Source: Hyphomicrobiales bacterium
Lineage (GTDB): Bacteria > Pseudomonadota > Alphaproteobacteria > Rhizobiales > Rhizobiaceae
Length of the DNA stretch: 47,265 nucleotides
Assembly: GCA_011087605.1 (NCBI GenBank)
Contig: JAALLE010000022.1
Location: 1-47,265 of the forward strand
Direction: 5' to 3'
The translations under genes were made by a program, and so were the position numbers. A model generated the notes under the pieces. That model was given only the letters and a program-made list of their open reading frames with translations, was not told the DNA's origin and made no database searches. Position 1 is the stretch's first letter; each line of letters opens with the position of its first letter. This document shows positions 1-47,265 of the stretch, piece after piece.

Positions 1-48
1 TGATGGGCCGTCTATAAAAGCATCAGGTTGGGGTAGCTGGGTAGTTAC
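1..48. mobile_element. Putative insertion-sequence end (left edge)
   Basis: Read outward (reverse complement from base 48), this segment begins GTAACTACCCAGCTACCC. It matches 17 of 18 bases of the outward sequence that starts at 47217 at the other edge (GTAACTACTCAGCTACCC), and the two then diverge, as expected for the left and right terminal inverted repeats of one insertion-sequence type. Ends beginning GTAA are typical of IS66-family elements, but that family assignment is from memory and not proven here. No transposase is visible because only 48 bases are present. The window probably stops here because the element is repeated in the genome. Confidence 0.55.
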
Positions 49-123
49 GATTAATTTTCAATTGCAAACTAGCTTGATGATGCCCGCCGCACCAGATTAA
101 AACACTTGGCGCGGATATTATTG

Positions 124-1653
124 ATGGTCTCACGTTGTACGACGGTCGCATTTCAGGGAATCAGAGCAGTTTCGGTAGATGTTCAGGTGATGATCGGGCC
201 TGGCAAAATGATGATGCAGATTGTTGGTCTGGCCGATAAGGCTGTCACCGAAAGCCGCGAACGGGTGCAGGCAGCGCTCCACGCCTCCGGGCTTTCAATG
301 CCGAACAAGCGGGTAACGGTGAATTTGGCACCGGCAGATTTGCCCAAGGAAGGCAGTCACTATGATCTGCCCATCGCACTCGCGTTGATGTGCGCATTGG
401 GGGCCATGCCTGCCGATGCTCTGGAAAAATACATCGTCATGGGAGAGTTGGGCCTGGATGGTACGATCGCGCAGGTTGCCGGTGTTCTGCCGGCGGCGAT
501 CGAGGCAAATGGCATGGACAAGGGATTGATTTGTCCAAAGCCTTGTGGCGCCGAAGCTGCATGGGCCGACCCGCAGATGGATATTCTGGCCCCGCGCAGC
601 CTCATCGCCATGGCCAACCATTTTAAAGGGCTACAGGTTTTGTCGCGCCCGGTCGCACGACTTCGCAGCGTTGAAAGTGACTTGCCCGACATGGCAGATA
701 TCAAAGGGCAGGAAACAGCCAAACGAGCTCTCGAGGTCGCAGCCGCGGGAGGTCACAACCTGATATTTGTCGGCCCGCCGGGATCGGGAAAAAGTATGCT
801 GGCCTCAAGGTTACCGGGAATTCTTCCAGACCTTGAGCCCAAGGAGCTTCTGGAAGTTTCAATGATTTCATCGATTGCCGGGACCCTTGCGGATGGCCAG
901 CTTTCCTCGCTGCGCCCTTTTCGCACGCCGCATCATTCAGCATCCATGGCAGCGATGGTCGGTGGTGGGATTCGGGCTCGACCTGGTGAGGTTTCAATGG
1001 CTCACAACGGCGTGTTGTTTCTTGATGAATTTCTGGAGTTCAGTCCGCAGGTTCTCGACAGTTTGCGCCAACCTATTGAAACCGGAGAAACAATGATCGC
1101 CAGAGCAAATCACCGGGTTTCATATCCCTCACGTTTCCAACTGATTGCGGCAATGAATCCCTGTCGATGTGGCATGGCTGGGGAGCCGGGACATACATGC
1201 CGTCGAGGTGCGCGATGTGCCACCGACCATCAGGCACGAATTTCCGGGCCCTTGATGGACAGGTTGGATCTACGGGTGGAAGTTCCGGCGGTCTCTCCGA
1301 ATGATCTGATGCAGATAAAAAGCGGCGAAACCAGCTCGGATATTGGCGTCCGTGTGCAACGTGCCCGGAAGTTTCAGGCCGAACGCTATCAGGCACTGGG
1401 TCAGGATCAACTGACCAATGCCCAGACCAGTCACTCTGTTATTGAAAAGGTGGCTGAGCCCGATCGATCCGGAAAGCAATTGCTTAAGGATGCGGCGGAC
1501 AAGTTGAAATTCTCAGCACGTGGCTATCACCGCATCCTAAAGGTCGCGCGGACGCTTGCTGATTTGGGTGGTGTCGAATGTGTCGGCCGCATCCATCTGG
1601 CTGAAGCAATTTCCTATCGAACCGCAGGTCATAAACTAGCTGGAGTCGCTTGA
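124..1653 (+). CDS. comM: YifB/ComM family Mg-chelatase-like AAA+ ATPase
   Basis: The predicted product is about 509 residues, the usual length for the family. It has an N-terminal Lon-protease-like fold segment (the VNLAPADLPKEGSHYDLPIAL region). A Mg-chelatase-type AAA+ module follows, with Walker A GPPGSGKSML and Walker B LFLDEF. A cysteine-bearing stretch MNPCRCGMAG and a C-terminal winged-helix-like end complete it. ComM proteins are hexameric helicases that promote branch migration during natural transformation in some bacteria; the role in alphaproteobacteria is unproven. I chose ATG 124 (MVSRCTTVAF) over an upstream in-frame TTG at 106 because family members start with this motif. The putative insertion-sequence boundary lies only 75 bases upstream, so the native promoter may be displaced. 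Confidence 0.9.
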   Translation: MVSRCTTVAFQGIRAVSVDVQVMIGPGKMMMQIVGLADKAVTESRERVQAALHASGLSMPNKRVTVNLAPADLPKEGSHYDLPIALALMCALGAMPADALEKYIVMGELGLDGTIAQVAGVLPAAIEANGMDKGLICPKPCGAEAAWADPQMDILAPRSLIAMANHFKGLQVLSRPVARLRSVESDLPDMADIKGQETAKRALEVAAAGGHNLIFVGPPGSGKSMLASRLPGILPDLEPKELLEVSMISSIAGTLADGQLSSLRPFRTPHHSASMAAMVGGGIRARPGEVSMAHNGVLFLDEFLEFSPQVLDSLRQPIETGETMIARANHRVSYPSRFQLIAAMNPCRCGMAGEPGHTCRRGARCATDHQARISGPLMDRLDLRVEVPAVSPNDLMQIKSGETSSDIGVRVQRARKFQAERYQALGQDQLTNAQTSHSVIEKVAEPDRSGKQLLKDAADKLKFSARGYHRILKVARTLADLGGVECVGRIHLAEAISYRTAGHKLAGVA

Positions 1654-1684
1654 ATCAATCAATTTTCCGACTTGATCGGCCGGA

Positions 1685-4030
1685 ATGAAAGTAAGCTGTT
1701 GGCAACCATTGGCGGGTAAATTTGCCGACATGACACTCCTTAAAAATCTTCAGGACAAATATTCCGATTTGCCAACCCGCTCTGGCAAACTGGAACCGAT
1801 GATCAAGAAGGCTGATTTGAGCAATGCCTACGACAGTCAATCAGTGAGCGCCAAAACGGGCGACCCATCAAAATCCGGCCATGGTGCGGAAATGCGACGT
1901 CAAAAGCGGGATCGACCAAGTCGAGCAGGGGATATTGAACTATCCCGAGTCGGGAAAATGGTTGGCCTGATAACTAAGATAAGGTCTGCCATGGGTTTGA
2001 AACGCCATGGCATTCAAAAGCATTCCGACCGCCAATTACCGACCGACATCGCAGGTCTTCAGGAGCGAAATCGACGGCTTGCCGACCGGCTTGAAAGCCT
2101 GGAGGACCGGTCCTGGGAAGTGCGTGAAAGCGAAGAGATCCACCGCAGTCTCTCTGAGGCATTCGGTGATATTGTTCTGCATCGAAACTCGCTGGGGGAG
2201 GTGGTGTTTCGCAATCGGGTGTTCGATACCTATTTTGATGATCTGACCACGTTAGATCTGCCTGTTAAACCAATTGTCGGCCGTCCGGATGAAAATCTGC
2301 AAGCCATGTCGCGTGATCTTGAGCTGGACACATTGAAAGGTCGGCGCTGGTTTTCCTGGACTGACCTGCCGGTGCGCGACCCGATGACCGGGGAAGTTGG
2401 AATTCGATCTGTGGCCCGCGACATCACCCAACAAAAAACCAGCCAGCAGGAAATTCTTGATGCCTTGACCAAAGCCGAACTGGCCAATGAGGCCAAATCG
2501 CGATTTCTGGCAATGGTGAGTCACGAAATTCGCACACCCCTGAACGGTATTATCGGGATTTCCGGATTGTTGTCTGACGGGGATATGGCGCCAGACCAGA
2601 GAAACTATGTCGAAGCGATTACCAGTTCAGGTAGTACTTTGCTGAATCTTATTGAGGATCTGCTCGATACCGCTCGGATAGAAAGTGGACATGTGGAGTT
2701 AACCCCACGACCAACAAATCTAAATCACTTGGTGGAAGATGTTGCGGAATTGCTCGCGCCGGCGGCGCAGGCAAAGGGTCTTGAATTAGCGACGTATGTC
2801 TCACCAGATCTTCCCGTTGAGGTTTGGGTTGATTGTGGAAGACTGCGACAAGTTCTCCTCAATTTGGTTGGCAATGCCGTCAAATTTACCAAATCAGGTG
2901 GAATTGGTATTGATGTTGCGGTTTGTAATGACCGAGACGCCGAGGCGGCAAATGCCTTAAAATTCTCCATCAGCGATAGCGGGCCAGGCCTGCGCGAAGA
3001 AGATTTGCAGCGGATTTTTGAAGAGTTTGTTCAGACCGATGAAGGCGCAACCAGGCAATATGGCGGTGCCGGACTGGGTCTTGCGATTTCAAAAAATCTG
3101 GTTGAGCTGATGGGCGGACGGATTGATGTAGCAAGCCGCTTGGGGCATGGCACAACCTTTGAATTAATTGTCAATCTGGATGTGGTCGAGAGTGAAGATT
3201 TTGCTCAGGATGAGCCAATTGCCGTTGATCAGAGGGTTGCTCTGATCCTGGCTCGCACACCGGCCCGAAAAACGCTGGCGCGCTCAATCAGGGGGTTGGG
3301 TGCGGAGGTGAATACGTTCGACTCAGTCGATGGATTTCTGCTCAATTGCAGTCAAAACCAGCCATTTGATTCTGTGATCGGACCAATTGCCGAGGAGGGT
3401 CCGGAGGATTTTGACAAATTGAAGCGTGCGCTGCCGCTTTCCACACGATTAATCAACATAAGCGATGGGACAGTAACCGGCGCAGGCAATGCCACGATGA
3501 AATCAGGAATTGACGCTTGGCTGACACGCCCGGTGCGTCATCAAACCCTTCGTCGAATCCTGTCCAATCAACTCTCCAGCTCATCGGCCGTTGAAAAAAA
3601 TTCAAATATTGAACAGTCAGGCGACACTGCTCTTGATATTCTGTTGGCCGAAGACAATCCGATCAATGCCTTGCTGGCCAAATCTCTGCTCAACAAGATC
3701 GGTCACCGGGTGATCCATGTTGATGATGGAAGTCAGGCCGTCGAAGCTGTGGCTGGGCACGATTTTGATTTGATCTTGATGGACCTGCACATGCCAGTGA
3801 TGGATGGTCAGGCGGCGCTGGAAAAGATCCGAGCCATGGGCACAAGAAAAGCGACCACACCTGTCGTCGTGTTAAGCGCTGACGGTCAAGCCACGGCAAA
3901 GGATGAAGCTCTTAAACAGGGTGCTGACGACTATCTGGTAAAGCCGATCAGTCCGGAAGATTTGCAATCCGTCCTGTCGCAGTTTGCCAAGCCGGAAAAT
4001 ATGCTTCCCGTCGCAACCGCTAATCTGTAA
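1685..4030 (+). CDS. Soluble PAS-containing hybrid histidine kinase with C-terminal receiver
   Basis: The product is 781 residues with no membrane segment, so it is probably cytosolic. A polar N-terminal region of about 140 residues is followed by a PAS-like domain (about 150-248). A HisKA domain has phosphoacceptor His280 in VSHEIRTPLNG. The HATPase domain shows the N box LLNLVGNAVKF, the G1 box SDSGPGL and the G2 box GGAGLGLAIS. Residues about 513-625 resemble a degenerate receiver. The true C-terminal receiver has Asp700 in LILMDLHMPVMDG and the KP motif in DDYLVKPIS. It lies 65 bases or more upstream of olsB on the same strand, a pairing I recall from rhizobial genomes. The signal sensed is unknown. 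The start is uncertain; an ATG at 1730 is an alternative. Confidence 0.88.
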   Translation: MKVSCWQPLAGKFADMTLLKNLQDKYSDLPTRSGKLEPMIKKADLSNAYDSQSVSAKTGDPSKSGHGAEMRRQKRDRPSRAGDIELSRVGKMVGLITKIRSAMGLKRHGIQKHSDRQLPTDIAGLQERNRRLADRLESLEDRSWEVRESEEIHRSLSEAFGDIVLHRNSLGEVVFRNRVFDTYFDDLTTLDLPVKPIVGRPDENLQAMSRDLELDTLKGRRWFSWTDLPVRDPMTGEVGIRSVARDITQQKTSQQEILDALTKAELANEAKSRFLAMVSHEIRTPLNGIIGISGLLSDGDMAPDQRNYVEAITSSGSTLLNLIEDLLDTARIESGHVELTPRPTNLNHLVEDVAELLAPAAQAKGLELATYVSPDLPVEVWVDCGRLRQVLLNLVGNAVKFTKSGGIGIDVAVCNDRDAEAANALKFSISDSGPGLREEDLQRIFEEFVQTDEGATRQYGGAGLGLAISKNLVELMGGRIDVASRLGHGTTFELIVNLDVVESEDFAQDEPIAVDQRVALILARTPARKTLARSIRGLGAEVNTFDSVDGFLLNCSQNQPFDSVIGPIAEEGPEDFDKLKRALPLSTRLINISDGTVTGAGNATMKSGIDAWLTRPVRHQTLRRILSNQLSSSSAVEKNSNIEQSGDTALDILLAEDNPINALLAKSLLNKIGHRVIHVDDGSQAVEAVAGHDFDLILMDLHMPVMDGQAALEKIRAMGTRKATTPVVVLSADGQATAKDEALKQGADDYLVKPISPEDLQSVLSQFAKPENMLPVATANL

Positions 4031-4101
4031 ATTCAATTGCATCTTGAACGGCATGACTTGATTGTCACACCGCTGTTGCCCGGCTGAATTTACTTGTGCC
4101 A

Positions 4102-4980
4102 ATGAATTGTAAAGTTGAACAGATGTCCCTGAGCCATGATCAGCCAATGACCGTGCCTAGCCAATCGGTTGACCCCGAGGCACCGCTTCTGGGTGAGATT
4201 GGGCATTTACAAACAAGACTTGCGCGAAGCCAGGCAGAAATCAGCGCTGCTCAAGCGGTGCGATATGAGGTGTTTTATCGGGAGATGGGCGGTTGCCCCA
4301 ACGAGGACATTCGCCAGGCGGAGCGTGATCAGGATGCTTTTGACCCCTTCTGCGATCACCTGCTTGTTCTCGACGCAGAGCATGATGAGGCACAGATTGT
4401 TGGCACTTACCGTATGATGCGACAGGTGCAGGCTAAGCAAGCCGGGGCGTTTTATTCCCAATCAGAATACGATCTGGCGCCGATGCTGGCTTCAAACCAA
4501 CAGTCAAATCTGTTGGAGCTTGGACGTTCCTGTATTTTGTCGAGCTACCGAAACAAGCGAACCATGGAACTGCTGTGGCATGGCACTTGGGCGCATGCGG
4601 TGGCCAATCATATTGATATTATGTTTGGCTGTGCTTCGTTTGAAGGCACTGACCCGGATCAGTTCGGCGATTGTCTGTCCTGGCTGGCAGAAAATGCCGC
4701 ATTGAGTTCCGATGAGGATTGTCCTGCGGTCGCAAGCAATCAGGTAAATTTGAGCAATTTTTCCTCAGCATCGACGCAGCCGGTATCCGTGCGGCAGGCC
4801 ATGGCCAAAATGCCTCCCCTAATCAAAGGCTACCTCCGTCTGGGTGCAAAAATTGCAACACACGCCGTGATTGACGAACAGTTTGGCACGATTGACGTTT
4901 TGGTTGTGCTCAAAGTGGCTCAGATCAATCCCCGTTATCTGGCCCATTTTGGAGTTGATGCATCCCGATTCACCGTCTGA
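4102..4980 (+). CDS. olsB: L-ornithine N(alpha)-acyltransferase (OlsB-like GNAT)
   Basis: OlsB transfers a 3-hydroxyacyl group from acyl-ACP to ornithine, giving lyso-ornithine lipid, the first step of phosphorus-free ornithine-lipid synthesis at the inner membrane. The about 292-residue product has the family pattern: an N-terminal RYEVFYREMG segment, a central DHLLVLD...VGTYRMM strand, and the ELGRSCILSSYRNKRTMELLW core of the hemolysin-like/OlsB GNAT group. The partner acyltransferase olsA is not in the window. Placement directly upstream of mutS agrees with rhizobial gene order. The start is ambiguous among GTG 4096, ATG 4102, ATG 4123 and ATG 4150, and none has a strong Shine-Dalgarno sequence. 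Confidence 0.82.
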   Translation: MNCKVEQMSLSHDQPMTVPSQSVDPEAPLLGEIGHLQTRLARSQAEISAAQAVRYEVFYREMGGCPNEDIRQAERDQDAFDPFCDHLLVLDAEHDEAQIVGTYRMMRQVQAKQAGAFYSQSEYDLAPMLASNQQSNLLELGRSCILSSYRNKRTMELLWHGTWAHAVANHIDIMFGCASFEGTDPDQFGDCLSWLAENAALSSDEDCPAVASNQVNLSNFSSASTQPVSVRQAMAKMPPLIKGYLRLGAKIATHAVIDEQFGTIDVLVVLKVAQINPRYLAHFGVDASRFTV

Positions 4981-5097
4981 TTTCAAAACATCCACAGTTC
5001 GCTGGGTCTGATCTGCTTCTGCCATATGTCTGCAATGGCTAGTTGCAAACTGGCCTGCTAATATCTGGCTCTGATCCCAATCCTGTTTGCGTGTTCC

Positions 5098-7752
5098 ATG
5101 TCCAACCAACCGACCCCGATGATGGCGCAATATATTGAGATCAAGGCGACTTATTCCGATGCATTGCTGTTCTATCGTATGGGCGACTTTTACGAGTTGT
5201 TTTTCGCAGATGCCGAAACAGCATCGCGGGCTTTGGGCATTGCACTGACTAAACGTGGCAAACATCTCGGTTAAGATATTCCCATGTGCGGTGTTCCGGT
5301 ACATGCATCAGATGACTATCTGCAAAGGCTGATTGCACTTGGGCACAGAGTAGCGGTGTGCGAGCAGGTTGAAGATCCCGCGATAGCCAAAAAACGCGGC
5401 TCCAAATCGGTGGTGAAGAGGGACGTTGTTCGCCTCGTTACCCCAGGAACAATCACCGAAGAAAATCTCTTGGACCCGGGCTCTGCCAATATTCTTGCAA
5501 CATTGGCGCGGGTCCGGGGTGGCGAAACCGGCGACCAATATGCTTTGGCAGCAATTGATATTTCGACCGGCACATTCACATTGGCAGAATCTGAAGCCGA
5601 TCAACTCTCGGCCGATATCGCCCGTCTGGCACCCAGCGAACTGGTTGTTGCTGATCGGCTGTTTGATGATGATGATTTGCGCCTCTTGTTTGAAAATCTC
5701 GACTGCACGGTTCAGCCGCAACCTTCGTCGATGTTTGATTCCTCGCGAGCTGCCCAAAACATCCAGGAGTTTTACCAAGTGTCTACGCTGGATGGGTTTG
5801 GCACATTTACGCGGGCAGAACTGGCGGCGGCAAATGCGGCGATTGCCTATATTCAAATAACTCAGATTGGCGAACGGCCTCCGCTGGCGCGACCCGACCG
5901 CAGTGAGTCTTCTCAGGTCCTGTATATCGACGCGGCAACCCGAGCCAATCTGGAATTGATGCAAACACTTTCCGGCAGTCGCGAAGGTGCCTTGCTGAAA
6001 ACCATTGACCGAACTGTGTCCGGCGGTGGTGCCAGATTGCTGACCCAGCGCATGGCTAACCCACTGACCGTGGCGGCGCGAATTGTTGCACGGCACGATG
6101 AAGTTTCGTTCTTTCTTGTTCAGGAAGATTTACGTGGGCAGGTTCGCTCGGTTCTGAAATCAATGCCAGATACCGCAAGGTCTTTGTCCCGGTTATCGCT
6201 GAACCGGGGAGGACCGCGGGACCTGCTGTCGATTAGTCTTGGGTTGAAGACAACAAATGCTCTGGCGGAGTTGATTCAAAACCTTGAACCGGAATTGCCG
6301 ACCAATCTCCATGACAATTTGAACTGCCTGGAAGAAGCTCCAATCGCACTGGCCGATCATTTGGATCAATTGCTTTTCGATGAGGCTCCTTTGTTGGCTC
6401 GTGATGGCAATTTCATTCAAAGCGGATTTGATGCGGAGCTGGATGAATTGCGGCAGCTGAGCAATGAAAGTAAAAAGGTAATTGCCAGCCTCCAGTCGAG
6501 TTATGCCGGGGAAACAGGGGTTAAGAATCTTAAAATCCGGCACAACAACGTGCTGGGATATTTCATTGAAGTGACTGCCTTGAATGCGGCGGCGCTCAGC
6601 GAAGACAAAGAGCGGTTCATACACCGCCAGACCATGGCCAATGCCATGCGATTTACAACGACGGAACTGGCAGAACTGGAAACAAAGATTGCCAATGCAG
6701 CGAACAAGGCATTGCAGCTGGAGCTTGGCCATTTTGCTGAAGCTCAGCAAAAGGTGCTGGCGCAAACCGAGCGGCTTCAGGCCATTGCGCAGGCCATTGC
6801 TGAAATAGATGTTGGTGCGGCGCTGGCCGAATTGGCCCAGGAACAGGGCTATGTTCGACCCGCGATCGACGATGGTCTGGCTTTCGAGATCGTGGCCGGA
6901 CGCCATCCAGTTGTCGAGCAGGCGCTCCGCAAACAGGCGGAAAACCCTTTCGTTGCCAATGACTGTTCAATAGGCGGCACCGATAGTGGAAAACTTTGGC
7001 TGCTGACCGGTCCAAATATGGGCGGCAAGTCTACATTCCTTCGGCAAAATACCCTGATCGTCATACTCGCTCAAATGGGCTCATTTGTGCCTGCTGGTAG
7101 TGCTCATATAGGCATTGTCGACCGCCTGTTTTCACGGGTCGGCGCGGCAGATGATTTGGCACGCGGCCGCTCCACTTTTATGGTTGAAATGGTGGAAACA
7201 GCCGCAATACTCAATCAGGCTGGCTCTCGATCGCTGGTCATTCTAGATGAAATAGGCCGCGGAACGGCAACCTTTGACGGTCTGTCGATTGCCTGGGCAA
7301 CACTTGAACACCTTCATGAAATCAACTGCTGTCGAACCCTGTTTGCCACCCACTATCATGAGCTGACGGCCCTTTCATCTGCGCTTCAGCGCCTGTCGAA
7401 CGTTACGATGAGTGTCAAGGAATGGGACGGTGATGTGGTGTTCCTGCACGAAGTCGTCGAGGGCACTGCAGATCGTTCCTATGGTATTCAGGTGGCGCGA
7501 CTGGCGGGACTGCCTGGCAAGGTGGTTGAACGGGCGCGAAATGTACTTGACCAATTGGAAAGTCAAAATAGAGAAAGTCCATCGAGTACCTTGATCGATG
7601 ACCTCCCCCTGTTTTCTGCTTTACAGGTTGAAGCGAAACCTGCCCCCGTCGGACAGTCAAAGCTGCAGGAAAAATTGGACGGGATTCAGCCAGACGAATT
7701 GACACCGCGTGAGGCGTTGGAACTGATCTATGCGCTTAAGTCAGTTCAATAG
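5098..7752 (+). pseudogene. mutS: mutS, DNA mismatch repair protein, interrupted by in-frame TAA
   Basis: Reading from ATG 5098, the frame runs [20 protein letters not shown], then [10 protein letters not shown], up to TKRGKHLG. It then meets TAA at 5272-5274 (codon 59) and continues without a frameshift as [16 protein letters not shown] through to 7752. Family members have [10 protein letters not shown] here, so one G-to-T change (GAA to TAA) explains the stop. Without it the protein would be 884 residues, a normal length. The mismatch-reading Phe31-x-Glu33 motif lies before the stop; the clamp, lever and ATPase domains ([29 protein letters not shown]) lie after it. Either the strain carries a nonsense allele or the base is a sequencing error. 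Other genes here end in TAA, so codon reassignment is not a likely explanation. Confidence 0.85.
5284..7752 (+). CDS. mutS: MutS remainder downstream of the nonsense codon
   Basis: This is the open 822-residue part of mutS, starting at the ATG three codons after the in-frame TAA. If ribosomes restart here, the product would keep the connector, lever, clamp and ATPase domains and the C-terminal dimerisation region. It would lack the first 62 residues, including the Phe-x-Glu wedge that contacts mismatched bases, so normal mismatch recognition would not be expected. There is no clear Shine-Dalgarno sequence just before 5284. The stop codon overlaps the 3' end of the convergent deoC by 7 bases. 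Confidence 0.6.
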
Positions 7753-8513
7753 CCCTGGGAAGGTTTAGCAGACTTTCCCTCAAGTGCCGCCAGAAGATCA
7801 TCAAGAACGCTTGATGCACCGAAGCGCAATGTTGATGGCGATGCCCAGTCGTCGCCCAGCAATTTGTCCGCCAAATTCAAATAAGCACCGCAATCTTCAG
7901 TCGTTTTGATTCCGCCTGCAGGCTTCAGCCCCACTGGTTTGGCAGACTCCGCTATTGCCTGCAGCATAATCTTTGCAGCCTCCAGCGTTGCGTTCACGGC
8001 AACTTTGCCAGTCGAGGTCTTAATGAAATCCGCACCGGCGGCAATCGCCAGATCGCTGGCGGTGCGAATGAGTTCCGGATCTTGCAATTCACCGGTTTCC
8101 AGAATGACTTTGAGAAGCGCCTTTTCGGATGTCGCTGATCGAATTGCAACAATCATCGCCTGAGTTGTGGAACTGTCCCCCGCCAGCATATCCCCATAAG
8201 GGATGACCAAATCGATCTCATCTGCTCCGTCTGAAATGGCCTTGATGGTGAGCGCAACTGTGTCCTCAATGGTTTGGTCACCGTTGGGAAAATTTACCAC
8301 TGTGGCAATCGGAATGCCGGAACCTTCCAGCTGGGCTTTGGCAAACGTGATCGTGTGCGGCCAGATACAGATTGCCGCTACATTGCCATGCGGCGTCTGA
8401 GCCCGGCTGCACAATTCACCAACACTTTTTTCGTCGCTGTTGTCACCGAGATCTGTCAGGTCCACAAGGCCAAGTGCGCGCGCTGCTATTGATTTGCGTA
8501 ATGCGCTCGACAT
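7746..8513 (-). CDS. deoC: Deoxyribose-phosphate aldolase
   Basis: DeoC cleaves 2-deoxyribose-5-phosphate to glyceraldehyde-3-phosphate and acetaldehyde, the last step of deoxynucleoside catabolism in the cytosol. The 255-residue protein has the Schiff-base lysine in DFIKTSTGK, the second active-site lysine region in GLKPAGGI, and the [12 protein letters not shown] strand. It is the last gene of the reverse-strand run; its ATG (8513-8511) overlaps the TGA of punA (TGATG arrangement), implying translational coupling. A GTG at 8516 is an alternative start. Its 3' end overlaps the mutS stop by 7 bases on the opposite strand. Confidence 0.93.
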
Positions 8514-9298
8514 CACAAGCCCTCCTTCAATGCGGCGGCGAGTAGTCGGGCAATTTTTTCACCACCTTGAGGAGCAATCTCTTTGGTTTCGGTATGAGAT
8601 AATTCGGCTCCAGTCATTCCGGCTGCGAAATTAGTGATAATCGAAAAGGCAGCCACGTCCATATTGTAGAACCGGGCAAGAATCACCTCCGGTACAGTGG
8701 ACATGCCCACCGCATCGGCACCCATGCGGCGCGCCATTTTAATTTCAGCAGGCGTTTCAAAACTGGGTCCCGAAAACCACATATAAACACCGCGATGCAG
8801 TTTGATATCCAGGCTTTTTGCATGGCGGCGAAATGTCTTGCGCAAACCCTTGTCATAGGCCGATGTCAGGCCGACAAAGCGTTTATCGGTGGGTTCACCG
8901 AATAACGGATTGGTTCCGGAAAAATTGATGTGATCCTTGATCTGCATAATTGAACCGGGTGCCATGTCGGGATTGGTTGAACCAGCAGAATTGGTCAGGA
9001 TCAGGCGATTTACTCCGGCCTCCTTCAACGCAGCAATGGGCCCCCGCATCGCAGCTGGATTGCCTTCCTCATAATAGTGAACCCGACCGGAAAGCACGAT
9101 GACATTATGCCCGTTCAATGTTCCGGCAATTATCTCTGCAGAATGTCCAGAGACCTTGCTGACCGGAAACCCATCAAGATCGCCAAATGGGTGTCGGCTT
9201 TCCACCTGCACCGCGTCAACCGCACCGCCCAGTCCCGAGCCCAGCACCAGGGCAGTTTCGGGTGTAAATCCATTCAGCGCTGTTTTCAGGTCCATCAT
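8513..9298 (-). CDS. punA: Purine-nucleoside phosphorylase (PNP/MTAP family)
   Basis: This enzyme phosphorolyses purine (deoxy)nucleosides to free base and (deoxy)ribose-1-phosphate. The 261-residue length and motifs fit the trimeric PNP family: LGSGLGG phosphate loop, SGRVHYYEEG, LTNSAGSTN, GVYMWFSGPSFETPAEI and the late TNFAAGMTG purine-site segment. It sits between cdd (2-base gap) and deoC (1-base overlap), so the three plausibly act together in nucleoside salvage. Its deoxyribose-1-phosphate product would need a phosphopentomutase, which is not in this window, before DeoC could use it. ATG 9295 is an alternative start. Confidence 0.92.
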   Translation of the reverse strand: MMDLKTALNGFTPETALVLGSGLGGAVDAVQVESRHPFGDLDGFPVSKVSGHSAEIIAGTLNGHNVIVLSGRVHYYEEGNPAAMRGPIAALKEAGVNRLILTNSAGSTNPDMAPGSIMQIKDHINFSGTNPLFGEPTDKRFVGLTSAYDKGLRKTFRRHAKSLDIKLHRGVYMWFSGPSFETPAEIKMARRMGADAVGMSTVPEVILARFYNMDVAAFSIITNFAAGMTGAELSHTETKEIAPQGGEKIARLLAAALKEGL

Positions 9299-9300
9299 TT

Positions 9301-9684
9301 CTAGTCCAACTTAAAACTGGTGGGCAGCAGGTTACCCAGGGTTACGGTTTCAACAACGCCATTTTGGTCACATAAGTGAACCGGGGTGTCGGGAGTCGCA
9401 AACTCCACCAGCCTTTGGCGGCATCCGCCACAGGGAGTGATGCGATCCATCTTTTCTGCGGTTACACAAATCTCGGCAATCTTTCTTTCACCGGCGGTCA
9501 CCATCTGAGAAAGGGCACTTGTCTCGGCGCACCAACCTTCAGGATAGGATGCGTTTTCAATATTGCAGCCATGATAGATATTGCCCGCCGCGGTCAACAG
9601 CGCGGCTCCGACGGGAAATTTCGAATAGGGAGAATGGCTATTGGCCATGGCGGCGCGCGCTGCCTGGAAAAGGGTGTCTTTCAT
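9301..9684 (-). CDS. cdd: Cytidine deaminase
   Basis: Cdd converts cytidine and deoxycytidine to uridine and deoxyuridine with a zinc-bound hydroxide. The 127-residue product is of the small tetrameric type. Zinc ligands are visible in WCAETSAL (Cys-Ala-Glu) and PCGGCRQ (Pro-Cys-x-x-Cys), and the substrate loop GCNIENASYPEGWC is intact. It lies 2 bases after the upstream permease and 2 bases before punA in the same operon, linking imported pyrimidine nucleosides to salvage. Confidence 0.94.
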   Translation of the reverse strand: MKDTLFQAARAAMANSHSPYSKFPVGAALLTAAGNIYHGCNIENASYPEGWCAETSALSQMVTAGERKIAEICVTAEKMDRITPCGGCRQRLVEFATPDTPVHLCDQNGVVETVTLGNLLPTSFKLD

Positions 9685-9686
9685 GC

Positions 9687-10649
9687 CTACCGCTCCTTGG
9701 TGTAAGGAATGCCTCCGGCCTTCGGTGGAATGGCCTTGCCAATAAACCCGGCCAGCAAAATAACCGTCAATATGTAAGGCAATGCCTGCATTAATTGCAC
9801 CGGTACAACGCCAACGATGGGCAACGCGACGCCCTGATAGCGAATTTCAATCGCTCCCAAAAACCCAAACAGCAGACAGGCCCACATGGCCGCGACCGGG
9901 CGCCATTTGGCGAAGATCAAAGCCGCAAGCGCGATAAACCCGCGACCTGCCGTCATGTCTTTGACGAAGCCTGCAGAAACACCAATCGACAAATAGGCCC
10001 CGGCAATACCGCACAGGACACCGCAGCAGATCACCGCCCGATAGCGTGCCCAGGATACAGAAATGCCGGCTGTGTCGACCGCAGCAGGGTTTTCGCCCAC
10101 CGCCCGGAGTCGCAACCCAAAGCGTGTGCGGAACAGCACCCACCAGGTAATCGGCACCATGGCGAAGGCAAAATAGGCAATCAGATTGTGGCCGGAGATC
10201 AATTCACGGTACACCGGACCTAAAACCGGAATGCCATAAAGTGTTTCAGCTAATGGAAGCTCCAACGGATTGAAGCGCCCATCGGGCTGTAATTGCGGGG
10301 TGCGGCCACCCTGGCTGAACCAAGCCTGGCCCAACAGTGCGGAAAGGCCTGCGGCAATAAAATTGATGGCGACGCCAGAGACGATCTGGTTGCCCTTGTT
10401 TGTAATCGAAGCAAATCCGTGAATCAGCGACAGGGCAACCGCCACCATGATGCCAGCCCCGAGCCCGAGCCAGGCAGATCCGGTAACAGCAGCCGCAGCG
10501 GCAGCGGCAAATGCACCCCCCAGCATCTTGCCTTCCAGTCCGATATCAACGATGCCGGAGCGTTCTGAATATAGCCCCGCAAGACAGGCCAGTAGCAGCG
10601 GCACAGCAGAGCGCACGGTCAGGTCCAGTAGTTGAATCAAAGTTTCCAT
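9687..10649 (-). CDS. ABC transporter permease, nucleoside/BmpA type (second permease)
   Basis: This is a 320-residue polytopic membrane protein with multiple hydrophobic helices and the family signature YSERSGIVDIGLEGKMLGGAFAAA near the N-terminus. The segment GLRLRAVGENPAAVDTAGI is the cytoplasmic coupling-loop region of the branched-chain/simple-sugar permease fold. Such permeases work with a second permease, a duplicated ATPase and a BMP-type binding lipoprotein to import nucleosides. The start ATG overlaps the TGA of the upstream permease by one base (TGATG). The substrate is inferred from the cdd-punA-deoC neighbours. Confidence 0.88.
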   Translation of the reverse strand: METLIQLLDLTVRSAVPLLLACLAGLYSERSGIVDIGLEGKMLGGAFAAAAAAAVTGSAWLGLGAGIMVAVALSLIHGFASITNKGNQIVSGVAINFIAAGLSALLGQAWFSQGGRTPQLQPDGRFNPLELPLAETLYGIPVLGPVYRELISGHNLIAYFAFAMVPITWWVLFRTRFGLRLRAVGENPAAVDTAGISVSWARYRAVICCGVLCGIAGAYLSIGVSAGFVKDMTAGRGFIALAALIFAKWRPVAAMWACLLFGFLGAIEIRYQGVALPIVGVVPVQLMQALPYILTVILLAGFIGKAIPPKAGGIPYTKER

Positions 10650-11749
10650 CAGGCTGGTCTTTCCTGTTGGGTGGCGAATATTCGGGCCAGCGCCGGTCGA
10701 AACATGAACTCCATCGCGCCGGCAAACAGAATAACCAGACCTTGAATCATGACGATCATGTCGCGGGTGATATTTGGCATGTCGAAGGCCAGTTCTGCGC
10801 CGCCTTGATACAGAGCGCCAAAAAGGATCGCCGCCGGAATGATGCCTGCGGGATGCGAGCGGCCCATCAGTGCCACCGCGATGCCGACAAATCCTGCACC
10901 TTCCACAAAGTCGAGCTGCAACCGGGCCTGATCCCCCATGACCGGGTTCAGCGCCATCATTCCAGCCAGGGCTCCAGACAACATCATGGTGAGGACGATG
11001 ATCTTTACCTCGGGCATTCCCGCATAGACTGCAGCCCGTGGGCTGACACCCTGGGTTCGCATTTCAAACCCGAATTTTGTCCGCCAGACGATCAGCCAGA
11101 CCATCGCAGACATGATCAGAGCCAGCAGGAAAGAGATATTCAGCGGAGATGCACCCATATCGATGCCAAATGGCGAGAACAACCAGTCGAGTTTAGGTAT
11201 TTGTCCGCCGGCTTCGAAGTCCCTGGTACGAGGACCCAAATTGGCCGACTTTTGCAAAGGCCCCGCAAGCAGATAGACCATCAGCGCCGACGCGATGAAG
11301 TTGAACATGATGGTGGTGATGACAATATGACTACCGCGCTTGGCCTGAAGGAACGCCGGAACAAATGCCCACAGCGCCCCGAACAATGCAGCCCCAATTA
11401 TCGCCAGAGGGAAGGTCACCCACCACGGCAGAACAGTATCCATCGACAGGCAGACCAGACCCACGCCGAGGCCGCCAATATAGGCTTGTCCCTCGCCGCC
11501 AATATTAAACAGGCCAGCATGAAAGGCCACGGCAACGGCCAGGCCGGTAAAGATAAACGTCGTTGCAAAAAACAACGTAAAGCCAAGGTTGTAGCCATTG
11601 CCGAACGCCCCGCGTACCATAAGATAGGCGGCTTCCACAGGGCTTTCGCCGACGAACAGAACAACCAGTCCGGCAATCAAAAACGCAACTGCAACGTTAA
11701 TCAGCGGCATCAGGCCGTAATCGACCCATTTCGGCAACGTCAGGTTCAT
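10649..11749 (-). CDS. ABC transporter permease, nucleoside/BmpA type (first permease)
   Basis: This 366-residue polytopic membrane protein is the larger permease of the pair. It has family features such as FNIGGEGQAYIGG (the conserved Asn-x-Gly-x-Glu-Gly loop), a periplasmic segment, and the coupling region FGFEMRTQGVSPRAAVYAGM. Together with the downstream permease it should form the membrane channel for nucleoside import. The ATP-binding and substrate-binding genes that normally precede it are absent; a cysteine hydrolase gene lies 25 bases upstream instead, so the missing subunits must be encoded elsewhere or the transporter is incomplete. Confidence 0.88.
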   Translation of the reverse strand: MNLTLPKWVDYGLMPLINVAVAFLIAGLVVLFVGESPVEAAYLMVRGAFGNGYNLGFTLFFATTFIFTGLAVAVAFHAGLFNIGGEGQAYIGGLGVGLVCLSMDTVLPWWVTFPLAIIGAALFGALWAFVPAFLQAKRGSHIVITTIMFNFIASALMVYLLAGPLQKSANLGPRTRDFEAGGQIPKLDWLFSPFGIDMGASPLNISFLLALIMSAMVWLIVWRTKFGFEMRTQGVSPRAAVYAGMPEVKIIVLTMMLSGALAGMMALNPVMGDQARLQLDFVEGAGFVGIAVALMGRSHPAGIIPAAILFGALYQGGAELAFDMPNITRDMIVMIQGLVILFAGAMEFMFRPALARIFATQQERPA

Positions 11750-11774
11750 TCACTATCCGAACTGTTTCAAACTT

Positions 11775-12338
11775 CTAGTGAACAACAGCACCTTCCGTGT
11801 CGACCATCAAGTCAGCACTGTTCATCACCTTGGCATATTGACCGTCCAATATCCCCAAGGTCAACGCATGGACCTCATCAGCCGACCATTTTTTGCCATT
11901 AATGTCGGTTTGTCCAAGGCTGACGGTGGCATCTCCAACCAGATAGACCATAAAGCCCAGATTCCCGGCCATGCGAACGGTGCTTTCCACACAGTCCTGA
12001 AGATGAACGCCGCAAACCACCAATTCAGTTGAGCCAATTTCTTCCAACACCTGCATCAAATCGGTGCCAATAAAGGCGTTGTTGGTGCGTTTTTCTACAA
12101 TGGTCTCGTGATCAAGCGGCATTACTTCACGCTTGAAGCCATGGCTCGACTTGTCGGGTGAATAGGGAGATGAAGGATCCATGCTGTCGTGGCGGATATG
12201 AATAATCGGATTGCCCTGATTTCGCCAATGATCCAGCAAGGTTGCCGCCCGATTCAGTGCATCTGGCTGCCCCTGGGATGAAAATCTTTCGTCATCCATG
12301 GCGTCCTGCATATCAATCAGCATCAAGGTGGCGCTCAT
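11775..12338 (-). CDS. Cysteine hydrolase (isochorismatase-like family)
   Basis: The 187-residue product has the isochorismatase/nicotinamidase fold with a recognisable catalytic triad: Asp9 in LIDMQ, Lys83 in VEKRTNNAF and Cys116 in GVHLQDCVEST. The family hydrolyses amide or vinyl-ether bonds in small molecules such as nicotinamide, ureidoacrylate or isochorismate; the substrate here cannot be read from sequence. Its start overlaps the stop of the VOC gene by four bases (ATGA), so the two are probably translated together. The position upstream of nucleoside transport genes makes a role in nucleobase or nicotinamide metabolism possible, but this is only inference. Confidence 0.85.
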   Translation of the reverse strand: MSATLMLIDMQDAMDDERFSSQGQPDALNRAATLLDHWRNQGNPIIHIRHDSMDPSSPYSPDKSSHGFKREVMPLDHETIVEKRTNNAFIGTDLMQVLEEIGSTELVVCGVHLQDCVESTVRMAGNLGFMVYLVGDATVSLGQTDINGKKWSADEVHALTLGILDGQYAKVMNSADLMVDTEGAVVH

Positions 12339-12772
12339 TTGTCTGTTCCTTCAAGTGTAAGCTGACTTGTTTGAGGGTCCATTTTGACAAAGGGATTATG
12401 AGCCACCTCCCACAGATGACCGTCGGGGTCGGCAAAATAACCCGAATAGCCACCCCAGAAAACCTCTTGTGGTTGTTTGGTTGCATCAGCGCCACACGAA
12501 ACGGCAAGGGCAAAAAACCCATCAACGGCCTGTCGATCCGGCAGATTAATCGCCAGCGCCACTCCCCGAAACCCAGAGCCGGTCGGGTCCACACCGGCAT
12601 CTTCAGCAAGCGCATTACGGCCATACAGTCCCAGGATGACACTGTGGCCCTGCAAAAAAGTGACACTTTCCTGGCTTGCCGAACTGTTGGCCCAGCCAAG
12701 TTTTTCGTAAAAACTGGTTGATGTTGTGAGGTCTTCAACTCCCAGAGTCACGATTGAAACATTTGCTGTCAT
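12335..12772 (-). CDS. VOC family (glyoxalase/bleomycin-resistance fold) protein
   Basis: The 145-residue product has two beta-alpha-beta-beta-beta halves. The N-terminal half starts VSIVTLGVEDLTTSTSFYEKLGW, and the second half ends YSGYFADPDGHLWEVAHNP, the classic C-terminal VOC signature with a metal-binding Glu. Members include glyoxalases, dioxygenases and fosfomycin or bleomycin resistance proteins; nothing here fixes the substrate. It sits 9 bases downstream of the SDR gene and overlaps the cysteine hydrolase by four bases. Confidence 0.85.
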   Translation of the reverse strand: MTANVSIVTLGVEDLTTSTSFYEKLGWANSSASQESVTFLQGHSVILGLYGRNALAEDAGVDPTGSGFRGVALAINLPDRQAVDGFFALAVSCGADATKQPQEVFWGGYSGYFADPDGHLWEVAHNPFVKMDPQTSQLTLEGTDK

Positions 12773-12781
12773 GGTTATTCC

Positions 12782-13681
12782 TCACCAGTCATTTTCATCA
12801 AACATGCGTTGCAGCGAAACAGCATAATCGGGCCACTGATATTGCATGCCCAGCAAATTCTTGGAACGCAGATTGCTCACTCTTTTATTATCCCCATAAA
12901 AACTCCGTGCCATCGGGCTCAAGTCGGCGGATTCAAAATCCAATTCCGGAGGTGGAGATGTGCCCAGCAGTTGATGGGCAAAAGTAACAACGTCTTGCGG
13001 TGGAGCGGGCTGGTCATCGGTAATATTGAAAATGCCGGCAACGCTTTTGGAACTTGCCAGATCAACGGCCTGTGCAATATCACCCACGTGAATACGGTTG
13101 AAAACCTGGCCAGACTTTACAAGCCGGCGGGACCGGCCTTGTTTGGCACTTTTTAATGCATTGCGACCAGGGCCGTAAATTCCCGAAAGTCGCAAAATGG
13201 CAAGTGGCAGACTGCGTGACTCGGTCGCATCGGCCCATTCCTTTTCAGCGCGAACCCTTTGCCGCGATCTGGCTGAGGAGGGGGACAAGTCTGCTGTTTC
13301 ATCGATCCACGCACCGTCGTGGTTGCCATAGACCCCAACCGTCGACAGATAGCCGACCCAAGTCAATTTGGGCAGCCGATCAGGCGCGACAAGACCACCA
13401 AGTGCAGCAAGAACCGGATCAACACTTGATTTAGGCTCTTCGGCATTTTCCTGCCGTGGCGGCGCAATGGAAATGACCAGATGGCTGGTCTCGGCAAGCT
13501 TCGAAGTCAATGTCTGATCACACGAATGACCATCGAACAGCAACGGCTCTATACCGGCCTGTCTGAGCAGAGAGAATTTGTCTTGAGAGCGTGTGGTACC
13601 GGTTACAGCAATGCCCTGACTGGCCAGCCGTCGACCAATCTCAAGGCCGGAAAAGCCACAACCGAAGATCAGCACCTTCAT
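12782..13681 (-). CDS. SDR-family NAD(P)-binding epimerase/dehydratase-like protein
   Basis: The predicted 299-residue protein begins MKVLIFGCGFSGLEIGRRL, a Rossmann dinucleotide-binding motif (GxGxxG-like), and has LTWVGYLSTVGVYGNHDG, where the extended-SDR catalytic Ser/Thr and Tyr regions would lie, and LRLSGIYGPGRN, typical of extended SDRs (YeeZ-like). A longer reading from 13714 exists, but the ATG at 13681 overlaps the queG stop in an ATGA arrangement and starts directly at the first strand, so I prefer it. The GST-queG-SDR order is one I recall from rhizobia. The substrate is unknown. Confidence 0.83.
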   Translation of the reverse strand: MKVLIFGCGFSGLEIGRRLASQGIAVTGTTRSQDKFSLLRQAGIEPLLFDGHSCDQTLTSKLAETSHLVISIAPPRQENAEEPKSSVDPVLAALGGLVAPDRLPKLTWVGYLSTVGVYGNHDGAWIDETADLSPSSARSRQRVRAEKEWADATESRSLPLAILRLSGIYGPGRNALKSAKQGRSRRLVKSGQVFNRIHVGDIAQAVDLASSKSVAGIFNITDDQPAPPQDVVTFAHQLLGTSPPPELDFESADLSPMARSFYGDNKRVSNLRSKNLLGMQYQWPDYAVSLQRMFDENDW

Positions 13682-14742
13682 TTGCCTAACCCGCTTAACT
13701 GCTGCATCGCCCATTCGGCTGTCTCACGCACAATATCTGACGAGTTCGCACAATGGGGTTGAACGGCTGCGATTAAATCGGGTGATTGTGAATTGCCTGC
13801 AGCAATCAGACAATTTCGGATAAATCGATCTCGACCGATGCGTTTGACCGGCGACGCGGAATAAACCTGTCTGAATTTTGCATCATTGAAGGACAGTAGG
13901 GTTTGAAGATCACTGGGGCGTTCAATTGGCGGGGCCGCCAGTTTTACCTCTTCGGCTGCTCGCGCGAATTTGTTCCAGGGGCATACCGCCAGGCAATCGT
14001 CGCACCCAAAAATGCGGTTGCCCATGGCCTTTCTGAATTCCTCAGGAATCGTCCCCTTGTGCTCGATCGTCAGATAGGAGATGCAGCGTCGGGCATCCAG
14101 TTTATAGGGAGCCGGAAAAGCGTTGGTGGGGCAGATATCAAGGCAATCAGAACACGAGCCACAATGGTCAATCTCTTCATCATCGCAAGGCAGGTCGAGT
14201 GTTGTGAAGATTGATCCGATGAACAGCCAGGATCCGCTTTGGCGAGATACCAGATTTGTATGTTTGCCCTGCCACCCCAGACCAGCACGCTCGGCCAGCG
14301 GTTTTTCCATAACCGGGGCCGTATCGACAAAAACTTTGATCTGGCATTCAATATTATTTTTGGACGCCAGTGCAGACAGCTTGCTGGCCAGGGTTTTTAG
14401 TCGTCCCTTGATAACATCGTGGTAATCACGATTCCGGGCATAGACAGATATCGTTCCATCGGCGGATTTTTGAAGTTGCTCAAGCGGATCGGTTTCCGGG
14501 CCATAATTCATCGTGAGCATCACGATCGACCTCACCTCTGGCCAGAGTGCCTTGGGATCAGATCGTCGATTAAACGTGTCGCTCATCCAGCCCATGGTAC
14601 CGTGATGTCCGGCCTCGACGAAAGATTTCAGTGCTTCGCTGGTTCTATTTTGGTGGGTTGGGTCGGTTACGCCAAGCGAATCAAACCCCAGCAATTGTGC
14701 TTGCTTTCGCAACTCGCTCACAATTTGGGCTGGCCTGCTCAA
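13678..14742 (-). CDS. queG: Epoxyqueuosine reductase
   Basis: QueG is a cobalamin and [4Fe-4S] enzyme that reduces epoxyqueuosine to queuosine in tRNA, the last step of queuosine biosynthesis in the cytosol. The 354-residue product has two ferredoxin-like clusters, CGSCSDCLDICPTNAF and CDDCLAVCPWNKF, and the upstream cobalamin-binding half with AERAGLGWQGKHTNLV and SRQSGSWLFIGSI. It overlaps the GST gene upstream and the SDR gene downstream by four bases each, so the three appear to be translated as a unit. Confidence 0.95.
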   Translation of the reverse strand: MSRPAQIVSELRKQAQLLGFDSLGVTDPTHQNRTSEALKSFVEAGHHGTMGWMSDTFNRRSDPKALWPEVRSIVMLTMNYGPETDPLEQLQKSADGTISVYARNRDYHDVIKGRLKTLASKLSALASKNNIECQIKVFVDTAPVMEKPLAERAGLGWQGKHTNLVSRQSGSWLFIGSIFTTLDLPCDDEEIDHCGSCSDCLDICPTNAFPAPYKLDARRCISYLTIEHKGTIPEEFRKAMGNRIFGCDDCLAVCPWNKFARAAEEVKLAAPPIERPSDLQTLLSFNDAKFRQVYSASPVKRIGRDRFIRNCLIAAGNSQSPDLIAAVQPHCANSSDIVRETAEWAMQQLSGLGK

Positions 14743-15428
14743 AAGTCCAAATCAACATAGTGAGAGACTGGTGGCATGCCGCGAATGCGGTCTGCCAGCA
14801 GAGGACGGAAGGATGGGCGAGACTTAACCCGTACATACCAGTCCTTGAGATGTTCATCTGTCGACCAGTCGATTTCTCCAAGATAATCGAGCACCGACAG
14901 TGCCGCTGCTGCCGTCATGTCCGCTTGGGTAATGGAATCGCCCGCCAGCCAGTTGCGTGTTGCAGCCAACCAGCCAAGATATTTCAGATGATAGCCAATA
15001 TTGGCACGAACCGCCCGAAGCGCCTGACTGTCCGGTGCGCCACCGCCCGCACTGGAAGGCATGATTCGTTTTGTGACCCGTTCATGCACGGCATAGCGCG
15101 TTACTTCGGATTCCAATTTTGTCAAACACCAATCGATTATGCGCCGCATTTCTGCGCGCCCGATTGGATCTTCGGGAAAAAGTCGCCGCTGGCGTTGCAG
15201 CGCGCCATGGGTTTCATCGAGATATTCGCAAATCACCCACGCGCCGGTAATCGCGACATTATCAACCTGCAGAACCGGTAAGGTTCCGGCCGGATTAAGA
15301 GTGAGAAATTCTTCACGTCTTTCCCATACATGTTCGGTAACCAGTGTAACGTCGATACTGAGTTCGCTCAGCATCAGTCGTACCGCGCGGGATCCGGCAG
15401 ACATGGGATTGTGGAAAAGTGTCAGCAT
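14739..15428 (-). CDS. Glutathione S-transferase family protein
   Basis: The 229-residue protein has an N-terminal thioredoxin-like GST domain (LFHNPMSAGSRAVRLMLSEL, then NPAGTLPVLQVDN with the cis-Pro) and an all-helical C-terminal domain with ITQADMTAAAALSVLDYL, a typical GST N-capping segment. The substrate is not predictable. It is the first gene of the ten-gene reverse-strand run, so the promoter for the whole run probably lies in the 15429-15508 interval shared with the divergent uppP leader. Confidence 0.88.
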   Translation of the reverse strand: MLTLFHNPMSAGSRAVRLMLSELSIDVTLVTEHVWERREEFLTLNPAGTLPVLQVDNVAITGAWVICEYLDETHGALQRQRRLFPEDPIGRAEMRRIIDWCLTKLESEVTRYAVHERVTKRIMPSSAGGGAPDSQALRAVRANIGYHLKYLGWLAATRNWLAGDSITQADMTAAAALSVLDYLGEIDWSTDEHLKDWYVRVKSRPSFRPLLADRIRGMPPVSHYVDLDF

Positions 15429-15508
15429 TGCAAATCCCGATGTTGTGTTCGACTCGTCACGTCACTGTGGAACTGAATTGTGAACCTCTCTATAGGAGGC
15501 GAATAATT
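15429..15508. promoter_or_regulatory. Divergent intergenic region, GST operon / uppP leader
   Basis: This 80-base gap separates the first gene of the reverse-strand run from the uppP leader ORF and must hold at least one promoter, perhaps two. I could not assign convincing -35/-10 boxes. A near-match to an SOS-type direct repeat, GAAC-N8-GAAC (around 15471-15486), has the wrong spacing for the alphaproteobacterial LexA box (N7). A strong Shine-Dalgarno, AGGAGG at 15494-15499, precedes ATG 15509. Confidence 0.4.
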
Positions 15509-15553
15509 ATGCGGCAAGTCATGCGAATCACCACAACCGGAGCCAGTATATGA
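15509..15553 (+). CDS. Short leader ORF coupled to uppP (14 codons)
   Basis: A perfect AGGAGG Shine-Dalgarno (15494-15499) lies 9 bases before ATG 15509. The reading frame encodes MRQVMRITTTGASI and ends at TGA 15551-15553, which overlaps the uppP start codon in an ATGA arrangement. The ribosome-binding site is stronger than the one in front of uppP, so ribosomes finishing this peptide could feed into uppP. There is no sequence family to compare with. It may be a regulatory leader peptide, or a chance frame whose strong Shine-Dalgarno is a standby site. Confidence 0.4.
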   Translation: MRQVMRITTTGASI

Positions 15554-16380
15554 GCATCGAACAAATTCTGGTTCTTGCTATTGTTCAGGGGTTAACTGAA
15601 TTTTTGCCGGTTTCTTCGTCTGGCCATCTTATATTGATTCCAGCCTTCACAGGCTGGAAGGATCAGGGCAGTGCGACAGATATAATGGTGCATGTTGGCT
15701 CACTGTTTGCTGTTCTGGTCTATTTCTGGAGGGATGTTCTGAATCTGGCAGGTGGTCTGGGAGATTTGATGAAAGGGCGGATTACAGCTCAGTCGCGCAT
15801 GGTCACACTGATCGGGATCGCTACCGTTCCTGCACTTCTTTTCGGAGCCGTTCTAAAATTTTCAGGCTTGTCGGATGTGATCCGCAGCGTTGAACTGGTG
15901 GCTTGGGGAGCCATCTTCTTTGGCATTCTCATGTATATTGCTGACAGAATCGGACGCACAACCAAAAAGATGGAAGATATGACCCTGGCACCGGCCATCA
16001 TCATCGGAATATCTCAGGCCATTGCATTAATACCTGGAACCAGCCGATCCGGCATCACGATGACAGCGGCTCGTTTTATGGGATTTGAACGTGGGGAAGC
16101 GGCCCGGTTTTCGTTTCTTCTGGGAATTCCGGCAATTACAGCAGCCGGTATTTTTACCGCACTGGAATCTGCGCAACAGGGCCACAACATGTCAGCAGAT
16201 GCTTATTGGGCCGCTTTCTTGACTTTTTTTGCGGCTCTGGCGGCCATTGCACTGCTGATGGCCTTGGTTCGGCGCACGACATTTCTGGTGTTCGTGATTT
16301 ATCGATGCGCGCTGGGTCTGCTGTTATTGGCCATGTTGTATGATTGGTTTCCCCAATATCTGCCTTCGTTGGCAGTCTAG
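15550..16380 (+). CDS. uppP: Undecaprenyl-diphosphatase
   Basis: UppP (BacA) dephosphorylates undecaprenyl diphosphate at the periplasmic face of the inner membrane, recycling the lipid carrier for peptidoglycan and polysaccharide synthesis, and it can confer bacitracin tolerance. The 276-residue product has the two family motifs, QGLTEFLPVSSSGHLIL near the N-terminus and PGTSRSGITMTAARFMGF in the middle, and about eight hydrophobic helices. GGAG at 15539-15542 is its own Shine-Dalgarno, and the start overlaps the leader ORF. It is convergent with the HyuA-like gene, with only 22 bases between them. Confidence 0.96.
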   Translation: MSIEQILVLAIVQGLTEFLPVSSSGHLILIPAFTGWKDQGSATDIMVHVGSLFAVLVYFWRDVLNLAGGLGDLMKGRITAQSRMVTLIGIATVPALLFGAVLKFSGLSDVIRSVELVAWGAIFFGILMYIADRIGRTTKKMEDMTLAPAIIIGISQAIALIPGTSRSGITMTAARFMGFERGEAARFSFLLGIPAITAAGIFTALESAQQGHNMSADAYWAAFLTFFAALAAIALLMALVRRTTFLVFVIYRCALGLLLLAMLYDWFPQYLPSLAV

Positions 16381-16402
16381 GTCCGATCGGAACACGTGGT
16401 GA

Positions 16403-18427
16403 TCATCCGGTAATCGGCGGTCGACCTGTGGTTGTTGCAATAATCCTTGCCTCAACCAGCGTATCACGGCCCTCCACATTAGCCCGCTTGGCGTCCCGCC
16501 ACAGGCTGACCTCAACCTCTTGCGCACCAGCTTCTCTGGCGAGATACTGCGCCCGCTCGAGCGCCAGCTTTTCAGCTTCTTGCATGGCTGATTTTTCGTC
16601 GGCGAACGGTGCGTCCAAACCTGTCACCTGAAAGCGTCCTTCGGTGGGTTGAGAGACTGTAAATTCGGCTTTCATCAATATCTGCCCGACCACAGCACCA
16701 ATTGCGTTTGCAACATCGGCATGTTCCGGCACTTCAACTTCAATATCCAGCAGATCAGCAACTGCGGGATGGTAAACGTGAGCAGAAGCGCCAAGGCCGA
16801 TCATCATGCGATCAAGTCGAACCGAAAATTCAGCGGTATGAGAACTGGATGAATTTTGACCTTGCTGGCGCCGGTCCAGAACCTCGCTGATCAATGGGTG
16901 GTGCAACAGGTCAGCTCCATCTTTTCCGTCATTTTGGAAAGCAGTTTCCAGCACCACTTCTGCGGAGCGTCTTTCAACACGCGCAATAATGCGTTTGGCG
17001 AGGGTCGAAGGGTCGGGGCAATACGCTTGCCCGGATCCGTCTCGCTGGCGGCCAAACAATTGCAGGCATTTGGTCGCTGCGCTGCGATCCCAAATTTCGT
17101 GCTGCCCGAGACCATGCATGGCATCGCTCGGCGTCAGGCCGGCTATTTGTACCAGGCCGCGGGCGATCAGCCTGTTCAGCGCTGCGGACTGTCGGGTTCC
17201 GTCGATAATTGAGTCCAGCGCTTTCGGCTGCTCGTTGATCTTTTGATAGAGCTCGGCTTCTGCAGATGACATGTCAGATTCAAGCCCGATGCCGGATTTT
17301 ATTGCAAAGCGACCATCCCATCGATTGTTCAAACTGCTCTTGATCTGCCGGTCGAGAGCTTCATGGACAATTGCAGGATGATTGTGGGCCGTCAGGCTGA
17401 CCGGTATCAGGCGGCGCGGTCCGAGAACCAGTTGCGGATTAAGCGCGGTTCCACCCAGGCTAATTTCCGAATCGCCACCCAGTCCAAAAGTATTCATCGC
17501 CACGGCTTCAACCATGGTGCGGAAACCGCCAACCCGGGCGCCCTGCGGGTCGAGTTTCGGGCGACCATCTTCAAGAATGGCAACGTCGGAAGTCGTTCCG
17601 CCAATGTCATTCACAATGGCCTGCCTTGCGTTGGTCAGGTAATGAGCTCCCACAAGACTGGCTGCAGGTCCGGACAGGATCGTTTCGATGGGTCGTCGGA
17701 TGGCGAAATCTGATCCGACAAGTGCACCGTCCCCGCGAACAATCATCAAGGGAGCATCTATCTTGCGTTCCCGAAGTGACCGGGTTGTCGCTTCAATCAG
17801 GCGCGTGATGGTGGGAACGAGTCGCGAATTCAAAACTGTCGTCAATGCACGCTTGGGCCCGTTGAGTTGAGCCGACAGTTCGTGGCTGCAGGTTACGGCT
17901 TTGCCGGTGCGGGCAAGGATCAGATCACGCACAGCTAATTCATGAGCCGGATTGCGAACCGCAAAATAGCCAGCAACCGCAAAACCAGTCACAGAAGCGG
18001 CGAGGTGATCCAGTTGGTCTTCCAGTGGTCCGGTGTCGAGTGGTTGAGCTTCGCTGCCATGGGTGGTGTGACCTCCGGGAATAAGCACGACGGGATCATT
18101 GCCAAGTGCATCTTTGAGACCCGCATTGGAAAGATCGCGATCGGCAAAACCAATCGCAATCAACGCGACGCGTCCTCCCTGGCCCTCGACGAGTGCATTG
18201 GTCGCCAGTGTGGTTGACAGGGAAACCATGCCTATCTGCGATGGATCGCATCCAGCTTTCGCGATTGTTTGTTGCGCTGCATCAGCTATGCCCAGCGCAA
18301 AGTCCTGCCGGGTGGTCAATGATTTTGCCTTGGCAATCACAATGCCCTGCGACCCGTCTTCCGGAATGTCGAGAATTGCAGCATCGGTAAATGTGCCGCC
18401 GGTATCGATGCCAAGTAAGAGCGCCAT
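16403..18427 (-). CDS. Hydantoinase/oxoprolinase family ATPase (HyuA-like)
   Basis: The 674-residue protein starts ALLLGIDTGGTFTDAAI, the actin-fold phosphate-1 motif of HyuA/oxoprolinase ATPases, and contains SLSTTLATNAL, LSGPAASLVGA and NDIGGTTSDVAIL, all diagnostic. Family members couple ATP hydrolysis to opening or carboxylating cyclic amides or ketones (N-methylhydantoin, 5-oxoproline, acetone), usually with a HyuB-like partner subunit. No HyuB gene lies beside it, so the substrate and mechanism are uncertain. It is transcribed towards uppP, with a 101-base gap on its upstream side after galE. Confidence 0.88.
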   Translation of the reverse strand: MALLLGIDTGGTFTDAAILDIPEDGSQGIVIAKAKSLTTRQDFALGIADAAQQTIAKAGCDPSQIGMVSLSTTLATNALVEGQGGRVALIAIGFADRDLSNAGLKDALGNDPVVLIPGGHTTHGSEAQPLDTGPLEDQLDHLAASVTGFAVAGYFAVRNPAHELAVRDLILARTGKAVTCSHELSAQLNGPKRALTTVLNSRLVPTITRLIEATTRSLRERKIDAPLMIVRGDGALVGSDFAIRRPIETILSGPAASLVGAHYLTNARQAIVNDIGGTTSDVAILEDGRPKLDPQGARVGGFRTMVEAVAMNTFGLGGDSEISLGGTALNPQLVLGPRRLIPVSLTAHNHPAIVHEALDRQIKSSLNNRWDGRFAIKSGIGLESDMSSAEAELYQKINEQPKALDSIIDGTRQSAALNRLIARGLVQIAGLTPSDAMHGLGQHEIWDRSAATKCLQLFGRQRDGSGQAYCPDPSTLAKRIIARVERRSAEVVLETAFQNDGKDGADLLHHPLISEVLDRRQQGQNSSSSHTAEFSVRLDRMMIGLGASAHVYHPAVADLLDIEVEVPEHADVANAIGAVVGQILMKAEFTVSQPTEGRFQVTGLDAPFADEKSAMQEAEKLALERAQYLAREAGAQEVEVSLWRDAKRANVEGRDTLVEARIIATTTGRPPITG

Positions 18428-18528
18428 GTGAGCACCGGTTGAGAACAGATCAACTGCCTATTTGCCGTGTTTGAGTGCGATCTCCAAGACAAAAATGATT
18501 CTGGGCGACCGTCGATTTCATACCAGAC

Positions 18529-19581
18529 TTAAATAAGTGTGATTTTGTCCATCAGATTATCGAATTCGGGCGCCAAAGGTGCCGGTTCATGGTGTTCGTC
18601 CATGGCAAGAGTTTTCCGCTCCCAGGCCAATGCATGTTCAACGATTTGCTCTAGTTCGGTATGAATTGGAGCCCATTTCAGCCGGTGTTGCATGTGGGAA
18701 GGATCAGCGACTATTGCGGCTATATCTCCGGTTCGTCGGGGCTCAAGGCGGACTTCAAAGTCACAACCGGAAACCTGTTTAACCGCGTTGATTATGTCGA
18801 ATACAGAGTGACCTTTCCCATAGCCCACATTGCCAGTGAATTTATTGCCTCCGGAGCGCAGGAAATTCAACGCATCATAATGGGCAGTTGCAAGATCAGT
18901 TACATGAATAAAGTCTCGAATGGCACTGCCATCAGGCGTATCATAGTCGGTGCCGTAGACTTCAAAATGATCTCGCTTGCCAACCGCCGCTTCACACGCA
19001 AGTTTCATTACGTGGGTCGCACCTCGGGTAGATAGACCCGTACGGCCCTGGGGATCAGCACCGGCAACGTTAAAATAACGCAGGATCACGTGGCGCATAC
19101 CATGGGCCGCGCAGACGTCGCGTATCATCATTTCACTCATCAGCTTGGACATGCCGTACGGAGAAGCCGGCTCCAGCGGTGCGTTTTCGTTGACAGGCTC
19201 CAAAGTCTGGGGCGCACGATAAACGGCGGCAGTTGATGAAAAGATGAACTGGTCTATGCCACAACGAACCGCGCTTTCAAGCAGATGACGGGTGCATCCG
19301 GTATTGTTGTCATAGTATTTCAGGGGCTTTTGGATGGATTCTGGCACCACTACAGATCCGGCAAAATGAACTATGGTGTCGATATCGTATTGCCGCAGTG
19401 TGTGTTCAACCAGGGCACGATCACCAATATTTCCAAGCACAAATGTGGCGTTTGGTGGCATTGCCCAGTCAAAGCCGGTCACCAAATTGTCGATTATGAC
19501 AATCTGCTCGTCCTGCTCGACAAACTCCCATGCCGTGTGGGATCCTATGTAACCGGCGCCACCGGTGATAAGAACACTCAT
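18529..19581 (-). CDS. galE: UDP-glucose 4-epimerase
   Basis: GalE interconverts UDP-glucose and UDP-galactose for exopolysaccharide or LPS precursors. The 350-residue product has the Rossmann motif TGGAGYIGSHT at the N-terminus, the FAGSVVVPESIQKPLKYYDNN region, the catalytic Ser/Thr in SSTAAVY, and Tyr-x-x-x-Lys in PYGMSKLMSE. One oddity is Arg in SSTAAVYR, where the family usually has Gly (SSTAAVYG); this lies beside the catalytic serine and threonine. The gene stands alone between the HyuA-like gene and the ligase on the same strand. Confidence 0.92.
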   Translation of the reverse strand: MSVLITGGAGYIGSHTAWEFVEQDEQIVIIDNLVTGFDWAMPPNATFVLGNIGDRALVEHTLRQYDIDTIVHFAGSVVVPESIQKPLKYYDNNTGCTRHLLESAVRCGIDQFIFSSTAAVYRAPQTLEPVNENAPLEPASPYGMSKLMSEMMIRDVCAAHGMRHVILRYFNVAGADPQGRTGLSTRGATHVMKLACEAAVGKRDHFEVYGTDYDTPDGSAIRDFIHVTDLATAHYDALNFLRSGGNKFTGNVGYGKGHSVFDIINAVKQVSGCDFEVRLEPRRTGDIAAIVADPSHMQHRLKWAPIHTELEQIVEHALAWERKTLAMDEHHEPAPLAPEFDNLMDKITLI

Positions 19582-19644
19582 TCACATACCCGTCCAAAGG
19601 CCATTTTAGCCAGGTCATTATGATGGAAATCCAATACGATTAGG

Positions 19645-21318
19645 TTAAGAAATTAACGCTTCCAGCGACTTCAGGGAATCGGCCTGGGAGGGTGGTTGGT
19701 CCCATCGCAAACGTGAAATGCGAGGAAATCGCATGGCGATACCGGATTTATGCCTGTTGGACCGGTTCAGTCCTTCGAAAGCCACTTCTATCACCAAACC
19801 AAAATCCGGGCGGGCCGTCACCGAGCGAACCGGCCCGAAACGATCAATCGTGTTGGCACGGACAAATTTATCGATTTCCTTCAATTCGTCATCGGTAAAT
19901 CCAAAATATGCCTTGCCGACCGGAACCAGAGTGCCTTCCTCAGTCCAGACACCAAATGTGTAGTCAGAATAATAGCTGGAGCGCTTGCCATGACCGCGTT
20001 GCGCATACAGCAATACGGCATCAACCAACATCGGATCACGTTTCCATTTGAACCAAGGCCCCTTGGGGCGGCCTGGTTGGTAGGGCGAATCCCAAAGTTT
20101 GATCATGATGCCTTCGATTGCCGGATTTGGCAGATTTGAACGCCTGTCGGCAAGCTCCTTCCAGGTCTGAAATTTAACAAGAAGTGACAGGTCGATACGA
20201 GGTTGTTCCAGATGCGAAATAAAAGTTTCCAGCCTTTGCCGACGCTGTTTGAATTCCAGGTGACGTAAATCTTCGCCGTCGGCGTTCAAGATGTCGTAAG
20301 TGCGCAGAATGACCGGGTGGCTTGACAGCAAGGCCTTTGATACGGTCTTGCGGTTCAATCGCCGCTGAAGGTCTCCAAAGCTTGCGACATCCCAATTTCC
20401 GTTGGCAGATGCACGCGCGACCAGTAATTCGCCGTCCAGCGTGCCTTCAAATTCCATCGCATCCAGCAGGTCCGGAAAGGCACGACCAACGTCATCGCCG
20501 GTTCGGGAATAGAGTCGCCGCACGCCGTTTTCCACACTTGCCTGCAGGCGAATGCCGTCCCATTTCCACTCTGCCGCATAGTGCTTCGGATCGAGTTTTT
20601 GCCGGTCTTTTTCAGATAGCGCATTGGCCAGCATAACCGGCCTGAACGGCGCAACCGCCAATTGCTTCGGTTTGGCAGCTTTACCATCCAGCCAGGCGAA
20701 AAGGTCCACAAAGGGTGGTTCAATGCCGTGCCACAATTCTTCAATCTCGGCGACATCCACCTGACCCAGATCTGCCAGCGCCAGTTTGGCCAGTCGGGTG
20801 GATACTCCGATCCTCAGCCCTCCCGTCAGGAGTTTCAGCAGTGCATAGCGCCCCGATGCATCAAGCTGATCCAGCCAGGTTGTCAGCACCGTTTGAGCGT
20901 TGGTTTTGCCTGCCATCTGGAGCGAGTGGATCACTTCGCTGAGTCTTGGGCCACAATTACCCTGATCGCGCAAAATGGCCTGTGGACCTGGCTTGGCCCT
21001 TGTCGCCGCTGTCGCTGTCGCCGTCGCCGCCGCAGCGGTTCTCATCTGGCTATCCCAGACCAGGGCGATGGTTTCGGCGAGATCGCCGACGTAATCGTAT
21101 GAGAGCTTGAACAGGACGTCGTCCATGCGTTCTGCCATCAGATTGCGCAGCAATGCCGGTTTGAGGTTGTTGATTTCCAACCTACCTGTCAGCGCGGCGA
21201 GGGCGAGACCCCGGTCCGGATCAGGCGTCTCCGCAAAATAGTCTTTCAGGAGTTGCAATTTGCCATTACGCGAGGGAGTGAGCACCAGTCGATCGAGCAG
21301 ATCGGAAAACGGTTTCAT
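19645..21318 (-). CDS. ATP-dependent DNA ligase (cisplatin damage response type)
   Basis: The 557-residue protein belongs to the bacterial ATP ligases found beside an MBL exonuclease. It has an N-terminal helical DNA-binding domain, the adenylation motif with Lys252 in EWKWDGIRL, further nucleotidyltransferase motifs (YSRTGDDV, LDGELLV, EGIMIKLWDSPY, WFKWKR) and a C-terminal OB domain. A proline/alanine/threonine-rich linker, AAAATATATAATR, is encoded by a GTCGCC-type repeat at 21002-21040. Its start overlaps the exonuclease stop by four bases, so the two are co-translated. It likely acts in DNA damage repair as an accessory to NAD-dependent LigA. Confidence 0.92.
   Translation of the reverse strand: MKPFSDLLDRLVLTPSRNGKLQLLKDYFAETPDPDRGLALAALTGRLEINNLKPALLRNLMAERMDDVLFKLSYDYVGDLAETIALVWDSQMRTAAAATATATAATRAKPGPQAILRDQGNCGPRLSEVIHSLQMAGKTNAQTVLTTWLDQLDASGRYALLKLLTGGLRIGVSTRLAKLALADLGQVDVAEIEELWHGIEPPFVDLFAWLDGKAAKPKQLAVAPFRPVMLANALSEKDRQKLDPKHYAAEWKWDGIRLQASVENGVRRLYSRTGDDVGRAFPDLLDAMEFEGTLDGELLVARASANGNWDVASFGDLQRRLNRKTVSKALLSSHPVILRTYDILNADGEDLRHLEFKQRRQRLETFISHLEQPRIDLSLLVKFQTWKELADRRSNLPNPAIEGIMIKLWDSPYQPGRPKGPWFKWKRDPMLVDAVLLYAQRGHGKRSSYYSDYTFGVWTEEGTLVPVGKAYFGFTDDELKEIDKFVRANTIDRFGPVRSVTARPDFGLVIEVAFEGLNRSNRHKSGIAMRFPRISRLRWDQPPSQADSLKSLEALIS
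21002..21040. repeat. GTCGCC/GTCGCT imperfect microsatellite inside the ligase gene
   Basis: The segment reads as imperfect repeats of GTCGCC, GTCGCT and GCCGCC triplet pairs and encodes the AAAATATATAATR linker on the reverse strand. All units are multiples of three, so slippage would change linker length without shifting the frame. A related repeat sits in addA (29478-29537). Confidence 0.7.
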
Positions 21319-22337
21319 TCGTTTTCCTCCTCATAACCGATCAGATTTAGAGGGCGGGCTTTTACCTGGTTGAGTTCGCACCATCGTATCAAAGCATCGT
21401 CGCGCCCATGGGTGATCCAGACTTCTTTTGGTTTCAAGTCAGAAATTGTGTCGATCAGTTCGTCCCAGTCGCAGTGGTCGGACAGAATAATGGGCAACTC
21501 GACACCGCGTTGCTTGGCGCGCTGTCTGATCTGCATCCATCCGGAGGCAAAACAAATTATCGGATCAGCAAAGCGGCGCCCCCATTTGTCGACAAAAGCG
21601 GACGGTGGTCCGAGAACAATCTTGCCGGCAAAACTGTCTTTCTGACCCTTCTCGAGTGTGGCCGGCTCCAGGCTGCCCAGTTCGATTCCCTGGTCCGAAT
21701 AATAATCGCAGAGTTTTTTCAGGGCGCCATGAATATAGATGGTTTGATCATATCCCTGGTGCCGGAGCAATCCGATAACCCGCTGTGCTTTGCCTAGTGC
21801 ATAGACCCCGACCAGATGGGTCCGGTTCGGAAACTGTTCCACCGATTTGAGAAGTTTTTGGATTTCAACTTGTGGGTCGCGATGACGAAAAACCGGCAGG
21901 GCAAAAGTAGCTTCCGTAATGAAGGCATCCAGCGGTTTTTCTGTGGGAACCCTTTCATATGGGTCGCAGGTTGGATCAAGGCCGCGCTTGTAGTCGCCGG
22001 AAATCAGAATCTGCAGATCATTAAACCGGATCAAAATCTGGGCAGATCCGAGGACGTGTCCGGCAGGCCAGAAGCTGATTGTCACGCCGTTCAGATCAAA
22101 CGATTGCCGAAGTTCGGCAACATGCGATTGGCGACAGTGATCCACACCATAGCGGATTGCCATGATGTCGAGCGTTTGCCCTGTCGCCCAAACGTCACCA
22201 TGCCCGGCGCGGGCGTGGTCCGCATGGCCATGGGTGATCAAGGCGCGTGGTACAACTGAGACCGGGTCGACATAAAAATCTCCGGGCGGGCAATACAGCC
22301 CTTTTTTTGTCGGGTGGAGCAGTTGTGCCGGAATCAT
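21315..22337 (-). CDS. Ligase-associated DNA exonuclease (metallo-beta-lactamase fold)
   Basis: The 340-residue product has the MBL metal motif THGHADHARAGH and further ligand regions WPAGHVLGSAQ, SGDYKRG and LSDHCDWDELI, matching the SNM1/CPSF-like exonucleases encoded beside bacterial ATP ligases. It overlaps the ligase gene by four bases. In many genomes the pair is joined by an Lhr-type helicase and the PdeM phosphoesterase, which are not present here. It probably processes 5' ends at damaged DNA before ligation. Confidence 0.92.
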   Translation of the reverse strand: MIPAQLLHPTKKGLYCPPGDFYVDPVSVVPRALITHGHADHARAGHGDVWATGQTLDIMAIRYGVDHCRQSHVAELRQSFDLNGVTISFWPAGHVLGSAQILIRFNDLQILISGDYKRGLDPTCDPYERVPTEKPLDAFITEATFALPVFRHRDPQVEIQKLLKSVEQFPNRTHLVGVYALGKAQRVIGLLRHQGYDQTIYIHGALKKLCDYYSDQGIELGSLEPATLEKGQKDSFAGKIVLGPPSAFVDKWGRRFADPIICFASGWMQIRQRAKQRGVELPIILSDHCDWDELIDTISDLKPKEVWITHGRDDALIRWCELNQVKARPLNLIGYEEENE

Positions 22338-22392
22338 AGCACCAGCATATCATCTGGATGCCGAGTTGCACGTCCAATTGAGCCCAATCGCC

Positions 22393-23340
22393 TCAGTGAG
22401 CGGTGATTCCCGCTTCCCAGCCGAGCATCGCCCGCTTGCGCGTCAGACCCCAGTGATAACCGGTTAATTTGCCCGATTTGCCAAGCACCCGGTGGCACGG
22501 TACCACAAAAGAAATTGGATTGCGTCCAACGGCTGTGCCAACTGCACGAGCCGCATCGGGTCTGTCGAGGCTGCTGGCCAGCCCAGAATAAGTGGTCGCC
22601 TTGCCAACGGGGATTTTGAGCAAGCCCTCCCAGACTCTAATCTGGAAATCGGTGCCGATAAGCACAACCCGAAGCGGTTGGTCAGGAGTCCAGCAGGAGG
22701 GGTCAAATATCCGTCTCGCGTAAGGCGCGGTAAAGGCATTGTCCTCTACATAAGTTGCGCGCGGCCACCGTTTGCGCATGTCATCAAGCGCTTCGGGTCT
22801 GTTGAAGGAGCCGGTACCCACTTCGCCTTCATGGCGCCCGTCCCCAACCGCATCGCTGGTATTGCCACCGGCGTCGGCAAAGGCTAATCCGGCAAGCCCC
22901 CGGTCGGTGGACATGATCAGAGCCTCTCCGAATGGAGACTGGTGAAATCCATAGCGAATTTCGAGCCCCTCGCCTTGTGCTTTGTAAACTCCCGGAGACA
23001 TCGCCTCGTGGGTGACAAAAAGATCGTGAAGCCGACCCGGACCTGACAGGCCCAACTCATAAGACGTGTCCAGCAGTGGTAATCCGCCTTCCAGAAGTTT
23101 TTTGGCATGATCCAGAGTGACGGCCTGCAGAAATGCCTTGGGAGAAATGCCTGCCCAGCGGGTGAAGGTTTTTTGCAATCGCGTTGGCGGCAGGCCGGTT
23201 AGTTGCGTCAATTCATCCAGGTCGGGATGATCGCGCCAATTCTCCGTAATGTGCTGCAACACGCTACGCACGGTTTCGTAATCATCGTGGGAATGGGTGA
23301 AATCTGTCGCTGGTTGCAAATTGCTGGCTGTAGCTAACAT
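22393..23340 (-). CDS. AraC-type regulator fused to O6-methylguanine-DNA methyltransferase (Ada-like, lacking the N-terminal zinc domain)
   Basis: The 315-residue protein has an AraC-family helix-turn-helix region (about 20-110: TENWRDHPDLDELTQLTGLP and GISPKAFLQAVTLDHAKKLL), a ribonuclease-H-like linker, and an MGMT domain with the active-site cysteine (Cys282) in PCHRVLGKSGKLTGYHWG. It accepts methyl groups from O6-methylguanine in a suicide reaction. The phosphotriester-sensing, four-cysteine Ada domain is missing, so methyl-switched activation as in E. coli Ada is not expected. ATG 23340 is chosen over 23373 because GAGGAG lies 7 bases upstream of it. Confidence 0.9.
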   Translation of the reverse strand: MLATASNLQPATDFTHSHDDYETVRSVLQHITENWRDHPDLDELTQLTGLPPTRLQKTFTRWAGISPKAFLQAVTLDHAKKLLEGGLPLLDTSYELGLSGPGRLHDLFVTHEAMSPGVYKAQGEGLEIRYGFHQSPFGEALIMSTDRGLAGLAFADAGGNTSDAVGDGRHEGEVGTGSFNRPEALDDMRKRWPRATYVEDNAFTAPYARRIFDPSCWTPDQPLRVVLIGTDFQIRVWEGLLKIPVGKATTYSGLASSLDRPDAARAVGTAVGRNPISFVVPCHRVLGKSGKLTGYHWGLTRKRAMLGWEAGITAH

Positions 23341-23412
23341 GGGATGACTCCTCAATTTACTTGTTGACCGCAATCAATCAAATATGGGCTGATGCCGCCA
23401 CCCGAAACTTGC

Positions 23413-23898
23413 TCAGCGTTTTGCGGTGGCCATGGCGGTTTGAAAGGCCGATGCAAAACTCTCACGATCCTGGGGATTGAGAAAATAGCCGAACTCAACG
23501 CTGTTCAACCGGTGGGCCAGCCGCATTTTTGTGATGCCGATCTCATCATGCCGGTCGACCTCAAACCGGGTTCCAAATTGTGGAAATGTGTGGTCCCGTT
23601 TCCGACCCTTCGGACTCACTTTTCGCAACAGGACATGCTGACGGGATATCTCGACATCCTCGTAGGCCTTTGCTGACCAGAAATTGGATTTAAAAGCCCA
23701 GTAAACCAGCAGAACATCAAGGCCCATAAACCCAAGCACTGGCCACAGACCAAGCGCAAAAAATACCAGCCCGACAATCAGGCAAACACCTGCCACAAGA
23801 CCAAAAAGGATTCTGAACCCCTTTTGCCCCAGTGAACGATAGGGCGAAAGGCGTGCTGAAAATACGATGGAATCGGATGCCATGTTGTGTGTGGTCAT
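23413..23898 (-). CDS. DUF2244 domain membrane protein
   Basis: The short form of 161 residues (start ATG 23898, MTTHNMASDS) has the DUF2244 pattern: SARLSPYRSLGQKGFRILFGLV, two transmembrane helices in the middle third, then a soluble tail (YEDVEISRQHVLLRKVSPKG, FPQFGTRFEVD). Function is unknown. A longer reading from 24030 would overlap nth on the opposite strand and is unlikely. It is divergent from nth with a 22-base gap, an arrangement I recall in related genomes. Confidence 0.82.
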   Translation of the reverse strand: MTTHNMASDSIVFSARLSPYRSLGQKGFRILFGLVAGVCLIVGLVFFALGLWPVLGFMGLDVLLVYWAFKSNFWSAKAYEDVEISRQHVLLRKVSPKGRKRDHTFPQFGTRFEVDRHDEIGITKMRLAHRLNSVEFGYFLNPQDRESFASAFQTAMATAKR

Positions 23899-23920
23899 GA
23901 AGCGAGTATAGATCACCGGC

Positions 23921-24676
23921 ATGAGCAAGAAAACTGACAAATCCGCGATGGCCAATAAGCCCGGTTCCCGAAAGCCAAAAAAGCTGCCCCGCAGCAAATA
24001 TACCAGGGCTGAAATATGGGAGATTTTCAACCGCTTTAGTCAGCAGCGCCCGGAACCCAAGGGCGAACTGGAACACGTTAATCCCTATACGCTTGTTGTT
24101 GCAGTCGCATTGTCTGCTCAGGCCACCGATGTCGGAGTGAATAAGGCAACCAAGGAGTTGTTTAGAATTGCCGACACACCGGAAAAGATGCTCGCACTTG
24201 GTGAAGCAAAGGTGCGTGAGCATATCAAGACCATTGGCCTTTACCGCAACAAGGCCAAGAATGTCATCGCGCTGTCCCAAAAGCTGATTGATGACTTTGG
24301 AAGCGTGGTGCCGCAGGACCGGGATGCACTGGTGACACTACCGGGCGTCGGGCGCAAAACGGCAAATGTCGTCCTGTCCATGGCTTTTGGGCATTCCACC
24401 ATGGCGGTGGACACGCATATATTCCGCATCGGCAATCGCACCGGTCTGGCACCCGGCAAAACTCCCGACGATATTGAAGATATCCTGATGCGGCGAATTC
24501 CCGAAGAATTTCTCTACCACGCACATCACTGGTTGATCCTTCATGGCCGATATACCTGCAAGGCGCGCAAACCGGAATGTGAAGCCTGCATCATTGCGGA
24601 TTTGTGCAAGGCGAAAGAAAAAACATGCTCTGTTCCAGCCGCGATTGTCACTTTGGAACAACCTCAATTTCAGTGA
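23921..24676 (+). CDS. nth: Endonuclease III (DNA glycosylase/AP lyase)
   Basis: Nth removes oxidised pyrimidines and nicks the resulting abasic site. The 251-residue product has the helix-hairpin-helix LPGVGRKTANVVL with the catalytic lysine, the catalytic aspartate in VDTHIFRIGNR, and a C-terminal [4Fe-4S] cluster of spacing Cys-x6-Cys-x2-Cys-x5-Cys (CKARKPECEACIIADLC). The first 30 residues are lysine-rich and variable, so the exact start (23921 or 23948) is unsure. It ends 6 bases before the convergent membrane protein gene. Confidence 0.95.
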   Translation: MSKKTDKSAMANKPGSRKPKKLPRSKYTRAEIWEIFNRFSQQRPEPKGELEHVNPYTLVVAVALSAQATDVGVNKATKELFRIADTPEKMLALGEAKVREHIKTIGLYRNKAKNVIALSQKLIDDFGSVVPQDRDALVTLPGVGRKTANVVLSMAFGHSTMAVDTHIFRIGNRTGLAPGKTPDDIEDILMRRIPEEFLYHAHHWLILHGRYTCKARKPECEACIIADLCKAKEKTCSVPAAIVTLEQPQFQ

Positions 24677-24682
24677 TCTGGC

Positions 24683-25372
24683 TCAGACTGATTTTCGTTC
24701 AATCCGCTTGTAGACGTGTACCATCAATGCACCGGCAAACAGGGGCGTCAGGAAATTGACAATCGGGATAATCAAAACAACTGCAATTGCCAATCCGGCA
24801 AAGAAGATTTCAGAGCCGAATCGCTTTTGCATTTCGGTTACTTCTTCCAAAGATCGATGGCGCAAGGCGGCGAATTGGAAATATTCCCGGCCCAGTAAGT
24901 AGCCGTTGAGCAGAAAAAAGATCAGCACTCCCAGCCCAAGAAATAATACCAACATCAGGGCAATCAGATTGCCGACCACCACAAGGCCAAAAAACCGCGC
25001 TGTGATACCAATTGACTGGGTTATTCCCAGGGGCCTGCCTCCGGGGTCGCCAGGGTAGTGGATGGTTTCAACTTCGTCGGCAATTTCATCAAGGAAAACA
25101 CCGGCAAAGACGGACGATACCGGCGCTACAAGAAATCCCATTCCTAAAACAAGACCGGCGCCCAATAACCAGGCAAGCATTGTATTGGCAAGTGAGTAGT
25201 CGGCGAGCATTGGTGCCAAAAACGCCCCATACCCGGCCTGAAGAATGATCCAGAAACCAACAAACAGGGCGATCGTCAAACCGAGCGACTTCCACAGAAC
25301 ACTGCGAAAGGGTGGTGAAAACATCTGAGACAGTGTTTTCAAAATGGCACCGATCAGCCCCTGCTCGCTCAT
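24683..25372 (-). CDS. EI24/CysZ-like membrane protein
   Basis: The 229-residue protein has about four to five hydrophobic helices, with PPFRSVLWKSLGLTIALFVGF at the start, LLNGYLLGREYFQFAALRH in the middle, and a terminal FLTPLFAGALMVHVYKRI helix. These match the EI24 domain (Pfam DUF540), which includes the sulfate channel CysZ. In alphaproteobacteria this branch is annotated as a sulfate transporter family, but the function is not demonstrated. It lies convergent with nth and divergent from the PfkB kinase gene. Confidence 0.8.
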   Translation of the reverse strand: MSEQGLIGAILKTLSQMFSPPFRSVLWKSLGLTIALFVGFWIILQAGYGAFLAPMLADYSLANTMLAWLLGAGLVLGMGFLVAPVSSVFAGVFLDEIADEVETIHYPGDPGGRPLGITQSIGITARFFGLVVVGNLIALMLVLFLGLGVLIFFLLNGYLLGREYFQFAALRHRSLEEVTEMQKRFGSEIFFAGLAIAVVLIIPIVNFLTPLFAGALMVHVYKRIERKSV

Positions 25373-25501
25373 TTGCTCTGCTCCGTGGGTAATGAATTTA
25401 TCTTTAAATGGGTTCGGGCCTTCGGGGACACAAGTCAGGGGCTTTATTTTCCTTGCACTTACCGCTAGTTGATCAACAAATTTGGCGGCCAGGAGCTCTC
25501 T

Positions 25502-26497
25502 GTGACAAATCCCGATTTTGACGTGTTGACGGTGGGCAACGCAATTGTCGATATCATTGCCCGTGCGGATGATGATTTTCTGGTTCGTGAAAACATCATC
25601 AAGGCTTCAATGAACCTGATTGATGCAGCGCGTGCGGAACATCTTTATGAAGTGATGGGGCCAGCGATTGAAGCTTCTGGTGGCAGTGCTGGCAATACAG
25701 CAGCTGGAATTGCCAGCCTGGGAGGCAAGGCAGCCTATTTCGGCAAGGTTGCAGACGACCATCTGGGCGAAATTTTTACCCATGACATCCGGGCAATCGG
25801 TGTGGATTTTGGCACCAAGCCTTTAGAAGGTCTCCCGCCAACCGCCCGCTCGATGATTTTTGTCACGCCGGATGGCGAGCGATCAATGAACACCTATCTT
25901 GGAGCCTGTGTCGAACTGGGTCCGGAAGACGTGGATGCTGACGTGGTGGCGCGTTCGAAAGTCACCTATTTTGAGGGCTATCTGTGGGATCCGCCGCGTG
26001 CCAAGGATGCTATCAGACTGGCTGCCCAAATTGCTCACGACAATCAGCGGCAGGTGGCGATCACCCTGTCAGATCCGTTTTGTGTAGATCGCTATCGTGG
26101 TGAATTTCTGGAACTGATGCGCAGTGGAACTGTCGACATAATATTCGCCAATGATGCGGAATTGAAGAGCCTCTACGAGACTTCAGATCTGGCTACCGCG
26201 ATGTCGCTGGTAAAGGATGACGTCACTCTGGCTGCGGTCACACGTGGAGAAGAAGGATCGATAATTGTTACGGGCGAAGAATCAATTGAAGTTGCTGCCC
26301 ATGCAATCGAGGTTCTGGAAGACACAACTGGGGCGGGCGATCTTTATGCTTCCGGATTCCTCTATGGCCTGACGCATAACTATAAATTGCGTGATTGCGC
26401 ACTGATTGGAGGTTTGGCGGCTGCAGAAGTCATCCAGCATGTAGGCCCGCGTCCACAGGTTAGCCTTGCCGACCTGTTGGCTCAGTCGGGAATCTGA
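25502..26497 (+). CDS. PfkB-family sugar/nucleoside kinase (adenosine kinase-like)
   Basis: The 331-residue product has the PfkB fold with SGGSAGNTAAGIASLGGKAAYFGKV near the N-terminus, a lid segment, and the catalytic DTTGAGDLYASGFLYG motif with the base Asp. Rhizobial orthologs are commonly annotated as adenosine kinase, which phosphorylates adenosine to AMP; a ribokinase-like sugar activity is possible. I chose GTG 25502 because AGGAG lies six bases upstream (25491-25495); a TTG at 25469 is an alternative that gives 342 residues. It stands alone on the plus strand. Confidence 0.87.
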   Translation: MTNPDFDVLTVGNAIVDIIARADDDFLVRENIIKASMNLIDAARAEHLYEVMGPAIEASGGSAGNTAAGIASLGGKAAYFGKVADDHLGEIFTHDIRAIGVDFGTKPLEGLPPTARSMIFVTPDGERSMNTYLGACVELGPEDVDADVVARSKVTYFEGYLWDPPRAKDAIRLAAQIAHDNQRQVAITLSDPFCVDRYRGEFLELMRSGTVDIIFANDAELKSLYETSDLATAMSLVKDDVTLAAVTRGEEGSIIVTGEESIEVAAHAIEVLEDTTGAGDLYASGFLYGLTHNYKLRDCALIGGLAAAEVIQHVGPRPQVSLADLLAQSGI

Positions 26498-26514
26498 AAT
26501 CTGCCCGAAAGACT

Positions 26515-27234
26515 CTAATTCAGCGCTTCCAGCAGATCCGCGAGAAAGTCATCCAGATGATCCGTGGCAAAGTCGATTGCCTGATCTTCCACTACTTCGT
26601 GTTCCCAGGCTTCGGCATTGTGTGCTGAGTCATGTGCCGGTGTAACCAGCACTGTACGCATCCCGAATTTATTCGGCACATGGAGGTTGCGAGGCATGTC
26701 CTCAAACATCGCCGCCTTTAATGGGTCGACCGCATGGCTTTGCAGAAATTTGACATAGGGTCCTTCAGCCGGTTTTGGCACCAGGTCGGAGGCAACGATA
26801 TCAAACACCTGGTGAAAATGATCAGTGATCCCCAACCTGTCGGTTGTGCGTTTGGCGTGAGGAACATCCCCATTGGTGAAAATATGTTTGCGACCCGGCA
26901 GGGCGGCAATCAGATCACCGAGGATCGGATTGGGATCGACAGGCGAATAATCAATGTCATGCACCTTGTCGAGGAAGTCATGGGGGTCGATGTCGAAACG
27001 CTCCATCAATCCGCGCAAGGTGGTGCCGTGGCTGCGGTATAATTCCTTTTGCAATATTCTGGCTTCCGGTTTTGGCATGTTAAGAAGCTCAGCCACATAG
27101 TCTGTCATCTTCCAGTCGATCTGGGCAAACAGATCGCAATGGCGTGGATACAAGGTATTGTCGAGGTCGAAGACCCACTCAGTAACGTCTTGAAAGGAAG
27201 TTTTGAGTTTTTTGCGCCGATCCTGTTCCATCAT
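26515..27234 (-). CDS. Pyrimidine 5'-nucleotidase (HAD superfamily)
   Basis: The 239-residue protein begins its HAD domain with [20 protein letters not shown], giving the nucleophile Asp and acid Asp of DxDxT, and continues with [12 protein letters not shown] (Ser/Thr motif), the AEGPYVKF region with a lysine, and MFEDMPRNL (motif IV acids). This matches the Sdt1/Phm8-like pyrimidine nucleotidase group. It overlaps the argB stop by four bases (ATGA), so the two are co-translated, an arrangement I recall in rhizobia. Physiological substrate not shown. Confidence 0.85.
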
Positions 27235-28136
27235 CGTACAAACATCGTCCCGGCGCCGTGATCGGTAAACAGTTCCAACAACACCGCATGTGGAGCTTTG
27301 CCGTTGACAATGACCACCGCTTCAACGCCCTTGTTGAGAACTTCAATACAGGTTTCAACTTTCGGGATCATGCCGCCCGAAATGGTTCCGTCTTCTATCA
27401 GGTCATGCGCCTGTTTGATGCTCAGCCGCGGGATCAACTTGCCCTGTTTGTCGAGTACGCCGGGAACATCGGTCAAGAACAGAAGTCGATTTGCGCTCAA
27501 TGCGCCGGCAACTGCGCCAGCAAACGTGTCGGCATTGACGTTATAAGTCTCGCCATCAGCGCCAAAAGCCACAGGCGCAATAATAGGTATCAGGCCGGAG
27601 CCAACAACGGTATTAAGCACCGATGTGTCAATCTTTTCCGGCTCTCCGACAAAGCCGAGATCGACAATTTCTTCAATCTTGCTATCGGGATCCCGTTGGG
27701 TGCGGTGCATTTTCTTGGCCCGCACCATATTGCCGTCTTTGCCGCACAGGCCAATCGCCCGGGCTCCTTCGGCGTTGAAATCGGCGACGATATTCTTGTT
27801 GATCAATCCCGCCAACACCATTTCGACGATTTCAACGGTCGCTTTGTCGGTGACCCTCATACCGCCCTTGAATTCGCTTTCGATCCCCATGCGGTCGAGC
27901 ATTGCGCCAATCTGGGGCCCGCCCCCATGAACAACAATTGGCTCGACACCAGACTGGCGAAGCAATGCAACGTCTCGGGCAAAGGCTTTTCCAAGCTCTG
28001 CATCACCCATGGCATGACCGCCATATTTGATAACAATGGTCTTGCCGGTATGGGCCTGCATGTAGGGCAGAGCCTGTGACAGCAGGTGAGTTTGGGTCTC
28101 AGCGTCGATGGTGGGAGGTGCAGAATTCTGGGTCAT
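27231..28136 (-). CDS. argB: Acetylglutamate kinase
   Basis: ArgB phosphorylates N-acetylglutamate in arginine biosynthesis. The 301-residue product has the glycine-rich phosphate loop [10 protein letters not shown], the substrate motif [27 protein letters not shown] and the late [15 protein letters not shown] and [11 protein letters not shown] motifs. The N-terminal extension of about 30 residues is common in the arginine-inhibited hexameric form. It heads a two-gene unit with the HAD nucleotidase and is separated from trxA upstream by a Rho-independent terminator at 28188-28220. Confidence 0.95.
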
Positions 28137-28187
28137 TGGAGTGCAATCGTTGGAGAACGCAATCTTGCTACATCAATTAGGCCACAT

Positions 28188-28220
28188 AAAAAAGCACCCG
28201 ATTCGAATGAACCGGGTGCT
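28188..28220 (-). terminator. Rho-independent terminator of trxA
   Basis: On the reverse strand an 8-base-pair stem (AGCACCCG, bases 28220-28213, paired with CGGGTGCT, bases 28200-28193) has a 12-base loop and is followed by a run of six T (28193-28188). It begins 26 bases past the trxA stop and precedes argB, so it should end the long rsmI-to-trxA block. Confidence 0.85.
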
Positions 28221-28245
28221 ATGTTGGGTTGTTTGGTGTTCAGAA

Positions 28246-28566
28246 TCAGATTTCGTTGGAAATCCAGTCCGACAATTTGTTCTTTGGCGCCGCGCCAACC
28301 TGGATTGCAACAGGTTCTCCACCCTTGAACATCAGCAGAGTGGGGATCGAGCGAATGCCGTATTTGGCTGCCAGGTCGGGATTTTCATCCATATTCACCT
28401 TGGCGATCTTTACCTTGCCGTCCATTTCGGTGGAAATTTCCTCCAGACTTGGAGCGATCATTTTACAGGGGCCACACCATTCTGCCCAGAAATCGACCAC
28501 AACGGGAGTATCGGAGTTCAGAACATCAGAATCGAAGTTTCCGGTGTCGGTTTTCACAGTCGCCAT
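28246..28566 (-). CDS. trxA: Thioredoxin
   Basis: The 106-residue protein is a canonical Trx1-type thioredoxin with the active site WCGPC (Cys31 and Cys34) and the cis-proline in [11 protein letters not shown]. It reduces disulfides in ribonucleotide reductase and other cytosolic partners. GGAG lies six bases before its ATG. It is the last gene of the reverse-strand block downstream of addA, as in rhizobia, but the 111-base gap and the leader hairpin suggest it also has its own promoter. Confidence 0.96.
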
Positions 28567-28581
28567 ATTATGCTCCTAAAC

Positions 28582-28602
28582 GATCCCCGGTTTTGGGGAA
28601 TC
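28582..28602 (-). other. Hairpin in the trxA leader
   Basis: GAT(T)CCCC and GGGGATC can pair, with one bulge and a six-base loop, just upstream of the trxA Shine-Dalgarno. There is no T run, so it is not a standard terminator. It may stabilise the 5' end of the message or be a chance structure. Confidence 0.3.
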
Positions 28603-28677
28603 ACTGTTTGCGCCTCGTTGGGGGGAACGTAGGGAGCCGGACATAGCGGGTCAAGAAGCAGCGGCAGTTGAATCTGT

Positions 28678-31600
28678 TCACAGCTGCGCGATTTGCAAAT
28701 AGGCGGCGTCCAGCCTGGCATTTTCAAGCTCGGTGATCAGCGGGCCCTCAGTGCCATGAGTCCAGACCAGCATGCATTTGATCGGCATTTTGGGATAAAG
28801 GCGTGCCACCAGCTCGCGATATAGCGCCAGTTGTGTGACATAATCAGGAGGTATCTGATCATCTGGTCCGGGTACTTGCAAATTCGTCTTGTAGTCCAGA
28901 ATCACCACCTCCTCTGAGCCAACGGACAGCCGGTCTATCTGGCCAGAAACCGAACGAGGGCCATATTTCGTGGCAATTGTGCCCATTAACGACACTTCCC
29001 CGCGGCTCGTTTGAGGGTCGAAACAATCTGTCAGTTGAGGGTGATCTAATACGTTTCTTAAGGATTGCAGCATGTCGTGGCGCAATTCCGGGGTATATTG
29101 TGGCAATTGTGCAGCAAGGTAGGCTTCGGCTTCAGACCAGCGGCTTGATTCCTCCAAATCCGGCAGTACCTGAAGCAGTTTATGTAATGCTGTTCCCCGC
29201 CGCCTTGGGTCAGGGGCATTTGGGTCCATCGATTTTTGCTGAAAGGGTGAGGCGAGCGCCGGTTGCTGCGCCAGCGACTCATCAATTACAGCTTGCGCCC
29301 CCGAAGGATTGAGCGGTCGTGGTAATTTGATCTCTGGCGGCAAGACCTTGGATATCCAGTCAGGCAATTTCGCGGACTTGATAGGTACAGAAGAAGCGTC
29401 AGGGTTTTCCGGCTTGACGATTGTCGCTGGAGAACCTGGTGCCTTCCAGCGATGCCACAGCACTTCTTCTCCGGGTTCGTCGCCGCCATCGCCGCCATCG
29501 CCGCCATCGTCGCCGCCGTCGCCGCCGTCGCCGCTGGCATAGACATCCTGCCAGTCGGGCTCCAATGCAGTGCGGACCATGTCATGCCAGTTTGGTGTGC
29601 CGGGGCTGGTCTTGCCCCGGTATCCGCAAATGATCAGGCGATCTTCTGCGCGGGTCATGCCAACATATAGCAGACGGCGATATTCTTCTTCTGCACGGCG
29701 CCTTTCATCATCGCGCAGGTCCAGGGTTTTGCTGCAATGCTGGTCGCTCTTGGGAACCCAGAGATAGCAGGCCTCTTGATCTTGCTCTGACCAGCCATAC
29801 AAACTGGGTGCGTGCTGGCTCTGAAATGCCTGGCTGCCTTTGTCGACAAGAAAGACGATTGGTGCCTCAAGTCCTTTTGCGGCATGCACGGTCATTATGC
29901 GGACCTCTCCGGCAGAGGCGTCCATTTCGCGTTTTATTTCCGGTTGGTCCTCCTGCAATGCTTCAAGAAACGCCTGCAATCCGGGCAGGCTGCCCTGTTC
30001 ATAGGCGAGTGCGGTATCGAGAAAAGCGTCCATGACGTCCTCAGCTTCATTGCCAAGGCGGGCCAAAATCTTTTTCCGCCCACCCATTGTGCCAAGTATT
30101 CGAGCATAAAATTCATATACCGGGACTTGGTCACTCAGTTTTTGCCACTGGGTGATTTGATCAAATGCATCGCAAAATTGTTGGCCTTCGGCATGCTTGA
30201 GGGCTTCAAACAAGGTAAGTTCTGTAGTCGAGAGAAATCGATTTTGCGCCAGATTGAACAAATCGTCTTCCGACAATCCGATCAACGGAGATTTCAGAAC
30301 TGCCGCAAGTGCCAAATCATCCTGTGGCGTCAGAGTGATTTGTCCCAGCGCGATCAAATCCTTGATCGCAATATGATCGGTGATGATCAACCGATCGGCA
30401 CCAGAAACGGCAATTCCGCGAGCCTTCAGTCCCCTGTTCAAGGCTCCGACAAACCGGTCCCGGGATCGCACCAGTACAAGAATGTCTCCGGCGGTGATTT
30501 TTTTGCCGGTGGCTTCTATTGATTCAGTGCCAACCCAGGACGCGATTTGGCCAGCCATTTTATCGGCCAATAACAGCGCCTGGTGCTGGCCCGCAATGTC
30601 AATCGGCACATGCCAGTTTTCAGGATCATCTCCCGGCGCAGCTTCGATCAGATCCCACACTTCCACAGAACCTGCGTCTTTTTGACGAGCGGCAGTGTGT
30701 GCGGGCGGTGTTGCGTCAAAGGTCACTCCCTTTGCATGTTCTTCGATATCAAAGACCGCATCGACGGCCGCCAGAACATCCATGGTAGATCGAAATGACA
30801 ATCCAAGCGCCACATCTTCGAAGGTTTTTTGGGTAGCATCAGCCTGCCGCTGATAGCGGCGTTTCTGTTCGGCAAAATTTCGCGGCTCAGCACCCCGAAA
30901 TGAATAGATGGATTGTTTTTCATCTCCCACCGCAAAAACGGTACGCTGGGCCAAACGGGCGGATTGACCGGTAAAAAACTCGTCAGCCAGCGCCGAAATG
31001 ATTTGCCACTGTTTGGGGCTTGTGTCCTGGGCTTCATCCAACAAGACGTGGTCAATGCCAAGATCCAACTTGTAAAGTACCCAGGCGCGGGCGTCGCTGC
31101 GAGACAATAAGTCTGCTGTGCGATCGATCAGGTCATCAAAATCGAGCAATCCTCGCTGTCGCTTTTCCTGCGCGTAATAGCTAATCATTGCCTCAGCAAC
31201 CACGAGCAGCGGTTGGGTCTTGAGGATCAGTTGCAAAGTTTTGATGCGGGATTTTGCCGCCAGCCATTGCTCTCCGTCAGCTTCCATCTGGCTCCGCAGG
31301 CCGGGAAACCGATTTTCTATGTCTTTGGAAGGATATTTGCCAAAACTGCGTAATGTCCCAGTCTTTGTCAGCAGGATATCGTCAACAGCGATTGCTGCTT
31401 CCTGCGGCGATTGCGCAGTGAGGAAAGCTCTCAATTGGGCTGCCAGTTTCAGTGAATTGGTTGCGCCCGTAGACTCAGCAAACACAGCAATTTCCCGGCA
31501 ATCAAGTTGCTGAAACAGGCTGGTGCCGAGAGCCGCGTCTGTGAGGCTTTCAACACTGTCGGATGGCTCAAACTCCAGCAGTTGTCTAGCGTGTCCAGTT

Positions 31601-32265
31601 GCTGCTTCGGGCCCGCCAATGCGTTCCAACCAACTGGCAAGCGGTTCCCTTTGGTTGACGATTTCACCAAATACTTTGTTGATTTGGGCATCGGACGCCA
31701 AGTCCATCAGATCAAGAAAGGCGCTGCCAATTGAACTGTCAGGCCTGGCGTGCGCGGTCAGTGCAATGGATTGGCGTGCTTGTGCCATCAGCTGGCGCTG
31801 CATCTGATCGTCCATCACCGTAAATGTTCCAGGAACATTCGCCTCCAATGGAAACTGGTGCAACAGGGCCTCACAGAATGCATGGATGGTTTGAATTTTC
31901 AGACCACCAGGTGTTTCAAGCGCACGGGCAAAAAGAATGCGGGCACGGGCCAGTTGAGCGGGCGACGCTGGCATCCCCTCAATGCGTTCAATTTCGTCGC
32001 TGAGTTCCGCATCATTCAGGCCAACCCATTGCCCCAAAATGTCAAACACTCTGTTGGACATTTCACCAGCTGCAGCCTTTGTATAGGTGAGGCACAATAT
32101 TCGCGATGGATCGACACCGGATAATAATTGCCGCACGACCCGTTGCGCCAAAACATAGGTCTTGCCGGATCCTGCATTGGCTGACACCCAAGCAGAATTG
32201 GTCGGCGTTGAAGCCCTTCCTTGCGAAAGTTTGGTATGTTCATCGATCGTCAGGTCTCGACCCAT
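28678..32265 (-). CDS. addA: AddA helicase-nuclease subunit
   Basis: AddA is the UvrD-type helicase and nuclease of the AddAB complex, which resects double-strand breaks for RecA loading. The 1195-residue product has Walker A with Lys35 (ANAGSGKTYVLAQRV), the DEAQDTSPKQW Walker B, SFRGAE, the YVGMTRAEDRL motif near residues 870-885, and a C-terminal PD-(D/E)xK nuclease (GQIDRLSVG, VVILDYKTNL). Between the helicase and nuclease a linker of glycine/aspartate repeats occupies about residues 911-929, encoded by a 9-base microsatellite. Its start overlaps the addB stop by one base (TGATG). Confidence 0.96.
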   Translation of the reverse strand: MGRDLTIDEHTKLSQGRASTPTNSAWVSANAGSGKTYVLAQRVVRQLLSGVDPSRILCLTYTKAAAGEMSNRVFDILGQWVGLNDAELSDEIERIEGMPASPAQLARARILFARALETPGGLKIQTIHAFCEALLHQFPLEANVPGTFTVMDDQMQRQLMAQARQSIALTAHARPDSSIGSAFLDLMDLASDAQINKVFGEIVNQREPLASWLERIGGPEAATGHARQLLEFEPSDSVESLTDAALGTSLFQQLDCREIAVFAESTGATNSLKLAAQLRAFLTAQSPQEAAIAVDDILLTKTGTLRSFGKYPSKDIENRFPGLRSQMEADGEQWLAAKSRIKTLQLILKTQPLLVVAEAMISYYAQEKRQRGLLDFDDLIDRTADLLSRSDARAWVLYKLDLGIDHVLLDEAQDTSPKQWQIISALADEFFTGQSARLAQRTVFAVGDEKQSIYSFRGAEPRNFAEQKRRYQRQADATQKTFEDVALGLSFRSTMDVLAAVDAVFDIEEHAKGVTFDATPPAHTAARQKDAGSVEVWDLIEAAPGDDPENWHVPIDIAGQHQALLLADKMAGQIASWVGTESIEATGKKITAGDILVLVRSRDRFVGALNRGLKARGIAVSGADRLIITDHIAIKDLIALGQITLTPQDDLALAAVLKSPLIGLSEDDLFNLAQNRFLSTTELTLFEALKHAEGQQFCDAFDQITQWQKLSDQVPVYEFYARILGTMGGRKKILARLGNEAEDVMDAFLDTALAYEQGSLPGLQAFLEALQEDQPEIKREMDASAGEVRIMTVHAAKGLEAPIVFLVDKGSQAFQSQHAPSLYGWSEQDQEACYLWVPKSDQHCSKTLDLRDDERRRAEEEYRRLLYVGMTRAEDRLIICGYRGKTSPGTPNWHDMVRTALEPDWQDVYASGDGGDGGDDGGDGGDGGDEPGEEVLWHRWKAPGSPATIVKPENPDASSVPIKSAKLPDWISKVLPPEIKLPRPLNPSGAQAVIDESLAQQPALASPFQQKSMDPNAPDPRRRGTALHKLLQVLPDLEESSRWSEAEAYLAAQLPQYTPELRHDMLQSLRNVLDHPQLTDCFDPQTSRGEVSLMGTIATKYGPRSVSGQIDRLSVGSEEVVILDYKTNLQVPGPDDQIPPDYVTQLALYRELVARLYPKMPIKCMLVWTHGTEGPLITELENARLDAAYLQIAQL
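29478..29537. repeat. TCGCCGCC(A/G) tandem repeat inside addA
   Basis: Seven or so 9-base units of the form TCGCCGCCA or TCGCCGCCG, with one extra TCG triplet, encode the glycine/aspartate-rich GGDGGDDGGDGG linker of AddA on the reverse strand. Slippage would add or remove three residues at a time, so the frame stays open. The run is close in composition to the ligase repeat at 21002. Confidence 0.85.
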
Positions 32266-35200
32266 CAGTCGCTCCCCTCATCGTCGACAACAGTCCATTC
32301 TCGAACTCTTGCCAGGTGATCATAGTCGGACTCCCAGGCTTTCTCGGGTGCTTGTCGCGCCTTTGATCGATAGTCTTTTTCAGGTGATCGGTAAGCGTTG
32401 ATGAGATCGCGCAGCTGGGCCCATGATTCTTCGCCCAGATCATGCGCCTGAGATGAGTCAGATCCAGACTTGCCAATAGTGTCGACCTGCAGGTCCGATC
32501 CCGGACGCAGCCGAACATAACCCAGCTTGCTGGTGGAGCGTTTCAACTCTTCGCCAAATCCACCTCGCACCGCCATGGCAGCTTCCAAAGGCAATTGCGG
32601 GGCGTTGAGGTCGGAGACGGCCTTAAGCTTTGGTTCCAGTCCGGTTTTATAATCGAATATGGCTAAGGTGTCGTTTTTCAACCGGTCGATTCTGTCGACC
32701 CGTCCACTCAGGGAAAATCCGTCCAGACCGACCTTGGTGTGACCACTCAACTCAACAAAGGGTTTCTCAACTTGCTTCATCTGCTCGCGGTGCCAGGACA
32801 GCAAGTTGACTGCGATCGACTGAAATCGCGGCCACCATTGCACGGCGACATCGGGTGGTATGGCGGCGGCGTCAAAATGACGACGGGCGATCCCGGTCAG
32901 TTGATCAAGGGCGTCTTCTGCATCAGGATCTGTGACCTGACTTACAAAGTCTTCAACGATCGCGTGATAGAGCTCGCCCCGTTCACGCGCATCCGCCTCT
33001 CGGGCCAGTGGGTCGAGTGGAACCAGTTTCAATATGCGCTTGGCGTAAATTGCATAGGGGTCCATTACCCAGGTTTCAATATCGGTGATCGACAAGCCTG
33101 TCGGTCGCGCAGACAGTGGAGGCGTCGGTCGCGGTTGGCTGCAAGGTTGTGCTCGTTGGTCTGGAGAATCTAGCAAACCAGCCCACTCAAGGTAGCAGTT
33201 CCCGCGATCACACAGTGAAGTGGTGACCTTTTCGCCAACCAATATCGTCAGCCTTTGCAGCCATCGCGATGCAATGGTCGGCGCGTTGTCGGATTTTGTT
33301 GCGCGGGTGAGAATAACGTCCCTGGTACCCATGAGCATTTGAAAATCATGGGCAGCGAGACCGGTGCGGCGTTCCGGTGGTGGCAATCCCAAAGCTGACT
33401 TCATCGGGCGAGATAGAAAGGCATCATTTTGGGTGTTCGACGGCCAGGTCTTTTCATTCAATCCACCCAGCACGATTCGATCAAAGCTTTGCAGGCGTAT
33501 TTCCAGTGGACCGAGAATGGCAACACGTGAGTGCGTACGGCCGACCGACCGGGCAACGCGATTGCCCATCAAAGCGTCAAATACATCCGGCCACTGATCT
33601 GGCTGGGCATCCAGCATCGAGCCGTGGTCTGTCAGCTCGATGAGAAAATCGGCCAGAGCGCGGCCGTTTTCAGAACCGAAAAGATGATTGAAGCGGCCTT
33701 CATGATCAACGGCGCAGGCTTCTAAAATTCGAATTGTGTGGTGGGTCAGCTCATCGACAGCGCATGCTGAACAGTCGCTCAGGTCGCTGTTGGCGAATAT
33801 CTCATCCAGTTTCCCGGCCAGCCAGAACAGGTCGCCCCAATCATTTTCAGACAGGCGTCGCAATGCTCGATGGGTTCTAATCGTCTTGTCCTGCAGGGTG
33901 GCATATTTGCGTTTTGCGTTGCTGAGATACTGTCCCCCGACGGGACATATCGAAGCGCCGCGCAGGATTGCCAGCTCAAACAGGCGGGCCGCGTGACGCG
34001 CCCGTGCCGGTTCTTCACCAAACAGGCTTATTGGGTGTTTCAAAAGACTGATCACTGACAGGGCAGAATCAGGACCAAAAGCAACTGACAAAACCAGGCG
34101 CAGGAAATTGCCCTCTGGCGTATTGCGTAGCGGTTGGCCAGCTGAATCATCAACGGCAATGCCAAATCGCTCCAGCTCAACTGCAACCCGACGGGCAAGG
34201 CCGCGGTCGGGCGTAACCAAGGCAGCAGTTTTTGTCGGCTGTTCCAAAGTTTGGCGCAGCGCCAGGGCAATGGCCAATGCCTCCTGGCGATCACCATCTG
34301 CTTCAATCAGCGCGACACCTTCAAGTGCTTTTTGCATTTGCTGCGATGAGATCTTCGTCGACAGGCTTTGCCAATTGTCGGTTGATTGGGGCGGGCGTAG
34401 CGCTTCGCTGACCAGCAATTCTCGCAGTCGCAGGTCACCGATTTCGCTGTTGCTTCCCAGATGAACGATATCCTGCAGTGATCTTGAGGAGCCCAGATGG
34501 GAGAGCAACTTCTTCAGACCATATTGAGGGTGCCCGGGGGCGGTGCCCCGGTCATCAAAGTCATTGTCGGCAAGATCGACCTTTTCCCAGGTTTCGTTAT
34601 CCAGATCCCGATCCAGACCGGGCAGAACAACGGCACCATTTTGCAGATGGGCAATCGACTTGAGCAAATCTGCGGTTGCGGGAATTGAACCTGTCGACCC
34701 TGCCGCAATGACTGGCCCTGAACTGCCGTTTTTATTGTAGGAATCGGCCTGATGTCTGAGCAATAGCGCGCGCTGGCTCGCCGCGTCCTGCAGGCCCATT
34801 TCCTCAAGGATAGCCGGCCACTGAGTCGTTGCGATCTTGAGGAATTCGAGAGTCAATTGCCACCAGTTTGCATGATCCTGGGGAACCAAATCCTGCATCA
34901 GGTTCCAGTCCGACTCTTCCGTTGCAACAGTATCCATCAGCCGCGCCAGTTCGGCGGCAAACCAGATGGCGTCACTCAACGAAGATGGCATTACCACGTC
35001 GTCACCGCGATAAAGGTCGCGCTGTTGCTGATTAAGAGATTGGGACCAGCCGTTGACCAGTCGCGATAAGATCAGGTGGCGTTTGACCGGAGGGATGATG
35101 GCGTCAAGATGGGCGTTTTCATCGAAGTTGTCTTTGTCACCCGTAAACTCGTCATCATCCACTCCACCCAAAGTTTTAATTATGGGCAACAGAGCCGATT

Positions 35201-35453
35201 CACCGTTAAATCGGGTGACAAATTCACCTGCCAGCGCACGGGCAGCGCGGCGCGTTGGCACCCAGATGGTCAGGCTGGCCAAAGCCAGCGGATCGTCCTG
35301 GGGAGCATATCCTTCGATCAGGCTGCCATCGAAAATAGCATCTATCAATGTCGGCAGGAATGCCACTCCAGGTGGAATCGAGGAGATATTTGGCAGCCCG
35401 TCACGTGTCCTTGATGTCGGAGTTTGGTCCGCTGTTTGCTGCGTGTCGGTCAA
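32265..35453 (-). CDS. addB: AddB nuclease subunit
   Basis: AddB is the second subunit of AddAB. The product is about 1062 residues, with the alphaproteobacterial-type N-terminus ISSIPPGVAFLPTLIDAIFDG. It has no Walker A (TIWVPTRRAARAL at that place), the inactive helicase fold, and a C-terminal PD-(D/E)xK nuclease (SGRVDRIDRL, AIFDYKTG). The cysteines that hold the Fe-S cluster in Firmicute AddB are not visible. The start is uncertain: TTG 35453 overlaps the upstream transferase by 53 bases, ATG 35510 would overlap it by 110, and no ATG lies between the transferase stop and the conserved IPPG motif. Confidence 0.88.
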   Translation of the reverse strand: MTDTQQTADQTPTSRTRDGLPNISSIPPGVAFLPTLIDAIFDGSLIEGYAPQDDPLALASLTIWVPTRRAARALAGEFVTRFNGESALLPIIKTLGGVDDDEFTGDKDNFDENAHLDAIIPPVKRHLILSRLVNGWSQSLNQQQRDLYRGDDVVMPSSLSDAIWFAAELARLMDTVATEESDWNLMQDLVPQDHANWWQLTLEFLKIATTQWPAILEEMGLQDAASQRALLLRHQADSYNKNGSSGPVIAAGSTGSIPATADLLKSIAHLQNGAVVLPGLDRDLDNETWEKVDLADNDFDDRGTAPGHPQYGLKKLLSHLGSSRSLQDIVHLGSNSEIGDLRLRELLVSEALRPPQSTDNWQSLSTKISSQQMQKALEGVALIEADGDRQEALAIALALRQTLEQPTKTAALVTPDRGLARRVAVELERFGIAVDDSAGQPLRNTPEGNFLRLVLSVAFGPDSALSVISLLKHPISLFGEEPARARHAARLFELAILRGASICPVGGQYLSNAKRKYATLQDKTIRTHRALRRLSENDWGDLFWLAGKLDEIFANSDLSDCSACAVDELTHHTIRILEACAVDHEGRFNHLFGSENGRALADFLIELTDHGSMLDAQPDQWPDVFDALMGNRVARSVGRTHSRVAILGPLEIRLQSFDRIVLGGLNEKTWPSNTQNDAFLSRPMKSALGLPPPERRTGLAAHDFQMLMGTRDVILTRATKSDNAPTIASRWLQRLTILVGEKVTTSLCDRGNCYLEWAGLLDSPDQRAQPCSQPRPTPPLSARPTGLSITDIETWVMDPYAIYAKRILKLVPLDPLAREADARERGELYHAIVEDFVSQVTDPDAEDALDQLTGIARRHFDAAAIPPDVAVQWWPRFQSIAVNLLSWHREQMKQVEKPFVELSGHTKVGLDGFSLSGRVDRIDRLKNDTLAIFDYKTGLEPKLKAVSDLNAPQLPLEAAMAVRGGFGEELKRSTSKLGYVRLRPGSDLQVDTIGKSGSDSSQAHDLGEESWAQLRDLINAYRSPEKDYRSKARQAPEKAWESDYDHLARVREWTVVDDEGSD

Positions 35454-36162
35454 TAGCCAGTTCTGCCTCTTCGATCGAAGCCGGTGTGCCCACGTGCAAC
35501 CATAAACCATCTAGGCGACAACCGTACAACCGATTTCGTTGAATGGCTTTATCAAAAAGGTGGTTCAGAGAAAATTTCGTATCCGATACAGATCTTATAT
35601 TACCTATGCGCGTAATGATCGCTCCTGCATAAATATAAGGGGCGGTCTCTGCATCATTCCGACGGGCCAGTATTTGTCGATCGTCGATGAAAAAATCACC
35701 GGCACCATCATATCCGACTGCCTGATTCTTTGCCGCCACCAGCAACAACATGTCCATGGCTTCGGGATCCCAAAGGGATTTCATGCGCTGGATGTTGGAA
35801 CTGTCCTCATCGATCCAGAACGAATCACCGTTCAAAATGATCAAAGGTCCATCCGGTTCGTCAGCAATGGCTTTCTTCACACCACCACCGGAATCCAGCA
35901 ACTCAGACCGTTCGTCTGATATGAGGATCTCGGGCAGGCTGCGGGCGTCGACATGCTGTTCAATCTGATCGGCCAGGTAATGCACGTTGAGGAAGGCACG
36001 CTTAACGCCACCTGCTGCCAATGCATCAAGTGCGCGATCCAACAGGGTTTTGCCAGCTACCGACACCAGCGGTTTGGGAATATTGTCGGTAATCGGGCGC
36101 ATGCGGGTTCCAAGACCTGCTGCCAGTACCATGCCGGTATTGATGTTTTGAGTGCGATCCAT
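35401..36162 (-). CDS. Sugar-1-phosphate nucleotidyltransferase (MurU-like)
   Basis: The 253-residue product has the nucleotidyltransferase motif LAAGLGTRMRPITDNIPKPLV, with the pyrophosphorylase signature and conserved Lys, then ILNGDSFW (the metal-binding Asp). Beside the AmgK-like kinase this resembles MurU, which makes UDP-MurNAc from MurNAc-1-phosphate in peptidoglycan recycling; mannose-1-phosphate guanylyltransferase is the other possible activity. GGAG lies five bases before ATG 36162. It shares its end with the N-terminal region of addB. Confidence 0.85.
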   Translation of the reverse strand: MDRTQNINTGMVLAAGLGTRMRPITDNIPKPLVSVAGKTLLDRALDALAAGGVKRAFLNVHYLADQIEQHVDARSLPEILISDERSELLDSGGGVKKAIADEPDGPLIILNGDSFWIDEDSSNIQRMKSLWDPEAMDMLLLVAAKNQAVGYDGAGDFFIDDRQILARRNDAETAPYIYAGAIITRIGNIRSVSDTKFSLNHLFDKAIQRNRLYGCRLDGLWLHVGTPASIEEAELAIDRHAANSGPNSDIKDT

Positions 36163-36182
36163 GCCTGCTCCGCGCCAGATAT

Positions 36183-37235
36183 CTAAAACTTCAATACGCT
36201 TTCAAGCCACTCACGATATGCGCCCAATACCGGATGCTGAAGTGCTCTTTTCAAATATGATTCCACATGCGGCAGGTTGCCCAGGTAGATGTGCTTGTCG
36301 TCACGCTGTGACAGCCGGACAAAAATGCCCAGAACTTTGGTGACCCGTTGAGCTGCCAAGATGGCATAGGCCTGTTTGAAACTATCCACATCGATGGAAT
36401 TGCGGTGCATTAGATAGCGATCAATCAACTGGGATTCCAGTTCCGGCCTTATGGGGATGCGCGCATCCTGGGCGATGGAAGCGACATCATAGGCGGTTGG
36501 CCCAATCAGCGCGTCCTGAAAATCGATCAATGCAGTTCGATCAGCGCCAACCGCATTGTCCATCCAGATGATGTTCGGAGAGTGATAATCCCGCAGCAAT
36601 ATCGATGGTTCGGCACTCTGGATTATCGGCACCAGATCCTGCCAGACCGCAGAGAAACCGGCTAGCTGCTCTCTCGATAATGGGTGCCCAAGCTTGTAAG
36701 GTGCATACCATTGGGCCAGCAGGTCGACTTCAATCAGGATGGCATCGCGATCAAAGGGTGGGAGAGTGTGAGTGCTGCCATCCGCCAGGTCGACGCTGGA
36801 TTGCCATGTATGATTGTGGATCTCGGCCAGCGTCTCCATCGATGCGAGATACCGCTCGCAGATGGCTTTTCCCTTGGCATCGACTATCCCGGTGGAACCC
36901 AGATTTTCAATCAGCAACAGACCCAGATCAAGGTCATGTGCGAATATTTCAGGGACGCGAAATCCATTTTCTCGAAGACGATCGGCGACACCCACAAAGG
37001 AGCGCATATTTTCAGCCAGATGAGCAATTTGACTGTAGGGTTTGCCATCCAGGATGGGGGGACCGTCGGGCTGCGGGGGAGCATCCATCAAAATCAGGCT
37101 GGATTTGCCTGGCGGTTGAATCAATTCGTAGGATCGTGTCGAAGCGTCGCCAGTCAGATGTGAGCGGGGGCTGTCTCCGTGCCCGTGTTTGGCCAGAAAT
37201 TGACGAAGCAGGTCTTCACGTGCGGCACTTTTCAT
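36183..37235 (-). CDS. Aminoglycoside-phosphotransferase-fold kinase (AmgK-like)
   Basis: The 350-residue product starts MKSAAREDLLRQFLAKHG and has the APH-fold catalytic loop LLRDYHSPNIIW and the metal motif TALIDFQDALIGPTAYDVASI. With the MurU-like gene 20 bases downstream it probably phosphorylates MurNAc (or GlcNAc) at the anomeric position, feeding cell-wall sugars back into peptidoglycan synthesis. In many alphaproteobacteria this gene is preceded by, or fused to, tsaE; here there is no tsaE and only 55 bases separate it from divL. A longer frame from 37544 would run through divL and is rejected. Confidence 0.87.
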   Translation of the reverse strand: MKSAAREDLLRQFLAKHGHGDSPRSHLTGDASTRSYELIQPPGKSSLILMDAPPQPDGPPILDGKPYSQIAHLAENMRSFVGVADRLRENGFRVPEIFAHDLDLGLLLIENLGSTGIVDAKGKAICERYLASMETLAEIHNHTWQSSVDLADGSTHTLPPFDRDAILIEVDLLAQWYAPYKLGHPLSREQLAGFSAVWQDLVPIIQSAEPSILLRDYHSPNIIWMDNAVGADRTALIDFQDALIGPTAYDVASIAQDARIPIRPELESQLIDRYLMHRNSIDVDSFKQAYAILAAQRVTKVLGIFVRLSQRDDKHIYLGNLPHVESYLKRALQHPVLGAYREWLESVLKF

Positions 37236-37290
37236 TAGCAACTCACAGAATATGCTGCTGTTTGTAGGATATAATCTGTGATCATGATCC

Positions 37291-39843
37291 CTATTGAGCC
37301 GCTTGTCTGGCTGGCTCGGTGTCGGAGCTGGGCAATTTCGGGAAACGGCAGATAAACCGGGTGCCCGTGGTGCAGGTGGTGTCGAGGATAAGGCTGCCAC
37401 CATGCAGTTCGACAAGAGAGCGGGCAATGGCCAGTCCAAGTCCCGCTCCTTTTCTTCCGTCGCCCTGGGCACGGCTGCTAAATCTTTCAAACAGACTGGC
37501 CCGCTGTTCTTTGGGAATTCCGGGACCAAGATCGCTGACAACAAAGGCTACGGAATCCTGGTCAATTTCGCTTTCCAGCGTGATTGATGAACCCTCGGGT
37601 GAAAATGTCACCGCATTGGCCAGAAGGTTGTACAGAACCTGTTGAACCCGATTGGCATCTGCAACAAATTGGCCCTGCGCAGCGGCCTGGCGTGCTGGAA
37701 TCAAATTCAGCGTGACGCGTTTGTCGTGCAACAGTTCGGCAACGCTTTTTGCTGCCGTGCGCATCGTGTCGCGCATTTCGACCTGATGCAGATCCAGCTC
37801 CATAATACCCGCATCGACAGTCGCCAGGTCCAGCAGGTTATCTACCAGTGCATGAAGCACGTTGGATGAGGCGGCGATATGAGAGACATATTCCGACTGT
37901 TTCTCGTTTAGCGGCCCGAATGCCGGTTGCTGCAGCATTTCGGCAAAGCCTTTGATATTGGTCAAAGGTGCTCTGAATTCATACGACACATGCTCAATAA
38001 AGGCGTTTTTCAAACGTTCCGCAGCTTCCAGGGCCTCGTTGCGTTCCTTCAAAGTGTGCTCAAGATTTACATTCGCGGAAACGTCGGCAAAACTCAGCAA
38101 TGTCTGGCCATTGGGCAGCGGAACCAGAGCATAGTCCAAGATCGTATCCGGCCCTAGCGTCACCCGTCCACTCAAGGTCTTCCTGGCATCGGATACACCT
38201 GTGATTCCGGTACTCAGTTCTTTCCAGACCGTTGGATCGTCGATCGACTGGCTGCACAATTCGGTAATATCAGCAATCGGCGTATTGGCGGCGACCTGTT
38301 CGTCGTCCAGCGCCCACAGTTTCTGGAAAGATGGATTGGAAAGCTTCAACCTGCCATCGGGCGCAAACACTGCGATGGCTTCGCTAAGATGATCCAGGGT
38401 TTCGCCCTGAACCTGGGTCAAAGCGATATAACGGCTTTCCATTTCCAGTTGTTCGGTGATGTTCTCAAATACCCAGGTGACGCCGCCCTGCTTCTGGGGG
38501 CTGGCGATGATGCGCAATGTGCGCCTGTCGGGCAGATGCCACCAGTCTTCCTGAGGTTGAGTGGATTCATAAACTTCCAGCAGTCCATTGCGCCATTTTG
38601 ACCAGTCGGGCTGTTCCGCTATCTTGCCGGCTTCGCGTAATGCGTCAAACAGCGCTCCATTGTCAGGTTCATCGTCCAGAAAGCGTGGCTCCAGTTTCCA
38701 CAAATCTTCAAATGCGGAGTTATAGAAAACCAAGTGACGTTTTTCATCGAAGATGGCGACGGCTGTGGCCAGCTGGTTCATGGTCTGGGCATGACTTTCC
38801 AGCGTCCGTCGCAGGTTCGACTGGACCTCTTCCACTTCGCTCATGTCGACGGCCAGACCGGCTGAGCCTCCGGTATAGAATACTTCGCTGACATCCATCA
38901 TGCGACGGTCGCCGGATATTGTGGCGGGCAGGCGCTCACGAATCTGGCTGATCTTCCCACCGGCTGTTTCGAGTTCCTGGTTATGGGCTGCTGTGACCTG
39001 TTTACGGACATTCTCATCCAGCAGGTGGCGATTGTCCTCGCTCACCATATCCAGGTCTTCGCCGTCAACAGCGTCAACGTAGGCCTGATTGGCCCATGTC
39101 AGCTGGGATTGCTGGTCACGCAACCAGACCGGAAACGGAATCGCTTCCAGTAATGATTTCATCGTATCCGTGGTCTGCATCAGTCGGGTGTGCTGAGCTT
39201 CCAATGCTGCCAGAGCGGCCCGGTCACCAGAAAGGCTGATAAATCTGACAAATGCATGTGAACCCGAAGCCCGTCCCTGAACTTCAACAACGGTTCCCGA
39301 TTTTGTCTCCACTGTAAGATCAAAGCTCTCCGCTAATCGGCGCAACCGGTCCACCGCATGTTCAAATGACTGAGCCGACTGGGCATTCATCCACGTGCCG
39401 AAGGCAATAAACTGTGTTGGATCAGCAGGGGCATTTGTATTTTCCGGCAATTGACCTCTGCAAACCGGTGAGTCTTCGCGGTTTTCCCAGATCACAACAC
39501 GTTGGTCGGGCACATCGAGCAGTGCCTGGGCGCGCTCGTGACGGGCCTTCAGGTCGGCTAGTTCAAGTTCAACTCTTCGGTTATTTTCGTCCAGCATGCG
39601 GCGTTCGCGAATGAGCCATGTTGCTGACCACATTGCAAACGCAAAGGCGCCAACAAATATTATCAGCATAATGCCGCTATTGGCGATGCTCTGGTCTGGC
39701 AGGATGTCGGTGAGCGTAACTTCTTGCGCTGCGACCAGGTCGATCGGTATGGCGACGCCCGCAATGAAGGTCGTTGCCACCAATTTTAAACTATGACACA
39801 GCGTCATGAGTGTTCGTTTCGCTAGCAGACGGTCCGAACACAC
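37291..39843 (-). CDS. divL: DivL-like PAS sensor kinase with Tyr in place of the phosphoacceptor His
   Basis: The 850-residue protein has two N-terminal hydrophobic segments (VATTFIAGVAIPIDLVAA and GIMLIIFVGAFAFAMW), a coiled-coil stretch, three PAS-like modules beginning near residues 222, 356 and 484, and a DHp domain in which the H box reads EHVSYEFRAPLTNI, with Tyr621 where histidine normally stands. The HATPase domain is intact (N box VLYNLLANAV, G1 SDLGPGI, G2 GAGLGLAIA). This is the hallmark of DivL, the pseudokinase that controls CckA and so CtrA in the alphaproteobacterial cell cycle. A start at ATG 39807 (MTLCHSLKL, 838 residues) is also possible. Confidence 0.88.
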   Translation of the reverse strand: MCSDRLLAKRTLMTLCHSLKLVATTFIAGVAIPIDLVAAQEVTLTDILPDQSIANSGIMLIIFVGAFAFAMWSATWLIRERRMLDENNRRVELELADLKARHERAQALLDVPDQRVVIWENREDSPVCRGQLPENTNAPADPTQFIAFGTWMNAQSAQSFEHAVDRLRRLAESFDLTVETKSGTVVEVQGRASGSHAFVRFISLSGDRAALAALEAQHTRLMQTTDTMKSLLEAIPFPVWLRDQQSQLTWANQAYVDAVDGEDLDMVSEDNRHLLDENVRKQVTAAHNQELETAGGKISQIRERLPATISGDRRMMDVSEVFYTGGSAGLAVDMSEVEEVQSNLRRTLESHAQTMNQLATAVAIFDEKRHLVFYNSAFEDLWKLEPRFLDDEPDNGALFDALREAGKIAEQPDWSKWRNGLLEVYESTQPQEDWWHLPDRRTLRIIASPQKQGGVTWVFENITEQLEMESRYIALTQVQGETLDHLSEAIAVFAPDGRLKLSNPSFQKLWALDDEQVAANTPIADITELCSQSIDDPTVWKELSTGITGVSDARKTLSGRVTLGPDTILDYALVPLPNGQTLLSFADVSANVNLEHTLKERNEALEAAERLKNAFIEHVSYEFRAPLTNIKGFAEMLQQPAFGPLNEKQSEYVSHIAASSNVLHALVDNLLDLATVDAGIMELDLHQVEMRDTMRTAAKSVAELLHDKRVTLNLIPARQAAAQGQFVADANRVQQVLYNLLANAVTFSPEGSSITLESEIDQDSVAFVVSDLGPGIPKEQRASLFERFSSRAQGDGRKGAGLGLAIARSLVELHGGSLILDTTCTTGTRFICRFPKLPSSDTEPARQAAQ

Positions 39844-40020
39844 AACATGGACCAGGGGTTCTCAAATATTATCGGCTGCCGATACGCTACCGATTCGCTC
39901 TAATTTAGCCCACCTGAGATTCCGGCGCGAGGGGCACAAAACGAAAACGCTGTCGTTCAGGTGGAACCCCTACTTGGTAACTAATTCATGGTAAACGACG
40001 GGTTAACTTCTGAACTGATC
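39844..40020 (-). promoter_or_regulatory. divL: Intergenic region upstream of divL
   Basis: This is the longest gap in the reverse-strand block (177 bases) and probably holds the divL promoter. An inverted repeat CCACCTGA (39910-39917) / TCAGGTGG (39957-39964) encloses 39 bases, with a small inner AACGA/TCGTT match. A perfect CtrA box (TTAA-N7-TTAA) is not present; the ATGGTAAACG and GTTAAC near 39990-40010 are only half-site-like. No canonical terminator for gshB was seen. Confidence 0.35.
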
Positions 40021-40974
40021 TTAAAGTCGCTTTGATTCAACCGCATCCCAAAACAGTGCTGCAATATCGGCACCACCAAATTTTTTGACCTCGCGAATGC
40101 CGGTTGGCGACGTGACATTGATTTCGGTCATATAGTCGCCAATCACATCAATTCCGACGAATATAAAGCCGCGACGTTTCAGTTCCGGGCCGATGGCGGC
40201 ACAGATCTCTTCTTCCCGGGGGGTCATGTCGATTGCTTCGGCACGGCCACCCACATGCATGTTGGAGCGGGCTTCGTGTTCCGATGGGATCCGGTTAATG
40301 GCACCGACTGGTTCGCCATCGATCAGGATGATGCGCTTGTCACCGGAGCGAACTTCTTTCATGTAGCGCTGGGCAATGAATGGTTCCGGCCAGGTCATTT
40401 CGAACATTTCGAGCAACGATGACAGATTCTGGTCACCTTCCTGAATTCGGAACACTCCAGCACCGCCATTTCCATACAGCGGCTTGATGATGATATCCTT
40501 GAACTCCTCGCGAAACTTGCGAATTTCGTCTCGTGAGCGGGTAATCAGGGTTTCCGGCATCAGCTCAGGAAATTCCGTAACAAAAATCTTTTCAGGTGCG
40601 TTGCGAACTTCAGCAGGATTGTTGACCACCAGAGTTTTATCTTTGGTGGTGCCGTGGATTCGTTCCAGCAGATGGGTTGCGGTGATATATCCCATATGAA
40701 AAGGCGGATCCTGGCGCATCAGGATGACATCCATTTCCGCAAGGTTTTGTTTGCTGGTTTCACCCAGATTAAAATGTTCGCCTTTGACGTCTTGAACGGT
40801 GACAGGCTCGCAGCCGGCAAATATTTCACCATCGCGCATGCTCAATCCATCAACTTCGTAGTGAAATAGCGAATGTCCCCGGGTCTGAGCCTCCAGCATC
40901 AGGGCGAAGGTGGAATCCCCTTCGATCTGGACGGTATTGATATGGTCCATCTGGACGGCGACGCGAAGAGACAT
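40021..40974 (-). CDS. gshB: Glutathione synthetase
   Basis: GshB ligates glycine to gamma-glutamylcysteine in the cytosol to give glutathione. The 317-residue product starts [27 protein letters not shown] and shows the family sites: [34 protein letters not shown] (ATP-grasp), the [18 protein letters not shown] core and NVTSPTG at the C-terminus. ATG 40974 is chosen because CAGGAA lies eight bases before it; a longer reading from 41094 would overlap yraN. It sits downstream of rsmI and yraN, as in many proteobacteria. Confidence 0.95.
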
Positions 40975-41050
40975 GTGTAGATTCCTGTCAGGCTGGTATA
41001 AACTGTATTTAGCGATGCGGGTGGAATTGCAAGGGTTGCGATTTTCTTCT

Positions 41051-41404
41051 TTACCAAACGTCTTTGAAATGGCGTGGCCAGCTGCGTGGCGCAACCGTGA
41101 TTACATCAAACCGCCAGCTCAAGTGACCGGCATCGGGTTGCTGGCCCAACCACCACATGGCTGCGGCGGCGATACGGCGTTGCGAAGTTGGATTGATGCT
41201 GTCCAGTGCCACCTGGTGAGAAGATCGGGCTTTTACTTCAACAAAAACGATCAGTTCCTGTTTTCGGACGATCAGATCTACTTCACCCACAGGCGTTTTG
41301 AACCGCCTTGCAGCGATTCGAAATCCATTCAGCTGCAGCATGATTGCTGCAAGCCATTCAGCTTGGTGGCCGCGACGATAAGCCTGTCGTCGCTTATAAG
41401 TCAT
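41051..41404 (-). CDS. yraN: YraN/UPF0102 family protein
   Basis: The 117-residue product has the YraN pattern: [16 protein letters not shown], the [35 protein letters not shown] core that looks like a restriction-endonuclease/Holliday-resolvase fold (GE-D-...-E-V-K), and a short tail ending WRFDVITV. Biochemical role is not established. It overlaps the rsmI 3' end by 11 bases and precedes gshB. Confidence 0.9.
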
Positions 41405-42296
41405 CTTTCAATGTCAGAGCCTGTTTGTAGAGTTCCTGTTTGGAGAGTCCGCTCGATTTGGCCACAAAGGCGGCCGCCTGTTTGGTTTTCATCATTTGAA
41501 GCGCCTCACGCAATTGATTTTCCACGTTTTCTTCAGATACAGGTGAGGGCGAAGCACCCGCCACGACGATGACGATTTCGCCGCGGACTTTGCCCATTGC
41601 CTCAAACTCCTGATTCAGTTCCTCAAGCGATCCGCGATAGAAACTTTCATGCATTTTTGTCAGTTCACGGGCAACCACTGCCCTTCTGTCGGCACCAAAT
41701 TCTCCAACCATCGCTGAAAGCGTTGCTTTTAACCTGTTGGGACTGTCGAAAAAAATTAGCGTGTATGGATCTCGTGCCAGTTGGCTTAAACGTTGGATTC
41801 TGGCCTGAGACTTGCTTGGCAAAAAGCCACAGAAACGAAAATCATCACTGGCCAAACCGCTGCCAACCAATGCGGCCAGCGGAGCACTGGCACCGGGCAG
41901 CGGAATGACCGGCAGTTTGAGAGCCGCCGCTTGCTGCACCAGTCGGAATCCCGGATCGCTGACCAGCGGCGTGCCAGCATCGCTGATCAAGGCCACGGCA
42001 GCACCCTCGGAAATCTGGCGCAGCAAATCGGGACCCCTTACATTGGCATTATGCTCCGTATAAGAGACTTTTGGGCGGTCGATACCAAAGCGTTTCAACA
42101 ATATGCCGCTTTTGCGGGTGTCTTCGCAGGCAATGATTGTGCATCCGGCAAGTGTTTCAAGCGCCCGCAGGGTAATATCGCCGAGATTGCCAATTGGTGT
42201 TGCCACCACATAGAGTCCAGCAGGTAGTTGGGCGGCGGGTACCGACATGCCCAGCAACTGGAAAGAATTCGATTTTTCAATCTTCATGGACCGCAC
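41394..42296 (-). CDS. rsmI: 16S rRNA (cytidine-2'-O)-methyltransferase
   Basis: RsmI methylates C1402 of 16S rRNA (2'-O), using SAM. The 300-residue protein has the tetrapyrrole-methylase fold signatures YVVATPIGNLGDITLRALETL, the IACEDTRKSGILL motif, SDAGTPLVSDPG and LPGASAPLAAL. It is divergent from the LpoA-like gene (140-base gap) and heads the rsmI-yraN-gshB block, similar to the yraL-lpoA-yraN neighbourhood in gammaproteobacteria but with a different strand layout. Start ATG 42296 or 42287. Confidence 0.94.
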   Translation of the reverse strand: MRSMKIEKSNSFQLLGMSVPAAQLPAGLYVVATPIGNLGDITLRALETLAGCTIIACEDTRKSGILLKRFGIDRPKVSYTEHNANVRGPDLLRQISEGAAVALISDAGTPLVSDPGFRLVQQAAALKLPVIPLPGASAPLAALVGSGLASDDFRFCGFLPSKSQARIQRLSQLARDPYTLIFFDSPNRLKATLSAMVGEFGADRRAVVARELTKMHESFYRGSLEELNQEFEAMGKVRGEIVIVVAGASPSPVSEENVENQLREALQMMKTKQAAAFVAKSSGLSKQELYKQALTLKDDL

Positions 42297-42332
42297 CCTG
42301 CTCCAAGCTGATCAAAACGTAAACACACTCTC

Positions 42333-42361
42333 TTGAGACAATATCCTGTTCGGTCTAACCT
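42333..42361 (+). promoter_or_regulatory. Weak promoter candidate for the LpoA-like gene
   Basis: TTGAGA (42333-42338) and TAACCT (42356-42361) are spaced by 17 bases, which is acceptable for a sigma-70 promoter, but the match is poor and other sites in the 140-base gap may serve equally well. Confidence 0.22.
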
Positions 42362-42436
42362 GTTATCAGGTGCCCGAGGGGTAAGGTGCCGGTTCTGGCT
42401 TGATCTGCCAATTTTCAGACCCCACGGAATAATTAG

Positions 42437-43666
42437 TTGACCAGCATCTCGGTTCCCTCTTTCCTTAAATCTTCGCGCAAATTCGTGGTGATCTCGGCCC
42501 TGATTCTTACTTCTTGCCAACAAAGTGCCTATCAGATTGAAAATTCACAGCGCGGATCAAATGGACGTTTGTCATCGCAGACCGACGCAACAATCCCGAT
42601 TCGTCCCCTGAGTTCCCAGGTTGAAGGTGAATCGGTTGGTTCTGGCCCTGTTCGAATAGCCATGATTTTGCCTAAATCGGCGTCTGGTGCTGCCGGACTT
42701 GCCGGTACCGAAATGGCCAATGCCGCCAAAATGGCAATGCGAGACTTTGCCGGCGGGAGTTTTCAACGGGTCATCAAAGATACCAAGGGCCAGCCATCTG
42801 AGGCAGCGATTCTGGCTTCGCAAGCCCGTGATGAAGGTGCCAGCCTTGTTTTGGGTCCCTTGTTCTCGGCCAATGTCAGCGCCGCATCCGGTGTGACCGA
42901 ACCAGCGAAAATCCCGATGATTGCATTCTCATCGGACATTGCGAGAGCCCGTCCCGGCATTTACCTGCTTTCTTTTGCGCCAGATGCAGATATCCGCCGC
43001 ACGCTGAGCTATGGACTGTCTCTTGGTGCCAACAGGGTTGTCGCCCTGTTACCAGAAAGTTCCTACGGGCGTCTGGCAGAACGGGAACTGCGACGCACCT
43101 ATGACAGTTGGGGCGGCCAAATCGTTTCGGTTGTGCGCTATGCACGCAATTCCGATGCAATCCTCACGGCAGCCCAGTCGGTCGTGCAAATGGTTGAAAA
43201 TGCCAATGCCATTTACATTCCTGAAGGTGGCCAAGTGCCAGCCTTGATTCTAGGAACGCTGAAAACTGCCGGTATCAATCTGCAGGACAAGCAGATCATG
43301 GGGTCTGGTCAATGGACCAGCACCAAGAAAATAGACAGCGTGCTCAATGGTGCGATCTATGCCGGGGCGGACAAGGTCAATTTCGCGCAGTTTTCTGCTC
43401 GCTATCGCACGATCTATGGCAATGAACCGACTGTCACTGCCGCATTGGGATATGACGCGATATCCCTCACGGCCGAATTGCTTAGGCGTAGTGCTCAAGC
43501 ACCCTTCGCGGCCAACCAGATTCAAAGCCGAGCAGGGTTTCGGGGCGCTACAGGGATTTTTCGATTTGAAGCAGATGGTCGTTTGCAGCGCGCACTTGTC
43601 GTCCATCGATTGGAAGCAGGTCAGCCGGTCATCGTCTCACCGGCGCCAACGTCATTTGCCAGATAG
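42437..43666 (+). CDS. Penicillin-binding protein activator (LpoA-like lipoprotein)
   Basis: The 409-residue product has a lipoprotein signal peptide with a lipobox LTSC and modified cysteine at position 27, then a periplasmic-binding-protein (Peripla_BP_6-like) fold: IAMILPKSASGAAGLAGTEMANAAKMAMRDFAG and SFAPDADIRRTLSYGLSLGANRVVALLP. This fits LpoA, the outer-membrane activator of PBP1A in peptidoglycan synthesis, although in alphaproteobacteria the partner is not proven. The start codon is TTG (42437), supported by GGAA seven bases upstream (42426-42429). It is divergent from rsmI. Confidence 0.85.
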   Translation: MTSISVPSFLKSSRKFVVISALILTSCQQSAYQIENSQRGSNGRLSSQTDATIPIRPLSSQVEGESVGSGPVRIAMILPKSASGAAGLAGTEMANAAKMAMRDFAGGSFQRVIKDTKGQPSEAAILASQARDEGASLVLGPLFSANVSAASGVTEPAKIPMIAFSSDIARARPGIYLLSFAPDADIRRTLSYGLSLGANRVVALLPESSYGRLAERELRRTYDSWGGQIVSVVRYARNSDAILTAAQSVVQMVENANAIYIPEGGQVPALILGTLKTAGINLQDKQIMGSGQWTSTKKIDSVLNGAIYAGADKVNFAQFSARYRTIYGNEPTVTAALGYDAISLTAELLRRSAQAPFAANQIQSRAGFRGATGIFRFEADGRLQRALVVHRLEAGQPVIVSPAPTSFAR

Positions 43667-43698
43667 GTTTTTTAAGCCGGCAAAGTTTCTTATCAATT

Positions 43699-44871
43699 TT
43701 ACGAAGCCAGATCGGCGATTACGGCGTCAAGGACCAACCAGCCCTGAGATGTGGCTCTGATCCGGTTACCATCGATTCTCTCAATCATGCCCAACTCCAT
43801 AAGCCCCGCCAGACGGTCGCCATCAAGCGGTTTGCCACTTTCCTGCTGGTAACGGGTTTCGCTCAAACCTTCCCGTAACCGAAGTCCCATCAGCAGAAAT
43901 TCGTCGCCAGCATCCTCGCTGGACAGGATGTCGTTTTCAGTGATTCCATGACCTTTATCCAGCACCTGTTTCAACCAGGTTTCCGGGTGTTTATGGGTTG
44001 AAATTGCATGCCGTCCGTCATTCATCGTCAGTCGACCATGAGCCCCCGGACCGACCCCCGCCCAGTTGCCAAAGCGCCAATAAGTCAAATTGTGGCGGCT
44101 TTCGCTGCCGGGACGGGCATGGTTGGAAATTTCATAGGCGGGCAGTCCGCGTTTTTCGGTGATGTTCTGCGTAAGTTCATACAGTTGAGCGGCTTGTTCC
44201 GATTCCGGAACAATAATCTTTCCGCGCTTGTGCAAGTCGAAAAACGGCGTGCCTTGTTCAATCGTCAGTTGATAAAGCGACAAGTGGTCCGCCGCCAGAT
44301 CGATGGCTGCGTTGAGTTCCTGTTCCCATTGATCCAGCTGTTGGTTCGGGCGGGCATAGATCAGATCAAATGAGATCCTCGGAAATGTCTCGCGCGCCAG
44401 AGAAATGGCAGCACGAGCCTCAGCGGCCGAATGCAGTCTGCCAAGAAATTTAAGCTGGTCATCATCAAGCGACTGCACACCTAGCGAAACCCTGTTGACA
44501 CCGGCAGCGCGATAATCGCGGAACCGCGAAGCGTCGACGCTGGTTGGATTTGCTTCCAGAGTGATTTCCATATCCGGCAAGCAAGGCCAGGCTTTATGAA
44601 TGGCCGCCAGTATCCGGCTGACAGTGTCGGCCTGCATCAGTGATGGTGTGCCACCACCGAAGAATACAGAAGTTACCTGGCGTCCCGGCTGCATGGCGGC
44701 CATATGGGCAATCTCAGCCTCAAATGCTGCAGCATAGTCGGCCTGGTTGGGTGCGGTGTGGCGCACATGTGAGTTGAAATCACAATAGGGGCACTTGGCT
44801 GCGCAAAAGGGCCAGTGAACATAGACCCCGAATCCAGCCGAGCCATCGTCCTGATTCGACGTCTTATCCAA
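43699..44871 (-). CDS. hemW: HemW (radical SAM, coproporphyrinogen III oxidase-like)
   Basis: HemW is a heme-binding radical SAM protein related to HemN and is thought to insert or handle heme. The 390-residue product has [23 protein letters not shown] (CxxxCxxC cluster, without HemN's fourth cysteine), [23 protein letters not shown] and [25 protein letters not shown] 44871 is preferred because GGAAG lies six bases upstream and it overlaps rdgB by only 8 bases; GTG 44901 is the alternative. It is the last gene of the rph-rdgB-hemW unit and is convergent with the LpoA-like gene. Confidence 0.92.
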
Positions 44872-45514
44872 GACAGGCTTCCGCGAATTTGGCAAATGCA
44901 CGGGCCCTGTGTGACAGTCCGTCATTCTGGTCTGCAGTGGGAGACCAGGAGTGTTTTTCCTCCGAACTCATCTCACCGAATGTGCGTTCATGGCCGTTCG
45001 GCAAAAAGACCGGATCATAGCCAAAGCCCTGCTCACCACGCGGGGGCCAGATCAAGGTACCGTGAGCTTCGCCGCGAAAATATTCGGCATGCCCATCGGG
45101 CCAGCACAGACACAGCACAGCGCAAAAATAGCCTGTTCGTTCATCGGCGGAAGTTGCACCTCTGGCTTGCAGGGCAGTTTCGACCTTTTGCATCGCCATG
45201 TTGAAATCCCGGCCTGACCCGTCTTCATTTTCCGCCCAGTCGGCAGTGTAGATGCCCGGATCACCGTTTAAGGCGTCGACACACAGGCCGCTGTCATCGG
45301 AAAGTGCTACCATGTCGGTTGCCTTGGCTGCAGCAACTGCCTTGGTATAGGCGTTCTCTTCAAACGACTTTCCGTCTTCCACGGGCTCTGGTAATCCCAG
45401 CTCGGCAACTGATGTGATGTCGAAACCATAGGGTTCCATCAATTGCCGGATTTCGACCAGTTTGCCGGCGTTGTGACTGGCCAGAACCAGTTTTTTGGGT
45501 TCAATCGATCGCAT
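44864..45514 (-). CDS. rdgB: RdgB/HAM1 family non-canonical purine NTP pyrophosphatase
   Basis: RdgB hydrolyses dITP, XTP and similar bases in the nucleotide pool to the monophosphate, keeping them out of DNA. The 216-residue product has [13 protein letters not shown], the [16 protein letters not shown] segment, the metal motif [26 protein letters not shown] and [12 protein letters not shown]. It sits between rph (12-base gap) and hemW (8-base overlap) in the conserved rph-rdgB-hemW order. Confidence 0.95.
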
Positions 45515-45526
45515 TATCTTCTCAAT

Positions 45527-46237
45527 TCAAATAGAGAGATTTTGCAGGTCAACCAATTCGCCAATACCCTTTTTTGCAAGGCCAATGAGAGCGGCAAATT
45601 CTTCTTCACTAAAGGGCGCCCCTTCGGCTGTGCCCTGAATTTCAACAATGCCACCGGTACCGGTCATGACAAAATTGGCATCTGTCTCGGCCTCTGAATC
45701 TTCGTCATAATCGAGATCAAGTACCGGCGTTCCATTGTAGATTCCGCAGGAAATCGCCGCGACATTGTCCTTCAAGACATTATTTCCGATCATCGATCTT
45801 GCCTGCATCCAGCTGAGGCAGTCTTTGAGCGCCACATAGGCACCGGTAATTGAGGCCGTGCGCGTACCGCCATCGGCTTGAATGACGTCACAATCGAGCG
45901 AAATCTGTCTTTCACCAAGTGCTTCCATATCGACCACTGCGCGTAAGGAGCGACCGATCAGGCGTTGAATTTCCTGAGTTCTTCCCGACTGTTTTCCAGA
46001 AGATGCTTCGCGGCGCATCCGGCTGCCGGTGGAGCGAGGCAGCATGCCATATTCGGCGGTAACCCAGCCCTTGCCACCGCCGCGCAGCCACGGTGGAACC
46101 CGGTCTTCTAGTGATGCGGTACACAGGACATGGGTATCTCCGAACTTGATGAGACAGGACCCTTCCGCATGTTTGGAAAAGCCGCGTTCGAGGGTCACAG
46201 CCCGCATTTCGTCCGGAGCGCGTTTAGAAGGTCTCAT
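45527..46237 (-). CDS. rph: Ribonuclease PH
   Basis: RNase PH trims tRNA 3' ends by phosphorolysis. The 236-residue product starts [20 protein letters not shown] and carries [19 protein letters not shown], the [18 protein letters not shown] phosphate-binding stretch and [18 protein letters not shown], all typical. ATG 46237 is preferred over 46258 because it fits the usual family length and GGAA lies seven bases upstream. It is divergent from hrcA, with an 86-base gap in which I saw no CIRCE element. Confidence 0.94.
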
Positions 46238-46323
46238 GTCGTGATTCCATTTGTTCAATTGAAGTTCTTTTAGACGTGCAAAACGTATGGCGCTAGGGGT
46301 GATGACGTCCTATATTTGTTGTT

Positions 46324-47220
46324 ATGAATATGCCGCCAACATCATTTTCCGGTCAGCAGGCTGATAGTTTGGATGGTCGCTCCCGGGCGATATTTCGACA
46401 TATTGTCGAAACCTATCTGGCGACTGGCGAACCTTTGGGGTCGCGCAATCTTGCACGCCAGCTGGCATTGCCCCTGTCACCGGCCTCAATTCGCAATGTG
46501 ATGAGCGACTTGGAACATTTGGGGCTGATTTACGCTCCACACATTTCCGCCGGACGCCTGCCAACCGAGCAGGGGCTGCGCTATTTTGTCGACGGTTTTC
46601 TGGAAATCGGTGATCTAACGTCTTCGGAGCGCAGTTCTATTGAGGCCCAGGTGCGTGCCGCCGGGCAAGACAAGACCGTAGATGCCATGTTGACGGAAGC
46701 CAGTCAGATGCTCTCCGGTCTGACTCATGGTGCAGGACTGGTGATTGCCGGAAAATCTGATGTTCGGCTGAAACACATCGAATTCGTGCGCCTGGAAGCA
46801 ACCAAGGCTCTGGTCGTAATTGTTGGTGAAAGTGGGGCCGTCGAAAACCGGATTTTGGAACTGCCTCCAGGATTGTCCGCTTCAACTTTGATTGAGGCCT
46901 CCAATTATCTCAACGCCCATATTGCCGGCAAAACTCTTGGTGAGGCGCGGCGGGCCATTTCCAGCCGACTGAATTCAGCAAAGAATGAGCTGGATAATCT
47001 GGCCAAGTCGCTTGTTGACCAAGGCCTGGCCACCTGGGCCGGTGCCAGCAGCAATCAAATGCCGCAACTGATTGTGAGAGGCAGGGGAAATCTTCTGGAA
47101 AGCATTGATGCACAGGAAGATTTGGCACGACTGAGACACTTGTTTGACGAGTTGGAAACCAAAGATGGTTTGCTGCAATTGCTTGATCTTGCCGAACAGG
47201 GTGAAGGTGTAAAAATGTAA
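46324..47220 (+). pseudogene. hrcA: hrcA, heat-inducible repressor, 3' end lost at an insertion-sequence boundary
   Basis: HrcA represses groESL-type heat-shock genes through CIRCE operators. The reading frame gives 298 residues: an N-terminal winged helix (GSRNLARQLALPLSPASIRNVMSDLEHLGLI), the GRLPTEQGLRYFVDGFLE linker and the regulatory core with LRHLFDELETKDGLLQLLDLAEQGEGVKM. Rhizobial HrcA is usually near 360 residues and continues after GEGV(K/R)I with FIGSEN; here the homology ends after the AT of that codon (47216). The next bases are the GTAAC terminus shared with the left edge, which supplies the ATG and TAA. About 60 C-terminal residues are therefore missing, and grpE, normally next, is cut off. 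Confidence 0.8.
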
Positions 47221-47265
47221 CTACTCAGCTACCCTATTTCTGCTGCCATTAGGTGCGACAATTTG
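47217..47265. mobile_element. Putative insertion-sequence end (right edge), inside hrcA
   Basis: The bases from 47217 read GTAACTACTCAGCTACCC and match the inverted sequence of bases 31-48 at the left edge in 17 of 18 positions, then diverge. The point where hrcA similarity stops coincides with the first base of this repeat. Only 49 bases of the element are present, so the transposase is not visible. Family is unproven (an IS66-like GTAA terminus is possible). Confidence 0.55.

Follow-up and report, generated by a model that had tools for sequence, protein, structure and literature searches.

An in-frame stop codon in the only mutS found in an alphaproteobacterial draft genome, a probable very recent null allele

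Mutators with defects in mutS or in mismatch repair are already documented in other bacteria. In natural Salmonella deficient in mismatch repair, hypermutation is attributed to the loss of that repair (PMC7225559). Loss of mutS likewise lies behind hypermutation in a delta-mutS strain of Pseudoalteromonas lipolytica, for which an approximately 100-fold rise in mutation rate is reported, with a G duplication in a coding region among the mutations described (PMC10634453). The marine Vibrio splendidus 12B01 offers a reported case in which a change inside the mutS of an environmental bacterium affects the mutation rate (PMC5296598). The protein concerned here belongs with MutS1 (TIGR01070 / NF003810; E. 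coli structures such as 1e3m), which it resembles in its matches at successive profile positions and in its five domains, and from which it differs in that its reading frame is cut at codon 59.

The stretch of DNA that we analysed, hereafter the window, is one whole contig of 47,265 bases. Translation revealed a mutS at 5098-7752 (+) that opens at ATG 5098, runs for 58 residues, meets a TAA at codon 59 (5272-5274) and continues for 825 further residues to TAG 7750-7752 (Table 1). A domain search of the whole genome returned the same picture, with one in-frame TAA inside mutS domain I. Beyond the stop, Pfam matches resume with MutS_I at 56-112 and proceed through MutS_II, III, IV and V, so that domains I-V of MutS1 are all present and in order. 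NCBIfam models NF003810 and TIGR01070 match both pieces at successive profile positions (2-52, or 2-51, and then 57 onward), and the part after the TAA, taken by itself, reaches 757.3 bits, which is over the TIGR01070 equivalog cut-off (641.7). Residues 5-57 of the first fragment align to residues 10-62 of E. coli MutS chains. Judged by these profile matches, the two pieces read as consecutive parts of one MutS1. The TAA interrupts an otherwise intact mutS within its mismatch-binding domain, after the Phe-Tyr-Glu motif. This agrees with the preliminary description of the window, which had placed an in-frame TAA at codon 59 in a frame continuous on either side and had held that the Phe-x-Glu motif would be separated from the rest of the protein: F-Y-E (residues 31-33) lies on the 58-residue fragment, and no uninterrupted frame links it to the ATPase.

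Table 1. Features of the interrupted mutS, in window coordinates.
Feature	Position	Strand	Basis or remark
mutS first fragment, 58 codons, first half of mismatch-binding domain I	5098..5271	+	Pfam MutS_I 1-51, E 3e-19
Phe-Tyr-Glu mismatch-sensing motif, codons 31-33	5188..5196	+	computed position; in the stretch aligning to the E. coli MutS N-terminus
In-frame TAA, codon 59	5272..5274	+	GAA in the two closest relatives
mutS remainder, 825 codons plus natural stop: end of domain I, domains II-V including ATPase	5275..7752	+	Pfam, NCBIfam; no further stop
Possible restart ATG, residue 63	5284..5286	+	first in-frame start-type codon past the TAA; no other such codon up to residue 200 is an ATG

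For a comparison of codon 59 among relatives, we gathered 111 loci, two of which are the window itself and one of which is cut short, leaving 108 relatives' loci that are all distinct and among which no pair is more than 97% identical in an ungapped comparison. A stop at codon 59 occurs in none of the 108, so this putatively inactivating lesion is absent from close relatives and is more than chance. The position itself is variable, being occupied by 11 amino acids (E 38, Q 24, A 14, D 7, R 7, L 6, H 4, M 4, K 2, T 1, N 1), and codon 59 is therefore not a conserved motif residue; the earlier view that its Glu forms part of a conserved family motif sits poorly with the presence of E in just 38 of the 108 loci. 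Both of the closest relatives, G002 and G010, carry GAA at this codon. Among the genus relatives, 12 of 14 were readable here (10 GAA, 1 GAT, 1 GAC), with G008 cut and G014 not included. GAA is thus the likely parent codon on the evidence of the near relatives, which fits the G-to-T change proposed in the preliminary description, while other single-base routes to TAA are possible in principle, the residue being variable.

At window positions 5271-5272, neither of two neighbouring bases agrees with G002 or G010 (GGC GAA in those relatives, GGT TAA here), a tandem change across the codon boundary in which a base of the preceding Gly codon has changed too. This is probably coincidence, given how common third-position change is on this branch (597 of 4324 four-fold sites).

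The relationship to the sister genome G002 is close enough for gene-by-gene comparison: it is syntenic with window positions 49-47,216 at 82.6-84.6% DNA identity, and its MutS is 91.5% identical in amino acids to that of the window over 884 codons. The nearest named records among the best 80 loci, which include Rhizobiaceae, are at most 64% identical in MutS. The organism appears to be an alphaproteobacterium near Rhizobium-like genomes, whose company also suggests an environmental origin. Across 151 family genomes (its own included), 150 have a MutS domain I match, and among the matches listed only the window's genome has a stop inside; a search of 61 genomes (again its own included) with the part of MutS after the stop gave matches in 58, with no stop among the matches listed.

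Two relatives yielded observations of a separate kind. G014, a 0.9-Mb single-contig genome that is 98% complete in a genus otherwise spanning 2.4-4.8 Mb, keeps mutS, mutL and mutY matches, and its mutS is an open frame of 897 aa. In G110, a 1.9-Mb single-contig genome of the family, mutS domain I (C1:1709632-1709982) lies in an open frame of just 625 aa, and mutS may be interrupted further on.

The draft genome that contains the window measures 4.19 Mb in 177 contigs and is 97.9% complete. Searches of it gave one match to PF01624 and one to the MutS protein and no second MutS, although at this completeness a copy may have been missed. MutL is a 653-aa open frame collinear with MutL of G002 and G010. 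The MutY frame is also open, and a MutY match over the cut-off without a stop is present in 15 of 15 genus genomes, this one included, which, as far as MutY is concerned, argues against lost oxidative-damage repair as the source of the G-to-T change. No 16S rRNA was found in the draft by a search that succeeded in just 9 of 14 control genomes, and tRNA-Ala and tRNA-Ile, along with some other tRNAs, are absent from the 34 tRNAs found. The lack of 16S and of these two tRNAs suggests a metagenome bin or a fragmentary short-read assembly.

We consider it moderately probable that the TAA is a real and very recent loss-of-function allele of the only mutS found, present in the sequenced strain or in most of the sampled population, and of a known kind. 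Translation would halt after 58 residues, and the resulting fragment, with its Phe-Tyr-Glu and no ATPase or dimerisation domains, could not be expected to act as MutS, judging from the domain layout; any product restarted at ATG 5284 would be without the mismatch-sensing Phe. Mismatch repair would then be off despite an intact MutL, and the strain would be a mutator with a raised mutation rate. What the sequences show directly is the stop, its absence from relatives, a single MutS, open MutL and MutY frames and no long-term mutator signature; the reality of the base, the loss of protein function and the rise in mutation rate are inferences.

The age of such an allele is constrained by the changes on its branch. 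We polarised substitutions in 29 genes with G010 as the outgroup and compared the window's branch with that of sister G002. Four-fold changes number 597 against 605 and transitions 293 against 308, so no excess of either was detected on the window's branch over these 29 genes; bootstrapping over genes puts the transition ratio within a 95% range of 0.78-1.12. Residue changes are equally balanced (274 versus 280), with 21 and 16 branch-specific residue changes in mutS for the window and the sister, respectively. The ratio of residue to four-fold changes in mutS shows no difference from that in the other genes (p 0.60), and by this comparison with its neighbours no relaxed constraint was detected in mutS, which is what a null allele of very recent origin would give. 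From the 95% bound on transitions, the share of the branch spent without repair would be no more than about 1.4%, 0.25% or 0.12% for a rate rise of 10-, 50- or 100-fold, respectively. The missing substitution footprint therefore means that the stop is either very young or not real. Of the earlier suggestion that the strain is a mutator, the version in which that state is established conflicts with these counts, with no excess of substitutions or transitions, and the version in which it is very recent is compatible with them.

The same counts suit a second explanation, which we hold possible rather than probable: that the TAA is not the organism's own state and is instead a consensus base error, or a minority-strain allele taken up by the assembler, in a natural population with an intact mutS. 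The lack of relaxed constraint and of excess substitutions or transitions fits a mutS that worked until very recently, and a fragmentary draft of 177 contigs that resembles a metagenome bin speaks against a real allele, since its consensus base may be an error or derive from a minority strain. G-to-T changes, moreover, are a known class of oxidative sequencing artefact, into which the proposed change falls. Against a base error of this class, G>T and C>A changes together at four-fold sites are barely higher on the window's branch than on the sister's (163 versus 137, p 0.15), as are G>T changes alone (85 versus 63, p 0.08).

The rest of the genome bears on this explanation more directly. Within the window, 37 other genes have matches in G002 that are free of stops, although the ends of the compared stretches split two of these matches (a spurious ORF at 28108-28632 was excluded). 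When G002 ORFs were compared with the window, mutS alone among the window's genes was stopped well within a conserved alignment; in four others the stops fall no later than codon 14 of the G002 ORF, which we read as start-site differences. In a larger sample, the window and a further 436,675 bases of its genome were compared with 358,106 bases of G002. From 320 G002 ORFs, 214 were matched at no less than 70% identity (71,393 aa compared), 194 of them intact over at least 85% of their length, and mutS presented the sole clean deep nonsense codon with conservation on both sides.

The 20 non-intact rows comprise mutS, a frameshift at an 8-G run, a gene with two 1-base frame changes, a large repetitive case at a stretch end, six matches truncated where a stretch ends (in one of which a stop also falls close to the start), a gene stopped some 6 residues short of its end and nine genes with stops near the ORF start. 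Three of these nine were inspected: in two the stop precedes the well-conserved part, which fits a start-site difference, and the third (L198:6695-7414), which at 77% identity has its stop at 31 of 239, is ambiguous. In the other direction, 413 ORFs gave 210 matches, 193 of them intact, and the 17 other rows hold no clean equivalent of the mutS case: five are stretch-end cuts, two are complex indel cases and five have stops near the start (in the two inspected, these precede the conserved part); a further two are stopped at their extreme end, two are partial matches, and the last, which carries two stops, is probably a false ORF. A scan for stops by codon score missed even the mutS stop, and its near-empty result was discarded.

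With mutS as the lone clean deep stop among 214 matched genes, 194 of them intact, the sample shows no draft riddled with false stops and argues against a generally high rate of substitution error. By a rough weighing, a consensus error that creates a stop in mutS and the sampling of a natural mutS nonsense mutant would be similarly improbable, except at a very low error rate; a real allele is favoured over error because other false stops are scarce in the sample.

Loss of mismatch repair favours frameshifts at homopolymer runs, and two such lesions at poly-G runs occur in this genome. In a DUF1499 gene (L183:4932-5949, minus strand, contig C160), one extra base at an 8-G run causes a frameshift in a gene that is intact in G002, possibly through recent homopolymer slippage or sequencing error. 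In an MmyB-like helix-turn-helix regulator (L179:18987-19807, contig C96), assessed without a G002 counterpart for comparison, the frame changes at a 7-G run and the ligand-binding domain is cut there; the second piece of this gene matched 6 plasmid records at less than 60% identity, and 1 of the 4 shown is annotated as a helix-turn-helix regulator. A short gene on contig C33 (L169:556-1162), intact in G002, carries two 1-base frame changes relative to it and is a possible pseudogene. The reverse comparison, for frameshifts in G002, revealed two complex indel cases and no simple one.

At G/C runs of at least 7, frame switches occur at 2 of 11 here versus 0 of 5 in the G002 sample, and at A/T runs of at least 7 they occur at 0 of 42 here versus 2 of 38 in G002, both of the latter being gene boundaries. 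Of 14 long homopolymer runs checked, one was flagged at a frame switch, and a second, below that threshold, proved on rechecking to be an intragenic frameshift. At a lower threshold, further runs show switches in both genomes; the eight sites viewed, which leave out window:8554, four runs of L115 in G002 and switches at 5-base runs, consist of the two frameshifts here and six natural gene boundaries, of which two belong to this genome and four to G002. A count of two poly-G frameshifts here and none in the smaller sample of the sister, reached after looking and with small numbers, is no significant excess. The two lesions could be a weak footprint of repair loss or homopolymer sequencing error, and they suit consensus error equally well as they suit repair loss.

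A third explanation accepts the stop as real and supposes that the cell still makes a useful product, either by suppressor-tRNA readthrough or by restart at ATG 5284, which would give an 822-aa MutS without the sensing motif; we regard this as very improbable. In its favour, the variability of codon 59 over 11 amino acids means that most inserted residues would be tolerated, and the ATG lies just 9 bases past the stop codon. As for readthrough, on which the preliminary description had suggested the strain might depend, no tRNA with a UUA anticodon is present among the 34 found, a set that is incomplete (Ala, Ile and others are missing); this goes against nonsense suppression, as does the absence of any other sampled gene with a clean deep in-frame TAA that would hint at it. 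Restart fares in a mixed fashion: the codon named earlier is indeed a possible start codon in frame, with no Shine-Dalgarno-like sequence before it (at best 3 of 6 matches to AGGAGG), an argument of little weight because the normal start at 5098 matches at just 2 of 6. By family, we take the Phe of the window's motif to be the equivalent of E. coli Phe36. E. coli MutS F36A is reported not to bind a G-T mismatch (PMC3437207), and the restarted protein would be without this Phe, which is required for mismatch binding. Readthrough or a useful restart is unlikely. A fainter prospect still is a carrier that makes MutS from ATG 5284 with sensing off and dimerisation and ATPase kept, so recent that only homopolymer frameshifts have begun to appear.

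An old, established loss of mismatch repair in the lineage, to which the stop and the two poly-G frameshifts elsewhere might point, is hardly credible, since domains II-V are intact under unchanged constraint, the polarised four-fold changes and transitions match those of the sister and speak against a long-term mutator, and under a 10- to 100-fold rate rise the time without repair would not exceed about 1.4% to 0.1% of the branch.

If the stop is real, as we favour, this genome adds a further natural mutS-null mutator, from an environmental alphaproteobacterium and at a very early stage that precedes damage across the genome. Otherwise, it illustrates how a single draft consensus base can make a repair-proficient species an apparent mutator on paper. 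Under either outcome, knowledge of mismatch repair itself is unchanged. Compared with V. splendidus 12B01, where a mobile element is reported to bring along a promoter and translation start of its own and its excision leads to hypermutation (PMC5296598), the present locus has a base change only, with no insertion seen in it. Compared with the Salmonella and P. lipolytica mutators, the lesion here is a single nonsense codon, known from sequence alone. Set beside these systems, the mutS stop is of an ordinary kind, probably a very recent null allele in an alphaproteobacterium.
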